Source: Aquitalea magnusonii
Lineage (GTDB): Bacteria; Pseudomonadota; Gammaproteobacteria; Burkholderiales; Chromobacteriaceae
DNA length: 64,000 bases
Assembly: GCF_002217795.2 (NCBI RefSeq)
Contig: NZ_AP018823.1
Span: forward strand, 3,968,001 to 4,032,000
Direction of reading: 5' to 3'
Below are positions 1-64,000 of the stretch, piece by piece. The position numbers were made by a program, and so were the translations under genes. The number at the start of each line of letters is the position of its first letter. Within the stretch, counting starts at the first letter, position 1. The notes beneath the pieces were generated by a model. The model was not told the origin of the DNA and made no database searches. It worked only from the letters and a program-made list of their open reading frames with translations.

Positions 1-2557
1 TGTTGACGGTTTCTGTCGTGGCACTGCCTTGCTCAGCCTTGTTGATGAAGCCATCGTCGTTGGTGTCGGTGGCAATCGTCACCGTCGGTGCACTTGGTGC
101 CACCGTATCCAACTGAGCGCTGTCGCTGCCCTGAGCCGAGGTGTTGCCGGCCACGTCGGTGATGGTCGCGGCCACCGTCAGTGTGCCGCCTTCAGCCGGG
201 GCGGCCGGGGTCAATACCACTTTGCCGGCAGTAATGTCATCGCTGCTCAGCACGTGGGCGGCTTGCGCTACGCCGTTGATGCTGACGTTGAGGGTGTCAC
301 CCGCCTTGGCATCGCTCGGCAGGCCGATGTTGACGGTTTCTGTCGTGGCACTGCCTTGCTCGGCCTTGTTGATGAAGCCATCGTCGTTGGTGTCGCTGGC
401 AATCGTCACTGTCGGCGCACTTGGTGCCACCGTATCCAACTGAGCGCTGTCGCTGCCCTGAGCCGAGGTATTGCCAGCCACGTCGGTGATGGTCGCAGCC
501 ACCGTCAGTGTGCCGCCTTCAGCCGGGGCTGCCGGGGTCAATACCACTTTGCCGGCACTGATGTCATCGCTGCTCAGCACGTGGGCGGCTTGTGCCACGC
601 CGTTGATGCTGACGTTGAGGGTGTCACCCGCCTTGGCATCGCTCGGCAGGCCGATGTTGACGGTTTCCGTCGTGGCACTGCCTTGCTCAGCCTTGTTGAT
701 GAAGCCATCGTCATTGGTGTCGGTGGCAATGACGACGGTCGGCGCGGACGGGGCGGTGGTGTCCAGCGTGGCGCTGTCGCTGCCCTGAGCCGAGGTATTG
801 CCAGCCACGTCGGTGATGGTCGCAGCCACCGTCAGTGTGCCGCCTTCGGCCGGGGCGGCCGGGGTCAATACCACTTTGCCGGCACTGATGTCATCGCTGC
901 TCAGCACGTGGGCGGCTTGCGCCACGCCGTTGATGCTGACGTTGAGGGTGTCGCCCGCCTTGGCATCGCTCGGCAGGCCGATGTTGACGGTTTCCGTCGT
1001 CGCACTGCCTTGCTCGGCCTTGTTGATGAAGCCATCGTCATTGGTGTCGGTGGCAATCGTCACTGTCGGTGCCGACGGGGCGGTGGTGTCCAGCGTGGCG
1101 CTGTCGCTGCCCTGAGCCGAGGTGTTACCAGCCACGTCGGTGATGGTCGCAGCCACCGTCAGTGTCCCGCCTTCAGCCGGGGCTGCCGGGGTCAATACCA
1201 CTTTGCCGGCACTGATGTCATCGCTGCTCAGCACGTGGGCAGCTTGTGCCACGCCGTTGATGCTGACGTTGAGGGTGTCACCCGCCTTGGCATCGCTCGG
1301 CAGGCCGATGTTGACGGTTTCTGTCGTGGCACTGCCTTGCTCAGCCTTGTTGATGAAGCCATCGTCGTTGGTGTCGGTGGCAATCGTCACCGTCGGTGCA
1401 CTTGGTGCCACCGTATCCAACTGAGCGCTGTCGCTGCCCTGAGCCGAGGTGTTGCCGGCCACGTCGGTGATGGTCGCGGCCACCGTCAGTGTGCCGCCTT
1501 CAGCCGGGGCGGCCGGGGTCAATACCACTTTGCCGGCAGTAATGTCATCGCTGCTCAGCACGTGGGCGGCTTGCGCTACGCCGTTGATGCTGACGTTGAG
1601 GGTGTCACCCGCCTTGGCATCGCTCGGCAGGCCGATGTTGACGGTTTCTGTCGTGGCACTGCCTTGCTCGGCCTTGTTGATGAAGCCATCGTCGTTGGTG
1701 TCGCTGGCAATCGTCACTGTCGGCGCACTTGGTGCCACCGTATCCAACTGAGCGCTGTCGCTGCCCTGAGCCGAGGTATTGCCAGCCACGTCGGTGATGG
1801 TCGCAGCCACCGTCAGTGTGCCGCCTTCAGCCGGGGCTGCCGGGGTCAATACCACTTTGCCGGCACTGATGTCATCGCTGCTCAGCACGTGGGCGGCTTG
1901 TGCCACGCCGTTGATGCTGACGTTGAGGGTGTCACCCGCCTTGGCATCGCTCGGCAGGCCGATGTTGACGGTTTCCGTCGTGGCACTGCCTTGCTCAGCC
2001 TTGTTGATGAAGCCATCGTCATTGGTGTCGGTGGCAATGACGACGGTCGGCGCGGACGGGGCGGTGGTGTCCAGCGTGGCGCTGTCGCTGCCCTGAGCCG
2101 AGGTATTGCCAGCCACGTCGGTGATGGTCGCAGCCACCGTCAGTGTGCCGCCTTCGGCCGGGGCGGCCGGGGTCAATACCACTTTGCCGGCACTGATGTC
2201 ATCGCTGCTCAGCACGTGGGCGGCTTGCGCCACGCCGTTGATGCTGACGTTGAGGGTGTCGCCCGCCTTGGCATCGCTCGGCAGGCCGATGTTGACGGTT
2301 TCCGTCGTCGCACTGCCTTGCTCGGCCTTGTTGATGAAGCCATCGTCATTGGTGTCGGTGGCAATCGTCACTGTCGGTGCCGACGGGGCGGTGGTGTCCA
2401 GCGTGGCGCTGTCGCTGCCCTGAGCCGAGGTGTTACCAGCCACGTCGGTGATGGTCGCAGCCACCGTCAGTGTCCCGCCTTCAGCCGGGGCTGCCGGGGT
2501 CAATACCACTTTGCCGGCACTGATGTCATCGCTGCTCAGCACGTGGGCAGCTTGTGC
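1..2557 (-). repeat. 1308-bp higher-order duplication (4 units) in the adhesin gene
   Basis: Bases 1-1249 reappear at 1309-2557 with an offset of exactly 1308 bp, four 327-bp units. By eye the two copies look identical until base 1250/2558, where C and T differ, and then they drift apart. The left copy may extend beyond the window edge. Neighbouring units within a copy are clearly less alike than the two copies are, so duplication of a four-unit block is recent. Confidence 0.88.
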
Positions 2558-2730
2558 TACGCCGTTGATGCTGACGTTGAGGGTGTCGCCCGCCTTGGCA
2601 TCGCTCGGCAGACCGATGTTGACGGTTTCCGTCGTCGCACTGCCTTGCTCAGCCTTGTTGATGAAGCCATCGTCGTTGGTGTCGGTGGCAATCGTCACTG
2701 TCGGTGCCGACGGGGCGGTGGTGTCCAGAT
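1..2730 (-). repeat. 327-bp tandem coding repeats within the adhesin gene
   Basis: About eight consecutive 327-bp units, each 109 codons, encode near-identical Ig-like domains. A ninth, more diverged unit lies near 3020-3390, beyond a different domain at about 2730-3020. Units differ mainly in short variable patches around the calcium motif and at the inter-domain linker. Confidence 0.92.
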
Positions 2731-4507
2731 TTTCACCCGGCTGCCCGCTGCCACTGTCGGTATTGGCGGTGGCGATATTGCCGGCTTTGTCGCTAACAGT
2801 CGCGCTGACACTGATGCTACCGTCGCTCAGCCCTGTCAGATTGGCCGGCTTGGCGGTCCAGTTTCCATTGTCATCAACCGTAGCGGTGGTGGTGGCAGTA
2901 TGGCCCTGGCTGTCAGTGAAGGTGATGGTAACAGTCTGGCCGGTTTCCACGCCGCCGGTACTACCGCTAATCACCACGGCACTGCTTTCCGCCTTGTTAT
3001 AAGTATGGTCGCCGCCACTGCCGTCATTGCTGATGCTGATGCTGGCGCTCAGGTCGAGCTGGGCACTGCTGCTGCCGGTGCTCGAAGTATTACCTGCCGT
3101 ATCGGTAATGGAGGCCGTTACCGTCAACGTAGCGCCATCGGTCGGCGCAGTCGGGGTGAGCACGACTTTGCCGGCACTGATGTCATCGCTGCTCAGCACG
3201 TGGGCGGCTTGCGCCACGCCGTTGATGGTGACATTCAGCGTGTCGCCCGCCTTGGCATCGCTCGGCAGGCCGATGTTGACCGTGTCGGTGCTGGCACTGC
3301 CTTGCTCGGTCTTGTTGATGAAGCCGTCATTGTTGGCGTCGGTGGCAATCGTCACCGTCGGGGCGCTCGGGGCCACGGTATCCAGCGTGCCGCTGTCCTT
3401 ACCCTGAGCGGAGGTATTGCCCACCGCATCGGTCTGGGTGGCGGTGATGGTAACGGTCGCGTCCTGTGCCGGCGGCGTCATGCTGAGGGTGACGGTGCCA
3501 TTGCTGTAACTGCCGCTGACCGACTCATCGGTGCCGGTCACGCTGCCATCGCTGTGTACCACCAGGGTGGTGATATGGCCACCATCGTTAACCACGATGG
3601 TGGCGCTGCCATTTTTGGCCAGATCGGTAGCATCCAGCTTGACCGTGGCCTCCACCTTGCCATTGACCAGATCCGAAGCACCAATCACACCATTAGGATC
3701 GCTATGTTCGGCGATGGTGACGGTAGGCGTAGCCGGCGGCGTGGTGTCGATAATGGCGTTGGCGGAGGCGGTGGCGGTGACACCTGCGGTATTGGTGCTG
3801 GTGGCAATCAGCGTGTCGGTGCCATCCGGCAACGGAGATGTGGGGGTGATGAACCAGTTGCCATCGCTGCCCACTACTGCACTGCCAATGACAGTACCGG
3901 AGGTATTGGTGACGATCACGGTCAGACCAGGAATGCCGGTGCCATGAATGGTGGGCGTGGCGTCATTGGTGGCACTGATGCTGTCGATGGTCAGGCTGAT
4001 GGGCGCAGCCACATTCGAGGTGGTGTCCGCCTGCACCGACTGGGAGGTGACCACGGTGCCGGTCGCGGTGTCGGTCTGGAGGCCGTTCAGGGACTCACTC
4101 ACCCGCATCAGCCGCACAAAGCTATGGCTGCCTTCGTCACCGGCACCCGCACCGTTAAGGCCGGCGGCGGCAGAGTCGAGCTGGGCCAGCGGATCCTGGC
4201 CATTTTCCAGAGCAGCGAGCACCTGCTGTGCTTCCGGTGCCAGTTTGGCCACAGCGGCTTCGGTCTTGTCGGTTACCTGCGGCTGCAGGGTTTCGTCCGT
4301 CAAGGCCAGTTCGCGCGGGCCATCCACATTGAGTACTTCGCCCCCGTCGCGGGCCACCGACAAGGTGGCACCATCCAGCAGTACGACATGCTCACCCGGA
4401 TGGATGATGTCGCCAGCCTTGAGAATGCGTTCATGCCCTTGGGCATCGATGGCTTTTACCACACCGTTGACGGCAACAACCTGACCTTGGATAGCGGGGC
4501 TACTCAT
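1..4507 (-). CDS. Giant LapA/BapA-like repeat adhesin, 3' end off the left edge
   Basis: This is the first ~1502 codons of a type I-secreted, cell-surface biofilm adhesin; no stop codon is reached, so the C-terminal secretion signal is not seen. The ATG at 4507 has AGGAG six bases upstream. Residues 1-140 resemble the LapA retention module: SAAAG at 112-116 followed by SFVRLMRVSE at 129-138 matches the site where the periplasmic protease LapG cleaves such adhesins. Several Ig-like domains follow, then a 100-residue domain, then highly alike 109-residue Ig-like units. Each unit carries an EF-hand-like calcium motif (TDTNDDGFINKAE), consistent with calcium-rigidified repeats. The exporter and adaptor genes lie just upstream. 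Control by c-di-GMP through LapD/LapG is an inference, since neither gene is in the window. Adhesin class is confident; ligand is unknown. Confidence 0.88.
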   Translation of the reverse strand, partial: MSSPAIQGQVVAVNGVVKAIDAQGHERILKAGDIIHPGEHVVLLDGATLSVARDGGEVLNVDGPRELALTDETLQPQVTDKTEAAVAKLAPEAQQVLAALENGQDPLAQLDSAAAGLNGAGAGDEGSHSFVRLMRVSESLNGLQTDTATGTVVTSQSVQADTTSNVAAPISLTIDSISATNDATPTIHGTGIPGLTVIVTNTSGTVIGSAVVGSDGNWFITPTSPLPDGTDTLIATSTNTAGVTATASANAIIDTTPPATPTVTIAEHSDPNGVIGASDLVNGKVEATVKLDATDLAKNGSATIVVNDGGHITTLVVHSDGSVTGTDESVSGSYSNGTVTLSMTPPAQDATVTITATQTDAVGNTSAQGKDSGTLDTVAPSAPTVTIATDANNDGFINKTEQGSASTDTVNIGLPSDAKAGDTLNVTINGVAQAAHVLSSDDISAGKVVLTPTAPTDGATLTVTASITDTAGNTSSTGSSSAQLDLSASISISNDGSGGDHTYNKAESSAVVISGSTGGVETGQTVTITFTDSQGHTATTTATVDDNGNWTAKPANLTGLSDGSISVSATVSDKAGNIATANTDSGSGQPGENLDTTAPSAPTVTIATDTNDDGFINKAEQGSATTETVNIGLPSDAKAGDTLNVSINGVAQAAHVLSSDDISAGKVVLTPAAPAEGGTLTVAATITDVAGNTSAQGSDSATLDTTAPSAPTVTIATDTNDDGFINKAEQGSATTETVNIGLPSDAKAGDTLNVSINGVAQAAHVLSSDDISAGKVVLTPAAPAEGGTLTVAATITDVAGNTSAQGSDSATLDTTAPSAPTVVIATDTNDDGFINKAEQGSATTETVNIGLPSDAKAGDTLNVSINGVAQAAHVLSSDDISAGKVVLTPAAPAEGGTLTVAATITDVAGNTSAQGSDSAQLDTVAPSAPTVTIASDTNDDGFINKAEQGSATTETVNIGLPSDAKAGDTLNVSINGVAQAAHVLSSDDITAGKVVLTPAAPAEGGTLTVAATITDVAGNTSAQGSDSAQLDTVAPSAPTVTIATDTNDDGFINKAEQGSATTETVNIGLPSDAKAGDTLNVSINGVAQAAHVLSSDDISAGKVVLTPAAPAEGGTLTVAATITDVAGNTSAQGSDSATLDTTAPSAPTVTIATDTNDDGFINKAEQGSATTETVNIGLPSDAKAGDTLNVSINGVAQAAHVLSSDDISAGKVVLTPAAPAEGGTLTVAATITDVAGNTSAQGSDSATLDTTAPSAPTVVIATDTNDDGFINKAEQGSATTETVNIGLPSDAKAGDTLNVSINGVAQAAHVLSSDDISAGKVVLTPAAPAEGGTLTVAATITDVAGNTSAQGSDSAQLDTVAPSAPTVTIASDTNDDGFINKAEQGSATTETVNIGLPSDAKAGDTLNVSINGVAQAAHVLSSDDITAGKVVLTPAAPAEGGTLTVAATITDVAGNTSAQGSDSAQLDTVAPSAPTVTIATDTNDDGFINKAEQGSATTETVN

Positions 4508-4624
4508 GACTGACTCCTGAAGACGCAATATGCACTTCGATCAGGTTAAGTCGCGATGTAAGGAAAATATATTGTACTTAAGGGCAAAAACTATTTAATT
4601 TTCAGAAACTTCTCATATCAATTT

Positions 4625-4664
4625 AAAAACAAAGCCGCATTGCAAACCAGCAAGGCGGCTTTGT
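4625..4664 (-). terminator. Intrinsic terminator after the LuxR-type gene
   Basis: Inverted repeat ACAAAGCCGC (4629-4638) and GCGGCTTTGT (4655-4664), followed on the minus strand by a T-rich run. It ends the exporter operon, so the adhesin gene downstream is probably transcribed from its own promoter in 4508-4628. Confidence 0.85.
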
Positions 4665-4682
4665 CAGTGGCGGCAGAAAAAC

Positions 4683-5291
4683 CTAGCGCCCGGTCAGCTT
4701 CAACAGCAACTGCAGGCGGTCTTCCACCCCGAACTTCTGGAATACCGAAGTCAGATGGGCCTTGACGGTACGTTCGGAAATGTCCAGCAAGCGGGCAATC
4801 TCCTTGTTGGCCCGCCCTTCACGCAATGCTGCCACCACATGCTGCTCACGCTCGGAAAGTCTGGCACGCCAGTCTGGCGCATCTGCCACTGGCTGCTGCC
4901 GGCCAAATCGTGCGCATAGCTGTTGCATGATGCTGCGTCCCACCCAGGTGCCTCCGGACTTGACGGTATCAAACACCTGTTGCAGCAAGTCCGGCGTACT
5001 CATGGCATGGGCATAGGCGGCGGCACCGCACTGTAGCCAGTGCATGCCTTCTTCGTCCTGCGGCAGCGAACTGAGGGCGAGCACCCGGCAATGCCGGCAG
5101 GCCTGCAGAATGTCCTGCTCGCTGGCCACAACATCGGCCAGATCCAGCAAAACCAGGCTATCCGCCGGCACCGCGCTACGATTGAGTGCCGCCAGATCAG
5201 GCAGGCGCACGGCATCGTGCAGCTGCAGGCTATCCGCCCAGCCATCAGCCAGCGCACTGCTGGCGGTAATCAATATCACCATGTCGCTCAT
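4683..5291 (-). CDS. LuxR-family transcriptional regulator with a degenerate receiver domain
   Basis: A 202-residue DNA-binding regulator. The C-terminal LuxR/NarL helix-turn-helix spans about 145-199 (LSEREQ, NKEIARLLDISERTVKAH). The N-terminal ~120 residues look like a response-regulator receiver: D50 in LVLLD sits at the phospho-acceptor position. However, the usual acidic pair near residue 10 is missing and the conserved lysine after GAAAY is absent, so classical phosphorylation is doubtful. The start overlaps the stop of the HlyD-type gene by ATGA, so it belongs to the secretion operon. It probably controls the adhesin or its exporter; this is inferred from position. No partner histidine kinase is adjacent. 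Confidence 0.85.
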   Translation of the reverse strand: MSDMVILITASSALADGWADSLQLHDAVRLPDLAALNRSAVPADSLVLLDLADVVASEQDILQACRHCRVLALSSLPQDEEGMHWLQCGAAAYAHAMSTPDLLQQVFDTVKSGGTWVGRSIMQQLCARFGRQQPVADAPDWRARLSEREQHVVAALREGRANKEIARLLDISERTVKAHLTSVFQKFGVEDRLQLLLKLTGR

Positions 5292-6697
5292 CGTTCGGTA
5301 AAGGCCTCTGCCTTGGCGCGCAGCACCGGTTTCAACAGATAGGAAAGAATGCTTTTCTTGCCAGTCATGATGTCCACCTGGGCCACCATGCCTGGAATGA
5401 TGGGCAGATGCTTCTCGCCCAGTGCGCCTGCACGGGTACGTACTTTGACGATATAAAAGGCATTGCCCTTGTCATCGGTAACGGTGTCGGCCCCGATTTC
5501 CTGCAGGCTGCCTTCCATGCCGCCGTAGACGGTGTAGTCGTAGGCGGTAAAACGCACCATGGCGCGCTGTCCGGGACGCAGGAAGGCGATATCACGCGGG
5601 GAGACCCGGGTTTCTATCATCAGTGAATCTTCCAGCGGCACGATTTCCAGAATGTCCTTGCCCGGCTGTACCACGCCGCCAATGGTGTTGACGAACAGTC
5701 GCTTGACTTCGCCCTTTACCGGCGAACGCACCTCGGACAGCTTCACCTTGTCGGCCAGGCCGGAACTGCCGGCAGACAGGCTGTTGATCTTGCCCATGGT
5801 GTCGGACAAATCGGCGCTGGCCTGATTACGGAAATTCAGCTCGACTTCCTGGATCTTGTGGTTGGCTTCGCTGATGGCGGCCTGCAGCTTGGGAATCTGC
5901 GCCCCGGCCATGTCGCGGTCGCCCTGATAGCGCGACACATCGCGCTGCAGGCGCAGCAGGTCGACATCCGACACCGCACCCGACTCCTTCAATGGCTTGG
6001 TGACCGCCAGTTCACGCTGGGTAAGCTGCAAACCCTGCTGTGCCTGGGCATAGCGGGCACGTACCTCGTTGAGTTCCTGGCTGCGTTGCGCCTGCTCTTG
6101 GCGTGCCATCGAGACATTGGCGTCCAGCTCTTGCCGCTTGGCCTGGTACAGCTCGGTTTCCTGCTTGGCAATGTCCGGTGCCTGCTGGATGACCTCCTTG
6201 GGCAATGCAAACGGCACATTGTTGGCAATGGCGCGCAGCCGCGCCGCCTTGGCCAGCAAGGACAGGTACTGGGCCTGGTTTTCGTTCAGCGAGGAGACAA
6301 AGCGGGTGTTGTCGATATTCAGCAGCAACTGGCCTTTCTGCACAATCTGGCCTTCCTTGACCAGAATCTTCGAAACCACGCCGCCATCCAGGCTCTGGAT
6401 ATGCTGGTTTTGCGATACCGGCACCACCTTGCCTTCACCGCGCGCCACTTCATCAATCTGCGCCAGTGCGGCCCATAACAAGGCCACCACCAGCAAGGCC
6501 AGCATGCTCCACACAAATATGCGCGGCCGGCCCGGACTTTGCTCCAGGATGGCCCAGTCACCGTCGGTGGCAAAATCCTGGCGGTCCTGCAAATCGCGTG
6601 CCGCCGCCCAGTCCATCAGCTTGTCCCAGTAAGGCGAGGTACGGCCCTGGCCACCGCGGATCCAGCCTTGCAGGCGTTGCTTCCATGTCTTTTTCAT
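5288..6697 (-). CDS. HlyD-family type I secretion adaptor (LapC-like)
   Basis: A 469-residue periplasmic adaptor (membrane fusion protein) linking the inner-membrane ABC exporter to a TolC-like outer-membrane channel. The cytosolic N-terminus (1-58) is followed by one membrane segment at about 59-81. Next come a biotinyl-lipoyl-like half motif (GEGKVVPVSQNQHIQSLDGG), a long helical hairpin, and a C-terminal beta-barrel region ending in IIPGMVAQVDI, which is typical of HlyD/LapC proteins. It overlaps the ABC gene as TGATG and the LuxR gene as ATGA, indicating one operon. No outer-membrane LapE/TolC gene is in the window. Confidence 0.93.
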   Translation of the reverse strand: MKKTWKQRLQGWIRGGQGRTSPYWDKLMDWAAARDLQDRQDFATDGDWAILEQSPGRPRIFVWSMLALLVVALLWAALAQIDEVARGEGKVVPVSQNQHIQSLDGGVVSKILVKEGQIVQKGQLLLNIDNTRFVSSLNENQAQYLSLLAKAARLRAIANNVPFALPKEVIQQAPDIAKQETELYQAKRQELDANVSMARQEQAQRSQELNEVRARYAQAQQGLQLTQRELAVTKPLKESGAVSDVDLLRLQRDVSRYQGDRDMAGAQIPKLQAAISEANHKIQEVELNFRNQASADLSDTMGKINSLSAGSSGLADKVKLSEVRSPVKGEVKRLFVNTIGGVVQPGKDILEIVPLEDSLMIETRVSPRDIAFLRPGQRAMVRFTAYDYTVYGGMEGSLQEIGADTVTDDKGNAFYIVKVRTRAGALGEKHLPIIPGMVAQVDIMTGKKSILSYLLKPVLRAKAEAFTER

Positions 6698-8865
6698 CAG
6701 CCTGCCCTCCCCACCTGCCCCTGCTGCAGGGCCTGAATCACCGCGGCCTTGGGGCCATCAGCCACAATGGTGCCGTTGTCGATCACGATCAGCCGCTCGG
6801 CCAGCTCCAGCAAGGCATTGTGATGCGTCACCATGATCATGGTTTTGCCTGCCATTACCTTCAGCAAGGTCTGCTTGATCTGACTTTCGGTGGTGTTGTC
6901 CATATTGCTGGTGGGTTCGTCCATCAGCAGGATGGGCGGCGCATTCAGCAGCGCACGGGCAATGGTCACCGCCTTACGCTGACCGCCCGACAGCGAATCG
7001 CCGCGCTCACCGATCACCATGTCAAAACCCTGCGGATGTCCATTGACGAAGTCGGTCAGCCCGGCCAGTTCGGCCGCCGCCGCCACGCTGGCGTCATGCG
7101 CATGCGGCGCACCCATGGCGATGTTCTGGCGCAGCGTACCGTAGAACAGCACCGCATCCTGCGGCACGTAGCCGATATGACGGCGCAGTTCGGCCGGGTC
7201 GATCTGATTGATATCGATGCCATCCACCCGCACCGAGCCTTCCGTTGGCCGGAACAGACCCAGGATCAGCTTTTGCAGCGTGGACTTGCCGGAACCCACC
7301 CGCCCGATAATGGCGACGCGCTCGCCAGCCTTGATCTTGAACGAGACATTACGCAGCGCCTGTTGCGGATTATCCGGATAGCTGAACGACACATTGCGGA
7401 ACTCGATCTCGCCCTGAAAACTGGTGCGGTGGAAGAAGTTGGCATCCTGCGGCCGCTCCACCGGCATGTTCATGAAGCCGTCCAGCGAGGACAGCGAGGT
7501 CTTGGCATTGTGGTACTGCGTCAGCAAGGCCACCAATTGGCCAAGCGGTGCCATGGCGCGCCCGGACAGCATCACCGCCGCAATCACGCCACCTTGCGAG
7601 GTATTGCCATCCATGATCTGGTACACCCCCACCACCAGCATCACGATGGATACCAGTTGGGTGATGAAACCAGCAAAGGTATTGGCCGAGGTGGCCAGCA
7701 ATTTCAAGCGCGCCCCCACCTGGGCCAGAAACAGCGTGCCTTGCTCCCAACGTCCCTGCTGCTGGCCTTCAGCGGCCAGGATCTTGATGGTTTCCAGTCC
7801 GGCCAGATTTTCCACCAGTTGGGCATTGCGTTGCGCCGAAGCGCGCAAGGTGGCCTCGGTCAGCTCTTTCATCTTTTCCTGGATGAGCAGGGCAAACACG
7901 ATCATCAACAAGCCGCCCACCAGCACCGGCAGGGTCAGCAAGGGCGAGATCCACAGGATTACCAGCAGGAAGATCAGCACGAAGGGCAGATCAATCAGCC
8001 CGGTAATGGAGGCGGAGGCAATGAAGTCGCGCACGGTTTCAAAGGCGCGCAGATTGGAGGAAAAGCCCCCCACCGAGGCTGGCCGTGCTTCCATGCGGAT
8101 GCCCAGCACCCGCTCCATGATCAGGCTGGACAGCGTCACATCCACCCGCTTGCTGGCCAGATCAATCAGATAGGCGCGGGTCATCTTCAGCAGGAAGTCG
8201 AACACCAGGGCCAGCAGGCCGCCAATGGCCAGCACCCACAGTGTCTCCGTCGCCATATTCGGCACCACGCGGTCGTAAACATTCATCGACACCAGTGGAA
8301 TCACCAAGGCAAACAGATTGATCAGCAAGGCGGCAATCATGGCGTCGCGGTACAGCGGCAGCCCACCATACACCGTCTGCCAGAACCAGTGCCGCGAACG
8401 GATTTCGCCCAACTCCGGCGCACGGCGCTCAAAATTGAAACGGGGACGGACAAAAATGGCCAGCCCCAGGTATTTGTCGGCCAGTTCCTCTAGCGAGATG
8501 CTGACTTCCGATTCGGTCAGTTCGGAAAAACTCACCCGCGCCAGGCCGCTATCCGGGTCGATGGCACGCAGGATGCAAGCCTCATCGCCCTCCAGCAGCA
8601 ACACCGCAGGCAGCAGGGCATCGCGCAGCTTGTCCAGCGGTTGACGCACCACGCGCGAGGTCAGGCCGATACGCCGTGCCGAGCGCGAAAACATGGAGGG
8701 GTTCAGCCGGTTATTGGTAAGCGGAATACCCGCCACCAGCGACTCACGGGTGGCATTGATGCCATAGCCGCGTGCCAGGGCAAACAGACAATCCAACAGC
8801 GGGTCCAGATGGGTTGCCTGCGGGGGAATGGAATCATGTTGTCCGACCGGGGACGGGGAATGCAT
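6697..8865 (-). CDS. Type I secretion ABC permease/ATPase (LapB-like)
   Basis: A 722-residue inner-membrane ABC exporter that would drive secretion of the neighbouring giant adhesin. Residues 20-140 form a C39 peptidase-like domain. It lacks the QxxxDCG catalytic context, so it likely acts only in substrate docking. Transmembrane helices occupy about 165-430. The ATPase domain has Walker A GRVGSGKS (521-528), signature LSGGQ (625-629), Walker B ILLMDE (645-650) and H-loop His681. It is the first gene of the three-gene operon, with a plausible promoter at 8928-8955. Architecture and neighbours match LapB/RTX exporters rather than bacteriocin exporters. Confidence 0.94.
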   Translation of the reverse strand: MHSPSPVGQHDSIPPQATHLDPLLDCLFALARGYGINATRESLVAGIPLTNNRLNPSMFSRSARRIGLTSRVVRQPLDKLRDALLPAVLLLEGDEACILRAIDPDSGLARVSFSELTESEVSISLEELADKYLGLAIFVRPRFNFERRAPELGEIRSRHWFWQTVYGGLPLYRDAMIAALLINLFALVIPLVSMNVYDRVVPNMATETLWVLAIGGLLALVFDFLLKMTRAYLIDLASKRVDVTLSSLIMERVLGIRMEARPASVGGFSSNLRAFETVRDFIASASITGLIDLPFVLIFLLVILWISPLLTLPVLVGGLLMIVFALLIQEKMKELTEATLRASAQRNAQLVENLAGLETIKILAAEGQQQGRWEQGTLFLAQVGARLKLLATSANTFAGFITQLVSIVMLVVGVYQIMDGNTSQGGVIAAVMLSGRAMAPLGQLVALLTQYHNAKTSLSSLDGFMNMPVERPQDANFFHRTSFQGEIEFRNVSFSYPDNPQQALRNVSFKIKAGERVAIIGRVGSGKSTLQKLILGLFRPTEGSVRVDGIDINQIDPAELRRHIGYVPQDAVLFYGTLRQNIAMGAPHAHDASVAAAAELAGLTDFVNGHPQGFDMVIGERGDSLSGGQRKAVTIARALLNAPPILLMDEPTSNMDNTTESQIKQTLLKVMAGKTMIMVTHHNALLELAERLIVIDNGTIVADGPKAAVIQALQQGQVGRAG

Positions 8866-8927
8866 GCGCTGCCCTCTTGATACTTTTGTGATGAGCAGTC
8901 AGTCCTTGCTCTGCTCTTAGTGACGCC

Positions 8928-8971
8928 ATTCTAGTGTAAGAGTCAGAAGCAGCAAACTGTTAAGAACAGTT
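8928..8971 (-). promoter_or_regulatory. Candidate promoter and operator of the secretion operon
   Basis: On the minus strand, TTGCTG (8955-8950) and TAGAAT (8933-8928) are 16 bp apart, a plausible sigma70 pair. The inverted repeat AACTGTT-aag-AACAGTT (8955-8971) abuts the -35 and could be a regulator site. Transcription would start near 8921, about 55 bases before the ABC gene. Confidence 0.45.
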
Positions 8972-9050
8972 AAAATAAATAATTTAAAATAGGGGGCATT
9001 TAGCGGTTCATTTTTACTAGGAAATTTCAATTCAAGCACTAAGAAAAGTA

Positions 9051-9073
9051 AAAACCTGCCACCGGCAGGTTTT
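9051..9073 (-). terminator. Intrinsic terminator after the DUF2069 gene
   Basis: AAAACCTGCC (9051-9060), a 3-base loop and GGCAGGTTTT (9064-9073) form a 10-bp stem ending in T residues on both strands. It closes the tat-DUF2069 unit and insulates the adhesin operon. Confidence 0.85.
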
Positions 9074-9107
9074 TAGGTATTTCGGGTAGATCCGCCAAAA
9101 GACAACG

Positions 9108-9455
9108 CTAGGTCGGCTTGCGCTTGAAAGTGCGGGCAAAACCCAGCACGCAAGCAAAAAACACCACACTGATCGCCACTTCCCACAAGGCCAGGGTTTG
9201 CGATAGGCCGCTGTCGCCCCAGCTACGCATGATGCCTTCGGTGAAGAAGGCCAGGATGAACATGCTGGACCACTGGTAGGTATACAGCCGCTCTTTGAGA
9301 ATGCCCATCAGCGGTGCCAGCAGAACAACCGCCTTGAGCGCCAGGAAAGAGCCGCCGGGCCGAACCGGTGCCAGCCACAGCTCCCAGGCCAGGGTCAGCA
9401 GAATCAGGGCCACCAGACTGGCAGCCGCGCCGTAGTGAAACAGTTTTCGGTTCAT
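9108..9455 (-). CDS. DUF2069 family membrane protein
   Basis: A 115-residue integral membrane protein with about four hydrophobic segments and conserved features of the DUF2069 family (ALKAVVLLAPLMGILKERLYTYQWSSM). Its molecular function is not known. The start overlaps the tatC stop as ATGA, so it is translated as part of the tat unit, and a terminator follows directly. Co-location with tatC suggests only shared expression. Confidence 0.85.
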   Translation of the reverse strand: MNRKLFHYGAAASLVALILLTLAWELWLAPVRPGGSFLALKAVVLLAPLMGILKERLYTYQWSSMFILAFFTEGIMRSWGDSGLSQTLALWEVAISVVFFACVLGFARTFKRKPT

Positions 9456-10195
9456 TTATCCTGACTTCCAGCCGTCAAAGCCCGCGCCGGGCGCGCCATG
9501 AATACCGCCATGATGATGCCTACTTCGTACAGCAGCCACAGCGGTACGGCCAGCATGGTTTGCGACAACACATCCGGCGGCGTCACCACCGCCGCCACCA
9601 CGAAGGCAGCGACAATCACATAGGGCCGGCCCTCGCGCAGCTTGGCCACCGACACCACCCCCATGCGCACCAGCACAATCACGATGATAGGCACTTCAAA
9701 CGTCACGCCAAAGGCGATGAACATGCCCATGACAAACGACAGATACTTGTCGATGTCGGTCATCATGCTCACCCCGCTGGGCGTCATCATCGAGAAAAAG
9801 TGAAATGCCACCGGAAACACCAGGAAATAGGCAAAGGCCATGCCCAGCAAAAACAGCAGCACGCTAGCCACCACCAGCGGCAGGATCAGCCGCTTTTCAT
9901 GGCTGTACAAACCCGGCGCAACAAAAGCCCATACCTGGTACAGGGTGTTGGGCAGCGAAATGAGAAAAGCCACCAGCATGGTGAGCTTCATCGGCACGAA
10001 GAAAGTGGCTGTCACCTCGGTGGCAATCATGCTGCCGCCATTGGGCAGCGCATCCAGCAAGGGTTTGGCCAGCAAATGATAGATGTCGCCAGACCAGTGA
10101 AACAGGCCCAGGAACACCAGCATCAGGCCGAGAATGGCGCGCACCAGCCGTGTGCGCAGTTCCAGCAGGTGGACAAGCAGAGGTTGTTCGTTCAT
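9452..10195 (-). CDS. tatC: Sec-independent protein translocase subunit TatC
   Basis: A 247-residue, six-helix inner-membrane core of the twin-arginine translocase, which binds the RR signal peptide and exports folded proteins. Family signatures include the N-terminal HLLELRTRLVRA and the FxVPMKLTMLVAFLISLPNTLYQ region followed by FVAPGLYSHEKR. It overlaps tatB (ATGA) and DUF2069 (ATGA). Confidence 0.97.
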   Translation of the reverse strand: MNEQPLLVHLLELRTRLVRAILGLMLVFLGLFHWSGDIYHLLAKPLLDALPNGGSMIATEVTATFFVPMKLTMLVAFLISLPNTLYQVWAFVAPGLYSHEKRLILPLVVASVLLFLLGMAFAYFLVFPVAFHFFSMMTPSGVSMMTDIDKYLSFVMGMFIAFGVTFEVPIIVIVLVRMGVVSVAKLREGRPYVIVAAFVVAAVVTPPDVLSQTMLAVPLWLLYEVGIIMAVFMARPARALTAGSQDK

Positions 10196-10701
10196 GCGTG
10201 CGGACGGGACTCGGAGGAAGGCTGACTGGCCGGTGGCGGCGCATCAAACAGATCAAGCTGGTTTTCATCACGAACGGGCAGCTCCACGGCAGGCTTTTCC
10301 GCCACCACCGCAGAGACCACGGCGGCAGGAGCCGACTCGGCCTGCAAGTCCAGCCCGCCATGAATGGTGTGGGCGGCCTCTTCCAGCGGGGCCTTGGCCT
10401 CGGAGGATAGCTGCTGCAACTGGGCAGATTGCGCGGCCATTTCCTGCCGCACACCCTGCACTTCGGCTTCCATCTGCGCCTTGAAACTGCTGGCGGCATC
10501 CTGGATGTCGTTGCGCAAACCATCCAGCCCGCTCAGGTTGGCTTGCTGATGGATATCGGCCTTGACGCTGGCAACAAAGCGCTGCGCCCGCGCCACCAGC
10601 GCACCGAGGGTGCGGGCAACCGTGGGCAGGCGCTCAGGCCCCAGCACCACCAGCGCCACAATGCCGATCAGGAGGATTTCACCAAAGCTGATATCGAACA
10701 C
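10192..10701 (-). CDS. tatB: Sec-independent protein translocase subunit TatB
   Basis: A 169-residue single-span protein. The N-terminal helix (MFDISFGEILLIGIVALVVL) is followed by the GPERLP motif that distinguishes TatB from TatA, then an amphipathic helix and a long acidic/alanine-rich tail. With TatC it forms the signal-peptide receptor. It starts 15 bases after tatA and overlaps tatC. Confidence 0.96.
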   Translation of the reverse strand: MFDISFGEILLIGIVALVVLGPERLPTVARTLGALVARAQRFVASVKADIHQQANLSGLDGLRNDIQDAASSFKAQMEAEVQGVRQEMAAQSAQLQQLSSEAKAPLEEAAHTIHGGLDLQAESAPAAVVSAVVAEKPAVELPVRDENQLDLFDAPPPASQPSSESRPHA

Positions 10702-10716
10702 GATGCGGCCTGTGGC

Positions 10717-10920
10717 TTATTTCTTGTCGGATTCGTTGTCGATGATGCGACCGGTTTCGGCAGGCTTGTCGGCTTTCTCGTTTTCGCCCTTCATGCCTTC
10801 CTTGAAGCCGCGCACCGCGCCGCCCAGGTCTTCACCCACGTTTTTGAGTTTTTTGGTACCGAAAATCAGCACCACGATCAGCAGTACAACCAGCCAGTGC
10901 CAGATACTGAAAGAACCCAT
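10717..10920 (-). CDS. tatA: Sec-independent protein translocase subunit TatA
   Basis: A 67-residue pore-forming Tat component. One membrane helix ([19 protein letters not shown]) is followed by the amphipathic [15 protein letters not shown] segment and a charged tail. First of the tatABC-DUF2069 run, 57 bases after hinT, so hinT and the his genes may read into it. Confidence 0.96.
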
Positions 10921-10977
10921 TGCAACTTCCTTTCAAAATGATCAGGCGCACCCGACAGGCGGCGCGCCGGCAAAGCG

Positions 10978-11301
10978 TCAGCCTTTATGGCCAAAAACAT
11001 GCACATGCAGGTGGAACACTTCCTGGCCGCCACCGCGACCGGTGTTGATGCCGGTCTTGAAGCCAGCGGCCAGCCCCTGCTCGGCGGCCAGCTTAGGCAC
11101 CAGGCCCATGATGCGGCCCAGCAGGGCTTCGTGTTCCGGACCGCAATCGGCCAGCGAGGCCACGTGCAGCTTGGGAATGATCAGGAAATGCACCGGTGCC
11201 AGCGGACGGATGTCATGGAAGGCCACGACATCCGCGTCTTCGTAAATCTTGTTGCAGGGAATCTCGCCTGCGGCGATCTTGCAGAAAATGCAGTCACTCA
11301 T
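10978..11301 (-). CDS. hinT: HIT-family purine nucleoside phosphoramidase (HinT-like)
   Basis: A 107-residue histidine-triad hydrolase. The N-terminal CIFCKIAAGEIP and the C-terminal triad HLHVHVFG define the HinT branch. The ATG at 11301 is chosen because MSDCIFCK is the conserved family start; an upstream in-frame extension carries no homology. It lies 22 bases after hisE, a common arrangement in betaproteobacteria. Confidence 0.94.
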   Translation of the reverse strand: MSDCIFCKIAAGEIPCNKIYEDADVVAFHDIRPLAPVHFLIIPKLHVASLADCGPEHEALLGRIMGLVPKLAAEQGLAAGFKTGINTGRGGGQEVFHLHVHVFGHKG

Positions 11302-11323
11302 CACATGGTCCTGTATGCGGAAT

Positions 11324-11644
11324 TCAGGAAGGGCGGGAGGCTTTTTCGTCGATGCCGGAAATGCCTTCACGGCGATGCAGCTCCATCAGCACATCTTCCG
11401 GGCGCAGGCCATGATAAGCCAGCAACACCATGGAGTGGAACCACAGGTCGGCCACTTCGCGCACCAGATGCAGCTTGTCCTTGTCCTTGGAAGCCATGAT
11501 GGTTTCTGCCGCCTCTTCTGCCACTTTTTTCAGAATGGCATCTTCGCCCTTGTGAAACAGCGAGGCCACATAAGAGGACTGGGGGCTCGCCTCGCGGCGG
11601 GCTTCCAGGGTATCGGCAACCGTCTTGAGCACATCGAAAGTCAT
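11324..11644 (-). CDS. hisE: Phosphoribosyl-ATP pyrophosphatase
   Basis: A 106-residue enzyme for the second step of histidine synthesis, hydrolysing PR-ATP to PR-AMP. The MazG-like helical signature [13 protein letters not shown] plus EVADLWFH with metal-binding acidic residues is present. It is encoded apart from hisI, not fused as in enterobacteria. The 124-base gap to hisI contains -10-like hexamers (TACAAT, TATACT on the minus strand), so a separate promoter is possible. Confidence 0.95.
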
Positions 11645-11768
11645 GATGCTTCACCTTTGCATACTGGGAATTCGGCAAGTATAGGCCGATTCGCTTCTCG
11701 GCCGTTAGCGCAGGACACGGCCTGCCATTGTAGCGACAACGCGTGACAATGAATTGATACGGAGCAAT

Positions 11769-12161
11769 TTAATGCTTGTGCTGATAAATGGCGGCCGGGT
11801 CTTTCAGCACTCCATCGACAATGCTCCAGCCACCGTTTTCGAAACGGCGGTAGAAACAGCTTTCGCGGCCGGTATGACAGGCAATGCCGCCGGCCTGCTG
11901 GATTTGCATCACAATCACGTCGCCATCGCAGTCCAGCCGCAGTTCCTGAACGGTTTGCAGGTGGCCGGACTCCTCGCCCTTTTTCCACAGCTTCTGGCGC
12001 GAACGGCTCCAGTAGTGGGCAATGCCGGTGTCAGCCGTCAGTTGCAGGCTTTCGCGGTTCATCCAGGCCACCATCAGCACACGGCCAGTGGCGCTGTCCT
12101 GGGCAATCGCCGTCACCAGGCCCTGGGCATCCCATTTGACTTCATCAAGCCAGTTGCTCAT
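11769..12161 (-). CDS. hisI: Phosphoribosyl-AMP cyclohydrolase
   Basis: A 130-residue zinc enzyme that opens the adenine ring of PR-AMP (third step). Conserved motifs are [25 protein letters not shown] and the metal-ligand region [13 protein letters not shown] with [11 protein letters not shown]. Its start overlaps the hisF stop (ATGA). Confidence 0.96.
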
Positions 12162-12925
12162 AGCCGCACCTCGATTCCGGCTGCGCGCATGGCCTCCTTG
12201 GCCTCGCGCACGGTGTATTCACTAAAGTGGAAGATGCTGGCGGCCAGCACGGCATCGGCCTTGCCCAGCTTCACCCCATCCACCAGATGCTGCAGATTGC
12301 CCACGCCGCCGGAGGCAATCACCGGAATGCCCACCCCTTCGGACACGGCACGGGTCAGCGGCAGGTTGAAGCCGATCTTGGTGCCGTCACGGTCCATGCT
12401 GGTGAGCAGGATTTCACCGGCACCGTATTCCTGCATCTTTTGCGCCCATGCCACGGCATCGATGCCGGTACGGTTGCGCCCGCCATGGGTAAACACTTCC
12501 CAGCGGTCGTTTTCCGGGGTGACGGCCTTGGCGTCCACCGCCACCACGATGCACTGGCTGCCAAACTTGGCGGCGGCTTCGCGCACCAGTTCGGGGTTGG
12601 TTACCGCAGCGGTATTGATGCTGACCTTGTCGGCACCGGCGTTGAGCAGGCGGCGGATGTCTTCCACCTTGCGCACGCCACCGCCCACGGTCAGCGGGAT
12701 GAACACCTGTTCGGCCACCGATTCGATCACATGCAGGATCAGGTCGCGGTCGTCAGAGCTGGCGGTAATGTCCAGAAAGGTAAGCTCGTCGGCACCTTGC
12801 TCGTTGTAGCGCCGGGCGATTTCCACCGGGTCGCCGGCATCGCGCAGGCCGACAAAGTTGACGCCCTTGACGACGCGACCGGCAGTCACGTCCAGGCAGG
12901 GAATAATGCGTTTGGCCAGAGTCAT
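12158..12925 (-). CDS. hisF: Imidazole glycerol phosphate synthase cyclase subunit
   Basis: A 255-residue (beta/alpha)8 barrel that converts PRFAR plus ammonia from HisH into IGP and AICAR. It begins [13 protein letters not shown], the conserved HisF N-terminus with the first catalytic aspartate; the second lies in [12 protein letters not shown]. The start at 12925 is chosen from this motif, as the in-frame stretch upstream runs through a terminator and has no homology. It overlaps hisI. Confidence 0.97.
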
Positions 12926-12940
12926 GTTTGCAACACAAAA

Positions 12941-12968
12941 AAATTTGGCCGAAGAGTCTTCGGCCAAA
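12941..12968 (-). terminator. Intrinsic terminator between hisA and hisF
   Basis: Perfect 11-bp stem TTTGGCCGAAG (12944-12954) and CTTCGGCCAAA (12958-12968) with a 3-base loop, followed by a T7 run on the minus strand. It lies just downstream of hisA and 16 bases before hisF, so it should reduce readthrough into hisFIE-hinT-tat. Confidence 0.85.
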
Positions 12969-12986
12969 CTGGGGGTTAAAACCGGA

Positions 12987-13730
12987 TCAGGCCTCGGACA
13001 GTTCGTCGGCCAGCGTCTGCGCGGCAGCAAAATCGATGCTGCCCTCATAGATGGCACGCCCGGTGATGGCACCTTCGATCCCTTCATCCTCAACCGCGCA
13101 CAAATTGCGTACATCGTCGAGATTGGTCAGGCCGCCGGAGGCGATCACCGGAATGGTCAGCGCCTGGGCCAGCTTGACGGTGGCTTCGATATTGACGCCA
13201 TTCATCATGCCGTCACGACCGATGTCGGTGTAGATCACCGAGTTGACACCGTAATCCTGGAAGCGCTTGGCCAGATCGATCACATTGTGATTGGTGATCT
13301 TGGCCCAGCCATCGATGGCCACCATGCCGTCCTTGGCATCCAGGCCGACAATCACCTGGCCGGGGAAGGCATCGCAGGCATCATGCAGAAAGCCCGGAGT
13401 TTTTACCGCGGCAGTCCCGATGATGACGTAGGACAAGCCCATGTCCAGGTATTTTTCGATGGTGTCCAGGTCGCGGATGCCGCCACCCAGTTGTACCGGC
13501 ATGTCATCGCCCACTTCCTGCAGGATGGAGCGGATGACATTCAGGTTCTTGGGTTTGCCGGCAAAGGCACCGTTCAGGTCAACCAGATGCAGACGGCGGG
13601 CACCTTGGTCTCTCCAGTGGGCGGCCACCTGGACCGGGTCATCGGAAAAGACGGTGGCATCGTCCATGACGCCCTGTTTCAGGCGTACGCATTGACCATC
13701 CTTGAGGTCGATAGCGGGTATAAGCAGCAT
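12987..13730 (-). CDS. hisA: Phosphoribosylformimino-5-aminoimidazole carboxamide ribotide isomerase
   Basis: A 247-residue TIM-barrel isomerase converting ProFAR to [22 protein letters not shown] carries the catalytic Asp, and [14 protein letters not shown] carries the second catalytic Asp and the phosphate loop. It follows hisH by 19 bases and is immediately followed by a strong terminator. Confidence 0.97.
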
Positions 13731-13749
13731 GGTGCTAGATCAACGTAAG

Positions 13750-14394
13750 TTAAACACTGCCATCCCATGCCAGGAAGTTCTTCATCATCTGAAGACCGGC
13801 ACGGTGGCTCTTTTCGGTATGGAACTGCGTCGCAAAAATATTGCCACGCCCGACGATACAGGAAAACCTGTCCGGGTACTCACTTTCCGCCAGCGTCAGC
13901 GCTGCATCAGCCGGGGCAAAGTGGTAGCTGTGGACAAAATAGAAGCGTTCGCCATCTTCTATCCCGGCAAACAGCGGATGGGACGAAGTCTGGTAAACAC
14001 GGTTCCAGCCCATGTGCGGCACTTTGAGGCGCTCGCCAGCGGCATCTGTCAGGTTAGCCGAAAAACGGACCACATTGCCCGGAAACAGGCCAAGTCCGGG
14101 GGTATCGCCTTCTTCACTGTGCTGGAAAAGCAACTGCGCACCGACGCAAATACCGAAAAACGGCTTGGTCTGCGTGGTTTCACGTACTGCCTCGGCCAGG
14201 CCGTAGCTGTTGAGCTCGCGCATGCAGTCCGGCATTGCCCCCTGACCGGGAAATACTACCTTGTCGGCCTTGACGATGGCTTCCGGGTCGCGGCTGAGGA
14301 AAATGTCCGCGCCCTGGTCGTTGACCGCCTGGATGGACTTGAGCACCGAGTGCAGATTGCCCATGCCATAGTCGATTACTGCGACTTTCATCAT
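13750..14394 (-). CDS. hisH: Imidazole glycerol phosphate synthase glutamine amidotransferase subunit
   Basis: A 214-residue class I glutaminase that feeds ammonia to HisF. The nucleophile Cys is in PFFGICVGAQLL, and the His-Glu pair in NIFATQFHTEKSHRAG. The oxyanion-strand region is FPGQGAMPDCM. It lies between hisB and hisA. Confidence 0.97.
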   Translation of the reverse strand: MMKVAVIDYGMGNLHSVLKSIQAVNDQGADIFLSRDPEAIVKADKVVFPGQGAMPDCMRELNSYGLAEAVRETTQTKPFFGICVGAQLLFQHSEEGDTPGLGLFPGNVVRFSANLTDAAGERLKVPHMGWNRVYQTSSHPLFAGIEDGERFYFVHSYHFAPADAALTLAESEYPDRFSCIVGRGNIFATQFHTEKSHRAGLQMMKNFLAWDGSV

Positions 14395-14428
14395 GTCCCT
14401 AACTGTTCAGATGAGAGTGGGCTGCGGC

Positions 14429-15022
14429 TCAGGCCGTCAGCGTACCCTTGGTGGACGGTGTGGCACCGCCCATGCGTTCGTCCACTTCACAGGCCATGCG
14501 CAGCGCGCGGCCAAAGGCCTTGAAGATGGTTTCGGCCTGATGGTGGCTGTTTACCCCGCGCAGATTGTCGATATGCAGGGTCACCATGCTGTGGTTGACG
14601 AAGCCATGGAAAAACTCGGAGAACAGGTCGACATCGAACTGGCCGATGCTGGCGCGGGTGTATTCCACGTTGTACACCAGGCCGGGACGGCCGGAGAGGT
14701 CGATCACCACGCGGCTGAGCGCTTCGTCCAGCGGCACGTAGGCATGGCCGTAACGGCGGATGCCCTTCTTGTCGCCAATGGCCTTGGCAAAGGCCTGGCC
14801 CAGCGTGATGCCGATGTCTTCCACCGTGTGGTGGGCATCGATGTGCAAATCGCCCTTGGCCACGATGTCCAGGTCGATCAGGCCGTGGCGGGCAATCTGG
14901 TCCATCATGTGGTCGAGAAAGGGCACGCCGGTATCGAAATGGCTGCGGCCAGTACCATCCAGGTTCAGGGTGACGGTGATCTGGGTTTCCAGGGTGTTGC
15001 GGGTAACGGAGGCTGTTCTCAT
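14429..15022 (-). CDS. hisB: Imidazoleglycerol-phosphate dehydratase
   Basis: A 197-residue manganese enzyme, the monofunctional dehydratase without a phosphatase domain. Metal motifs are [24 protein letters not shown] and [13 protein letters not shown]. The start at 15022 (MRTASVTRN) lies 4 bases after the hisC stop; the open frame further upstream overlaps hisC and shows no homology. Confidence 0.97.
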
Positions 15023-15026
15023 GATT

Positions 15027-16097
15027 TCAGGCAAAGTAGCCGGCCAGTGCAGCAAGCACGGCCGTGTTTTCATCCGGACTGCCCACGGTGAGGCGCAGAC
15101 AGTTGTCGAGCAGCGGGTGGCTGCCATGCAAGTTCTTGATCAGGATGCCATTTTTCTTCAGGAAGGCAAACAGTTCTGCGGCATCCGGCACGCGGATGGT
15201 GACAAAATTGGCCTGTGAAGCAAATACCGTCAGCGCGCGGTACTGACGCAAAGCTTGCAACAGGCGCTGGCGTTCGTCGCGCAGGGTCTGTGCCTGCTGC
15301 ATGAACACCGCCAGATGGCGCAGCGCAAAGCGGGCGGCCGCCTGGGTCAGTACATTGATGTTGTAGGGCGGGCGTACCTTGTCCAGCTCGTCTATCCATT
15401 CGGCACAGCCTGCGGCATAGCCCAGGCGCAAACCGGCCAGGCCCAGCTTGGACAGGGTGCGCATCACCAGCAGATTAGGTCGGCTGCCGGCCAGATCCAT
15501 CAGGCTGTCGCTGGCAAAGGCCTGATAGGCTTCATCCACCACCACCAGTCCCGGCGCGGCATCCAGCACGGCCAGTACCTGCTCGCGGGCAAACTGCGGG
15601 CCGGTGGGATTATTGGGATAAGACAGGAACACCACCGCCGGCTGATGGCTGGCAATGGCCGCCAGCAAGGCTGGCAGATCCAGGCTGAAATCGGCATTCA
15701 GCGGCACCCCGACATACTGCAGGCCGGAGAACAGCGCATTCATGCGGTACATGACAAAGGACGGTTCCAGCGCCAGCATCACCGCGCCAGGGCGGGCCAG
15801 CGCCTGGGCAATCAGAGTGATGATTTCGTCCGAACCATTGCCCAGCAGCACACTGGCGGCAGCCGGTATGTCAAACGCAGCCTTCAGTTCGTCCTTCAGC
15901 CCGCCGCCATGCGGATCGGGATAACGGTTGATGGCGACGTCGGCCAGGCACTGCCCCAGTTCGGCGCGCAATGCATCGGGCAGCGCGTAGGGATTTTCCA
16001 TGGCGTCCAGCTTGATGAGGCCGCTGGCGTTGGCCACATGGTAGGCCTTGATTCCGGCGATTTCCGGACGGACCAGTTGCTTGGCAGTCAATGTCAT
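15027..16097 (-). CDS. hisC: Histidinol-phosphate aminotransferase
   Basis: A 356-residue class I/II PLP aminotransferase. The Schiff-base lysine lies in [28 protein letters not shown] carries the substrate-binding Asn-Pro-Thr-Gly motif, and [11 protein letters not shown] is the N-terminal signature. The start at 16097 (MTLTAKQLV) was preferred over an upstream in-frame Met. The hisD terminator 190 bases upstream implies a separate promoter in 16098-16282. Confidence 0.95.
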
Positions 16098-16282
16098 GAT
16101 GATTGGGCTGTGCCGGCTGCCTGTGACAACCGACCCGGCCATGCAGGTCAACAGGGGCGTTGTCAGTACAACGCTGGAGGGGGCTATCCTACCGTGTTCG
16201 GTGATTTTGGGCTAGTTGCCCGCCGTGGCAAGCCAGCGTGACGGCACGAGAAATCGACATTTGACGACATTTTCACCGCACG

Positions 16283-16315
16283 AAAAAAACAGGGCCGGTA
16301 TGGATCCGGCCCTGT
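16283..16315 (-). terminator. Intrinsic terminator after hisD
   Basis: Stem ACAGGGCCGG (16289-16298) and CCGGCCCTGT (16306-16315) with a 7-base loop, followed by T7 on the minus strand. It separates hisGD from hisCBHA. Confidence 0.88.
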
Positions 16316-16335
16316 CTTCAGCTGAAGTGATTTTC

Positions 16336-17628
16336 TCAGGATTCCAGCCGCAGTTCGGCAGCACGAGCGTGGGCGGTCAGGCCTTCGCCATGCGCCAGTA
16401 CGCTGGCAATCTTGCCCAGTTTCTGCGCGCCGGCGGCAGACACGCGAATCAGGCTGGAGCGTTTCTGGAAGTCGTACACGCCCAGCGGGCTGGCGAAACG
16501 TGCGGTGCGGCTGGTGGGCAGCACGTGGTTGGGGCCGGCACAGTAGTCGCCCAGGCTTTCCGAGGTGAAACGGCCCATGAAGATGGCACCGGCATGACGC
16601 AGCAGCGGCAGGCTGGCGTCCGGATCGGCCACCGACAGCTCCAGATGTTCCGGCGCAATGTAATTGGCAATCTCGCAGGCTTCGGTCAGATCGCGCACCT
16701 GGATCAGCGCTCCACGGTTGCCCAGGCTGGCTTCGATGATGGCGCGGCGCGGCATGCTGGGCAGCAGCTTTTCAATGCTGGCTTCCACTTCGGCAATGTA
16801 TTCCGCCGACGGACACAACAGGATGGCCTGGGCGATTTCGTCGTGCTCAGCCTGGCTGAACAGGTCCATGGCAATCCAGTCGGCCGGGGTGTTGCCATCG
16901 CAAATCACCAGAATCTCGGACGGGCCGGCCACCATGTCGATGCCCACCACGCCGAACACGCGACGTTTGGCAGCGGCCACATAGGCATTGCCCGGCCCGG
17001 TAATCTTGTCCACCTGCGGGATGGTTTCCGTGCCATAGGCCAGCGCGGCCACGGCCTGGGCACCGCCACAGGTGAATACCTTGTCCACACCGGCGATGAA
17101 AGCGGCGGCCAGCACCAGATCGTTGCGCTCACCTTGCGGGGTGGGCACCACCATGATGATTTCGCCCACACCGGCCACCTTGGCCGGCATCGCGTTCATC
17201 AGCACCGAGCTCGGATACGCTGCCTTGCCACCGGGCACGTAGATGCCGACGCGGTCCAGCGCGGTGACTTGCTGGCCCAGCAGGGTGCCGTCTTCGTCCT
17301 CGTAGCTCCAGGAGTGGGCCAACTGTTTCTCGTGGTAGCGGCGCACACGTTCGGCGGCGGCGCTCAGGGCCTGTTGCACTTCGGCCGGCAGCCGCTGCCA
17401 GGCGGCTTCCAGTTGCTCCCGCGACAGGGTGAGCTCGGCCATGGAGGTGGCCTGCATGCGGTCGAAGCGGTTGGTGTATTCCAGTACCGCAGCGTCACCG
17501 CGCGCCTTGACGTCATCACAGATGGCGGCAACCGCGCTGTCTACCGCCGGGTCCTGCGCGGTTTCAAAGGCCAGCAGTGCTTGCAGTTGCTGCTGGAAAT
17601 CAGCTTGGGTCGAAGACAGTTTCAGCAT
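16336..17628 (-). CDS. hisD: Histidinol dehydrogenase
   Basis: A 430-residue zinc- and NAD-dependent enzyme catalysing the last two oxidations of histidine synthesis. Signatures are [31 protein letters not shown] and [13 protein letters not shown] with zinc-binding Gln/His. The C-terminal GPNHVLPT motif is also present. It starts 17 bases after hisG and ends at a terminator. Confidence 0.98.
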
Positions 17629-17645
17629 GGGATTCCGTTTCTGCC

Positions 17646-18287
17646 TTATGCCGGTACGGCAGAGGCAAAGGCATCCAGCACCGGCTGGATGCGGTCGTAT
17701 TTGAGCTTGAGCGCGGCCTGGTTCACCACCAGACGTGAACTGATGTCGATGATGTGTTCCACCGCCACCAGATTGTTGGCGCGCAGGGTGCCGCCGGTGG
17801 ATACCAAGTCAACGATGGCATCGGCCAGCCCTACCAGCGGTGCCAGTTCCATCGAGCCGTACAGCTTGATGATGTCCACATGCACGCCCTTGGCGGCAAA
17901 GTGTTCGCGGGCGATTTTCGGGTACTTGGTGGCCACTTTCAGGCGTGCGCCCTGGCGTACCGCATTCTGGTAGTCAAAGCCGTTTTCCACCGCCACCATC
18001 ATCTTGCACTTGGCAATGTTCAGGTCCAGCGGCTGATACAGGCCGTCGCCGCCGTGTTCGATCAGCACGTCGCGACCGGCAATGCCCAGATCGGCAGCAC
18101 CGTACTGCACATAGGTGGGGACGTCCGACGCTCTTACAATCACCAGCCGCACATCGGCATGATTGGTACCGATGATGAGCTTGCGCGAGGATTCCGGATC
18201 TTCCGCCGGAACAATGCCGGCAGCGGCCAGCAGGGGCAGGGTTTCTTCAAAGATGCGCCCTTTGGACAGGGCAATAGTCAGGGTCAT
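17646..18287 (-). CDS. hisG: ATP phosphoribosyltransferase, short form
   Basis: A 213-residue catalytic subunit for the first, committed step (ATP + PRPP). It lacks the C-terminal regulatory ACT-like domain, so by family knowledge it should need a HisZ regulatory subunit; no hisZ is in the window. Motifs include [33 protein letters not shown] and [14 protein letters not shown]. It lies 39 bases downstream of the PilZ gene on the same strand. Confidence 0.96.
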
Positions 18288-18326
18288 GATATTAGACAGG
18301 CAATGGAATGGGTAAGAAGGCCGTCA

Positions 18327-19091
18327 TCAGCCGACCAGAGCGCGGCGTTCCCGCTCCAGATGGCCGACATAACGCTGTACCAGCGTTTCCGACGACGGCG
18401 TCATGTTGAGAAAGGCGCAGCCGACACGTACTGCATCGTTACCGTTGCGCAAACGGGTGCTCAGATGGTGGCGGATTTCGATGCCCACCCGCAGGCTGCC
18501 CATGGGTTTGAGCTCGAAGGTGCAATTCTGGTATTGCTGGCCAAGCTCGAAACCTGGCGTTTGCGGTGCGGGCAGCCACAGGCTGCAGCCGCCCAGACTG
18601 ATGTCGAACAGCACTAGGTCAAGCGGCTGGTGCGGGTAATCGGCAATATGGCAGCTAACCGGATTGCCGACCGGGGTCTGGATGCGGAAAAACTCGCGGC
18701 GCTGCAGCTTGATCACCTGCTCGGGCAGGTCCACCTCGAAGGCCGGACCGCTGTCCAGCATCACCTTGCGCGCGGCGGTGGTGACAAACTGGGTTTTCAC
18801 CCCTTCGGGCGAGCAGACAAACACATTGCGTTCACTGGCCAGCAACTGCTCGTTGGTGACCGGGTCTGCGCCCCAGTCCAGCAGCAGCACGCCACGCTTG
18901 GCATCGACTTCCAGAAAGCGGGTGAGAATGAAGGTTTTTCCCTTATTGGAAAACACCGTCACCATGTGGCCAGACTTGGCGATGGACGCCAGATGATGCA
19001 CCACCTCAACCGGTGTGGCCAGGGTATACCTGGACAGATCGGGCGGGGCATGATCGCCATGCGGCATACCGGCGGTATTGTCTTGGCTCAC
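18327..19091 (-). CDS. YcgR-like PilZ domain flagellar brake protein
   Basis: A 254-residue c-di-GMP receptor candidate. The N-terminal ~140 residues form a PilZN (YcgR) domain. The C-terminal PilZ domain has QRREFFR with the arginine signature and DISLGGCSLW matching (D/N)xSxxG, which together bind c-di-GMP. YcgR proteins slow flagellar rotation when c-di-GMP is high. It sits alone among unrelated genes, 39 bases before hisG, with no flagellar gene nearby. The sco1 stop lies 45 bases upstream of its start. Confidence 0.88.
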   Translation of the reverse strand: MSQDNTAGMPHGDHAPPDLSRYTLATPVEVVHHLASIAKSGHMVTVFSNKGKTFILTRFLEVDAKRGVLLLDWGADPVTNEQLLASERNVFVCSPEGVKTQFVTTAARKVMLDSGPAFEVDLPEQVIKLQRREFFRIQTPVGNPVSCHIADYPHQPLDLVLFDISLGGCSLWLPAPQTPGFELGQQYQNCTFELKPMGSLRVGIEIRHHLSTRLRNGNDAVRVGCAFLNMTPSSETLVQRYVGHLERERRALVG

Positions 19092-19136
19092 GATGGGTGC
19101 TTCTTTCCGCTGTAAATGTGAATCGTTGCCTCAATT

Positions 19137-19727
19137 CTAGCGTAACAACTGACGAATATCATGAGTCAGGCTGTCTGCCGGCGTGCCATACGCCTCATAA
19201 ACCCGCAATTTGCCGCTTTTGTCGAACAGATAGGATCCGGCGCTATGATCAACGGTATAGGCACCGGCAGGATCGCCCACCTTTTGCGCCACCACCTTGT
19301 AAGCCGACTTGACGGTATCGATCTGCGCCGGGGTCCCGCTCAGGCCGACAAAGCGGGCATCAAAGTGCGGTACATAAGCAGCCAGTACCGCGCTGGTATC
19401 ACGCTCCGGATCAACCGTGACAAACAGCACCTGCACCTTGTCGGCATCCGCACCCAGTTTTTTCATTACCGTTGCGTATTCCAGCATGGTGGTGGGGCAG
19501 ACATCGGGACAATGGGTGTAGCCAAAGAACAAGGCCACCACCTTGCCGGAGAAATCGGTCAATTTGCGTGACTTGCCCAGGTGGTCGGTCAGGCTGAAAT
19601 CGCCGCCGAGCTGGGTTTCGCTCATGTCAGTCCCCTTGAGGTCCAGTTTGGCCGCAGCCGGGGGCGCACAGGCGGCCAGAGCAGCCAGCAGGCAGGAAAG
19701 CATCAGAAATCGTAACAGGAAGCGCAT
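19137..19727 (-). CDS. SCO1/SenC copper-binding lipoprotein, cytochrome oxidase assembly
   Basis: A 196-residue thioredoxin-fold copper chaperone for the CuA site of oxidase subunit II. The N-terminus MRFLLRFLMLSCLLAALAAC is a lipoprotein signal with its lipobox cysteine. The metal motif CPDVCP and the downstream His in YTVDHSAGSYLFD are present. The ATG at 19727 overlaps the ctaB stop (TGATG), which supports this start over one 21 bases upstream. It ends the oxidase assembly operon. Confidence 0.93.
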   Translation of the reverse strand: MRFLLRFLMLSCLLAALAACAPPAAAKLDLKGTDMSETQLGGDFSLTDHLGKSRKLTDFSGKVVALFFGYTHCPDVCPTTMLEYATVMKKLGADADKVQVLFVTVDPERDTSAVLAAYVPHFDARFVGLSGTPAQIDTVKSAYKVVAQKVGDPAGAYTVDHSAGSYLFDKSGKLRVYEAYGTPADSLTHDIRQLLR

Positions 19728-20656
19728 CAGGTAACCGGTAGCAGACAATAGTGATCAAGCAGCATGGCACCAAACAGTCCGGCCAGATACCAGATCGACC
19801 AGCGGAAGGTGCGGCGCGCCAAGGCGTCAGCATACTGACGATGCAGGAGCACAGCAAGAAACAAGAAACGTGCATCCAGTATCAGCGCCGCCAGCAGGTA
19901 TAGCAGACCCACCGCATCAATGGCCAGTGGCAACAGGCTGACGGCGGTGAGCAGCACGGTATACAGCAGGATGGACAAGGTAGTGAAGGCCGCGCCATGG
20001 GTGAGCGGCAGCATGGGGAGGCCGGCGCGGGCATAGTCGCGGCGGCGGTACAGGGCCAGCGCCCAGAAATGCGGCGGAGTCCACACATAGATGATCAGCA
20101 ACAACAAGAGGGCGTGCGGGCTGATTTCTCCCGTCATGGCGGTCCAGCCCAGCAGCGGCGGCATGGCCCCGCTGATGCCGCCGATGACGATGTTTTGCGG
20201 CGTGCGCGGTTTCAGCAGCAAGGTGTACACCAACGCATACGCCAACAGGCTAGCCAGCGTCAGCCAGGCAGTCAGTGCATTGACCCAGCCCCACAGCAGC
20301 AGCATGCCGCCGCCACCCAGCAGCAAGGCCAGCCGCAGGGTTTCACCCCGGCCCGCCTCGCCACGGGCGGTGGCCCGACAGGCGGTTCGCTGCATGCGGG
20401 CATCCAGCGACCTCTCCAGCAGACAGTTGAGCATGGCCGCGGCCGCCGCCATCAGGGCAATCCCCAGACTGGCTAGCAGCATTCTGCCCAGAGACGGCCA
20501 CCCTGGCTGGGCCAGCAGCATACCGCTGACGGCACAAAACAGGACCAGTGCCAGCACACGCGGCTTGGCCAGTTGCAGCATGGCCAGCAGATGTGGCCAA
20601 GCGGCGGGATTGGGCAGGCTGACAGCCGATTTCATACCGGGCCGGCCCTCACTCAC
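19727..20656 (-). CDS. ctaB: Protoheme IX farnesyltransferase (heme o synthase)
   Basis: A UbiA-family membrane prenyltransferase of about 309 residues that adds a farnesyl chain to heme b, giving heme o. LAKPRVLALVLFCAVSGM matches the family N-terminus, and the first polyprenyl-PP site lies in the loop NCLLERSLDARMQRT. The GTG at 20656 overlaps the ctaA end; an ATG at 20635 is an alternative. The product feeds CtaA. Confidence 0.93.
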   Translation of the reverse strand: MSEGRPGMKSAVSLPNPAAWPHLLAMLQLAKPRVLALVLFCAVSGMLLAQPGWPSLGRMLLASLGIALMAAAAAMLNCLLERSLDARMQRTACRATARGEAGRGETLRLALLLGGGGMLLLWGWVNALTAWLTLASLLAYALVYTLLLKPRTPQNIVIGGISGAMPPLLGWTAMTGEISPHALLLLLIIYVWTPPHFWALALYRRRDYARAGLPMLPLTHGAAFTTLSILLYTVLLTAVSLLPLAIDAVGLLYLLAALILDARFLFLAVLLHRQYADALARRTFRWSIWYLAGLFGAMLLDHYCLLPVT

Positions 20657-21692
20657 CCTGCGCGCCGGAGCGCCTGCCCGGCCAAGCGCGCGGCAGCATG
20701 CGTCCGGCCAGGAAGGCGCGCCGCCGCACAGCCCTCAAACCATGCCAGCAGGCCGATGGCTGCACACGGCAGCGGATACCAAGGGCCTGCGCCAACAACA
20801 GCATGGCAAAAACATGATGGGCCAAGGCCAGCGGCAGCGGTCGCAGCCATAACACATTCAGCATGCCCAGCAGCAACTGCAGCCCGGCCAGCAGCACAAG
20901 CAGACAGAGGCTGCGGCGCAATACCGGGTAGCGCCACAAGCCCCCCACCACGCAGCAGAGCACGCACAGCAGCAACAAGGCCCCCAGCCGGTGCAGCCAA
21001 TGCAGCGCCACCAGCGCGGCTGCCGGTAGCGCGACCGATGTCCCAACCGCCCATGGCCAAGCAGGCGGTGTGACGGTGAACTGCATGTCCGGCCACCATT
21101 GACCATTGCAGCGCGGGAAACCCTGGCAGGCCAATGCCGCATGATTGGCCGCCATCCAGCCCCCCAAGGCAATCTGCCCCAGCACCAGCAATAGCAGCAG
21201 GGTCACCAGTCGGCCATGCGCCGGCAGCACCGCGACCCTGGGTTGCGCACGGCGGGCGGCGGCAAGCAGCAGCGCAAACAAGGACATGCCAAGCAGCAGA
21301 TGGCTGGTCACCACCCATGGCCTCAGTTGCAGCGTCACCGTCAGCATGCCCAGCATGGCCTGCAGCAGCAGCACGAGCAGCAGCAGGCTGGCCATGGCCA
21401 GGCGCTGGGCCTGACGCCAGGCCTGCCACCACAGGCAGAACAACAACACGCCAAGGGCGGCGGCCAGATAGCGATGCGCCATTTCCTTCCAGGCCTTGTC
21501 AGGGCTGACCGGTCCATCTGGCTGCAACTGCATGGCACGCTCAATCGCGGCGGCGGCATGCGCAGGCGATAGCTGACCGTAACAGCCGGGCCAGTCCGGA
21601 CAGCCTAGTCCGGCCTGCGACAGCCGCACATACGCCCCCAGCGGCAGCAAAACCAGCGCCAGCAACACGGCCAGCCAAAGCAGTTTTCGCAT
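20649..21692 (-). CDS. ctaA: Heme A synthase (COX15/CtaA)
   Basis: A 347-residue membrane protein with about eight helices that oxidises heme o to heme a. Signatures are VRLSQAGLGCPDWPGCYGQ and the WKEMAHRYLAA heme-ligand His, repeated in the second half (GGWMAANHAALACQGFP, LHWLHRLGALLLL). The start at 21692 (MRKLLWLAV) is chosen at the first hydrophobic helix. It overlaps ctaB. Confidence 0.94.
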   Translation of the reverse strand: MRKLLWLAVLLALVLLPLGAYVRLSQAGLGCPDWPGCYGQLSPAHAAAAIERAMQLQPDGPVSPDKAWKEMAHRYLAAALGVLLFCLWWQAWRQAQRLAMASLLLLVLLLQAMLGMLTVTLQLRPWVVTSHLLLGMSLFALLLAAARRAQPRVAVLPAHGRLVTLLLLLVLGQIALGGWMAANHAALACQGFPRCNGQWWPDMQFTVTPPAWPWAVGTSVALPAAALVALHWLHRLGALLLLCVLCCVVGGLWRYPVLRRSLCLLVLLAGLQLLLGMLNVLWLRPLPLALAHHVFAMLLLAQALGIRCRVQPSACWHGLRAVRRRAFLAGRMLPRAWPGRRSGAQGE

Positions 21693-21746
21693 TTCAGCCT
21701 CCTGGCAGCCTGGCCGCACGCCTGCGCCACCGGCCATGTCCATGGC

Positions 21747-22247
21747 TTATCCCAAACCGTTGTTTATCTTCAGCACCATGGCCAGTTCGCGGATGATGCG
21801 CTCCGGCGGCAAGGTGTCGGCATAAAACAGCAACTGGTTTCCCTGCGGGTCGATCAGATAAAAGCCCGGTCGCTCCGGCGCCAGCAGCCGCGGCGATGGC
21901 AAGCGCAACACACCGCCATCAGCGGTGAAAGGCCGGTCTTGCAGCAAAACCCGGCGCAGCCGCGGTGCGGCCTCACCCAGCGCCAGATGCACCTGCTGCA
22001 TGACAAACAGCCGCTGGCGGCAAGCCTGTTGGCAGGCCCCCACAGCCTGGGTCACCAACACCCAGCGCCCGCGCGGCCAAGCTTGCTGGGAGGCTGCGGC
22101 AAAAGGCCGGGTAGGCAGCATTTCGCCATCACTCTTGCCGCCAACTGGAGGCAGAAAACGGTAGCTGAACCAGGCTGCCAGCAGCGGCAGCAGGCAGAGT
22201 GCCAGCATGGCCAACAACCGCAGACGGCCAGCGGCACGCGGGCTCAT
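21747..22247 (-). CDS. Hypothetical membrane-anchored protein of the cytochrome oxidase cluster
   Basis: A 166-residue protein with one N-terminal membrane segment (LRLLAMLALCLLPLLAAWFS) and a predicted periplasmic domain. Residues WVLVTQAVGACQQACRQRLF contain a CxxxC pair in a thioredoxin-like, SCO-like setting, and the end PERIIRELAMVLKIN is typical of small proteins between SURF1 and CtaA. It overlaps SURF1 by ATGA. A role in copper or thiol handling for oxidase assembly is inferred from motif and position only. Confidence 0.8.
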   Translation of the reverse strand: MSPRAAGRLRLLAMLALCLLPLLAAWFSYRFLPPVGGKSDGEMLPTRPFAAASQQAWPRGRWVLVTQAVGACQQACRQRLFVMQQVHLALGEAAPRLRRVLLQDRPFTADGGVLRLPSPRLLAPERPGFYLIDPQGNQLLFYADTLPPERIIRELAMVLKINNGLG

Positions 22248-22945
22248 GCGACACTCCGCGCCCAACGCCGCCAGCGCCACAACAGGCAGAACCCCAGCAG
22301 CAGCCACTGCAGCGCATAGGCAAAGTGGCGTTGGGCGGACAGCGGCGGCAACAGCGGCCAGGGCTGCAAACCGGCCACCGGGGGCTGCAAGATGAATACA
22401 CCGGCATGCCAACGCCCCGGATAGCGCCGACGCAGGGCCGCCAGGTCCACCGCATCCACCACCCCCTCCCCGCCCTGCCGTGCGTCCGGCAGGGTCCAGC
22501 GTGGATGCCAGGGCAGCCATTGACCCGACAACTGCGGTGGCAGCTGCAAAGCCGGCAAGGGCTGCGTGACAGCGCGCCAGCCCAGATCAGCCAGCAGCAA
22601 ACTGCCATCGCCCAGCTGCAGCGGCTGCAACACGCGCTGGCCCGGCATGCCGTCCAGCAGGCTGTTGGCCAGCAGGATGGCAGGGCCGCCAGCCCGCGCC
22701 CCGGCCAGCCGGTAGCGGGCCAGATCGGGCAGCGCGCTGGCCGGCAGCGCTGTCATGGCACGCGCTGCCGGCCCTGCGGCCAATGCCTGCTCCAGCCTCA
22801 ATTTGTCCATACCGCGCTGCCACTGCCATAGCGCCAGTACAAAAGGTAACAACACGCATAACAACAGAAACCCACGACGGCGATTTTTGCCACTAGACTG
22901 AATACATCTGTTTGTTGTCCGGGCAGTACCGGGGGATTCCGCCAT
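22244..22945 (-). CDS. SURF1 family cytochrome oxidase assembly protein
   Basis: About 233 residues with two membrane helices flanking a periplasmic domain: FLLLCVLLPFVLALWQWQRG near the start and FAYALQWLLLGFCLLW at the end, both diagnostic of SURF1/Shy1. It helps insert heme a into subunit I. The start is uncertain: the only ATG in frame (22945) overlaps the divergent DUF2909 start by two bases, and the homologous part begins about 20 codons later. Confidence 0.87.
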   Translation of the reverse strand: MAESPGTARTTNRCIQSSGKNRRRGFLLLCVLLPFVLALWQWQRGMDKLRLEQALAAGPAARAMTALPASALPDLARYRLAGARAGGPAILLANSLLDGMPGQRVLQPLQLGDGSLLLADLGWRAVTQPLPALQLPPQLSGQWLPWHPRWTLPDARQGGEGVVDAVDLAALRRRYPGRWHAGVFILQPPVAGLQPWPLLPPLSAQRHFAYALQWLLLGFCLLWRWRRWARSVA

Positions 22946-23144
22946 GAAAATCATCATCCTGTTCTTGCTGGCCTGCATCGTGCTGGCGCTGTTCTGGGGG
23001 CTGTCCGGCCTGCTCAAGGCCGATTCCGGCTCCCAGCGGCTGATCCGCTCCCTCACCTTGCGCGTCGGCCTGTCCGTCGGGCTGTTCATGCTGTTGCTGC
23101 TGGGCGCGCTGTTTGGCTGGTGGCGTCCGCAGCAGACCGGCTGA
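22944..23144 (+). CDS. DUF2909 twin-transmembrane protein
   Basis: A 66-residue protein with two membrane helices (IIILFLLACIVLALFWGL and VGLSVGLFMLLLLGALFGWW), matching the small DUF2909 family found in oxidase clusters. It is the only plus-strand gene inside this minus-strand cluster, convergent with ctaE (7-base gap) and divergent from SURF1. GGGGGA eight bases before the ATG supports the start. Function unknown. Confidence 0.85.
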   Translation: MKIIILFLLACIVLALFWGLSGLLKADSGSQRLIRSLTLRVGLSVGLFMLLLLGALFGWWRPQQTG

Positions 23145-23151
23145 ATACGTG

Positions 23152-24015
23152 TCATAGCCAGTACACCAGCACAAACAGCAACAGCCACACCACATCGACA
23201 AAATGCCAGTACCAGGCTGCCGCCTCGAAGGCAAAGTGGTGCTGGCGATCGAAATGCCCCCGCAATACCCGCAACCACACCACCAACAGCATGATGCTGC
23301 CCAACAGCACATGCAGGCCGTGCAAGCCGGTCAGCATGTAGAAAGTCATGCCATAGGCACCGGCGGCCAGGGTCAAGTGCTGCGCAGTCCAGGCATGGTG
23401 GTATTCAATGGCCTGCAACAGCAGAAACAGACCGCCCAGGCTGAAGGTACAAAGCAAACCGGCTTGTAACTGCCGCCGCCGCCCCAGCAGCAGACCCCAG
23501 TGCGCCCAGGTCAGCGTGGCGCCGGAACTCAGCAGGATCAGGGTATTGAGCGCAGGCAGCCCCCAGGCCGCCATCGCCCGGTAGCTTTGCGTGGCCTGCG
23601 GTGCGGTCTGCAAGGGCCAACTGGGGGAAAAATCCGGGTACAGCCATTGGTAATCCAGGCTGCCCAGCGTGGGCAGCGCCACCAGCCGCAGCCAGAACAG
23701 CACGCCAAAGCACACGGCAAACAGCATCACCTCGGAAAAAATAAACCAGCCCATGCCCCAGCGGAATGACAAGCTTTCCTGCCGGTGGTAGCGGCCTTGC
23801 TGGTTCTCGCCTATCACATCGCCAAACCAGCCATACAACATTAGCAGCAGACATAGCGCGCCGAACAGCAACAGCCAGCCGCCCCACGCCACGCCATTGA
23901 CGGCAAGGGCTGCGCCCAGACCAAGACAGAACAATGCCAGCGCGCCCAGCGCCGGCCAGCGGGACGGGGCCGGCACGAAATACAACCCGGCCAGCGCTTG
24001 TTCCGGATGCTCCAT
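23152..24015 (-). CDS. ctaE: Cytochrome c oxidase subunit III
   Basis: A 287-residue, seven-helix subunit. Signatures are FRWGMGWFIFSEVMLFAVC, GLHGLHVLLGSIML and the C-terminal AAWYWHFVDVVWLLLFVLVY. The start at 24015 (MEHPEQ) is preferred to an in-frame codon 18 bases upstream because it lies 10 bases after the DUF2970 stop with a GAGAG motif before it. Confidence 0.95.
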   Translation of the reverse strand: MEHPEQALAGLYFVPAPSRWPALGALALFCLGLGAALAVNGVAWGGWLLLFGALCLLLMLYGWFGDVIGENQQGRYHRQESLSFRWGMGWFIFSEVMLFAVCFGVLFWLRLVALPTLGSLDYQWLYPDFSPSWPLQTAPQATQSYRAMAAWGLPALNTLILLSSGATLTWAHWGLLLGRRRQLQAGLLCTFSLGGLFLLLQAIEYHHAWTAQHLTLAAGAYGMTFYMLTGLHGLHVLLGSIMLLVVWLRVLRGHFDRQHHFAFEAAAWYWHFVDVVWLLLFVLVYWL

Positions 24016-24025
24016 TGCACTCTCC

Positions 24026-24202
24026 TCAAGCACCTATCCAGCGTGCCAGCGCCAGCAGCAAGCCAATCAGCATCAGCACCAGCAACAGCGCGGTGATGAT
24101 CAGCTGCCACGGTCGCAACTGGCTGTCATCCTGCACCGCCTTGCGCTTGCGGATACCGCAAAAAGCCGACAACACGGCCAGCACGCCGCGCCAGCCGCTC
24201 AT
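24026..24202 (-). CDS. DUF2970 small membrane protein
   Basis: A 58-residue protein with a charged N-terminal half (FCGIRKRKAVQDD) and one C-terminal membrane helix (QLIITALLLVLMLIGLLLAL), matching the short DUF2970 family that sits between ctaG and ctaE in betaproteobacteria. It overlaps the ctaG stop (ATGA). Function unknown; likely an accessory of the oxidase. Confidence 0.85.
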   Translation of the reverse strand: MSGWRGVLAVLSAFCGIRKRKAVQDDSQLRPWQLIITALLLVLMLIGLLLALARWIGA

Positions 24203-24741
24203 GGCGCACGCCCCTGCCCCGGTACATCAAACACGCTATAGGCCAGCGTGATGCTGTCGATAGCGGCGGGCAGTTGCCGGTCGATCAGCAACACCACCGG
24301 GAAACGCCGTACCTCGCCCGGCCGGAAGGCTTGCTGGCGAAAACAGAAACATTCCAGCTTCTTCACATAAGCCGCCGCTTCGGCTGGCAGATAGCGCGGA
24401 ATGGCCTGCCCCACCACGCTTTGCCCGCTGTTATTGCGCATTTCGTACTGCAACTGGATGAGCTGGCCGGTCCGGGCCTGCAATCGCGGCTGCATGGGCC
24501 GCACCTGCCAGGGCAGCCCCGGCTGCACCATGGCATCCAGCTGCAGGGTCACCGGGCGGACTGGCGGCTGGCTGGTGGTGGCATCCGGCAAGGCATCGGC
24601 AGCCACCACGCGGTTCAGGCCGCTCACCTCGCACAGCACCCGGTACAAGGGCACCAGCAACCAGGCAAAGCCGAACATCAGCAGCACCGCCAGCAATAGC
24701 TTGCGCAGCAATACCGCATTGGCCATCCGCACCCTGTCCAT
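24199..24741 (-). CDS. ctaG: Cytochrome c oxidase assembly protein CtaG/Cox11
   Basis: A 180-residue membrane-anchored copper chaperone that delivers CuB to subunit I. An N-terminal helix (LLAVLLMFGFAWLLVPLY) is followed by a periplasmic immunoglobulin-like domain with the copper motif ECFCFRQQ. It starts 12 bases after ctaD. Confidence 0.95.
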   Translation of the reverse strand: MDRVRMANAVLLRKLLLAVLLMFGFAWLLVPLYRVLCEVSGLNRVVAADALPDATTSQPPVRPVTLQLDAMVQPGLPWQVRPMQPRLQARTGQLIQLQYEMRNNSGQSVVGQAIPRYLPAEAAAYVKKLECFCFRQQAFRPGEVRRFPVVLLIDRQLPAAIDSITLAYSVFDVPGQGRAP

Positions 24742-24753
24742 GCCCGGCCCCCA

Positions 24754-26382
24754 CTAGCCCTGCCCGCCTTCCCGCATGCTCAGCACCACGCCGTTTTCGG
24801 CGGTTTCCAACTGCGGTGGCGGATTGAAGCTGTGATAGGGCGCGGGCGTGGGTATCTGCCACTCCAGGGTGTTGGCCCCTTCCCAAGGCTGTTGCGGCGC
24901 GGTTTTGCCATGGCGCAGCGAGTACAGGATGTTCACCAGGAAAATCAGCTGCCCCAGGCCGAACATGAAAGCACCGATGCTGGCGAGGCGGTTGAAATCG
25001 GTAAATTGCAGGGCGTAATCCGGAATGCGGCGCGGCATACCGGCCAGGCCCAGAAAGTGCATGGGAAAGAAGGTGACGTTGAACCACAGCAAGGACCACC
25101 AGAAATGCAGCTGGCCCAGCCTTTCCACATACATGCGCCCGGTCATCTTGGGAAACCAGTAATACACGGCGGAAAACAGGCTGAACAGCGCCCCGGCCAC
25201 CAGCACATAGTGAAAATGCGCCACCACGTAATAGCTGCCATGCAGCTGGACATCCACCGCCGCCACACTCAGCGTCACCCCGGACAGGCCGCCGATGGTG
25301 AACAACAGGATGAAGCCGATGGCAAACAGCATCGGCGTTTCAAAACTCATGCTGCCTTGCCACATGGTGGCAATCCAGTTGAACACCTTCACCCCGGTGG
25401 GGACGGCAATCAGCATGGTGGCGTACATGAAAAACAACTGCGCCGTGGCGGGCATGCCGGTGACAAACATGTGGTGCGCCCACACCATGAAGGACAGCAC
25501 ACCGATGGAGCTGGTGGCATACACCATGGAGCTGTAGCCGAACAAGGGTTTGCGCGCGAAGGTGGGAATCACCTGGCTGACAATACCGAAGGCCGGCAAG
25601 GCCATGATGTACACCTCCGGATGACCGAAAAACCAGAACACGTGCTGGTACAGGATGGGGTCGCCCCCGCCAGCCGCATTGAAGAAGTGGCTGCCGAAAT
25701 GGCGATCCGTCAGCACCATGGTGACGGCCCCGGCCAGCACCGGCATCACCGCGATGATGAGATAGGCGGTAATCAGGCTGGCCCAGGCAAACATCGGCAT
25801 GTTCATCATGCGCATGCCCGGCGCACGCAGATTGATGATGGTGACCACGATGTTGATGGCCCCCATGATGGAACTGATGCCCAGGATGTGAATGGCAAAA
25901 ATGGTGAGGTCCATGCCCATGCCCAGCTGTACCGACAGCGGCGCATAGAGCGTCCAGCCCGCCGCTGCGGCACCACCGGGCACGATGAAGGACAGCAACA
26001 GCAGGGTCATGGCGGGTGGCAGCAGCCAGAAGCTCCAGTTGTTCATGCGGGCAAAGGCCATGTCCGGCGCGCCTATCATCAACGGCAGCATCCAGTTGGC
26101 CAGCCCGGTGAAGGCCGGCATGATGGCGCCGAACACCATGATCAGCCCGTGCAGGGTAGTCAGCTGATTGAACAGTTCCGGCTGAAAGAATTGCAGGCCG
26201 GGGCTGAACAGCTCGGCGCGGATGCACAGCGCCAGCACCCCGCCCACCAGGAACATGCAGAAGGCAAACCACAGGTAGAGCGAGCCGATGTCCTTGTGAT
26301 TGGTGGCATACAGCCAGCGCGCCAGCCCTTGCGGCTTGTGTGCCGGTACCATGCCATGCGCCGTATTGCCTGCCAGATCCAT
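24754..26382 (-). CDS. ctaD: Cytochrome c oxidase subunit I
   Basis: A 542-residue heme-copper oxidase catalytic subunit of type A1. GHPEVYIMALPAFG holds the CuB His, the proton-pathway Glu and the cross-linked Tyr; WAHHMF gives the other CuB histidines; VVAHFHYVL gives the heme ligands. Twelve hydrophobic segments are visible. LHGSYYVVAHFHY replaces the more common HDTYYVVAHFHY. It lies 9 bases after ctaC. Confidence 0.97.
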   Translation of the reverse strand: MDLAGNTAHGMVPAHKPQGLARWLYATNHKDIGSLYLWFAFCMFLVGGVLALCIRAELFSPGLQFFQPELFNQLTTLHGLIMVFGAIMPAFTGLANWMLPLMIGAPDMAFARMNNWSFWLLPPAMTLLLLSFIVPGGAAAAGWTLYAPLSVQLGMGMDLTIFAIHILGISSIMGAINIVVTIINLRAPGMRMMNMPMFAWASLITAYLIIAVMPVLAGAVTMVLTDRHFGSHFFNAAGGGDPILYQHVFWFFGHPEVYIMALPAFGIVSQVIPTFARKPLFGYSSMVYATSSIGVLSFMVWAHHMFVTGMPATAQLFFMYATMLIAVPTGVKVFNWIATMWQGSMSFETPMLFAIGFILLFTIGGLSGVTLSVAAVDVQLHGSYYVVAHFHYVLVAGALFSLFSAVYYWFPKMTGRMYVERLGQLHFWWSLLWFNVTFFPMHFLGLAGMPRRIPDYALQFTDFNRLASIGAFMFGLGQLIFLVNILYSLRHGKTAPQQPWEGANTLEWQIPTPAPYHSFNPPPQLETAENGVVLSMREGGQG

Positions 26383-26391
26383 GACCGCCTC

Positions 26392-27525
26392 CTAACCGCT
26401 ACCGCCACGCAGCGCATGGATGTCTGCGGGCTGCACCACCTGCCCGTTATGATTGCTCCAGGCATTGCGCTCGTAGGTGATGACGGCGGCGATGTCGGTA
26501 TCAGAAAGTTGCTTGCCCCAGGCTTGCATGGCCGGATTGCGCTGGCTGCCATAAAACACGATGCGGATATGCGCAGCCTTGTCGCCATTCACCACCGCCG
26601 AGCCATCCAGTGCCGGAAAATTACCGGGAATGCCCTTGCCGCTGGCCTGATGACAGGGCAGGCAGTTCTGGCTGTACACCGTCTCGCCCCGCTGGCGCAG
26701 CGCCGCCAGCGTCCACACCCTGGCCGGATCATCCGCCGCAGCAGCGGCCTGTTTCAGCCGCGCAGCGCGCCAGCGCGCATAGTCTGCCGGGCTGCGCGCA
26801 TCCACCACGATGGGCATGAAGCCGTGGTCCTTGCCACACAACTCCGAACACTGCCCGCGATAAATGCCAGGTTTGTCCACCATGAACCAGGCATCGCGCA
26901 GAAAGCCGGGAATCGCATCCTGCTTCACCCCCAACTGCGGCACCCACCAGGAATGGATGACATCGTTGGCGGTCAGCAGCAGCCTTACCTTGCGCCCGGT
27001 GGGCAGTACCAATGGCGCGTCCACCTCCAGCAGATAATGTTCCGGCCGTGCGGCCCCGGCCGCCGTGGCGGCGCGCGGGGTGGCCAAATGGCTGACAAAG
27101 CCGAAATTGTCATCCAGGTAGTCGTAACGCCACTTCCACTGATAGCCGGTAATGCGGATGGTCATCTCCGCGCCATGCGTGCTTTTCTGGCTGAGCACGG
27201 CGCGGGTGGCCGGCCAGGCAATGGCCAGCAGGATCAGCAATGGAATCACGGTCCAGATGATTTCCACCGTGGTGTTTTCATGGAAGGGTTTGGCCACATG
27301 GCCGCGTGATTTGCGATGTCGCACGATGGCATACAGCATCACCGCCGACACCAGCAGGAAGATAAGCCCGGTCACCCACAGCAGCATGCTGTGCAGGTCG
27401 TACTCCATCCTGGCCAGAGAAGTGGCGGGGGCTTGCAGATTGAAAGCCGCAGTGTCCCCTTGCACGGCAGTGCTGTGGAGGGCGAACCATATGGCGCTAA
27501 TGCCACAGAGGCGAAGGCAGGACAT
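26392..27525 (-). CDS. ctaC: Cytochrome c oxidase subunit II with fused cytochrome c domain
   Basis: A 377-residue subunit II. A signal-like N-terminus is followed by two membrane helices and the cupredoxin domain with the CuA site (IHSWWVPQLG, GQCSELCGKDHGFMPI). A C-terminal class I cytochrome c domain has the heme motif CLPCH, as in caa3-type oxidases. The ATG at 27525 has GGGGGA seven bases upstream, preferred to a longer in-frame start. First gene of the oxidase unit, divergent from the HD-GYP gene. Confidence 0.95.
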   Translation of the reverse strand: MSCLRLCGISAIWFALHSTAVQGDTAAFNLQAPATSLARMEYDLHSMLLWVTGLIFLLVSAVMLYAIVRHRKSRGHVAKPFHENTTVEIIWTVIPLLILLAIAWPATRAVLSQKSTHGAEMTIRITGYQWKWRYDYLDDNFGFVSHLATPRAATAAGAARPEHYLLEVDAPLVLPTGRKVRLLLTANDVIHSWWVPQLGVKQDAIPGFLRDAWFMVDKPGIYRGQCSELCGKDHGFMPIVVDARSPADYARWRAARLKQAAAAADDPARVWTLAALRQRGETVYSQNCLPCHQASGKGIPGNFPALDGSAVVNGDKAAHIRIVFYGSQRNPAMQAWGKQLSDTDIAAVITYERNAWSNHNGQVVQPADIHALRGGSG

Positions 27526-27706
27526 GCGTCCCCCTTTTCCAGCTACCAGGAATACGGCAGCCTGTTCAAACACTAACAACAAACTTCAATAACTGTTTGC
27601 AAGCCTAGACCAGATTCAAATAAAAACAAGCCTCTTTCATGCCGCACTGCGGTAGCAATGCAGATTCCAGCGGCATATCCTTGCAATTGCCTTACGATGG
27701 CAAATA

Positions 27707-29047
27707 ATGATGAATGAGCTGCCATCATTTCTGCTAAAACCTGCCCAGCCTTCACTGCCAATACCGATCATGCCGAATGCAAGCCATGAGCAGTACAGTG
27801 CCAATCCTTTTTTTCTGGCTTCCCTATCCAGGCTGATAGCCAGGCAGGCCATTGTGGTTGAGCACAGCCTGACCGCGGCGGATGGCAGCATCCTGTTGCA
27901 AAGCGGGCTGACCTTGCAGGACAGGCATGTGCAGGCGCTACCGCAGCAATTACTGCGCTCGCCACTGGAGGCCAGCCTGGCCCTGCCGGATTTTGCCGCG
28001 CATGCACTATTGCAGGATCAAGGCCGGCAATTGCTATCCAGCCAACCCCTGCTGCACCTCCTGCTGGAAAAAACAGCACATCGGCATGCCTGCCTGGCGG
28101 TGCTGGAAAATTTGCCACTCAACCATTCGCTCAGCATGCTGCTGGCCATGCTGGATCAGCAAGCATTGCTGGAACACAGTCTGCTGTGCTGCCTGCTCAG
28201 CCTGGGCCTTGCGCTGCGCACCGGGCAATCCAGCATCCTGCTGGAGCAGATTGCGCTGGCTGCACTGTTTCATGATATCGGCGAGCTTTACCTGCGCCCG
28301 CGCAGCGCCACGCCACAAAGCGGCAGCAAGGCAAGCCAATGGCGTCACCGCATGGCACACCCGCTGATCGGCTATCGCCAAATGCTGCAGCTCGGGCCTT
28401 TCGCCCACAAGGAAACGGTGGCGCTGGCCATCTTGCAGCATCACGAACGGCTGGATGGCAGCGGCTACCCGCGCCGGGAGAAGGAAAAACAGCTATGTGT
28501 CGCCGGCCAGATCATCGCGGTGGCCGACATGGCCACCCAGTTACTGCTGCACAAGAGCCACCCTTATCAAAGGCTGGATATCGCCTTGCGCATCATTCCG
28601 GGAGAATTCCACCGCCCCTCGGTCTCTTTGCTCAACCGCATCGTGCGCCAGTTGGACAACAGCCCGGCGGCCAGCCAAACAGTGGCACAGGCGATGGATG
28701 GACTGCACACCCTGCTCAAGCATATCGGCACCATTACCCACCTCTTGCTCAATCTGCAGGAAGAAAAACTCAGCCATGCTGCTCAGGCCGCCCTCAGCCG
28801 CTGCATGAGCCAGTTTGATGGCATCCAGCGTTCACTGTTCAGCACGGGCATGCAGTCCGGCAACCAGTTGGGGCTGGAAGAAGATCTGCAACTGGAAATC
28901 ATGCTGGCCAGCCAGGAGATCAACTGGCGGCTGCGTAATTTGGGCCGCGACCTGAGCCTGACCCAGGACCGGTTGGCTGCGGATGACAGCATATTGTTTC
29001 AGGACCTGTGCAGCACGCTGCTCGATAGCCCGCTGGCTGATGGCTGA
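27707..29047 (+). CDS. HD-GYP domain phosphohydrolase
   Basis: A 446-residue cytosolic protein. An N-terminal ~150-residue region of unknown type precedes an HD-GYP domain: the HD pair is in LFHDIGELYL (189-190), and HHERLDGSGYP (245-255) carries the GYP signature, so c-di-GMP hydrolysis is plausible. A C-terminal ~130 residues are helical. No receiver or membrane segment is seen. The start is uncertain; an ATG at 27770 is also possible. Stands alone, divergent from ctaC and convergent with bioD. Confidence 0.85.
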   Translation: MMNELPSFLLKPAQPSLPIPIMPNASHEQYSANPFFLASLSRLIARQAIVVEHSLTAADGSILLQSGLTLQDRHVQALPQQLLRSPLEASLALPDFAAHALLQDQGRQLLSSQPLLHLLLEKTAHRHACLAVLENLPLNHSLSMLLAMLDQQALLEHSLLCCLLSLGLALRTGQSSILLEQIALAALFHDIGELYLRPRSATPQSGSKASQWRHRMAHPLIGYRQMLQLGPFAHKETVALAILQHHERLDGSGYPRREKEKQLCVAGQIIAVADMATQLLLHKSHPYQRLDIALRIIPGEFHRPSVSLLNRIVRQLDNSPAASQTVAQAMDGLHTLLKHIGTITHLLLNLQEEKLSHAAQAALSRCMSQFDGIQRSLFSTGMQSGNQLGLEEDLQLEIMLASQEINWRLRNLGRDLSLTQDRLAADDSILFQDLCSTLLDSPLADG

Positions 29048-29061
29048 GGCAATGACTTTGC

Positions 29062-29706
29062 TCAGGCAGACTGGGCGGTGGAATCTTCGTAAGGCAGCTC
29101 CAGCAGCAGGGGCGCGGCAATGGCTGCCTTGAGGGTAGCCAGATTGTCGGCGTAGGCCAGTTGCTGCGGCACCACCCGGTTGGCCACCCAGCCCGCCAGC
29201 GTCAGACCGGAAGCCTCGATCGCCCGCACCGTGAGCAAGGCATGGTTGATGCAGCCCAGCCGCATGCCCACCACCAGTATCACCGGCAGTTGCAGCGCCC
29301 GCGCCATGTCCTCCATGTACACACCATCGGCCAATGGCGCCAGCCAGCCGCCAGCGGCCTCCACCAGCACGGTATCCGCCTGCGCCGCCAGTTGCCGGTA
29401 GTGGCTGACGATACGCGCCAGTGAAATCTCGACGCCTGCTTCGCGCGCGGCGATATGCGGCGATACCGGCGGCAAAAAACGATAGGGGTTCATCAGGTCC
29501 AGATCCTGCTGTCCGCTTGCCGCCACCAGCCGCGCCACATCGTCATTCAGCCAGCTACCGTCCGGCAGAATCTCACAGCCGGAGGCCACCGGCTTCATCG
29601 CCAGCACCCGCTGGCCCTGGGCCTGCCAATGGCGGATCAGCGCGACGGCGGAATGGGTTTTGCCGATTTCGGTATCGGTGCCGGTAAGGAAAAATCCCTG
29701 GGACAT
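29062..29706 (-). CDS. bioD: ATP-dependent dethiobiotin synthetase
   Basis: A 214-residue enzyme that carboxylates DAPA to dethiobiotin. The P-loop GTDTEIGKTHSAVALI near the N-terminus and the DAPA site region LVEAAGGWLAPL are present. The start at 29706 (MSQGFFLTGTDT) fits the family; an in-frame extension upstream shows no homology. Other bio genes are not in the window. Confidence 0.95.
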   Translation of the reverse strand: MSQGFFLTGTDTEIGKTHSAVALIRHWQAQGQRVLAMKPVASGCEILPDGSWLNDDVARLVAASGQQDLDLMNPYRFLPPVSPHIAAREAGVEISLARIVSHYRQLAAQADTVLVEAAGGWLAPLADGVYMEDMARALQLPVILVVGMRLGCINHALLTVRAIEASGLTLAGWVANRVVPQQLAYADNLATLKAAIAAPLLLELPYEDSTAQSA

Positions 29707-30019
29707 GATGTGGGTGCCTTGCATGAATGAAGCAGGCGCGATGATAACGCGGGCAGAACAGGAAGGTAAGGCGGAATCAGCCCGCCAGCGCGACAACGCC
29801 GACCTCCTGGGTCGGCTGTCTGCCGCGCTGGCCTTGTGAGCCGGGGCTAAATGGAAAGCGGCCTTGTGAGCCTGTGGTTTCAATCAATGGGTGAACTGAA
29901 ACCTGTGGCCGGATTGCTGCCACCGGGCGGGTCCGACCTGACGGGAACGGGATGGGGAAAATCCGTCAGACCAGCCCCGGGCTGTGGCGGGCAGCCCGGC
30001 TGAAAACAAAAGCAAACTC
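29707..30019. other. Intergenic region between bioD and leuA
   Basis: 313 bases. It must hold the bioD promoter, but no convincing hexamer pair was found. An 8-bp GC-rich inverted repeat (CCGGGCTG/CAGCCCGG, about 29976-29998) lies just downstream of leuA but has no T-run, so it is at best a weak terminator. A short direct repeat (GGCCTTGTGAGCC) occurs near 29831 and 29861. Confidence 0.4.
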
Positions 30020-31816
30020 TTAAACGTCGCCTTGTGCCTTGACACGCTCCTGACGGTTGCTCAGCTTGTTCAGTGCAGACAGGTAAGCCTTGGCACTGGC
30101 CACGATCACGTCGGTATCCGCACCCTGGCCGTTCACCACACGGCCATCCTTGGCCAGACGCACGGTGACTTCGCCCTGCGATTCGGTGCCCTTGGTGATG
30201 GCGTTCACCGAGTACAGTTCCAGTTCGGCCTGGCTGTTGACCGTGCTTTCGATCGCCTTGAAGGCGGCATCCACCGGGCCGGAACCGCTGGATTCGCAGC
30301 GCTTTTCCATGCCGTGCTCAACAAACACGATGGCCGCTTGCGGGGCTTCGCCGGTTTCGGTGTTGATCTTGAGCGACACGAACTTGTAGTCCTCCTGCAA
30401 GGTGGACACCATTTCGTCCGATACCAGCGCGTGCAGGTCTTCGTCGAAAATCTCGCGCTTGCGGTCGGCCAGGTCCTTGAAGCGGGCAAAAGCCGCGTTC
30501 AGTGCCTCTTCGCTGTCCAGCACGATGCCCAGGTCGGTCAGCTTGGTCTTGAAGGCATTGCGGCCGGACAATTTGCCCAGCGTCAGGCGGTTGGCACTCC
30601 AGCCCACGCTTTCAGCCGACATGATTTCGTAGGTTTCGCGATGCTTGAGCACGCCATCCTGATGGATGCCGGATTCATGGGCAAAGGCGTTGGCACCCAC
30701 AATGGCCTTGTTCGGTTGCACCGGGTAGCCGGTGACGGTGGATACCAGCTTGGAAGCCGGCACGATCTGGGTGGCATCGACACGGGTTTCCACGGCAAAC
30801 ACGTCCTTGCGGGTACGCACCGCCATGACGATTTCTTCCAGCGCGGCATTACCGGCACGTTCGCCCAGGCCGTTGATGGTGCATTCCACCTGACGGGCAC
30901 CGCCAAGTACTGCCGCCAGGCTGTTGGCCACCGCCATGCCCAGGTCGTTGTGGCAATGGGCGGACCAGATCACCTTGTCGCCACCCGGCGTCTTGCTGAT
31001 CAGCTCGCGGAAGAAGGCCTCGGTGGCTCGCGGTACGGCGTAGCCCACGGTATCCGGCACATTCAGCGTGGTGGCACCGGCCTTGATCACTTCGCCAAAG
31101 ATGCGGGCAAGGAAGTCGATATCCGAGCGCAAGGCGTCTTCGGCGGAAAATTCGACATCGTCGGTGTATTCACGGGCAATCTGCACTGCCTTTACCGCTG
31201 CGGCCACCACTTCATCCGGGCTCATGCGCAGCTTCTTTTCCATGTGGATGGGGCTGGTGGCAATGAAGGTGTGGATGCGGCCACGGGCGGCGGGCTTGAT
31301 GGCTTCACCGGCAGCACGCACATCGCGCTCGTTGGCGCGGGCCAGGCTACAGACGGTGGAGTCCTTGATCACCTCGGCAATGGCGCGGATGGCGTCGGCA
31401 TCACCCGGACTGGCAGCGGCGAAACCGGCCTCGATCACATCCACACCCAGACGTTCCAGCTGGCGGGCGATGCGGATTTTTTCTTCCTTGGTCATGGAAG
31501 CGCCCGGCGACTGCTCGCCATCACGCAAGGTGGTATCAAAAATGTAAAGACGGTCGCCCATGTTGAATGCTCTCCCTTGTCCCTGTGCTGCTGTCCCGGC
31601 GGCGTTAAGGTAATCGTTGAAATCGAATTTCTTGCCCTGGCTGGCGGCTAGTTGCGCCAGTTTGTTCAACTGTGACAGCGGCAGGCTGCCACGTTCTCTC
31701 CATTTGTAGATTGCTGCACGGCTGACCGGCTCATCGGGAAACAGCTGACTCAGGCCTTCAGCCACCGCACCGGGGCCACCCAGGTCTTCGATCAGTCGTT
31801 CAATGTCCAATTGCAT
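30020..31816 (-). CDS. leuA: 2-Isopropylmalate synthase with N-terminal helix-turn-helix domain
   Basis: Catalyses the first step of leucine synthesis (acetyl-CoA + 2-ketoisovalerate). Residues 86-598 are a complete long-form Leu[15 protein letters not shown] with the metal Asp, [11 protein letters not shown] with the HxH metal ligands, and a C-terminal regulatory domain. Residues 1-85 are an extra, uninterrupted in-frame domain resembling a small Cro/YdaS-like HTH ([23 protein letters not shown]). Two starts are supported: ATG 31816 with GGAG seven bases upstream, and ATG 31561 (MGDRLYIF) with AAGGGAGAG eight bases upstream. Both fusion and stand-alone LeuA may be made. A promoter and dyads lie upstream. 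A small HTH-like domain on some LeuA proteins may already be catalogued; I cannot confirm this here. Confidence 0.93.
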
Positions 31817-31844
31817 GTTGTGCTCCTGCAGCAAAGTTTTAACC

Positions 31845-31873
31845 AATGTATCGATTGGACAATATTTCGTCAA
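31845..31873 (-). promoter_or_regulatory. Candidate leuA promoter with operator half-site in the spacer
   Basis: Minus-strand TTGACG (31873-31868) and TACATT (31850-31845) are 17 bp apart, and the start ATG follows about 22 bases after the expected transcription start. The 8-mer TGTCCAAT (minus strand, 31861-31854) lies between the two hexamers and is the same element found in the upstream dyad, so a bound protein would block polymerase. Confidence 0.55.
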
Positions 31874-31924
31874 ACCTGCAGTGCAACATGCACCTTAAAA
31901 TCAAAAATCCTGTGTCAAATATGC

Positions 31925-31951
31925 AAATATTAGACATTAAGTCTAATATTT
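31925..31951. promoter_or_regulatory. AT-rich dyad upstream of leuA (copy 1)
   Basis: Perfect inverted repeat AAATATTAGAC (31925-31935) and GTCTAATATTT (31941-31951) with a 5-base spacer. It shares the ATATTxGAC...GTCxAATAT pattern with copy 2. Probably an operator; there is no T-run to make it a terminator. Confidence 0.55.
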
Positions 31952-32021
31952 CATAAAAAATGGCTATTCCTGACACCAAAAACCGTCAGCAACCAGATCT
32001 ACCCCTCAGAACAAATCGGAC

Positions 32022-32049
32022 AGATATTGGACATATCTGTCCAATATCT
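32022..32049. promoter_or_regulatory. Dyad upstream of leuA (copy 2)
   Basis: Perfect 12-bp inverted repeat AGATATTGGACA (32022-32033) and TGTCCAATATCT (32038-32049) with spacer TATC. It holds two copies of the 8-mer ATTGGACA, also present in the leuA promoter spacer and, inverted, within the first leuA codons (31804-31811). Near variants TCGGACA and CCGGACA flank it. Confidence 0.6.
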
Positions 32050-32066
32050 ACATCGCTCCGGACAAT

Positions 32067-32098
32067 AAAAAACCCCGTTGCGCCTGGCGCCAACGGGG
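32067..32098 (-). terminator. Intrinsic terminator after pssA
   Basis: Stem CCCCGTTG (32073-32080) and CAACGGGG (32091-32098), followed by T6 on the minus strand. It separates pssA from leuA. Confidence 0.85.
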
Positions 32099-32122
32099 TG
32101 ATCTGCACAGCCAACAACAGGA

Positions 32123-32875
32123 TCAAAGCATCACAGGCTTGGGTTTGCACCAGCGCCAGGCCGCCATCACATAGCCGGACAGCGCATAGCAGACAAAGAA
32201 GCCGAACAGCACCAGCGGCGGCTCGGACATCAGCAGCAACAAAGCCACCACCAGCGCCAGCAGCATCACAAACGGTACGCGGCGGCGCAGGTGGATTTCC
32301 TTGAAGCTCCAGAACTTCACATTGGTCACCATGGTGATGCCGGAAAAAGCGGTAAAGCCCAGCAACACCCATTTCAGCCCCGGCAGGCCGGTATAGTCAT
32401 ACGCGTGGCAAATCCACACCAGGCCAGCTACCAATGCCGCCGCAGCCGGACTGGGCAGGCCGGTAAACCAGCGCTTGTCGGTACTGCCTATCATGGTATT
32501 GAAGCGGGCCAGCCGCAGCGCCGCCCCGGCGCAATGGATGAAAGCCACCATCCAGCCCAGCTTGCCCATGTCTTTGAGCAGCCATTCATAGGCCACCAGT
32601 GCCGGTGCCACCCCAAAGCTCACCATGTCCGACAGGCTGTCAAACTCGGCACCGAAGGCGCTCTGGCTATGCGTCAGCCGGGCAACGCGGCCATCCATGC
32701 CATCCAGAATCATGGCAACAAAAATGGCAACGGCAGCAATCTGGAAGTTCTGGTTCATCGCCTGCACGATGGCGTAAAAGCCAGCAAACAGCGCGGCGAG
32801 AGTAAAGGAATTGGGTAGCAGGTAAATCCCCTGACGGCGCAGGGAGGGTTTGCCCGGAACGGGATCATTGATCAT
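32123..32875 (-). CDS. pssA: CDP-diacylglycerol-serine O-phosphatidyltransferase
   Basis: A 250-residue membrane enzyme that makes phosphatidylserine, the precursor of phosphatidylethanolamine. The CDP-alcohol phosphotransferase motif DGMDGRVARL followed by FGAEFDSLSDM is complete. About eight hydrophobic segments follow, beginning IYLLPNSFTLAALFAGFYA. Start at 32875; an ATG at 32887 is an alternative. Flanked by terminators on both sides, so monocistronic. Confidence 0.95.
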   Translation of the reverse strand: MINDPVPGKPSLRRQGIYLLPNSFTLAALFAGFYAIVQAMNQNFQIAAVAIFVAMILDGMDGRVARLTHSQSAFGAEFDSLSDMVSFGVAPALVAYEWLLKDMGKLGWMVAFIHCAGAALRLARFNTMIGSTDKRWFTGLPSPAAAALVAGLVWICHAYDYTGLPGLKWVLLGFTAFSGITMVTNVKFWSFKEIHLRRRVPFVMLLALVVALLLLMSEPPLVLFGFFVCYALSGYVMAAWRWCKPKPVML

Positions 32876-33057
32876 GCAGTTATCCATAAGCGAAGCAGTC
32901 GATACGGCGCTGAACCGGCAAAGAGGCAAGCCGGTGGTCAATGCGTCGACGATCTGGATAAATCGGGCGCCTTGGCGCAGAACCGCCTAGTGTAATCCAA
33001 GCCGCTGCCAGCAGCAAAACCGGGCCAGAACCAATCCGCGACAGGGCCGTGACAATG

Positions 33058-33082
33058 AAAAAAGCCGGGTTGCCCCGGCTTT
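33058..33082 (-). terminator. Intrinsic terminator after ilvC
   Basis: Stem AAAGCCGGG (33061-33069) and CCCGGCTTT (33074-33082) with T6 on the minus strand. It ends the ilvBHC unit. Confidence 0.87.
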
Positions 33083-33103
33083 GTACACTGACCGACTGCG
33101 CAA

Positions 33104-34135
<1,032 letters not shown>

Positions 34136-34184
34136 TTATCCGGGCGGCCACCTGCTGTGGCCCGCCGCCAGATGCATAGATATA

Positions 34185-34676
34185 TCAGATTTTCAGAACC
34201 CGTTCACCACGGCCTATGCCGGATGCGCCAGTACGGACCGTTTCCAGGATCACTGCGCGGTCAATGGCCTCGATAAAGGCCCCCAGCTTGTCGCTCGTAC
34301 CAGTCAGCTCGATGGTGTATGTCTTTTCCGTAACATCGATGATGCGACCGCGGAAAATATCCGCCATGCGCTTCATTTCTTCCCGGTCCTTGCCGGTAGC
34401 GCGCACCTTGATCAGCATCATCTCGCGTTCGATGTGCTCGGATTCATTGAGGTCTATCACCTTGACCACCTCGATCAGCTTGTTGAGCTGCTTGGTGATC
34501 TGCTCGATGACTTCGTCAGAACCATGCGTGACGATCGTCATCCGTGACAGTGTCGCGTCCTCGGTTGTCGACACCGTCAGAGAGTCAATGTTGTAAGCCC
34601 GGGCCGAAAACAGGCCCACCACGCGGGACAGTGCGCCCGCTTCGTTTTCCAGCAAGATCGAAAGAATATGTCTCAT
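34185..34676 (-). CDS. ilvH: Acetolactate synthase small (regulatory) subunit
   Basis: A 163-residue subunit that gives valine feedback control. An N-terminal ACT domain (ILLENEAGALSRVVGLFSAR, NIDSLTVS) is followed by the family C-terminal domain (KVRATGKDREEMKRMADIFRG). The ATG at 34676 (MRHILSI) is the conserved start, 10 bases after ilvB. Confidence 0.97.
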   Translation of the reverse strand: MRHILSILLENEAGALSRVVGLFSARAYNIDSLTVSTTEDATLSRMTIVTHGSDEVIEQITKQLNKLIEVVKVIDLNESEHIEREMMLIKVRATGKDREEMKRMADIFRGRIIDVTEKTYTIELTGTSDKLGAFIEAIDRAVILETVRTGASGIGRGERVLKI

Positions 34677-34686
34677 ACCGTCCGCC

Positions 34687-36453
34687 TCAGCACATATTGC
34701 CGTAGTCACGGTTGTTCTCGAAAGGAAGCTGCTGGACATCGCGCATGTGCGGCGGCAAGTCCATCTGGTCCAGGCCTTTGCCGTTCTGGATCATCGGGAA
34801 CACGTTCTCGGACTGATCAGTACGGAAGTCGAGGAATACCAGACGCTCCTTCAGCGCAGGGCCGAAAGCCTCGCGCAGCACCGGTTCTACATCGGACGGA
34901 TTTTCGATCTTGAAGCCAACGTGGCCATAGGCCTCGGCCACTTTCACGAAGTCCGGCAACGCGTCCATGTAGGACTCGGAGTACCGGGTTCCGTAGAAGA
35001 ATTCCTGCCACTGGCGCACCATGCCCAGGTAGCGGTTGTTCAGCGCCACCACCTTGACCGGGGTATGGTATTGCTTGCAGGTGGACAGCTCCTGGATGTT
35101 CATCTGGATGGAGCCTTCGCCGGTGATACAGGCGACGGTTGCATCCGGATTGGCCAGTTGCGCGCCCATGGCTGCCGGCAAACCGAAGCCCATGGTACCC
35201 AAGCCGCCGGAATTGAGCCACTGCTTTGGATTGTCGAACTTGTAATATTGGGCAGCCCACATCTGGTGCTGACCTACGTCCGAAGCAATGATGGCCTTGC
35301 CGCCGGTGATTTCGTACAACTTTTCCACCACGAATTGCGGCTTGATCAGCTCGGTGGACGGGGTGTACAGCAGACAGTTGTGGCCACGCCATTCTTCAAT
35401 CTGCTTCCACCAGTTTGCCAGATGGCCGGCATCCGGCTTCTGACCGGACTGGCGCAGGATGTCCAGCATTTCACGCAGCACGTGCTTGACGTCGCCCACG
35501 ATGGGTACATCCACCTTCACGCGCTTGGAGATGGAAGACGGGTCCACGTCGATGTGGATGATCTTCTTCGGCTGCGACAGGAAATGCGACGGCACGCTGA
35601 TGACGCGGTCGTCAAAACGCGCACCCACCGCAATCAGCACATCACAGTACTGCATCGCCATATTGGCTTCGTAAGTACCGTGCATGCCCAGCATGCCGAG
35701 GAATTGCGGATCGGAACCCGGATAGGCACCCAGGCCCATCAGGGTATTGGTACACGGCAGGCCCAGCGACTTCACCAGCTCGGTGACTTCGGCTGCGGCA
35801 TTGCCCTGTACGGCACCGCCGCCAACATAAATGTAGGGACGCTTGGCTTCCAGCAGAAGGTTGATGGCCTTCTTGATCTGTCCCGGATGACCGCGGGTGG
35901 CAGGCACATAGGAACGGATGTGTACGTTTTCCGGGTAGTGGAATTCGGCACTTTGCTGGGTGACATCCTTGGGAATATCCACCACCACCGGGCCGGGACG
36001 GCCACTCTTGGCGATGTAAAAGGCTTTCTTGATGGTAGCCGCCAGGTCGTTGATGTCCTTGACCAGGAAGTTGTGCTTCACGCACGGGCGGGTAATACCC
36101 ACCATGTCCACTTCCTGAAAGGCATCCAGACCGATGGCAGGCGTGGCCACCTGGCCGGAAATCACCACCATCGGAATCGAATCCATATAGGCGGTGGCAA
36201 TGCCAGTGACAGCATTGGTGGCACCGGGACCAGAAGTCACCAGTGCTACGCCCACCTTGTCGCTGGAACGCGAGTAAGCATCGGCTGCATGCACTGCAGC
36301 CTGCTCATGGCGTACCAGAACGTGCTTGAACTTGTCCTGCCGGAAGATGGCATCGTAAATTTCCAGAACTGCGCCGCCAGGGTAGCCGAACAGAAATTCG
36401 ACCCCTTCTTCCTGCAGGCAACGGACCAGGATTTCCGCGCCCGATATCTGCAT
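34687..36453 (-). CDS. ilvB: Acetolactate synthase large (catalytic) subunit
   Basis: A 588-residue ThDP, FAD and Mg enzyme making acetolactate or acetohydroxybutyrate. FLFGYPGGAVLEIYDA is the N-terminal signature, the catalytic Glu is in VRHEQAAVHAADAY, and the ThDP motif spans ITGEGSIQMNIQEL. It heads the ilvBHC operon; whether it is the ilvI-type or ilvB-type paralogue cannot be told by eye. Confidence 0.97.
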   Translation of the reverse strand: MQISGAEILVRCLQEEGVEFLFGYPGGAVLEIYDAIFRQDKFKHVLVRHEQAAVHAADAYSRSSDKVGVALVTSGPGATNAVTGIATAYMDSIPMVVISGQVATPAIGLDAFQEVDMVGITRPCVKHNFLVKDINDLAATIKKAFYIAKSGRPGPVVVDIPKDVTQQSAEFHYPENVHIRSYVPATRGHPGQIKKAINLLLEAKRPYIYVGGGAVQGNAAAEVTELVKSLGLPCTNTLMGLGAYPGSDPQFLGMLGMHGTYEANMAMQYCDVLIAVGARFDDRVISVPSHFLSQPKKIIHIDVDPSSISKRVKVDVPIVGDVKHVLREMLDILRQSGQKPDAGHLANWWKQIEEWRGHNCLLYTPSTELIKPQFVVEKLYEITGGKAIIASDVGQHQMWAAQYYKFDNPKQWLNSGGLGTMGFGLPAAMGAQLANPDATVACITGEGSIQMNIQELSTCKQYHTPVKVVALNNRYLGMVRQWQEFFYGTRYSESYMDALPDFVKVAEAYGHVGFKIENPSDVEPVLREAFGPALKERLVFLDFRTDQSENVFPMIQNGKGLDQMDLPPHMRDVQQLPFENNRDYGNMC

Positions 36454-36526
36454 CTTGTGCCTCTTTGTCTTGTCTTGCAGTCAATCTTGGCAATTGACTT
36501 GTGTTTCATCCCGTTGTGATGGAAGA

Positions 36527-36555
36527 CCTTAGCGTATCCCTCAAATGGCGGTCAA
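36527..36555 (-). promoter_or_regulatory. Candidate ilvBHC promoter
   Basis: Minus-strand TTGACC (36555-36550) and CTAAGG (36532-36527) are 17 bp apart, leaving a leader of about 70 bases. No leader peptide rich in branched-chain codons or attenuator hairpin was seen. The -10 is a weak match. Confidence 0.35.
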
Positions 36556-36676
36556 GGCTTTTGTGCAGGTGCAAAAACGCGCTAAGCCACGGTAAAAACA
36601 GGGAAATCCGCGGGGTGGTCTTGGCGTCTGGGCTCTGCTACTATCTCTCGTTGGCATCAACCCGAATACCCCTCTC

Positions 36677-37243
36677 ATGGCAAGCCGCAAGGAAATGGCC
36701 GACTTTTTGCTGTCGGTGGAACGTCGCGCCTTCAAGCAAGCCCTCTACGCCGTGCGCAACGATGAAAACGCACTGGATATCGTGCAGGACTCCATGATGA
36801 AACTGGCAGACCGCTATGCCCATGCACCGGCGGCGGAATTGCCACTCATTTTTCAGCGCATTCTGCAAAACACCATTCGTGATCATTTCCGCCGCAGCAA
36901 GGTGAGAAATTTCTTTGGCACTTTGCTGTCCTCGCTGCTGCCTACCCGCGAAGAGGACGAAACGGCAGATCCGCTGGAAACCCTCAACATCGCGGCCGAC
37001 GAAGCCAGCAGCAATCCGGAAAAATGGTTTGCCCGCAAGGAAGTGGCCCAACTGATCGATGGCGCAGTACAACTGCTGCCCAATCGTCAACGTGAAGCCT
37101 TTCTGCTGCGTTACTGGGAAGGACTGGACGTTGCCGAGACGGCAAGGGTGATGGGCTGCTCGGAAGGCAGCGTCAAGACACATTGCTCGCGCGCCACCCA
37201 TACCCTGGCCGCCATCCTGCAGCAAAAAGGAGTGGTGCTATGA
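36677..37243 (+). CDS. ECF-type RNA polymerase sigma factor
   Basis: A 188-residue sigma70-family protein. Region 2 spans about 25-60 (ALDIVQDSMMKLADRY) and region 4 about 125-180 (LLPNRQREAFLLRYWEGLD, CSEGSVKTHCSRATHTL). A ~50-residue acidic linker (EEDETADPLETL) separates them, longer than usual. It starts a plus-strand operon with DUF3619, DUF3106 and RDD genes; the next start overlaps its stop (ATGA). No recognised anti-sigma factor is adjacent, though the DUF3619 protein has the position and topology for one. Confidence 0.9.
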   Translation: MASRKEMADFLLSVERRAFKQALYAVRNDENALDIVQDSMMKLADRYAHAPAAELPLIFQRILQNTIRDHFRRSKVRNFFGTLLSSLLPTREEDETADPLETLNIAADEASSNPEKWFARKEVAQLIDGAVQLLPNRQREAFLLRYWEGLDVAETARVMGCSEGSVKTHCSRATHTLAAILQQKGVVL

Positions 37244-37626
37244 AATCCTCAAACAAAGCACTTGCCACGGAAGAAAAACTGACCCGCACCGTGACCACCG
37301 TGCTTGATCAGCCAGGTCAGGAGCCGACACCCGCGGTATTGCTTGGCCTGCAGCAGGCACGTGAACAGGCGCTAAGCCGTTTTGACGAGCGCATCCGCCA
37401 ACCTGTTGGCCACGGCGAACGACTGGCGCTATGGGTGCTGCGTCATACCCAGGCAGTGCGTCGCAGCATGCTGGCGCTGAGTTTCGCCATGGTGGCCGGC
37501 ACCGGTGTGTGGCTGGCCGAAGGCCTGCTGGTGGAAGAAGAAGCGGTCGATGCAGCCATCTTGTCGCATGAGCTGCCGCTGGAAGTGTTGATGGACCCTC
37601 ATTTCTCGGGGAACATGCATGACTAA
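37240..37626 (+). CDS. DUF3619 family single-span membrane protein
   Basis: A 128-residue protein: a ~65-residue cytosolic N-terminus (ALSRFDERIRQPVGHGERL), one membrane segment (SMLALSFAMVAGTGVWLAEG) and an acidic periplasmic tail (LLVEEEAVDAAILSHELPLE). Topology and ATGA coupling to the sigma gene are those of an anti-sigma factor; this role is inferred, not shown. The end overlaps the DUF3106 start by 8 bases. Confidence 0.85.
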   Translation: MKSSNKALATEEKLTRTVTTVLDQPGQEPTPAVLLGLQQAREQALSRFDERIRQPVGHGERLALWVLRHTQAVRRSMLALSFAMVAGTGVWLAEGLLVEEEAVDAAILSHELPLEVLMDPHFSGNMHD

Positions 37627-38008
37627 GCTGCGCCGCCTTCTTCCCATGCTGCTGCTTGGCAGCCTGCTGGCCTTGCCGGTAGCGGCCAGCCCACTGACCA
37701 ATCCACGCTGGGACCAGCTGGATACCGAGCAGCAGACCGTGATGGCTCCGCTGGCTGGCGAGTGGGATCGCTATGCGCCGGAGAAGAAGAAAACCCTGCT
37801 GGCCATCGTGCCGGAATATCGCAGCCTGGATGCGGCCGGCAGATTACGCCTGCAAAGCAAGCTGAAGATCTGGTCTGACCTGACGCTGGAACAACGCCAG
37901 CAAATCCGCAACAATTGGAAAACGCTGCAAAGCTTGCCGCCGGCAGACCGGGAAAAAGCCATCCAGCGCCTGAAACAGGTCCAGCTCAAGCCACAGGCTT
38001 CCGGCTGA
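37619..38008 (+). CDS. DUF3106 family periplasmic protein
   Basis: A 129-residue secreted protein. An N-terminal signal peptide (LLPMLLLGSLLALPVAAS) is followed by tryptophan-containing helices typical of DUF3106 (NPRWDQLDTEQQTVMAPLAGEWD, LTLEQRQQIRNNWKTLQSLP). The repeated L-x-x-E/Q pattern resembles CpxP/Spy-like stress chaperone helices, a loose similarity. Third gene of the sigma operon. Confidence 0.85.
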   Translation: MTKLRRLLPMLLLGSLLALPVAASPLTNPRWDQLDTEQQTVMAPLAGEWDRYAPEKKKTLLAIVPEYRSLDAAGRLRLQSKLKIWSDLTLEQRQQIRNNWKTLQSLPPADREKAIQRLKQVQLKPQASG

Positions 38009-38029
38009 CCCCCAACTATCCTGCATCTC

Positions 38030-38569
38030 ATGTCTTCATCCATTACCGCGGCCAGCATTGGCCGCCGTTTGTGCAGCCAGTTTTACGAATTGCTGCTGAT
38101 TGCTGCCCTGCTGCTCACCGTTTCTGCCGTCATGACCGGCCTGCAAGCCTGGTTGGGCCGTTCGCTGCTGCTGGACCTGCTGACGCAACTGGCACTGGCC
38201 GGCAGCCTGTTCGGCTATTTTGGCAGCAGTTGGGTCAAATCCGGCCAGACCGTCGCCATGAAGGCCTGGCGTCTAAAGCTGGTCCGCCAGGACGACAATC
38301 AACTGATTGACTGGCGTCAGGCAGGCTTTCGTTATGTCGTGGGGCTGCTGCTGTTTGTCGGCATGCCAGCCATTTCCTATCTGGCCTGGTCGCGCAATCT
38401 GGGGCATGGCAGGCAAGCGCTGCTGATTTCACTGGCCTGGTGCGCACTGCCTTATCTGGCCGCGTTCTACGACAAGGACCGCTTGTTTCTGCACGACAGG
38501 CTGGCGCGTACCCGCCAGGTGGAACTGCCCAAGGCGCCGCACCCCGGCAAGGGTAAAGTCCGGCAATAA
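38030..38569 (+). CDS. RDD family membrane protein
   Basis: A 179-residue inner-membrane protein with about four helices. SQFYELLLIAALLLTVSAV is the first helix, where the family RDD motif is modified, and the end FYDKDRLFLHDRLARTRQV is the conserved RDD C-terminus. Some RDD proteins are sodium/proton antiporters, but the role here is unknown. Last gene of the sigma operon, 21 bases after DUF3106. Confidence 0.83.
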   Translation: MSSSITAASIGRRLCSQFYELLLIAALLLTVSAVMTGLQAWLGRSLLLDLLTQLALAGSLFGYFGSSWVKSGQTVAMKAWRLKLVRQDDNQLIDWRQAGFRYVVGLLLFVGMPAISYLAWSRNLGHGRQALLISLAWCALPYLAAFYDKDRLFLHDRLARTRQVELPKAPHPGKGKVRQ

Positions 38570-38712
38570 ATCGGCCAGATCAACGGCTGTCCCCCGTTTG
38601 CCAACAGACCACTCATCGCTGCGCGGAATACCTCGGCAGGGCTAATCGGCGCGCCAGGCCTGGCTTTGCCGCCGATCCTGCGGAATGCAGCCCAACCTTG
38701 GCCACCCGGAAA

Positions 38713-38730
38713 TATCTTCATGAAAAGATA
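38713..38730. promoter_or_regulatory. Inverted repeat upstream of the MarR gene
   Basis: TATCTT (38713-38718) and AAGATA (38725-38730) surround the palindrome TTCATGAA, about 80 bases before the MarR start. Its position would suit an autoregulatory operator; no further support. Confidence 0.3.
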
Positions 38731-38806
38731 CTTCATCGACAACTCATGATACGCTTTGCGCCCGGAACGGAAAGCCACGCCCCTCCCTTACCTGGATAAT
38801 CGCAGA

Positions 38807-39304
38807 ATGCATCAACAGCCCGATCAGATAGACCGCATCGTCGCCCTCTGGAATGAAGTACGTCCCGACCTGGACCCCTCCTCCACCCAGGTCATAGGTC
38901 GCATCGTGCGGATGGAGTATTTCATTACCCGCCGTGTATTGCAGGATCTGGCCCGTTACAACCTGAATGTCGGTGAATTCGACGTATTGGCTGCACTGCG
39001 TCGTCGCGGCGAACCCTATCAGCTCTCCCCCAACCAGCTGCAGGGCATGGTGCTGATTTCCTCCGGCGCGCTGACCAACCGCATCAACCGCCTGGAAGAA
39101 GCCGGTCTGGTCACCCGCTCACCCGACCCGGAAGACCGCCGCGGCGTGATTGTCACCCTGAGCGCCAAGGGCTTTGCCGTGATTGAAGAAGCCGTGGTCA
39201 ACCATCTGGCTGCCGAGGCCGAACTGATGGAAAACCTGGATGAAGCCGAGAAAATCCAGCTGGCCGGCCTGCTGAAAAAGCTGCTGCAAACGCAGGAAGA
39301 CTGA
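38807..39304 (+). CDS. MarR family winged-helix transcriptional regulator
   Basis: A 165-residue dimeric repressor candidate. The winged helix spans about 55-115: FDVLAALRRRG, LISSGALTNRINRLEEAGLV and the wing RSPDPEDRRGVIVTL. The start at 38807 (MHQQPDQ) is chosen because the in-frame codons upstream lie in a hairpin-bearing leader. Convergent with mntH across a shared terminator; ligand and targets unknown. Confidence 0.92.
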   Translation: MHQQPDQIDRIVALWNEVRPDLDPSSTQVIGRIVRMEYFITRRVLQDLARYNLNVGEFDVLAALRRRGEPYQLSPNQLQGMVLISSGALTNRINRLEEAGLVTRSPDPEDRRGVIVTLSAKGFAVIEEAVVNHLAAEAELMENLDEAEKIQLAGLLKKLLQTQED

Positions 39305-39318
39305 ACAGCACGCCCACG

Positions 39319-39354
39319 CAATAAAAAAGCCGCCTTATGGCGGCTTTTTTATTG
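39319..39354. terminator. Bidirectional terminator between marR-type gene and mntH
   Basis: A perfect 16-bp inverted repeat, CAATAAAAAAGCCGCC (39319-39334) and its complement (39339-39354), with loop TTAT and T-runs on both strands. It serves both convergent genes. Confidence 0.93.
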
Positions 39355-39358
39355 CCGT

Positions 39359-40666
39359 TTACAGGCCAATGATCAATAACAGATTGGCCCCGCAGATCAG
39401 CACGAACAGCAGCCAGCCCACTACCTGCATCAGCGGTGACAGGGCAAACTCCCCCATCAACTGCCGACTGGCTGTCATGCGCAGCAAGGGCCACATCGCC
39501 AGCGGCAGTTGCAGGCTGAGCACCACCTGACTCCACACCAGCATGCGCCCCACCGCGCCCTCGCCCAGCAGCAACACCCCCAGCAGCGCTGGTAGCAGGG
39601 CCAGCCCGCGCGTGATCAACCGGCGCTGATAGCAGGGAATGCGGATCTGCAAGAATCCATCCATGATCACCTGTCCTGCCACTGTGCCAGTCAGGGTGGA
39701 GCTTTGGCCCGATGCCAGCAAGGCCAGGCCAAACAGCAAGGCCGCCGCACCACCGGCCAGCGGGGTAATCAAGCGGTAAGCCTGTTCGATATCGTCCACC
39801 ACCGGCTGTCCTACCGCATGAAAGGCAGTACCAGCCAGCACCAGAATGGCCCCATTCACCAGCATGGCCAGCAGCAACGACACCACCGTATCCACCCGGC
39901 ACAGCGTCAAGGTATCGCGCAGGCTGTGTTTGCCGCTTTCCACCTTGCGGGTTTGCACCACCGAGGAATGCAGATACAGGTTGTGCGGCATGATGGTGGC
40001 CCCGACGATACCCAGCCCCAGCACCACCGCCTGGTGCAGATCCCCACCGGGATTGGATGGCAGCAGGCCGCGCGCCACCGCCTGCCAGTCCGGCCCCACC
40101 ATGAACACCTGGATGGCAAAACACAGGGCAATGGTGGCGATCAGCCCCAGCACCACCGCCTCGATCTGCCGGAAGCCCTTGCCCTTCATGCCCAGCACGA
40201 TGACGGTATCAAACGCCGTCAGCACCACCCCCCAGGCCAATGGCACGCCAAACAGCAGCTTGAATGCCAGTGCGCAGCCCAGTACCTCGGCCACATCGCA
40301 GGCAATAATGGATAATTCCGCACTCAACCACTGAATAATCCGGCCATATGGACCGAAATGATTGCGGCTGGCCTGCGCCAGATCCAAGCCTGTTACCAGG
40401 CCAAGGCGGGCAGCCATCAACTGCAACACCATGGCAACCAGGCTGGACAGCGCCACAATCCACAGCAGGCCGTAGCCAAAGCGGGAACCGGCCTCGATAT
40501 CGGTAGCCCAGTTGCCGGGGTCCATATAGCCAACAGCCACCAGCAGACCGGGGCCGGCAAAACGGCGCAGCCGCTGCCACCAGGGCGCGCGGCCATCAAT
40601 GCGGATGCTGCCTTGTACTTCAGCGGGACAAAACGGAGCGGTTGCCGTGCGGGGAAGGGAAAACAT
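39359..40666 (-). CDS. mntH: Nramp family divalent metal (Mn2+/Fe2+) transporter
   Basis: A 435-residue proton-coupled metal importer. The metal-binding DPGNWATD in helix 1 and MPHNLYLHSS in helix 6 are intact, and eleven hydrophobic segments are visible. A TGCACGC inverted repeat upstream (40698-40716) may be a regulator site. The gene ends at the bidirectional terminator. Confidence 0.94.
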   Translation of the reverse strand: MFSLPRTATAPFCPAEVQGSIRIDGRAPWWQRLRRFAGPGLLVAVGYMDPGNWATDIEAGSRFGYGLLWIVALSSLVAMVLQLMAARLGLVTGLDLAQASRNHFGPYGRIIQWLSAELSIIACDVAEVLGCALAFKLLFGVPLAWGVVLTAFDTVIVLGMKGKGFRQIEAVVLGLIATIALCFAIQVFMVGPDWQAVARGLLPSNPGGDLHQAVVLGLGIVGATIMPHNLYLHSSVVQTRKVESGKHSLRDTLTLCRVDTVVSLLLAMLVNGAILVLAGTAFHAVGQPVVDDIEQAYRLITPLAGGAAALLFGLALLASGQSSTLTGTVAGQVIMDGFLQIRIPCYQRRLITRGLALLPALLGVLLLGEGAVGRMLVWSQVVLSLQLPLAMWPLLRMTASRQLMGEFALSPLMQVVGWLLFVLICGANLLLIIGL

Positions 40667-40697
40667 GCAACATCCTCAAGCGAAGAGGAAAGAAAAA

Positions 40698-40716
40698 TGC
40701 ACGCTATTTGCGTGCA
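40698..40716. promoter_or_regulatory. Inverted repeat upstream of mntH
   Basis: TGCACGC (40698-40704), spacer TATTT, GCGTGCA (40710-40716), 31 bases before the mntH start and adjoining the stop of the transglycosylase gene on the other side. A candidate metal-responsive operator; it does not match the enterobacterial MntR box. Confidence 0.4.
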
Positions 40717-40720
40717 AAGT

Positions 40721-41359
40721 CTACTGACCTAAAGGCAGGTTACTACCAGCTACTTTGACTGGTACTGGCGCAGTCCAGGACCATTGTTTTTTCCAGGCGC
40801 CAATCACCAGATTGGGATATTCCGGCCGACCCAGGCTGCCGTTGTAACGGCCCAGTGCGCGATAAAGATTGCCACGCTCCATGTCCAGATAATGGCGCAG
40901 GATGGTGCAGCCATAGCGCAGATTGAGCGTGAGTTCGAACAGATTGTGCTGCGGGTTGCCGATTTGCCTTACCCAGAAGGGCATCACCTGCATCAGGCCA
41001 CGGGCACCGGCAGGGGAAATGGCGTATTTGTTAAAGCCGCTTTCCACCTGGATCAGGCCCAGCACCATTTGCGGGTCCAGCCCGGCGCGGGTGGCCTCGT
41101 ACTGGATGGCCGTCAACAGTCGCTCACGCATCCAGCTATCGGGAATACGCTTTTGCAGGCGGCGCGACATTTCAGCCAGCCAGGCCTGCCCCTCTTGCGG
41201 CGTATCGAATACCAGGCGCGGCGCATTGACATCGGCAATGGTGCGGCTCATGGCTGACGCCACATTGGCAGACAGCGCCTCCTCGCGCTGCGCACCCGCC
41301 CACGCTGGCGAACAGGCCAGCATGGTGGTAAGGGCGAGCAGCGACAGGAGGATTTTCAT
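40721..41359 (-). CDS. Lytic transglycosylase (SLT domain)
   Basis: A 212-residue secreted peptidoglycan-cleaving enzyme. The signal peptide (LLSLLALTTMLACSPAWA) is followed by an SLT domain at about 80-190. The catalytic Glu is in LIQVESGFNKYAISPAGARG, with GLMQVMPFW and ALGRYNGSLG as further motifs. The cysteine in LACS could make it a lipoprotein. It overlaps the proS stop (TGATG), so it is co-transcribed with proS. Confidence 0.92.
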   Translation of the reverse strand: MKILLSLLALTTMLACSPAWAGAQREEALSANVASAMSRTIADVNAPRLVFDTPQEGQAWLAEMSRRLQKRIPDSWMRERLLTAIQYEATRAGLDPQMVLGLIQVESGFNKYAISPAGARGLMQVMPFWVRQIGNPQHNLFELTLNLRYGCTILRHYLDMERGNLYRALGRYNGSLGRPEYPNLVIGAWKKQWSWTAPVPVKVAGSNLPLGQ

Positions 41360-43065
41360 CAGGACAGTTTGGCGAGCAGATGTTCCAGAATAGCATCTGC
41401 CGCAACCGGCGTTGCTGCAGCATCGCGACGCTGCTGGTATTCGACCTTGCCTTCCTTCAGGCCACGGTCGCCAATGGTGACGCGATGCGGCGCGCCGATC
41501 AGTTCCCAGTCGGCAAACATGGCACCCGGCCGTTCGCCACGGTCGTCAAGAATCACGTCCACGCCCTTGGCCAGCAGACCGGCGTACAGGCTGTCGGCAG
41601 CGGCTTTCACTTCGGCGGAACGATCGTAGCCGACCGGGCAGATGACCACGGCAAACGGGGCGATATTGTCCGGCCAGATCATGCCCTTGTCGTCGTGGTT
41701 CTGCTCGATGGCGGCACCCAGGATACGGGTGACGCCGATGCCGTAGCAGCCCATTTCAAACGGTTTGGGTTTGCCGTCTTCGTCCAGGAAGGTGGCATTC
41801 ATCGCCGCAGAGTACTTGGTGCCCAGATAGAACACATGGCCCACTTCGATGCCGCGCTGGATGGCCAGCACGCCCTTGCCGTCCGGGCTGGGGTCGCCTG
41901 CCACCACGTTGCGGATGTCGGCCACTTCCGGCTCGGCACAGTCACGGCCGAAGTTGGCACCGGTGTAGTGCTGGTCGTCCTCGTTGGCACCGATGACAAA
42001 GTCGGCCATCTTGGCCACGGTACGGTCGGCAATGATGCGGCCCTTGAAGCCCACCGGGCCCAGCGAACCCGGATTGGCTCCAAAAGCCTCACGGATGATG
42101 GCCGGTGAAGCCATGGTCAGCGGCTTCTTGATGCCGGCCACTTTTTCCGCCTTCACTTCATTCAGTTCGTGATCACCACGCACCAGCATCAGCACAGCCT
42201 CACCTTCGCTGCCTTCCACCACCAGCGCCTTGACGGTGCTCTTGATGTCGATGGACAGGAAATCCACCAGCTCGGCAATGGTCTTGACCTTGGGGGTGTG
42301 GACCTTGGTCAGCGCGGCGCTGGCGGCCGGGCGTTCGCCGGCGGGCGCAACGGCTTCGGCCAGTTCGATATTGGCGGCGTAGTCGGAATCCGGGCAGTAG
42401 ATGATGGCATCTTCACCGGTATCGGCAATCACCTGGAATTCGTGCGAGCGGTCACCGCCGATGGCACCGGTGTCGGCAGCCACGGCGCGGTAAGTCAGGC
42501 CCAGACGGTCAAAAATACGGCAGTAGGCGGCATACATATTGTCGTAACTCACCCCGGCAGCTTCGGCGCTGCGGTCGAAGGAGTAGGCGTCCTTCATGGT
42601 GAACTCGCGGCCACGCATCACGCCAAAGCGCGGGCGGCGCTCGTCGCGGAACTTGGTCTGGATCTGGTAGAAGTTTTTCGGCAAGGCGCGATAGCTGCGC
42701 AGCTCGCTGCGGGCGATGTCGGTAATCACTTCTTCGGCAGTAGGCTGCAGCGCAAAGTCACGTTCGTGACGGTCCTGGAAGCGCAGCATTTCCTCGCCCA
42801 TGGTGTCCCAGCGGCCCGACTCCTGCCACAGGCCGGCCGGCTGCACCACCGGCAGCGAGACTTCGATGGCACCGGCACGGTTCATTTCTTCGCGCACGAT
42901 GTTTTCCACCTTGCGCACCACGCGCAGGCCCATCGGCATCCAGGAATAGATACCGGCAGCAACCTTGCGGATGAAGCCGGCACGAATCATCAGCTTCTGG
43001 CTGGTGATGTCGGCGTCGGCGGGGGCTTCTTTCAGGGTGGAAATGAAAAACTGCGATGCGCGCAT
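41359..43065 (-). CDS. proS: Prolyl-tRNA synthetase (bacterial type)
   Basis: A 568-residue class II synthetase. Motif 2 ([17 protein letters not shown]), motif 3 ([17 protein letters not shown]) and the YbaK-like editing insertion at about 230-380 (bacterial type) are present. The start at 43065 ([13 protein letters not shown]) is the conserved N-terminus; the open frame upstream is non-coding. It overlaps the transglycosylase gene. Confidence 0.97.
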
Positions 43066-43349
43066 GATGCGTCCTTGGTATTCGGCTAAATAGGGTTGAT
43101 TGTAGCGTTTTGCACGGGTGACGGGAAAGCATCCTGTCGGCAGCCTCATGCCAGCGGAGTGCGCAAGCGCTGCCAGCGTCACTTTGTCGCTTTCCCCCGA
43201 CAGCGCCAGATGGAAAATGCCTGGCAGTACAGCATTAGCTTGGCGCTGTACTGACACAGTAGTAACCTTCGCGCTCACAGGCCATTCCGTTTTCTTGCGC
43301 CGCAACAATCACGGAAGACGAATGGCATGCATGCTTAACTACATAAAGA

Positions 43350-45230
43350 ATGCACACACAAATCATGCAGGCTCACAATAAACAAGCCATGACCGGCCTG
43401 ACGCTGGCTGCGCTGGGCGTGGTGTATGGGGATATCGGTACCAGCCCGCTGTACACCTTGCGCGAATGCTTTACCGGCCATGGCATGGCCACCACGCCTG
43501 ACAACATCTTCGGCATCCTGTCGCTGATCTTCTGGTCGCTGATCTTCGTGGTCTCCATCAAGTACGTGGTGTTCGTGCTGCGCGCCGACAACCACGGCGA
43601 AGGCGGCATCATGGCGCTGATGGCGCTGGCCCGTCATTACGTCACCCATTCGGCGCGCTGGAAGGTAGTGTTGCTGGGGCTGTTTGGTGCCTCCCTGTTT
43701 TATGGCGATGCCATCATCACCCCCGCCATGTCGGTACTGTCGGCGGCAGAAGGGCTGGAGGTGCTTAGCCCCAGCATGCAGCCTTATGTGATGCCCATTG
43801 CCATCACCGTGCTGGTCGGCCTGTTCGCCCTGCAACGCTTTGGCACGGCCAGCGTGGGCATGCTGTTTGGCCCGGTGATGCTGGCCTGGTTCTCCATCCT
43901 TGGTTTGCTGGGTATCCTGCAGATCGTCCAGGCTCCGGGCATCCTGGCCGCCGTCAATCCCTGGTATGCCTACAACTTTGTCGTTCACCACGGCATTGGG
44001 GCCTATCTGACGCTGGGCTCGGTGGTGCTGGCACTGACCGGCGCAGAGGCGCTGTATGCGGATATGGGACACTTCGGCAAGGCACCGATCCGTCGGGCCT
44101 GGTATGGCCTGGTACTGCCTGCACTGGTGCTCAATTACTTTGGCCAGGGCGCATTGCTGATGCTCAAGCCGGAAACCATCAAGAACCCCTTCTTCCTGCT
44201 GGCACCGCAATGGGCGCTGCTGCCGCTGATCATCCTGGCCACGCTGGCGACCGTGATTGCCTCGCAAGCGGTGATTTCCGGTGCCTATTCGCTCACCCGC
44301 CAGGCCATCCAGTTGGGCTATAGCCCGCGCATGGAAATTTCCCACACCTCGGAAAACGAAATCGGCCAGATCTATCTGCCCTTCGTCAACTGGGCCTTGC
44401 TGGTGGCCGTGCTGGTGGTGGTGGTGATTTTCAAGAGCTCGGATAATCTGGCCTCGGCTTACGGCATTGCCGTTACCGGCACCATGCTGATCACCACCTT
44501 GCTGTTCTTTGTGGTGGCCCGTGTCAACTGGCGCTGGCCGCTGCCGCTGGCACTGGGCATCACCATTTTCTTCGGCATCATCGATACCGCCTTCTTCAGT
44601 GCCAACCTGCTCAAGCTGTTCTCCGGTGGCTGGCTGCCACTGGTGCTGGGCATGGTCATCTTCATGCTGATGACCACCTGGAAACAGGGCCGCAAGCTGC
44701 TGTTCGACCGGCTGCGCGAGCAGGCGCTGCCGCTGGACAGTTTCATTGAGAATCTGGAGTCCTATCCGCCAACACGGGTTCAGGGCACAGCAGTATTCCT
44801 GACCAGCACCCTGCATGGTGTGCCACATGCATTGCTGCATAACCTGAAACACAACAAGGTTCTGCATGAGCGCATCGTGCTGATGACCATTCGCACCGAG
44901 GATGTACCCTACATCAGTGACGAATCGCGCCTGGAAGTGGTGCAGTTATCGCCGTCATTCTGGCGTGTGGTGGCCCGCTACGGTTTCAAGGAAGACCCGA
45001 GCGTGCTGAATGTGCTTGCCCTGTGCGAAGCCGAAAAACTGGCTTTCGAACTGATGGATACGTCCTTCTTCCTGTCGCGCGAAACCATTATTTCCACCGA
45101 GCGTCCCGGCATGGCACGCTGGCGTGAACGCCTGTTTGTGTGGATGAGCAAGAACGCGCTGCGTGCCACCGACTTCTTCCAGATTCCCACCAACCGCGTG
45201 GTGGAACTGGGCGCCCAGGTCGAGCTGTAG
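43350..45230 (+). CDS. kup: Kup/Trk-type potassium uptake transporter
   Basis: A 626-residue low-affinity K+/H+ symporter. The N-terminal signature GVVYGDIGTSPLYTL is in place, about twelve membrane helices follow to residue ~430, and the cytosolic tail contains LHGVPHALLHNLKHNKVLHE. The start may be at 43350 or at internal ATGs (43365, 43389). Divergent from proS across 284 bases in which no other feature was recognised. Confidence 0.95.
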   Translation: MHTQIMQAHNKQAMTGLTLAALGVVYGDIGTSPLYTLRECFTGHGMATTPDNIFGILSLIFWSLIFVVSIKYVVFVLRADNHGEGGIMALMALARHYVTHSARWKVVLLGLFGASLFYGDAIITPAMSVLSAAEGLEVLSPSMQPYVMPIAITVLVGLFALQRFGTASVGMLFGPVMLAWFSILGLLGILQIVQAPGILAAVNPWYAYNFVVHHGIGAYLTLGSVVLALTGAEALYADMGHFGKAPIRRAWYGLVLPALVLNYFGQGALLMLKPETIKNPFFLLAPQWALLPLIILATLATVIASQAVISGAYSLTRQAIQLGYSPRMEISHTSENEIGQIYLPFVNWALLVAVLVVVVIFKSSDNLASAYGIAVTGTMLITTLLFFVVARVNWRWPLPLALGITIFFGIIDTAFFSANLLKLFSGGWLPLVLGMVIFMLMTTWKQGRKLLFDRLREQALPLDSFIENLESYPPTRVQGTAVFLTSTLHGVPHALLHNLKHNKVLHERIVLMTIRTEDVPYISDESRLEVVQLSPSFWRVVARYGFKEDPSVLNVLALCEAEKLAFELMDTSFFLSRETIISTERPGMARWRERLFVWMSKNALRATDFFQIPTNRVVELGAQVEL

Positions 45231-45245
45231 TCAAGCAACTACATC

Positions 45246-45275
45246 AAAAGGCAGGCATTTTCGCCTGCCTTTTTT
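45246..45275 (+). terminator. Intrinsic terminator after kup
   Basis: Stem AAAAGGCAGGC (45246-45256) and GCCTGCCTTTT (45263-45273) followed by T residues on the plus strand, 16 bases after the stop. Confidence 0.88.
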
Positions 45276-45300
45276 ATTTGCCCGCGTAAAATCAGGCAAT

Positions 45301-45312
45301 GTAATCGATTAC
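45301..45312. other. 12-bp perfect palindrome between kup and the AmpD-type gene
   Basis: GTAATCGATTAC in an AT-rich stretch between two converging terminators. It has no gene start nearby, so an operator role is unlikely and its meaning is unknown. Confidence 0.3.
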
Positions 45313-45405
45313 AAACTGCTTTCAATATTCAAACTTACGCTTTTATTTCAATGCATTAGCTATTAATTTTCCAGAATTTCCTGCCGCCACAGGCCTGCCA
45401 GCAAC

Positions 45406-45433
45406 AAAAAAGGCCGGCAGATGAATGCCGGCC
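45406..45433 (-). terminator. Intrinsic terminator after the GNAT-AmpD gene
   Basis: Stem GGCCGGCA (45412-45419) and TGCCGGCC (45426-45433) followed by T6 on the minus strand. Confidence 0.87.
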
Positions 45434-45476
45434 AAATGATGCAAAATGGATGAAATTTTACTATGTAGTGTCATTA

Positions 45477-46502
45477 CTACATCGGCAGGTCGATTTCCCG
45501 CCTCAGCCGCGCCCAGTCAAAGTACGGCCCCGGATCTGTCTTGCGTCCGGGGGCAATGTGTTCGTGCCCGGTGATGGCCTGCAATGGCAGGTGCTGCTGC
45601 AACTCGCGTACCAGTGCCAGCAACATCTGGTACTGGGCATCGGCAAAGGGCTCAAAGTCGCAGCCCTCCATCTCGACACCGATGGAAAAATCATTGCAGC
45701 GCTCCCGCCCCTGCCAACTGGAGACCCCAGCATGCCAAGCGCGGGCTTGTACCGGGACAAACTGCACTAACTGGCCACTGCGCCGGATAAAGAAATGCGA
45801 TGACACCCGCAATTGCTTGATGCTGGCAAAAAACGGGTCTTCATCCGGATTCAGCGTATTGGTAAAGAGTTGCTCCACCGCGTGGCTGCCATAGCGATAC
45901 GGCGGCAGACTGATATTGTGAATGACCAGCAGTTCGGGCTGTCCCTGCTCACGGGCATCACAATTGGGCGATGGTATCTGCCTGGCCTCCCTTACCCAGC
46001 CACTGGCTTCCAGATGCAGCACCGGCTGCAAACGGCCAGCCCGGTACAACATGCGCCACAGCACCAAGCCATCCGGCACACTCCAGCGCTGCTCCAGCAC
46101 AAAACCGGCTTTGTGATACAGCGCCACCGCCGCCGCATTGACTTCTGCGGTATCCACGCTGACCTCATCGGCATCCGCCAGCAGATGGTTAAGCAGGCGA
46201 TAACCCCAGCCCGCCGTGAAATGGGCCGGATCCACCACGGTGCGCTCAATATGCCAGCCACCTTGCTGACGCTGGCTTGCCACCAGCACCCCGCGCAGTT
46301 CCTCGCCCTCAAACGCGCCAATCACGCGCTCCCGGCACGCCATCACCTGGCCCACATCACGCCACATCAGTGGCAATGCCGGATAGTTCAGCCACTGTAC
46401 TTCCACTTGATGGGCCAGTAGCTGGATACGCAGCGCGGCTTGCGCCAGTGCCGGCTCCTGCAGTGCTATATCCTTGACGACAAAGGGAATATCCATTTCC
46501 AC
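45477..46502 (-). CDS. Fusion of a GNAT acetyltransferase-like domain and AmpD 1,6-anhydro-MurNAc-L-Ala amidase
   Basis: A 341-residue two-domain protein. Residues ~1-155 resemble a GNAT N-acetyltransferase (IERTVVDPAHFTAGWGYRLL, NAAAVALYHKAGFVLEQRW), with a degenerate acetyl-CoA loop. Residues ~165-341 are a complete AmpD: zinc His in LVIHNISLPP, catalytic Glu in SIGVEMEGCDFEPF, and GHEHIAPGRKTDPGPYFDW with the second His and Asp. AmpD recycles muropeptides in the cytosol and controls AmpC-type regulation. The usual AmpD is ~180 residues, so the N-terminal half is extra. No separate AmpD start with a ribosome site was found. Monocistronic, ended by a terminator. Confidence 0.9.
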   Translation of the reverse strand: MEMDIPFVVKDIALQEPALAQAALRIQLLAHQVEVQWLNYPALPLMWRDVGQVMACRERVIGAFEGEELRGVLVASQRQQGGWHIERTVVDPAHFTAGWGYRLLNHLLADADEVSVDTAEVNAAAVALYHKAGFVLEQRWSVPDGLVLWRMLYRAGRLQPVLHLEASGWVREARQIPSPNCDAREQGQPELLVIHNISLPPYRYGSHAVEQLFTNTLNPDEDPFFASIKQLRVSSHFFIRRSGQLVQFVPVQARAWHAGVSSWQGRERCNDFSIGVEMEGCDFEPFADAQYQMLLALVRELQQHLPLQAITGHEHIAPGRKTDPGPYFDWARLRREIDLPM

Positions 46503-46692
46503 CTTTCAGCTTGCGGATTGCCACAATTGCGTGATGCCTGCTTCCTGCATACGGTGGCAAGGCGCACAATACGCTATTGTGCCAGCCTCGCAGCCAAGCG
46601 CCCATTCAGTGCTGCGCATTTGAGCAGAATCATGGTTTTTTGCAATGCAGCACGGCACACTCGACACATTCACCCAGCTTGAGGCCCCCACC

Positions 46693-47223
46693 ATGCTTAC
46701 CCTGAATGATATCGGCAACACTGGCAGCGCCAGTTTTGAACAACCGCTGGACATGCTGCTGGCCTGCCACGACAAAATACGCCGCTTCTGTGACCAACTG
46801 GATAAACTGCCCGGCTATATCAGCGAGCATGGCGTCAATGATGCGGTAAAGAACACCATCGACGGTGTGATCCGTTACTTTGATGTCGCCGGCCCAGCCC
46901 ACCACATCGACGAGGAAGAGGAGCTGTTTCCCATCCTGCTGGAACGCGTCCCCACCGCGGCGCCACGTATCGAGCAATTGGAAGCCGAACACGGCTACCT
47001 GCACTCGTGCTGGAATGCCATCCGCGACGATCTGCGCGCCCTGCGCAATGGCGAGCTGGACAGCATCAGCGAAAATGCGGTCGCCGAATTTGTACGTCAA
47101 TACCGCGAACATGCGGCGTCGGAAGAGGCATGGCTGATTCCCACTGCCGCCGCCACACTGAACGCAGAGGAACTGCGCAACGCAGGCTTACGCATGGCCC
47201 AGCGCCGTCAGCAAGCCTGCTGA
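46693..47223 (+). CDS. Hemerythrin (HHE) domain protein
   Basis: A 176-residue helical protein with a di-iron or oxygen/NO-binding hemerythrin fold. Candidate ligands are H in LLACHDKIRRFC, the pair in HHIDEEEELFPIL, H in EAEHGYLHSCW, and H/E in YREHAASEEAWLIP. The ATG at 46693 has GAGG eight bases upstream and is preferred to a longer frame. Divergent from the GNAT-AmpD gene. Role (metal, oxygen or NO stress) not determined. Confidence 0.88.
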   Translation: MLTLNDIGNTGSASFEQPLDMLLACHDKIRRFCDQLDKLPGYISEHGVNDAVKNTIDGVIRYFDVAGPAHHIDEEEELFPILLERVPTAAPRIEQLEAEHGYLHSCWNAIRDDLRALRNGELDSISENAVAEFVRQYREHAASEEAWLIPTAAATLNAEELRNAGLRMAQRRQQAC

Positions 47224-47247
47224 ACACCAGCCGGTGTCGTAAAACAG

Positions 47248-47276
47248 AAAAGGATGCCACCGGGCATCCTTTTTTT
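47248..47276. terminator. Terminator between the hemerythrin gene and tal
   Basis: Stem AAAAGGATGCC (47248-47258) and GGCATCCTTTT (47263-47273), followed by a T-run on the plus strand and a weaker one on the minus strand. It can serve both convergent genes. Confidence 0.88.
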
Positions 47277-47294
47277 GCTTTCAATACATCAGCT

Positions 47295-48356
47295 TCAGGC
47301 AGTCAGCTTCAACAAGGCAGCAAAAGCATCTTCAAACAGCTTGAGGCCATCCTGTTGCAGCTTGTCACCCACCGCCACCAGGTCGATATCAGCCTCGGCC
47401 ACATCCAGCAGGGTGATCTGGGCCTGCTGCGCATCTTGCGGCAGGGTCAGCGCGGCGACGCCATGATCGCGGAAGGCTGCCAGCGTGGCATCCGGTACCG
47501 TATTCACGGTTTCATCGCCAATGAGGCTTTCCACATACAGTACGTCGGAGTAAGCGGCGTTCTTGGTACCGGTGGACGCCCACAGCAGGAATTGCGGCCA
47601 GGCACCCGCCGCCTTCAGCGCGGCAAACTCACTGCCATGGAAACGCTGCTGATAGCGGGCATAGGCCACCTTGGACAGCGCAATGGCAGTCTTGCCCTGC
47701 AAGCGGGCAGGCAGTTGCGCATCCAAGAGGCTGTCCACGCGCGACAGGAAGAAGCTGGCCACGGCCTTGATGCCGGTCACCGGCTTGCCCGCAGCCAGGC
47801 GTGCGCTCAGGCCGTCGATATAGGCATCCCATACGGCTTCAACTTGCGGCAGGCTGAACAGCAGGGTGATGTTGACGTTGATGCCTTCGGCAGTCAGCGT
47901 CTGGAATGCGCGTATGCCTTCTGCGGTAGCAGGGATCTTGATCATGGCATTGGGGCGGTCGATCTCGGCCCACAGGCGGCGTGCCGCTGCCAGGGTGCCA
48001 GCCTCATCGTGCGACAGCGCAGGCGATACTTCCAGGCTGACATAGCCATCATTGCCGGCGCTGCTGCGGTATTGTTCCTGCAGCAGATCGCAGGCAGCCT
48101 GAATATCCGGCACCACCAGCGCTTCGTAGCGCTGCTCGGCGCTCAGGCCGGCATCGGCCTGCAAACGGGCCAGATCAGCCTGGTAGCTGGCATCGGTGCT
48201 GATGGCCTTGTAAAAGATGGCCGGATTGGAGGTAACACCGGCAATGCCGTCTTCCTGCAGCAGGCGGGCCAGTTCACCCGAAGCCAGCAGCTCACGGGAC
48301 AGATTATCCAGCCAGATACGCTGGCCAAACGGGCGGATGGATTGCAGACGATTCAT
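47295..48356 (-). CDS. tal: Transaldolase
   Basis: A 353-residue TIM-barrel enzyme of the non-oxidative pentose phosphate pathway. IAGVTSNPAIFYKAI is the N-terminal signature, and the Schiff-base Lys is in AMIKIPATAEG. GINVNITLLFSLPQ and ASFFLSRVDSLLD are further family motifs. Length and motifs fit the longer transaldolase subfamily rather than the 316-residue TalB type. Monocistronic. Confidence 0.95.
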   Translation of the reverse strand: MNRLQSIRPFGQRIWLDNLSRELLASGELARLLQEDGIAGVTSNPAIFYKAISTDASYQADLARLQADAGLSAEQRYEALVVPDIQAACDLLQEQYRSSAGNDGYVSLEVSPALSHDEAGTLAAARRLWAEIDRPNAMIKIPATAEGIRAFQTLTAEGINVNITLLFSLPQVEAVWDAYIDGLSARLAAGKPVTGIKAVASFFLSRVDSLLDAQLPARLQGKTAIALSKVAYARYQQRFHGSEFAALKAAGAWPQFLLWASTGTKNAAYSDVLYVESLIGDETVNTVPDATLAAFRDHGVAALTLPQDAQQAQITLLDVAEADIDLVAVGDKLQQDGLKLFEDAFAALLKLTA

Positions 48357-48563
48357 GATGTGATCCGGAGTCGGGAAAGTTGGCGCATTAAGAGCGGCTC
48401 ACAAAACAGCATGACATTCCTGAAGCAAGGCGTGCCATCGCTGACAGTACAGGGGTAGCAGCAGCAAGCGCAAGGCAGTGGCTGTTTTTGTGCGCGGCGG
48501 TAAAGAAGAACATCCTAGCGCGACTGTGCGTGCAGGCCAAGTGCAGATTGCAGCGATATGCTG

Positions 48564-48875
48564 TTAATTTACAGCGAAATCACAAACTAAAACGTCATCA
48601 ACAAACGGTTTTAGCGTGGCGACGCAGGCTTGGTAAGCCGGGTGGATCAGATAAGCATCACGGGCGGCAGCATCGACAAACTGCACCAGCCAGCCATGGG
48701 TAAAGCCGTGTTGCAATCCTTCCGGGCTGACATCCGGGCTGACATCCGGGCCGCCGCCCAGCGTCAGGATGTCGGGGATCTGCCGGGACAGACTGGCAAG
48801 ATGCTGGCTGATGCGGGCAATATCCTCCGCCGTGGCGGCAGGCAGAAAACGGATCAACACACTATGTTGCAACAT
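48564..48875 (-). CDS. Dabb (stress-responsive alpha/beta-barrel) domain protein
   Basis: A 103-residue ferredoxin-like dimeric-barrel protein: MLQHSVLIRFLPAATAEDI at the start and YLIHPAYQACVATLKPFVDDVLVCDF at the end fit the Dabb family. Function unknown. The start at 48875 is chosen by homology. A 12-bp in-frame tandem duplication (TCCGGGCTGACA, about 48721-48744) encodes the repeated PDVS in GGGPDVSPDVSPEG. Confidence 0.8.
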   Translation of the reverse strand: MLQHSVLIRFLPAATAEDIARISQHLASLSRQIPDILTLGGGPDVSPDVSPEGLQHGFTHGWLVQFVDAAARDAYLIHPAYQACVATLKPFVDDVLVCDFAVN

Positions 48876-48960
48876 GGCTACTCGCGGATTCCATTCCGCC
48901 ACTGCTTATGCGACCACCACCGGACGCTGCCCACGGGTGCAAGCACGCAGTCAGCCAGCC

Positions 48961-50283
48961 TCAGGCATGCGTTCCCGCTTGCGTTTCCGGCTCGGCGGCG
49001 CGCTCGCTTTGGAAAATCACACTGAACGTACTGCCCTTGTCCGGCTCACTGCGGATTTCCAGCCTGGCATTGTGGCGGGCAATCACATGCTTGACGATGG
49101 CAAGGCCCAGCCCGGTACCGCCATTGCCACGCGAACGGCCACGGTCTACCCGGTAAAAACGTTCGGTCAGCCGCGGGATATGCTCGCGCGGGATGCCGAT
49201 ACCACTGTCCTTGACGGAAAAACACAATTTCTCGCCATCCGCCTTCCACGACAGGGTGATATCGCCCCCTTCCGGGGTATAGCGCACGGCATTGGACACC
49301 AGATTACCAAAGGCCGAATGCAACTCCTGCGCACTGCCCCACAGCCATTGATTGCAGCCTTTTTCCAGCCGGACATGATGGCGGCCCTGCGACAAGCCTT
49401 CAGCCTCCACCATCAGGGTATCCAGCATTTCCTGCATATTGACCTTCTCGGCAGCCACTGCCTTGGGGCTGTTTTCCAGCCGCGACAGGGTCAGCAGATC
49501 CTCCACCAGGCTCTGCATGCGGCGTGACTGCTCCATCATCATGGGCAGGAAATGGCTGAGCGTGGCCTGATCCACCTCGCCCATATCGGACAGGGTTTCC
49601 AGAAAGCCGCCGACGACGGTCAAGGGGGTGCGCAATTCGTGCGACACATTGGCGACAAAATCGCGATGCACGGTCTGTACCCGCTCCAGCGAGGTGATAT
49701 CGCGGCTGAGCAACAGCTTGCGGGTAGAGTCAAACGGTACCAGTTGCACCGAAATCACCAGTTCGCGCGGCTGGGTAAACTGCAGCACCAGCGGCTGGCT
49801 GAAGCTGGCACTTTTCATATAGGCGTGAAAACTGGGCTGGCGGATGAGGTTGAGGATCTGATTGCCCACATCCTGCTTGCGGTCCAGGTTCAGATGCTCC
49901 ATCGCCATCGGGTTGATCCACTCGATGCGGTCATGCTCGTCCAGTACCACCACCCCGTCCGGCATGGCTTCCCCGGCATTGATGAAGCGCTCCAGCACAT
50001 TGGTGAGTTTGCGCTTGCTTTGCATCTGGGTGCGCATGGTACGGTACAGCGTCATGAATACGGTATGCCAGGCACCAAAACCATCTGGCACCCGCTCTGC
50101 TGTGGGGTGATCCAGCCAGCGCAGCAGCAGGGCAATGTGGTACAGATGAAACCCCAGCCAGGCCAGCAGGGCGATGCAGGCAGCGATCAGGCCTTCGATC
50201 GGTCCGGTAAACGCCCAGAAGGCCAGACCAATGAAGAGGATGACAAACAGCCATGCCAGAGTACGCTGCAGGAATTCTCGCAA
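48961..50283 (-). CDS. phoR: Phosphate regulon sensor histidine kinase PhoR
   Basis: A 440-residue membrane kinase. Two N-terminal helices (LAWLFVILFIGLAFWAFTG, AACIALLAWLGFHLY) are followed by a PAS domain. The H-box is in FVANVSHELRTPLTVV, and the ATPase has the N-box LVSNAVRYTP, G1 DSGIGI and G2 GNGGTGLGLAIV. The start is taken as TTG 50283, preceded by GTGAGG and 7 bases after the phoB stop; an earlier in-frame start lies inside phoB. It acts with PhoB in phosphate starvation. Confidence 0.94.
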   Translation of the reverse strand: MREFLQRTLAWLFVILFIGLAFWAFTGPIEGLIAACIALLAWLGFHLYHIALLLRWLDHPTAERVPDGFGAWHTVFMTLYRTMRTQMQSKRKLTNVLERFINAGEAMPDGVVVLDEHDRIEWINPMAMEHLNLDRKQDVGNQILNLIRQPSFHAYMKSASFSQPLVLQFTQPRELVISVQLVPFDSTRKLLLSRDITSLERVQTVHRDFVANVSHELRTPLTVVGGFLETLSDMGEVDQATLSHFLPMMMEQSRRMQSLVEDLLTLSRLENSPKAVAAEKVNMQEMLDTLMVEAEGLSQGRHHVRLEKGCNQWLWGSAQELHSAFGNLVSNAVRYTPEGGDITLSWKADGEKLCFSVKDSGIGIPREHIPRLTERFYRVDRGRSRGNGGTGLGLAIVKHVIARHNARLEIRSEPDKGSTFSVIFQSERAAEPETQAGTHA

Positions 50284-50290
50284 GACAACC

Positions 50291-50980
50291 TCACTGCTGA
50301 GTGGAAAAACGATAACCGGTACCACGCACGGTCTGAATCAACGCATCATGCCCGGTGGTCTCCAGCGAACTGCGCAGGCGACGGATATGCACATCCACCG
50401 TACGCTCCTCCACAAAGACATGGTCGCCCCACACCTGATCAAGCAATTGTGAGCGCGAATGCACCCGTTCCGGATGGGTCATGAAAAAGTGCAGCAGACG
50501 GAATTCGGTGGGGCCAAGGTCGATGGTATCACCATTGCCGCTGACACGATGGGTGATGGGGTCCAGCCGCAAGCCCTGTACTTCCACCGCATCATCGGTC
50601 ATTTGCGGTGCGCGGCGGCGCAACACCGCCTTGATGCGGGCCAACAGTTCGCGCGGCGAAAACGGCTTGGTGATGTAATCGTCCGCACCTGACTCCAGTC
50701 CGGTAATCTTGTCCTGCTCGTCCGAACGCGCCGTCAGCATGATGATGGGAATATGCTTGGTGCGCTCATCCGAGCGCAGGCGCTTGGCAATATCCACCCC
50801 GGAAGCGCCCGGCAGCATCCAGTCCAGCAGCACCAGATCGGGCAGCGCATTACGCACCAGGGTCAGTGCGGCCTCGGCGGTACTGGCACGCAGCACGTGG
50901 TGTCCTGCCTGGGTAAGGTTAAAGGCGATCAGTTCCTGAATTGCAGGTTCGTCTTCGACAAGCAAAATATTGGCAGCCAT
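50291..50980 (-). CDS. phoB: Phosphate regulon response regulator PhoB
   Basis: A 229-residue OmpR-family activator. The receiver has the acidic pair in LVEDEPAIQ, phospho-Asp in LVLLDWMLPG and Lys in YITKPFSPREL. The winged helix (RVHSRSQLLDQVWGDHVFVEERTVDVHI) is canonical. Upstream gene of phoR; no pst or phoU genes are in the window. Confidence 0.96.
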   Translation of the reverse strand: MAANILLVEDEPAIQELIAFNLTQAGHHVLRASTAEAALTLVRNALPDLVLLDWMLPGASGVDIAKRLRSDERTKHIPIIMLTARSDEQDKITGLESGADDYITKPFSPRELLARIKAVLRRRAPQMTDDAVEVQGLRLDPITHRVSGNGDTIDLGPTEFRLLHFFMTHPERVHSRSQLLDQVWGDHVFVEERTVDVHIRRLRSSLETTGHDALIQTVRGTGYRFSTQQ

Positions 50981-51132
50981 GTATCGGTCCAGTCCCGGTT
51001 TGATGATGGCAAGGATAAAAAGCAGCGATTACAGAAATATGACATTTCTTAAATTGTTGGCAAAACTTCTGCAATGCTTGTCATCCAGGGCAGCAAGACA
51101 TCATCTTGCCACGCCATGAGCAGCCTACTGAC

Positions 51133-51165
51133 AAAAAAAACGGGCCTGCCGCATTGGCAGACCCG
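51133..51165 (-). terminator. Intrinsic terminator with no upstream gene
   Basis: Stem CGGGCCTGCC (51141-51150) and GGCAGACCCG (51156-51165), ten pairs with one G-T, loop GCATT, followed by T8 on the minus strand. Confidence 0.8.
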
Positions 51166-51320
51166 GAATGGCCTTCGTCAAAAATTTTTTCGTCTGACTT
51201 GAGACCAGGGACAAAGAGATCACCAGGACAGTTTCAAACAGGTACAGGGACATGCACCCATCAGCAACGAATCCAGACTGGAGCCATTACAGCGGGACAG
51301 TGCCGCAACAGCTCCGATAA
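51133..51320 (-). ncRNA. Candidate small RNA upstream of phoB
   Basis: A minus-strand intrinsic terminator (51133-51165) lies where no minus-strand gene precedes it. A -10-like TACAAT (51332-51327) upstream would give a transcript of about 188 bases; its -35 (TTAAAT) is weak. The region has no long open frame on that strand. No known RNA family was recognised. Confidence 0.25.
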
Positions 51321-51431
51321 GGCGGCATTGTACGGAGCAAGTGACAATAATTTAATGTGGAAATATGGGATTTTTCGTACTCATGCCTTGTAAAATGGCT
51401 TTTTCATGCCAAGAAACCTTTGATTCGAAAC

Positions 51432-51875
51432 ATGGATAAATTCGACAAAAAAATCCTCAGCAGCCTGCACGAAAATGCCCGTATCAGTTATGCCGAACTG
51501 GCGCGGCGGGTCAACCTGTCGGCCCCGGCCATTGCCGATCGTATCGAAAAACTGGAAAGAACAGGCGTGATAACCGGCTACCATGCCCAGATCGATCCGA
51601 CCAAGGCCGGACTGCCCATCCTGTGCATGATAGAGCTGACCGTCAAACACCTGGACTACTACGTGGTGCTGGAGCGCATCCGTAACATGCCGCAGGTACT
51701 GGAGTGTGCATCCATCACCGGCACCAGCGGCCTGATGATGAAAGTGGCGGTCGATACCATGCCCAGCCTGCAAACCCTGATTGCCCAGTTGATGCAGTTT
51801 GGCGATACCAAGACCTCCATCATCATCGACATGCCGGTACCGCCACGCATGCCCCAACTGTTGGCGGATGACTGA
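51432..51875 (+). CDS. Lrp/AsnC family transcriptional regulator
   Basis: A 147-residue regulator. The N-terminal HTH spans about 1-60 (DKKILSSLHENARISYAELARRVNLSAPAIADRIEKLE) and the ligand-binding RAM domain about 70-140 (LPILCMIELTV, ECASITGTSGLMMKVAV). The start at 51432 (MDKFDKK) fits the family. Divergent from phoB; effector and targets unknown. Confidence 0.93.
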   Translation: MDKFDKKILSSLHENARISYAELARRVNLSAPAIADRIEKLERTGVITGYHAQIDPTKAGLPILCMIELTVKHLDYYVVLERIRNMPQVLECASITGTSGLMMKVAVDTMPSLQTLIAQLMQFGDTKTSIIIDMPVPPRMPQLLADD

Positions 51876-51986
51876 ACACGGCTAGCGCCCATCGCCCGGC
51901 CATGGCGATGTGCTGGCAGCACCGTCATCAGGATGACGGCCATTGCCTCCCGAGGGGTAGACATCAGGCAATACGTAAGCGCGGGC

Positions 51987-52022
51987 AAAAAAATGGCCGA
52001 AGAATCATCGATTCTTCGGCCA
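51987..52022 (-). terminator. Intrinsic terminator after gap
   Basis: Perfect 13-bp stem TGGCCGAAGAATC (51994-52006) and GATTCTTCGGCCA (52010-52022) with loop ATC and T7 on the minus strand. The outer stem shares TGGCCGAAG with the hisA terminator. Confidence 0.9.
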
Positions 52023-52163
52023 AGCTCTTGGGAGAGACCATATAGAAGCACATCTACGAACGAAGCACCCAGGCCGCCATCTTCTGACCAATGACAGCCG
52101 GGTGTACTGCACCGGCTTCTCCCCAACAGTTCTGACGCTGCCAGGGAGAACGGATAAGTTGAA

Positions 52164-53174
52164 TTACTTGGCGGCAACCCAGGCCAGCGAGGTATCCAAC
52201 ATGCGGTTGGCAAAGCCCCACTCGTTGTCGTACCAGGACAGCACTTTGACTTCGCGACCGGCAATCACACGGGTCAGCGTGGAATCAAACACGCTGGAAG
52301 CCGGGTGGTGCAGGAAGTCACGCGATACCAGCGGCAGGGTGTTGACGGCCAGCACACCGGCCAGCTTGCCCTTGGCAGCGCTGCTGATCAGCTCGTTGAC
52401 TTCTTCCACCGTAGTGTCACGGGAGGAAGTGAAGGTCAGGTCCACCAGCGAGACATTGCTCACCGGAACACGCACGGCAAAGCCATCCAGCTTGCCCTTC
52501 AGCTTGGGCAGTACCAGGCCCACTGCAGCGGCAGCGCCGGTCTTGGTCGGGATCATGGACACGGCGGCAGAACGGGCACGGCGCAAGTCGGAGTGATCGG
52601 TATCCAGCAGCACCTGATCGTTGGTGTAGGCATGGATGGTGGTCATCAGGCCACGCTCAATACCAATGGTATCGATCAGCGGCTGTACCAGCGGAGCCAG
52701 GCAGTTGGTGGTGCAAGACGCATTGGACACCACGGTCATGGCGCTGGTCAGCACGTCATCGTTGACGCCGAATACCACGGTAGCGTCGGCATCGTTAGCC
52801 GGCGCGGAAATCAGCACGCGCTTGGCACCGGCTTCCAGGTGCAGCGCCGCTTTTTCACGTTTGGTGAAGATGCCGGTACATTCCAGTACCACATCCACGC
52901 CCAGTTCTTTCCAGGGCAGCTCGGCCGGGTTACGGATGGAGAGCAGCTTGATCGGCTTGCCGTTCACCACCAGGGCATCGCCTTCCAGTGCAATGGTGCC
53001 GCCAAACGGGCCATGTACGCTGTCAAAGCGGGTGAGGTGTTCGTGCAGTTCCGGCTTGCCCAGGTCATTGATGGCCACGATTTCGATATCGCGGTCAGCA
53101 AAACGCTCCTGCCAGGCGCGGACCACCATGCGGCCAATACGACCGTAACCATTAATGGCAACTTTCAACGTCAT
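52164..53174 (-). CDS. gap: Glyceraldehyde-3-phosphate dehydrogenase, type I
   Basis: A 336-residue glycolytic enzyme. The NAD-binding start is [15 protein letters not shown], the catalytic Cys is in [13 protein letters not shown], and [11 protein letters not shown] and [13 protein letters not shown] are further signatures. An erythrose-4-phosphate dehydrogenase role is possible but less likely. AGGAGG seven bases before the ATG. An inverted repeat ACTAC-aaaa-GTAGT (53263-53276) lies in its promoter region. Monocistronic. Confidence 0.94.
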
Positions 53175-53262
53175 GATGCATCCTCCTAATTTGGTAATGG
53201 TGCAAGGTCATCTGGTGCCCTGCGCCAATCAATTTCTGCTCCTTTTGCCCTGTAAGCAAGTG

Positions 53263-53276
53263 ACTACAAAAGTAGT
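53263..53276. promoter_or_regulatory. Inverted repeat in the gap upstream region
   Basis: ACTAC (53263-53267), AAAA, GTAGT (53272-53276), about 90 bases before the gap start. A small possible operator; nothing else supports it. Confidence 0.25.
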
Positions 53277-53347
53277 GTGCGGGTTACCAACAATGCGGCG
53301 AAATCCTTACCTGACAAGGCTCGCCGCCGTGTAGTGCCAATGTGGTT

Positions 53348-55102
53348 TTACCGCTGTAGCAAACTGGCCAAAGGAGCAGGGTCTTCTGCCAGCATCACAT
53401 GCAGCAGCGTGGCAGAGAAGGTGGTGACACCACGCGCCCCCAGCGACTGCAAGGCAGCGGTATCCACCAGCGTGGCATCACACACTTCCACGCGCAGACG
53501 GCTGCCAGCTACCGCACCCACCTGTATCACATTAGTCGGTCCGCCCAGTGCCTGCAGCCAGGTATCGCGCGCACCATCCGTCACCACAAGATCTTGCCTC
53601 CCTGCAGCCGGCGAACGGGACGGCTGTTGCGCGCCACGGCTGCTGGCCAGCTCGCCTTGCTGCAAGGCGGTACGGATTTCATCGGAGACAAGGTCGGCCT
53701 CCGGTCCCAGCACCACCTGCACACTGCCGGCCGCCGGTTTGATCAGCCCGCGCGAACCCAATGCCTTGAGTGCGGCTTCGTCCACTTTGTCATTGTCGGC
53801 CACCTGCAAGCGCAAGCGCGTGGTGCAGGCATCCACCGACTTCAGATTGGCTGCCCCGCCCAGGGCCAGGATGAAGCCATGGGCACGGGAAGAACCTTCC
53901 GTCGCCACCACGGCAACCTGTTGTACCGCTTCACGTCCCATGGTCTGCAAATCGAATTTCCGGATGAAGAAACTGAACAGGCCGTAATAGATGACGAAAT
54001 ACAGCAAGCCCACCGGCAGCAGCAACAGCGGTTTCTGCGCAATGCCAAAGTTAAGCAGGTAATCGAACAGGCCGGCGGAGAAGCCAAAGCCCAGATGCAC
54101 GCCCAGCGCATACATCAAGGCCATGGCAATGCCGGTGAGTACCGCATGAATGGCATACAACACCGGGGCGAGGAACATGAAGGCAAACTCGACCGGCTCG
54201 GTCACCCCGGTCAGGAAGGCGGTCAGCGCCATGGAAAACAGCACCCCGCCCACGGCGGCCTTGTTTTCCGGCTTGGCCGCGCGGTACATCGCCAGGCAGG
54301 CCGCTGGCAGGCCAAACATCATGACCGGGAAAAAGCCGCTCATGAACATGCCAGCGGTTTTATCCCCGGCAAAGAAGCGGGTCAGGTCGCCATGCACCAG
54401 CTTGCCGGCCTCGTTGGTGAAGTCGCCTACCTGGAACCAGACAATGGTATTGAGAATGTGGTGCAGGCCGGTGACGACAAGCAGGCGGTTGAGCACGCCA
54501 TAGATGAACAGCCCGATTTCGCCCACGCCGATCAGCCATTTGCCGACAGCATCAATGCCGTTTTGCACTGGCGGCCAGGCCAGGCCCAGCACCACCCCCA
54601 GCAGCAGCATGGCAAAACCGGTGGCAATCGGCACAAAACGCCGCCCGCCGAAGAAGGCCAGGTAGGTGGGCAGCTTGATGTCCTTGTAACGGTTGTACAG
54701 CACCCCGGCAATCAGGCCGGACAAGATCCCGGCCAGCACCCCCATATTGATGGCGAATGGTTTGCCCGCAGGGTCAAGATGCACCAGCGCTTTGAAAGCA
54801 CCGTAACCCAGCAATGTTTCCGGCATCACTTTCAGCACGGCGGTCAGCACCATGTAGCCGATGGCCCCCGCCAGGCCCGCCGCGCCGTTGTTGTCACGCG
54901 CAAAGCCCACCGCCACGCCAATGGCAAAAATCAGCGCCAGATTACCGAAAATGGCATCCCCGGCCTGCGCCATCACCTTGATATTCAAGAGATCGGGCTG
55001 TCCCAGCCGCAGTAGCAGACCGGCCACCGGCAATACCGCAATCGGCAGCATCAATGCCCGGCCCAGTTGCTGGATGCCGGCAAACTTGTTTTGTGTACTC
55101 AC
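53348..55102 (-). CDS. nagE: PTS N-acetylglucosamine-specific EIIC-EIIB protein with a second, degenerate EIIB domain
   Basis: A 584-residue sugar permease. Residues ~1-380 are the EIIC domain (about ten helices, GLPAACLAMYRAAKPENK, LTGVTEPVEFAFMFLAP). A first EIIB has the phospho-Cys in SVDACTTRLRLQV. A second EIIB-like domain at the C-terminus (GGPTNVIQVGAVAGSRLRVEV) lacks the cysteine. There is no EIIA domain, so phosphate must come from an EIIA elsewhere. GTG 55102 has a strong AAGGAGG seven bases upstream. It belongs functionally with nagA and the SIS deaminase upstream. Confidence 0.92.
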   Translation of the reverse strand: MSTQNKFAGIQQLGRALMLPIAVLPVAGLLLRLGQPDLLNIKVMAQAGDAIFGNLALIFAIGVAVGFARDNNGAAGLAGAIGYMVLTAVLKVMPETLLGYGAFKALVHLDPAGKPFAINMGVLAGILSGLIAGVLYNRYKDIKLPTYLAFFGGRRFVPIATGFAMLLLGVVLGLAWPPVQNGIDAVGKWLIGVGEIGLFIYGVLNRLLVVTGLHHILNTIVWFQVGDFTNEAGKLVHGDLTRFFAGDKTAGMFMSGFFPVMMFGLPAACLAMYRAAKPENKAAVGGVLFSMALTAFLTGVTEPVEFAFMFLAPVLYAIHAVLTGIAMALMYALGVHLGFGFSAGLFDYLLNFGIAQKPLLLLPVGLLYFVIYYGLFSFFIRKFDLQTMGREAVQQVAVVATEGSSRAHGFILALGGAANLKSVDACTTRLRLQVADNDKVDEAALKALGSRGLIKPAAGSVQVVLGPEADLVSDEIRTALQQGELASSRGAQQPSRSPAAGRQDLVVTDGARDTWLQALGGPTNVIQVGAVAGSRLRVEVCDATLVDTAALQSLGARGVTTFSATLLHVMLAEDPAPLASLLQR

Positions 55103-55517
55103 CTCAACGCCTCCTTTTAATGTGGAATGGTCAGTTGCCATTCCGTCTTATCTGCGCTGCAGTCGCCAGCAAAGCTGGCGGCACAGGATAGGGTGTTTCG
55201 TGATCATGCCTGCCTGGCTGCGCGCATGACTGCCATCGGACAAGCGGAAAAACCAGGCTGGTGGCCGTTATCGGCCAATGACGATGTGCAGACATGGGGG
55301 GCGGCACCATGGATGCCGGGCCTGCACGGGAAAGACGGGACAACATCGGACACCTCCTGTCGGGTCAGGAGTGGCCGATGGGGTGGCGGGACTCCTGCGG
55401 CTCAGTCCATGCCGGTACCGCCGGGCCGCCTGACGGCCCGGATGGCACCTGGCACGGCGACAAGCCGTAACGGTTTGGCAACAGGCCACCGGGTGGTGAC
55501 CGGGTTCAGGGCAGCGC
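55103..55517. other. Intergenic region upstream of nagE
   Basis: 415 bases without a convincing gene. It holds nagE leader hairpins and an 8-bp GC-rich hairpin CCGGGCCG/CGGCCCGG (55421-55441) that lacks a T-run. Short open frames here are GC-driven and have no recognisable family. No copy of the ATACCAC repeat seen before nagR was found. Confidence 0.5.
55124..55180 (-). promoter_or_regulatory. Two hairpins in the nagE leader
   Basis: GGAATGG/CCATTCC (55124-55144, 7-base loop) lies close to the nagE ribosome-binding site, and CGCCAGC/GCTGGCG (55164-55180, 3-base loop) just upstream of it. They could be operators or leader structures affecting translation. Confidence 0.35.
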
Positions 55518-56528
55518 TCAATGCGTGCGGGTAACCTTGGACAAATGACGCGGGGTATCCGGATTGAGGCCACGTGCTTCGGATAGCTGCGCCGCCATCA
55601 GGTAGAAGCTCTGGATGGCCAGCAAGGGGTCTAGCGCTGCATCGTCGGCCACGCTCAGCGTCAGGTCGCGGCTGGGCACCGTATCCGGAGCCGCCAGCAA
55701 TACCCGTGCGCCACGGCCGCGCATTTCCGCAGCCAGATCAATCAGGCCTTGTTGTTCCGGGCCACGCGGCGCAAACACCAGCAGCGGATAGCCTTCGTCG
55801 ATCAGAGCCATCGGGCCATGCTTGATTTCTGCACCGGAGAACGCCTCGGCCTGGATGGCACAGGTTTCCTTGAACTTGAGCGCCGCTTCCAGCGCCACGG
55901 CAAAACCCAGCCCGCGCCCCACCACCATGATGCGTTCGGCCTGGCTTAGCACCGGAATGGCTGCGCTCCAGTCCTGGCGGCAGGCTTGTTGCAACTGGGC
56001 GGGCAACTGGTCCAGCGCCTGCAGCAGCGCGGCATCGCCCTGCCAGTGCGCCACCAGCCGGGCCACGGCGGAGAGCGAGGCGATATAGCTCTTGGTGGCC
56101 GCCACGCTTTTTTCTTCACCGGCGCACAGCGGCAACGACCATTCACACGCTGCCGCCAGCGGCGATTCATGCTTGTTGACCAGGGCCACCGTGCGCGCAC
56201 CGGCAGCAGCCAGGCGGCTCATGGTGTCGATCAGGTCCGGGCTTTGGCCGGATTGGGACAGGGCAACCGCCAGTTGTCCCTTTACCACCAGCGGGGCGTG
56301 GTGCAGGGTGACCAGCGACATGGGCAGGGACACCACCGGCACGCCCAGGCGCTGCATGGCCAGATAGGCAAAATAGCTGGCGGCGTGGTCCGAACTGCCA
56401 CGCGCCACCGTCAGCGCCAGTGTGGGCGGCGCACCGGCCAGTTCGCGGCCCAGCACCGCCAGGCCTTCGTCCGCATACATGTGTTGGGCGGCCACGGCAT
56501 CTGCGGCGGACAGGGCTTCTTCATACAT
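55518..56528 (-). CDS. SIS-domain glucosamine-6-phosphate deaminase (NagB-II/GlmS-like)
   Basis: A 336-residue protein made of two SIS sugar-phosphate isomerase domains, like the second half of GlmS without its glutaminase. Motifs are LTVARGSSDHAASYFAYL, ALSQSGQSPDLIDT, GEEKSVAATKSYIASL and EAFSGAEIKHGPMALID. In nag operons such proteins convert GlcN-6-P to Fru-6-P plus ammonia. The ATG at 56528 overlaps the nagA stop by 8 bases; an in-frame ATG at 56564 is an alternative. Confidence 0.9.
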   Translation of the reverse strand: MYEEALSAADAVAAQHMYADEGLAVLGRELAGAPPTLALTVARGSSDHAASYFAYLAMQRLGVPVVSLPMSLVTLHHAPLVVKGQLAVALSQSGQSPDLIDTMSRLAAAGARTVALVNKHESPLAAACEWSLPLCAGEEKSVAATKSYIASLSAVARLVAHWQGDAALLQALDQLPAQLQQACRQDWSAAIPVLSQAERIMVVGRGLGFAVALEAALKFKETCAIQAEAFSGAEIKHGPMALIDEGYPLLVFAPRGPEQQGLIDLAAEMRGRGARVLLAAPDTVPSRDLTLSVADDAALDPLLAIQSFYLMAAQLSEARGLNPDTPRHLSKVTRTH

Positions 56529-57642
56529 CAGAGACGACAAGGTGTTCCCCTTCCAGATAGACATCCAGCAAATTCAAGGCTTCATCCAGCACCAGCACAT
56601 CGGCCCAGGCTCCCGGCTGCAGCCGGCCACGATCGGCATGGCCCAGATAATCGGCCGGGTACAGCGACAGCCGGTGCGAGGCTTCGGCCAGCGGCAGGCC
56701 GATGGACACCAGATTGCGCAAGGCCTGATCCATGGTCAGTGTGCTGCCGGCCAGCGTGCCGTCGGCCAGCCGCACCCCGCCCAGACATTTGTGTACGGTA
56801 TGCGAGCCCAATTTGTATTCACCATCCGGCATGCCCGCCGCGGCGGTGGAGTCGGTCACGCAGTACAGGCGCGGGATGGCGCGCAAGGCGGTGCGGATGG
56901 CACCGGGATGCACATGCAGCAAATCGGGAATCAGCTCGGCGTATTCCGCATGGGCCAGTGCCGCGCCCACCATGCCCGGCTCGCGGTGATGCAGGCCGGT
57001 CATGGCATTGAATAAATGGGTAAAGCCGGCAGCACCTTGCTGCAAGGCCTGCACGCCATCCTCATAACTGCCCAGGGTGTGGCCGATTTGCACCCGGATG
57101 CCGGCATCGCTCAAGGCGCGGATGATGTCCATGTGGCCGGGAATTTCCGGGGCCAGTGTCAACAGCGCAATCGGGGCCAATTGAGCCAGTCTTTCGATTT
57201 GCGACAGCACGGCCTGGCAGGCATCGTCCGGCTGCGCGCCCAGCTTGCCGGGGTTGATATACGGGCCTTCCAGGTGCACACCCAGCAGGCGGGCACTGCC
57301 ACTGGCGCGCTGGCGGCAAGACGGCCCCAGCGCGGCCAGCACGCTTTCTATCTCGGCCATGGGGGCGGTCATGGTGGTGGCCAGCATGGCGGTGGTGCCG
57401 TGGCGGGCATGCAGCCGCGCCACCGACTCGGCCGCCTGGCCGCCCTCCATGATGTCCACCCCGCCACCGCCATGTACGTGCAGGTCGATAAAGCCGGGCA
57501 GGATGTAGCGTGTCGCCGGGGCGCTGCCCGGCAGTTTGCCGTCAAGGGCGGCAATACGGCCATCCGGCCCGGTTTCCAGCCTGCCATCCCGCCAGCCATC
57601 GGCAGTCAGGATGCGGCCCTGCAGTACATGTTGTGTCGTCAT
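56521..57642 (-). CDS. nagA: N-acetylglucosamine-6-phosphate deacetylase
   Basis: A 373-residue amidohydrolase that deacetylates GlcNAc-6-P. The metal motif is in LPGFIDLHVHGGGGVD, GVHLEGPYINPGKLGAQ carries the metal Glu, and IGHTLG, THLFNAM and VTDSTAAAGMPDG complete the active site. It overlaps nagR (ATGA) and the SIS gene. Confidence 0.97.
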   Translation of the reverse strand: MTTQHVLQGRILTADGWRDGRLETGPDGRIAALDGKLPGSAPATRYILPGFIDLHVHGGGGVDIMEGGQAAESVARLHARHGTTAMLATTMTAPMAEIESVLAALGPSCRQRASGSARLLGVHLEGPYINPGKLGAQPDDACQAVLSQIERLAQLAPIALLTLAPEIPGHMDIIRALSDAGIRVQIGHTLGSYEDGVQALQQGAAGFTHLFNAMTGLHHREPGMVGAALAHAEYAELIPDLLHVHPGAIRTALRAIPRLYCVTDSTAAAGMPDGEYKLGSHTVHKCLGGVRLADGTLAGSTLTMDQALRNLVSIGLPLAEASHRLSLYPADYLGHADRGRLQPGAWADVLVLDEALNLLDVYLEGEHLVVSDV

Positions 57643-58373
57643 CGTCTCAGTTCAGCTACAAAGTCGTAATAGTCATTACGGCAATAGGTATCGGTCAGCT
57701 CTATCGCCTGGTTATCGGCATTGAAGCCGATACGGGTGATCAGCAACATCGCCTCGCCCTGCCGGATGCCGGCCAGCGCCGCAATCTCTGCCGAGGCATT
57801 CACCGCGCGGATATGCTGCAAGGCGCGCACCACAGCATGACCGGCACCGTCCAGGTAGGCATACAGCGAGTTGCCCACTTTATGTGGCTCTGGCAAAACG
57901 GCTACTGGCATTGTGGTCATCTCAATCGCCATCACTACACCATCCGCCAGGCGCTGGCGCTTGAGCCGCGCCACCTGCGAGGTGGGAGACAAGCCCAATT
58001 TGATCACCTCCTCATTGCTGGGCGGATGAATGCCACGCTCCAGCCATACCGAGGAAGGTTCAAAGCCACGCTGGCGCAATTGCTCGGTAAAACCCACCAG
58101 CCGTGACAAGGGCTGTTCCAGCCTTGGCGTGATGAAGGTGCCGGAACCATGCCGGCGCCGGATCAAGCCCTGCTCCAGCAACACGTCCATCGCCTTGCGC
58201 GCCGTCACCCGCGAGATACCCAGCTCTTCGGAGAAGGTGCGTTCCGAAGGCAGGGCTTCATCTGCCTGCCACCAGCCGGCATTGATGGCTTCGGCCAGTT
58301 TGCGGGCAAGCTGCAAATACAGCGGTGTGGTGGACTCCCCTTCCGGCTTGAGTGCGCTCCAGCGGTTTTCCAT
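57639..58373 (-). CDS. nagR: GntR/HutC-family regulator of the nag operon
   Basis: A 244-residue repressor. The winged HTH spans about 15-80 (PLYLQLARKLAEAINAG, LPSERTFSEELGISRVTARKAMDVL). A C-terminal UTRA effector domain follows, which in NagR/DasR relatives binds GlcN-6-P or GlcNAc-6-P. The start at 58373 (MENRWSAL) is chosen by homology. First gene of the nagR-nagA-SIS operon; three phased repeats lie upstream. Confidence 0.92.
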   Translation of the reverse strand: MENRWSALKPEGESTTPLYLQLARKLAEAINAGWWQADEALPSERTFSEELGISRVTARKAMDVLLEQGLIRRRHGSGTFITPRLEQPLSRLVGFTEQLRQRGFEPSSVWLERGIHPPSNEEVIKLGLSPTSQVARLKRQRLADGVVMAIEMTTMPVAVLPEPHKVGNSLYAYLDGAGHAVVRALQHIRAVNASAEIAALAGIRQGEAMLLITRIGFNADNQAIELTDTYCRNDYYDFVAELRR

Positions 58374-58459
58374 AAGCGGTCTGCAATTGGTCTGGTTGAT
58401 AACAGGGCAAATATCGCACCGCCTACCCGGACAAGCCAGTGATTCACCTGCAAAAATTA

Positions 58460-58488
58460 ATACCACTTAGATACCACGTCAATACCAA
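58460..58488. promoter_or_regulatory. Three 11-bp-phased operator repeats upstream of nagR
   Basis: ATACCAC (58460), ATACCAC (58471) and ATACCAA (58482) start exactly 11 bp apart, one helical turn each, about 90 bases before the nagR start. Read on the minus strand they are TGGTAT half-sites like those of HutC-type GntR regulators, but arranged as direct repeats. Confidence 0.55.
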
Positions 58489-58769
58489 TTGCACGATATA
58501 CCTGCCTAATGACAGGAAGTGACGCGACTGGAATACAGGAAATACAGAGAGCCAGACAGCACAGAGGGCCAGGACAAGGCTGCTGAGGAAATGAAAAGAC
58601 GCACAAAGTGGTATTGAAGTGGGCGTTTCTCGTGACTAAAACGTATGCAGCCTTGTAAATATGTCATGAGCGACCACACAGGCAGCGAGCAGCAGACAGT
58701 CATACCGCCGACTGCAGGCCAATTACAACAACGTCGCCAGAAAACCACAGTGCTGCCAACACAATGCAA

Positions 58770-58791
58770 CAGGGGCCGCTGGCGGCCCCTG
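58770..58791 (-). terminator. GC-rich hairpin after the EamA gene
   Basis: CAGGGGCCGC (58770-58779) and GCGGCCCCTG (58782-58791) form a strong stem 30 bases after the stop, but the following T-run is weak (TTGCATT), so termination strength is uncertain. Confidence 0.5.
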
Positions 58792-58821
58792 TGGTGATGC
58801 AGGAATACGATGGTTGGCGGC

Positions 58822-59694
58822 TTATTTGCGCCAGCTGATCAGGACCACGCCGGAGAGGATGATCACCATGGCCAGCACTTCCTGCTGACCGACATGCTCA
58901 CCCAGCAACAACATGCCCAGCAGGACGGCGATGATGGGATTGACATAGGCATAGCTGGTGGCGGCGGCCGGCGACACGGTTTTCAGCAGGTGTAGATAAG
59001 CACTGTAGGCCACCATGGAACCGAACACCGACAGGTAGGCAATAGCAGCCCAGCCTTGCCATGACGGTGTTGCCGTCAATTGCTCTCCAGTGGCGGCACT
59101 GCCCAGCAACAAGGCAAGACCGCCAAAAATCATCATCCAGGCACTGCCCATCGGCCCCTTGGGCTGAACAATCACCCGGCTCCAGGCCGAGCCCAGCGCC
59201 CAACCGGCCGAGGCGAACAGCAACCAGAACGCCCCCATCGGGCTGGCACGCAAATTGGAACCCAGGTTCAACACCAGCATGCCCAACATGCCCAGCGCGA
59301 TGCCCGCCCATTCACGGCCACGCGCACGCAGGCCAAAACAGAAGCGGCCAAACAGCACGGTGAACAAGGGCACGGTGGCCACCACCAGCGCCGCCACTCC
59401 GGAGGACACCTGTTTTTCCGCCAGGGTGACAAAGCCATTGCCGATGGCCGGCATCAGCACACCCAAAATGGCTGCACCACGCAATTCCTGCCGGCTGGGC
59501 AGGCGATGGCCGCGCAGCAGCAGGAAAGCCAGCATCACGCTGCCGGCAAACAGAAAGCGCAAACCGGCCATCATGAAAGGCGGCCAGGATTCAATACCGA
59601 TGCGTATGAAGAAATAGGTTGAGCCCCAGATCACATACAGGGCAAAGAAGGCTGACAGGGTCAGCAAGGACAGCGAGGCGGGACGGGCGGACAT
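58822..59694 (-). CDS. EamA/DMT family exporter (YedA-like)
   Basis: A 290-residue inner-membrane transporter with ten hydrophobic segments in two EamA repeats. IWGSTYFFIRIGIESWPPFMMAGLR at the start and AAATSYAYVNPIIAVLLGMLLLGE near the end are typical of the YedA/RhtA-like branch, which exports metabolites or amino acids. Substrate unknown. It lies 115 bases downstream of tolQ on the same strand, where tolR would be expected. Confidence 0.9.
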   Translation of the reverse strand: MSARPASLSLLTLSAFFALYVIWGSTYFFIRIGIESWPPFMMAGLRFLFAGSVMLAFLLLRGHRLPSRQELRGAAILGVLMPAIGNGFVTLAEKQVSSGVAALVVATVPLFTVLFGRFCFGLRARGREWAGIALGMLGMLVLNLGSNLRASPMGAFWLLFASAGWALGSAWSRVIVQPKGPMGSAWMMIFGGLALLLGSAATGEQLTATPSWQGWAAIAYLSVFGSMVAYSAYLHLLKTVSPAAATSYAYVNPIIAVLLGMLLLGEHVGQQEVLAMVIILSGVVLISWRK

Positions 59695-59809
59695 GGCGGA
59701 CTCGGAGAGGCTGGCCGGATACCTTGCCTTCGGTCCACAAAAAACTCAAGCGAGTACCAGGAAAGCTCTGTTCTGTCAGCAGAACAATCCCGGCACTCAC
59801 CACGCTGCA

Positions 59810-60478
59810 CTAGCGGGTGGCCAGCCGTTGCAGGATGTTGGAAAACTCTTCCATATAGGTATCGAAGCGGGTGGCCAGACGGTCCACATCGGTGGCAAAG
59901 CGGTTGTATGCCACCACCGCCGGAATGGCGGCAAACAGGCCGATGGCGGTGGCCACCAGCGCTTCGGCAATGCCGGGTGCCACGGTGGACAAGGTAGCCT
60001 GCCCCACATTTCCCAGCCCGATAAAGGCATGCATGATGCCCCACACCGTGCCGAACAGGCCGATATAGGGGCTGACCGAACCGACCGTGGCCAGGAAAGA
60101 GGTATGGCTGTCCAGCGCATCCAGCTCGCGCTGGGCGGCCGCGCGCATGGCGCGGCGCGAACCATCCATGATGTCGGACAGCTCGGCACCGCTGCGGCCA
60201 CGCAGCTTGAGGAATTCGGCAAAGCCGGACTGGAAAATGCGTTCCATGCCCACGCTGTCGTTGCGGCGGTTGGCGTCTTCATACAGCCGGTTCAGGTCGG
60301 CCCCGCTCCAGAAATTGCGCTCGAACTCGTCGCTGTGGCGACGAGCGGCACGCAATACCGCAATCTTGTTGAAAATCAGCGCCCATGACAGCACCGATAC
60401 CAGGGCCAGACCAGCCATAACCAGTTGGACCACCAGACTGGCATTCATCACCAGGCTGAAAATGGAAATCTGCTGCAC
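59810..60478 (-). CDS. tolQ: TolQ/ExbB family proton channel protein
   Basis: A 222-residue, three-helix inner-membrane protein of the Tol-Pal energising complex. Family motifs are LSWALIFNK, FLATVGSVSPYIGLFGTVWGIMHAF and GIAEALVATAIGLFAAIPAVVAYN. It resembles TolQ more than ExbB in length and sequence. No tolR, tolA, tolB or pal gene follows, which is unusual. It starts 28 bases after the tsaC stop. Confidence 0.9.
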   Translation of the reverse strand: MQQISIFSLVMNASLVVQLVMAGLALVSVLSWALIFNKIAVLRAARRHSDEFERNFWSGADLNRLYEDANRRNDSVGMERIFQSGFAEFLKLRGRSGAELSDIMDGSRRAMRAAAQRELDALDSHTSFLATVGSVSPYIGLFGTVWGIMHAFIGLGNVGQATLSTVAPGIAEALVATAIGLFAAIPAVVAYNRFATDVDRLATRFDTYMEEFSNILQRLATR

Positions 60479-60506
60479 GATGTTTCCTTGTCTGAATTAA
60501 AGCGGC

Positions 60507-61091
60507 CTAGCGCAACACGCGGCCGCTGGTGAAATCAATGATGGTGGAAGGTTTCCTGCGTTTGCCTATCCGCCCCGGCAGGGTCAGTACCGCGCTGCCA
60601 AACGCCATTCGGCAGGCCCGTGCTGTCTTTAACGCACGCTGGCCCGCCCGGTTGGCAGAGGTTGACACCAAGGCACTGCCCACAGCCCGGCACAGGGCGG
60701 CGGCTTCGCCATGGGCGGTAATGCGCACGGCGATCTTGTCATGCCTGCCACGCAGGGCAGGTGCCACCTTGCGCGAGGCCGGCAGCAAAAAGGTATAGGG
60801 ACCGGGCCAGTAAGTGGCAAGTTCCGCCCATTGTGCGGCGGAAAGCGGCTGTACCAGATGACGGATCTGGGCAACGTCGGCGGCTATCACGATCAAGCCC
60901 TTGTGATTCGGCCTTGCCTTGATGGCCAGCACCCGCCGGATGGCCCGCACATCAGTCGGCAGGCACCCCAGCCCGAAGCAGGATTCGGTGGAATAGGCAA
61001 TCACCCCGCCCGCGTGCAAACGCGCGCGCGCCTGCGTCAGCAGGCCTGCCTTGGGCAGACGGTATGGCGAGGACAAGCAGGAAGACGGCAT
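60507..61091 (-). CDS. tsaC: Threonylcarbamoyl-AMP synthase (TsaC/YrdC)
   Basis: A 194-residue enzyme for the t6A37 tRNA modification. AYSTESCFGLGCLP, the KxR motif in IKARPNHKGLIVIA and the SALVSTSANRAGQ region fit the short TsaC form. The start at 61091 (MPSSCLSSPYRLPK) is chosen by homology; the frame upstream overlaps the binding-protein gene. Confidence 0.94.
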   Translation of the reverse strand: MPSSCLSSPYRLPKAGLLTQARARLHAGGVIAYSTESCFGLGCLPTDVRAIRRVLAIKARPNHKGLIVIAADVAQIRHLVQPLSAAQWAELATYWPGPYTFLLPASRKVAPALRGRHDKIAVRITAHGEAAALCRAVGSALVSTSANRAGQRALKTARACRMAFGSAVLTLPGRIGKRRKPSTIIDFTSGRVLR

Positions 61092-61171
61092 GCAGATTGG
61101 CAAGGAGTTGAAGCGAAGCTGCCATTGTAGCGGCAGCGCAGCACCGGATGAAACCGCGATCTGCAGTCGGT

Positions 61172-61900
61172 TCACTCTTTCTGGTTAAGATATTTGGCAT
61201 TGATGCGCGCCAGCGTGCCATCACGCTGCATGCCACGCAGCAATTCATTCAACTGCAACACCTGGCTGTCAGGGATGGCCGGGTTGCAGGCGAGGTATAG
61301 CAAGGTGGTGTTGAACGTCAACACCGGTCGTAACTGGCTGACTTTCTCCCGAGCCAGCAAGGATGCCCCCAGATACTTGCCGGTGGCCCAGTAATCAATG
61401 CGCCCGGCCAGCAGCTTTTTCACGTTAAGCTGATCGGTACTGGCCAGATCCACCTCAAAACCCCGGTCGATCAGGTATTGCGAGACAGCATCACCGCTGT
61501 AGCCGCCTATCTTGAAACGCCGGATTTCCTCCAGCGACAGCACGGCATTGCGATTATCGGTGCGGGCATAGAGTACCCAAGGATTCTCCACCAGCGGGCC
61601 TATCCACTTGAACTGATGCTCACGGGCATCGGTGCGGGTGGTGGAGTACAGACAGGTATTGGCTTCCAGCACGGTAAGGTTGAAGGCACGAATCCACGGC
61701 AGCAGCTCGATGGTGTAATTGCTGCCAGCGCGCTTGAACAGCTCCTGCACAATCTCGGTGGACAAGCCACTGATACGGCCACCGCTGCCCAGCATATTGA
61801 AGGGCGGGTAGTCCTCGGTCAGCACCCTGAGTGGCGGAGCGGCCTGGGCGGCAAGACTGGCAGTCAATAGTGCGCTGGCAAGGAGTTGACGAATCAACAT
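61172..61900 (-). CDS. Periplasmic solute-binding protein (family 3)
   Basis: A 242-residue secreted protein with a signal peptide (LIRQLLASALLTASLAAQA) and a bacterial extracellular solute-binding fold (LRVLTEDYPPFNMLG, ISGLSTEIVQELFKRAG, RIDYWATGKY). This is the polar amino acid-type binding family. AAGGAG before the ATG at 61900 supports this start. No ABC permease or ATPase is adjacent, so it may work with a distant transporter or as a sensor. Ligand unknown. Confidence 0.9.
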   Translation of the reverse strand: MLIRQLLASALLTASLAAQAAPPLRVLTEDYPPFNMLGSGGRISGLSTEIVQELFKRAGSNYTIELLPWIRAFNLTVLEANTCLYSTTRTDAREHQFKWIGPLVENPWVLYARTDNRNAVLSLEEIRRFKIGGYSGDAVSQYLIDRGFEVDLASTDQLNVKKLLAGRIDYWATGKYLGASLLAREKVSQLRPVLTFNTTLLYLACNPAIPDSQVLQLNELLRGMQRDGTLARINAKYLNQKE

Positions 61901-61939
61901 GGTGGCCACTCCTTGCAGACATCGACATGTGCAGTCTAG

Positions 61940-62152
61940 TCAAGCCAGCGGCGGCCTGCCATGTAGCTCAGGACTTTGCGGCGCAGCCGATGTCGGCGGC
62001 AAGGGTCGCCAGGCACAACAACGCGATACCTGAACCGGGCTGCGAAACTGGCGCAGCCAGTAGCTCACCCGGCAGCAGCAACGGCGGGCATGGCGCAACA
62101 GGGACTGCACCCTGCGTGGCAGAGGCGAGGGTTTGGGGGCCGATGCAAACAT
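61940..62152 (-). CDS. Possible small basic protein
   Basis: A 70-residue open frame, rich in Arg, Pro, Cys and Ser, preceded by AGGAG six bases before its ATG. No family is recognised and no membrane segment is clear. It lies between purD and the binding-protein gene on the same strand. It may be non-coding; the ribosome site is the main support. Confidence 0.3.
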   Translation of the reverse strand: MFASAPKPSPLPRRVQSLLRHARRCCCRVSYWLRQFRSPVQVSRCCAWRPLPPTSAAPQSPELHGRPPLA

Positions 62153-62252
62153 GGCGGACTCCTGCTGATCAATGCCTGATAAGCAGAATGTAGTGCTCTG
62201 TCAGTCAAAATCGCATAGAAATGGCCGGGCAAAACATCAAAAACAGATAAAG

Positions 62253-62278
62253 AAAAACGGCACCACCAGGGTGCCGTT
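62253..62278 (-). terminator. Intrinsic terminator after purD
   Basis: Stem AACGGCACC (62256-62264) and GGTGCCGTT (62270-62278) followed by TTTTTCTTT on the minus strand. Confidence 0.85.
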
Positions 62279-62301
62279 GCATGCTGTTGCGCCGCCACCG
62301 C

Positions 62302-63579
62302 TTATTTGGCGCGGTTGATCGCCTTGCTGCCGATATCGCGGCGCAGTTGGCTGCCAGCAAAATGGATGGCATCCGCCACCGCATAAGCTTTTTGCTGCGC
62401 CATCTTCACGCTGTCGCCCAGGCCTACCGCGCACAGCACGCGGCCGCCATTGCTGACTACCTGCTTGCTGTCGTTGAACGCCGTGCCGGCATGGAACACC
62501 ATGCTGTCCTCGGTTTCCGCCGGCAGGCCGGTAATGACGTCGCCCTTGCGCGGGGCATCCGGGTAGCCGGCGGCAGCCAGCACCACGCCCAGCGCCACGC
62601 GGCGGTCCCATTCGGCTTCCACCTGATCCAGCTTGCCGTTGACACCGGCTTCCAGCAGTACGGTGAAGTCCGACTTCAGACGCGCCATGATGGGCTGGGT
62701 TTCCGGGTCGCCAAAGCGGCAGTTGAATTCGATGGTAAACGGGTTGCCGTCATGGTCGATCATCAAACCGGCATACAGGAAGCCGGTGTAGCTGTGGCCG
62801 TCCTTTTTCATGCCTTGCACGGTGGGCAGGATGATTTCGCGCATCACGCGGTTATGCACCTGCGGGGTGACCACCGGTGCCGGGCTGTACGCGCCCATGC
62901 CGCCGGTATTGGGGCCCAGGTCGTTGTCCAGCAGGCGTTTGTGGTCCTGGCTGGTGGCCATCGGCAATACGTGGTCGCCATCCACCATCACGATGAAGCT
63001 GGCCTCTTCGCCTTGCAGGAAGTCTTCGATCACCACGCGCGCACCGGCGCTGCCCATCTTGTTGCCCACCAGCATGTCGTCGATGGCGGCATGGGCTTCG
63101 TCCAGCGTCAGTGCCACCACCACGCCCTTGCCCGCAGCCAGGCCATCGGCCTTGATCACGATGGGCGCGCCCTTGCCAGCCACATAGGCATGGGCTTCAG
63201 CCGCATCGGTAAAGGTCTGGTAGCCCGCCGTCGGAATGCCATGGCGCTGCATGAAGGCCTTGGCGAAATCCTTGGAGCTTTCCAGCTGGGCACAGTACTG
63301 GGTGGGGCCGAAGATTTTCAGCCCGGCAGCACGGAAGGCATCTACCACACCGGCAGCCAGCGGGGCTTCCGGGCCGACCACGGTCAGCTGGATGTCTTCA
63401 CGACGGGCAAAGTCGACCAGCGCCTCGTTGCCGCTCAGCTCGACATTGGTGAGATTGGGGTCCAGCGCGGTACCGGCATTGCCCGGTGCCACAAATACCT
63501 TGGAGACGCGATTGGACTTGGCAATACGCCACGCCAGTGCGTGTTCGCGGCCACCGGAACCGATTACCAACACTTTCAT
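62302..63579 (-). CDS. purD: Phosphoribosylamine-glycine ligase
   Basis: A 425-residue ATP-grasp enzyme making GAR in purine synthesis. MKVLVIGSGGREHALAWRI is the conserved N-terminus, and PEAPLAAGVVDAFRAAG, DNDLGPNTGGMGAYSP and EFNCRFGDPETQ are further signatures. It is monocistronic, with a terminator 24 bases downstream. Confidence 0.98.
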   Translation of the reverse strand: MKVLVIGSGGREHALAWRIAKSNRVSKVFVAPGNAGTALDPNLTNVELSGNEALVDFARREDIQLTVVGPEAPLAAGVVDAFRAAGLKIFGPTQYCAQLESSKDFAKAFMQRHGIPTAGYQTFTDAAEAHAYVAGKGAPIVIKADGLAAGKGVVVALTLDEAHAAIDDMLVGNKMGSAGARVVIEDFLQGEEASFIVMVDGDHVLPMATSQDHKRLLDNDLGPNTGGMGAYSPAPVVTPQVHNRVMREIILPTVQGMKKDGHSYTGFLYAGLMIDHDGNPFTIEFNCRFGDPETQPIMARLKSDFTVLLEAGVNGKLDQVEAEWDRRVALGVVLAAAGYPDAPRKGDVITGLPAETEDSMVFHAGTAFNDSKQVVSNGGRVLCAVGLGDSVKMAQQKAYAVADAIHFAGSQLRRDIGSKAINRAK

Positions 63580-63652
63580 CTTGCGAGATCCTTCATCGTT
63601 AGCGGCAGCATGTGGCTGCCGTCATGGAGCGACAGACCCTGTCGGGCTGCGC

Positions 63653-64000
63653 TCAGAATTGTACATTCAGATTGGCAGGGAACGGATAAATCCCGCTGCC
63701 TGCATCGGGAAGCAACTGCGCGTGCTGGCTGATTTTCTTGCCGTCGATCAGCCCTTGCCATTGCACATCCAGCGGATAAAAGCGCGCATCAGGGCCTGCA
63801 ACTGGAAGCCACTGCCAGCGGGCTTGCACATCGGTCACCGCCGGGCAGCCATCACCGCCGGCATCACCGCACACGCCCTTGTTGTCAGCCTGCTCGGTCA
63901 GATGCCCCATGCTGCGGATATCGCTGCCGGTGGCATGGAAAAATTCCACCGTGCTGGCGGTATAGCCTTGCTGCACATAGCCGCTTTGCAACACCCAGCC
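63653..64000 (-). CDS. C-terminal part of an unrecognised protein (5' end off the right edge)
   Basis: The last ~115 codons of a minus-strand gene that continues past the window. The sequence includes TVEFFHATGSDIRSMGHL, a Cys pair (CGDAGGDGC) and YPFPANLNVQF. Beta-rich, soluble and probably exported, but no family could be named. It ends 73 bases upstream of purD. Confidence 0.7.
   Translation of the reverse strand, partial: GWVLQSGYVQQGYTASTVEFFHATGSDIRSMGHLTEQADNKGVCGDAGGDGCPAVTDVQARWQWLPVAGPDARFYPLDVQWQGLIDGKKISQHAQLLPDAGSGIYPFPANLNVQF

Follow-up and report, generated by a model that had tools for sequence, protein, structure and literature searches.

The leuA gene of Neisseriales encodes, in our reading and with good probability, a dedicated autorepressor-enzyme: a 2-isopropylmalate synthase (LeuA) with a Cro-like helix-turn-helix (HTH) domain at its N-terminus, for which dyads at the gene's own promoter would serve as operators and leucine would likely be the co-signal, with plain LeuA produced alongside. 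This reading arose from a 64,000-nucleotide stretch of the Aquitalea magnusonii genome (contig NZ_AP018823.1, positions 3,968,001 to 4,032,000), hereafter the window. An initial annotation of this DNA had proposed a self-regulating enzyme. The proposal is supported in large part by the comparisons below, with corrections to the operators and to the name of the domain, and we infer that the protein acts as a repressor.

In the window, leuA was found as a single open frame of 598 codons starting at ATG 31816. The encoded protein scored 898 bits against the model NF002087 for 2-isopropylmalate synthase (cut-off 729), and the domains PF00682 (HMGL-like), PF22617 (HCS_D2) and PF08502 (LeuA_dimer, allosteric) were all above cut-off; the catalytic HMGL-like domain and LeuA_dimer, by which a 2-isopropylmalate synthase is recognized, thus both passed their curated thresholds. 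The N-terminal part matched the model NF046037, carph-isopro, with 66.0 bits in the whole protein and 71.2 bits as a domain alone (curated cut-off 38; E 6e-20 for the domain searched alone). A DNA-binding-type domain and enzyme domains are therefore combined within one chain, as in a trigger enzyme. The uninterrupted frame and the two model matches bear out the initial annotation both on an HTH domain ahead of a complete LeuA and on its guess that such a domain might already be represented in databases. The first half of the label Cro/YdaS-like agrees with weak Pfam matches and with the fold comparison. No Pfam model for YdaS reached E 1 on the window domain, where weak Cro-like and antidote-like matches were the only ones, and the name YdaS was borne by three among the 50 BFVD fold matches listed. 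A YdaS-type identity was set aside as without Pfam support, and carph-isopro fits far better. An AlphaFold2 model of the N-terminal domain was helical (mean pLDDT 82), and its nearest folds, at modest scores, were prophage Cro proteins (Xfaso 1, N15) and lambda-repressor-like proteins. A full-length AlphaFold model of HTH-LeuA was discarded as too poor (mean pLDDT 67.5, pTM 0.46). PADLOC returned no match. The features of the locus are collected in the table.

Table. Features of the leuA locus in the window (coordinates are window positions).
Feature	Position	Strand	Basis
leuA long form, HTH-LeuA, 598 aa	30020..31816	minus	uninterrupted ORF; NF002087 match
carph-isopro / Cro-like helix-turn-helix domain, residues 5-65	31622..31804	minus	NF046037
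LeuA enzyme part, possible short form, internal ATG 31561-31559	30020..31561	minus	domains and conserved ATG
Shine-Dalgarno-like GGGAGAG, internal start	31570..31576	minus	energy -8.4 in the window
Shine-Dalgarno-like AGGAG, long form	31823..31827	minus	sequence; family energy
O3, possible half-site ATTGGACA in codons 2-5 (Gln-Leu-Asp-Ile)	31804..31811		codon 3 bias
-10 box TACATT	31845..31850	minus	consensus scan over loci
-35 box TTGACG	31868..31873	minus	consensus scan over loci
O2, proximal site TTTGACGAAATATTGTCCAAT on -35 and spacer	31854..31874		altered form of relatives' site
O1, distal dyad AATATTAGACTTAATGTCTAATATT, core TTAGAC-N5-GTCTAA at 31930-31946	31926..31950		exact core, conserved in place
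Perfect 28-bp dyad AGATATTGGACAGATATGTCCAATATCT, spacing N6, auxiliary or genus-specific	32022..32049		28-mer exact in the window only

Judged from the genomes surveyed, the HTH-LeuA fusion is old and fixed, and near-universal in Chromobacteriaceae and Neisseriaceae. A scan for the domain with one genome per species gave 74 relatives, all upstream of leuA and 73 of them in frame. Among Chromobacteriaceae, 60 of 61 genomes had a LeuA match, the domain was encoded in all 60, and it formed one uninterrupted frame with the enzyme in 58. A strong LeuA match was present in 78 of 83 Neisseriaceae genomes and began at query residue 1-3 in 76 of these 78, the exceptions being G407, which is without the domain, and G467, where the match begins at residue 42. 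Over the wider order the corresponding numbers were 170 of 200 genomes with a strong match and at least 25 with a start at residue 1-3. When 185 genomes drawn evenly from the class were searched with NF046037, the one match over cut-off was the window's own, and a broad distribution of the fusion was dropped. Nearly all of the 115 proteins resembling the HTH part belonged, where named, to Neisseriales genera; the label Xenophilus sp. AP218F points to another genus, yet the protein falls with Chromobacterium in the LeuA tree. Across 33 aligned loci from several families, the domain was 49-92% identical to that of the window and had 15 invariant residues, including the motif YKWR. The linker between HTH and LeuA was poorly conserved at the protein level. 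In the leuA gene of Paludibacterium denitrificans (L049:4001-4251) the HTH and LeuA frames differ, with a stop after 69 codons, through either a sequencing error or a genuine break.

The conserved operator candidate at these genes is the dyad TTRGAC-N5-GTCYAA (O1), accompanied by another GAC-N5-GTC core that overlaps -35. We scored the 12 positions of the dyad in the 250 bp upstream of leuA, with a threshold of at least 10, for 97 HTH-leuA genes (74 from the scan, 22 from further genomes, and the window) and for 38 HTH-less genes. At spacing 5, the threshold was reached in 88/97 HTH-leuA genes vs 1/38 HTH-less genes, where shuffled sequences led us to expect about 1.8 and 0.7, respectively. 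Among the alternative spacings (2 to 11), the highest counts were 21/97 (N6) and 18/97 (N10) in the HTH-plus set, and no count exceeded 1/38 in the HTH-less set. Because we adjusted the consensus by visual inspection of HTH-plus loci, the proper controls for these counts are the HTH-less genes and the alternative spacings. With similar sequences merged, the dyad was present in 61/68 HTH-plus vs 1/35 HTH-less loci, and 95 of the 97 HTH-plus upstream sequences were distinct. The nine HTH-plus loci below threshold came from Vogesella (three), Andreprevotia (two) and Neisseriaceae (four), and no dyad of 11 or more was found at nine further loci with distant carph-isopro matches (L077-L085). The initial annotation had named dyads at LeuA genes without the HTH domain as an observation that would speak against it; there the dyad occurred at about the frequency expected by chance, and the proposal was not refuted. 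HTH-leuA genes thus have a conserved operator-like site at their own promoter that goes with the presence of the domain, as expected of a trigger enzyme. In the window, O1 is the element previously noted as a related dyad; it is real and turned out to be the one that relatives conserve.

The exact N5 core had one match in the window's 4.85 Mb genome, at leuA. Of ten genomes of the same genus, eight had one exact match, in each case no more than about 130 bp away from the leuA start, and two had none. Other genera had a small number of exact matches away from leuA as well, and no exact match was present in 29 of 61 genomes of the family; exact uniqueness is thus claimed for the window's genus only. 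Another palindrome, TTAGACCGGTCGTCTAA, was found away from leuA in three Chromobacteriaceae genomes of two genera (G215:C1:238569, G216:C1:239339 and G227:C1:210817) and is possibly the site of another regulator.

The likely promoter of the window gene, TTGACG-N17-TACATT (31873-31845), carries one copy of the 8-mer ATTGGACA within its spacer, between -35 and -10 as previously described. In 65 of the 76 HTH-plus loci with TTGAC near -35, GTC follows exactly 5 bases past GAC, and the -35 box would thus be half of a second GAC-N5-GTC site (O2). Most relatives have TTTGAC-N5-GTC at this place; the window has an altered O2, with the right half shifted outward by 3 bp. Where both sites passed their thresholds (66/97 loci), the distances between O1 and O2 were 41, 62, 64-65, 71-75, 81-84 and 113-116 bp. 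The 15 distinct distances were most coherent in phase at a period of 10.5 bp, near whole helical turns, and of 5000 random sets a fraction of 0.0006 was equally coherent, a null that ignores shared descent; taking six distance clusters instead gave R 0.85 and p ~0.013. With O1 and O2 on the same helix face, bound protein would probably form a bridge between them or bind in a cooperative manner. This spacing suggests that protein on O1 touches protein on O2, which would be feasible for a LeuA dimer or a larger assembly. A terminator-like hairpin lies between the two dyads in several Chitinibacteraceae loci (L048, L060, L071), about 67-104 bp upstream of leuA, so that transcripts of the upstream gene would presumably end before they reach leuA, with the distal dyad on the far side of that end. 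The most divergent HTH-LeuA fusions of the Neisseriaceae survey (L122 and L123, genus g247; 64-65% protein identity) still keep two N5 dyads, 73-74 bp apart.

The initial annotation had centred its operator array on ATTGGACA. The four copies are where it placed them (31804-31811, 31854-31861, 32026-32033 and 32038-32045, all within 242 bp), and the whole window holds six against 1.79 expected from shuffles, but they are not all upstream of the gene, as the first falls inside codons 2-5. This copy might be a half-site (O3). The Leu codon at position 3 is TTG or TTA in 56/71 sequences vs 21/88 for the Leu codon at position 8, which supports O3 but is not decisive because A/T-rich codons are common near starts. 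The perfect 28-bp dyad exists as well, with two 12-bp arms, a 4-bp centre and N6 between GAC and GTC, and it is the sole occurrence of ATTGGACA-N2-8-TGTCCAAT in the window's genome. Its proposed part as the key operator was not sustained: the exact 28-mer was seen in the window alone, and among the 97 HTH-leuA loci both 8-bp halves recur at that spacing only in L002-L004, by which the palindrome was ruled out as a conserved operator. What remains of an operator array tied to the HTH domain is the distal N5 dyad and the N5 site overlapping -35, without the ATTGGACA palindrome.

A second conserved property of these genes is an internal translation start. The codon that opens LeuA proper (31559-31561 in the window) was ATG in 74/74 loci with enough sequence, out of the 97. 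The mean ribosome-site energy, calculated from pairing with the 16S rRNA tail, was -6.9 kcal/mol at the internal start and -6.94 at the long-form start in these 74 loci vs -1.65 for 490 other in-frame Met codons of the same genes. The earlier suggestions of a ribosome-binding site for each part and of dual starts therefore agree with the family as a whole. The invariant ATG, the strong ribosome site and the poorly conserved linker argue for a conserved internal start, from which plain short LeuA would be made alongside HTH-LeuA.

Leucine-rich leader ORFs showed the opposite distribution. Using a crude definition, an ORF of 8-45 codons with LLL upstream of leuA, we found leader ORFs in 20/38 HTH-less genes (2.3 expected) vs 7/97 HTH-plus genes (8.7 expected). 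The remaining 18 HTH-less loci had no LLL ORF, and chance may account for a few of the 20. In the HTH-less set (L087-L145) many leader ORFs end in runs such as LLLR-x-AR. No 8-45-codon ORF with LLL was present in the 330 bp upstream of the window leuA; the short ORF with a Leu run that marks leader attenuation is thus missing there and at chance level in the HTH-plus set. A search of 20 loci, 13 of them HTH-less, against Rfam found no leucine leader family and gave four sub-threshold matches only, so that the leader ORFs rest on the LLL count. Both kinds of control would act on the same gene and, presumably, on the same signal, but in HTH-leuA genes leaders are not above chance and operator-like sites are found instead. 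The best explanation appears to be that the HTH-LeuA system takes the place of the leucine attenuation suggested by the leader ORFs of many HTH-less relatives.

In a LeuA tree of 51 rows the HTH label requires three changes. G407, a Neisseriaceae genome, groups with the HTH-plus G498 (97/93), and neither a domain match in the genome nor a dyad reaching 10 within the 1465 bp upstream was found; by its placement, G407 is one natural loss in which HTH and dyads are both gone. G310, a genome of the Chitinimonas family, has HTH and dyad, whereas nine other genomes of its family are without HTH. In the tree, the G310 enzyme part falls inside a clade formed with eight of these nine. An LLL leader ORF is carried by four of the nine and is missing in G310. 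The G310 PssA, encoded just upstream, groups with HTH-plus Chitinibacteraceae, so that pssA, operator and HTH most likely came on one DNA segment, and the breakpoint most likely lies near the HTH-LeuA joint. Being one linked event, this transfer alone is no proof of a mutual dependence of HTH and operator. Among seven Neisseriaceae loci with differing longest upstream ORFs, six keep a dyad of at least 10 (L110 has 9), which indicates that the sites there follow leuA and not a neighbour. The paired sites and the HTH head thus tend to be kept, moved and lost together in the genomes compared, which suggests autorepression of leuA by the enzyme that it encodes.

We propose that LeuA dimers would pair their Cro-like N-terminal heads, and that the paired heads would bind TTRGAC-N5-GTCYAA dyads at their own promoter, namely O1, some 120 bp ahead of the start codon, and O2, which overlaps -35. 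Bound protein would bridge O1 and O2 or bind cooperatively, and RNA polymerase would be blocked. Leucine, sensed by the C-terminal LeuA_dimer domain, would most likely trigger the shut-off, while the internal ribosome site would supply plain LeuA, as enzyme either without the repressor form or mixed with it.

The same dyads might be bound by an unlinked regulator, with the HTH on LeuA doing another job or none and their co-occurrence due to descent. Dyads and HTH were indeed inherited together in one large clade and moved on one segment in G310, and binding of the HTH to the dyads is a prediction from sequence. We nevertheless consider such a regulator improbable: an exact site present once in the window's genome, at leuA, would be odd for it, the dyad persists beside differing upstream ORFs in six of seven Neisseriaceae loci, HTH and dyads vanished jointly in G407, and the GAC-N5-GTC symmetry suits a dimeric Cro-like domain. 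Far less credible still is a neutral remnant of a phage gene, functionless and joined to leuA when a stop codon was lost. Relatives of the domain do occur in phage proteins (fold search and PHROG), but the degree of identity and the invariant residues among the 33 aligned loci, the in-frame position in 73/74 relatives and the retention in nearly every genome of two families are difficult to reconcile with it.

Accepting that HTH-LeuA acts at its own promoter, it could activate instead of repress, or respond to a ligand other than leucine, such as substrate or product. The position of O1, well ahead of the promoter, is one at which activators bind too, and sign and ligand are parts of the model that we infer. 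This possibility seems unlikely, though it deserves consideration, because O2 overlaps -35 in 65/76 loci, a usual repressor position, and a different ligand is at odds with the leucine codon runs in the leaders of HTH-less kin and with the retained allosteric LeuA_dimer domain. An autorepressor responding to leucine is therefore our preferred reading.

According to the text on PutA and BirA in PMC6978683, a single protein there acts in metabolism as an enzyme and also directly represses the operon of its own pathway. HTH-LeuA would resemble these two in joining an enzyme and a proposed repressor of its own pathway. The DNA-binding domain is a ribbon-helix-helix in PutA and a winged helix in BirA; HTH-LeuA differs in its Cro/carph-isopro domain on LeuA, in the conserved second start for an enzyme-only form and, in the window's genome, in an exact site confined to the enzyme's own promoter. 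The NCBIfam entry NF046037 fits the window domain well (71 bits vs the cut-off of 38), and the name carph-isopro suggests that NCBI curators were already aware of the isopropylmalate synthase link; the entry contributed a domain name to this comparison, with no operator, dual start or function attached to it. In the open-licence literature of PubMed Central we found no paper on an HTH-LeuA regulator or on a role of carph-isopro in LeuA, and none with the term carph-isopro. Enzymes that repress their own pathway are already known and carph-isopro is already named.

On a broader scale, we lean slightly towards the view that a bacterial branch including the Neisseria family swapped attenuation for a leucine-sensing, DNA-looping enzyme-repressor, in which two starts would set the ratio of the forms and operator and head would make up a portable block. 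As part of this same, only slightly favoured view, the block in G310 would have come with pssA and been fused onto the resident enzyme, at a place where some kin have a leader ORF. Close relatives would thereby offer a natural comparison of RNA attenuation and protein autorepression for one gene, for which one loss and one horizontal transfer are already visible. For Neisseria, too, the finding has a bearing on how leucine synthesis is controlled. Among solved structures the nearest LeuA chain is 3rmj, from N. meningitidis; it aligns to residues 87-447, has just nine residues ahead of the aligned part and is thus without the HTH head. If the proposal is true, Neisseriales would possess a very direct feedback loop, in which the leucine-inhibited enzyme also shuts off its own gene with no separate regulator.
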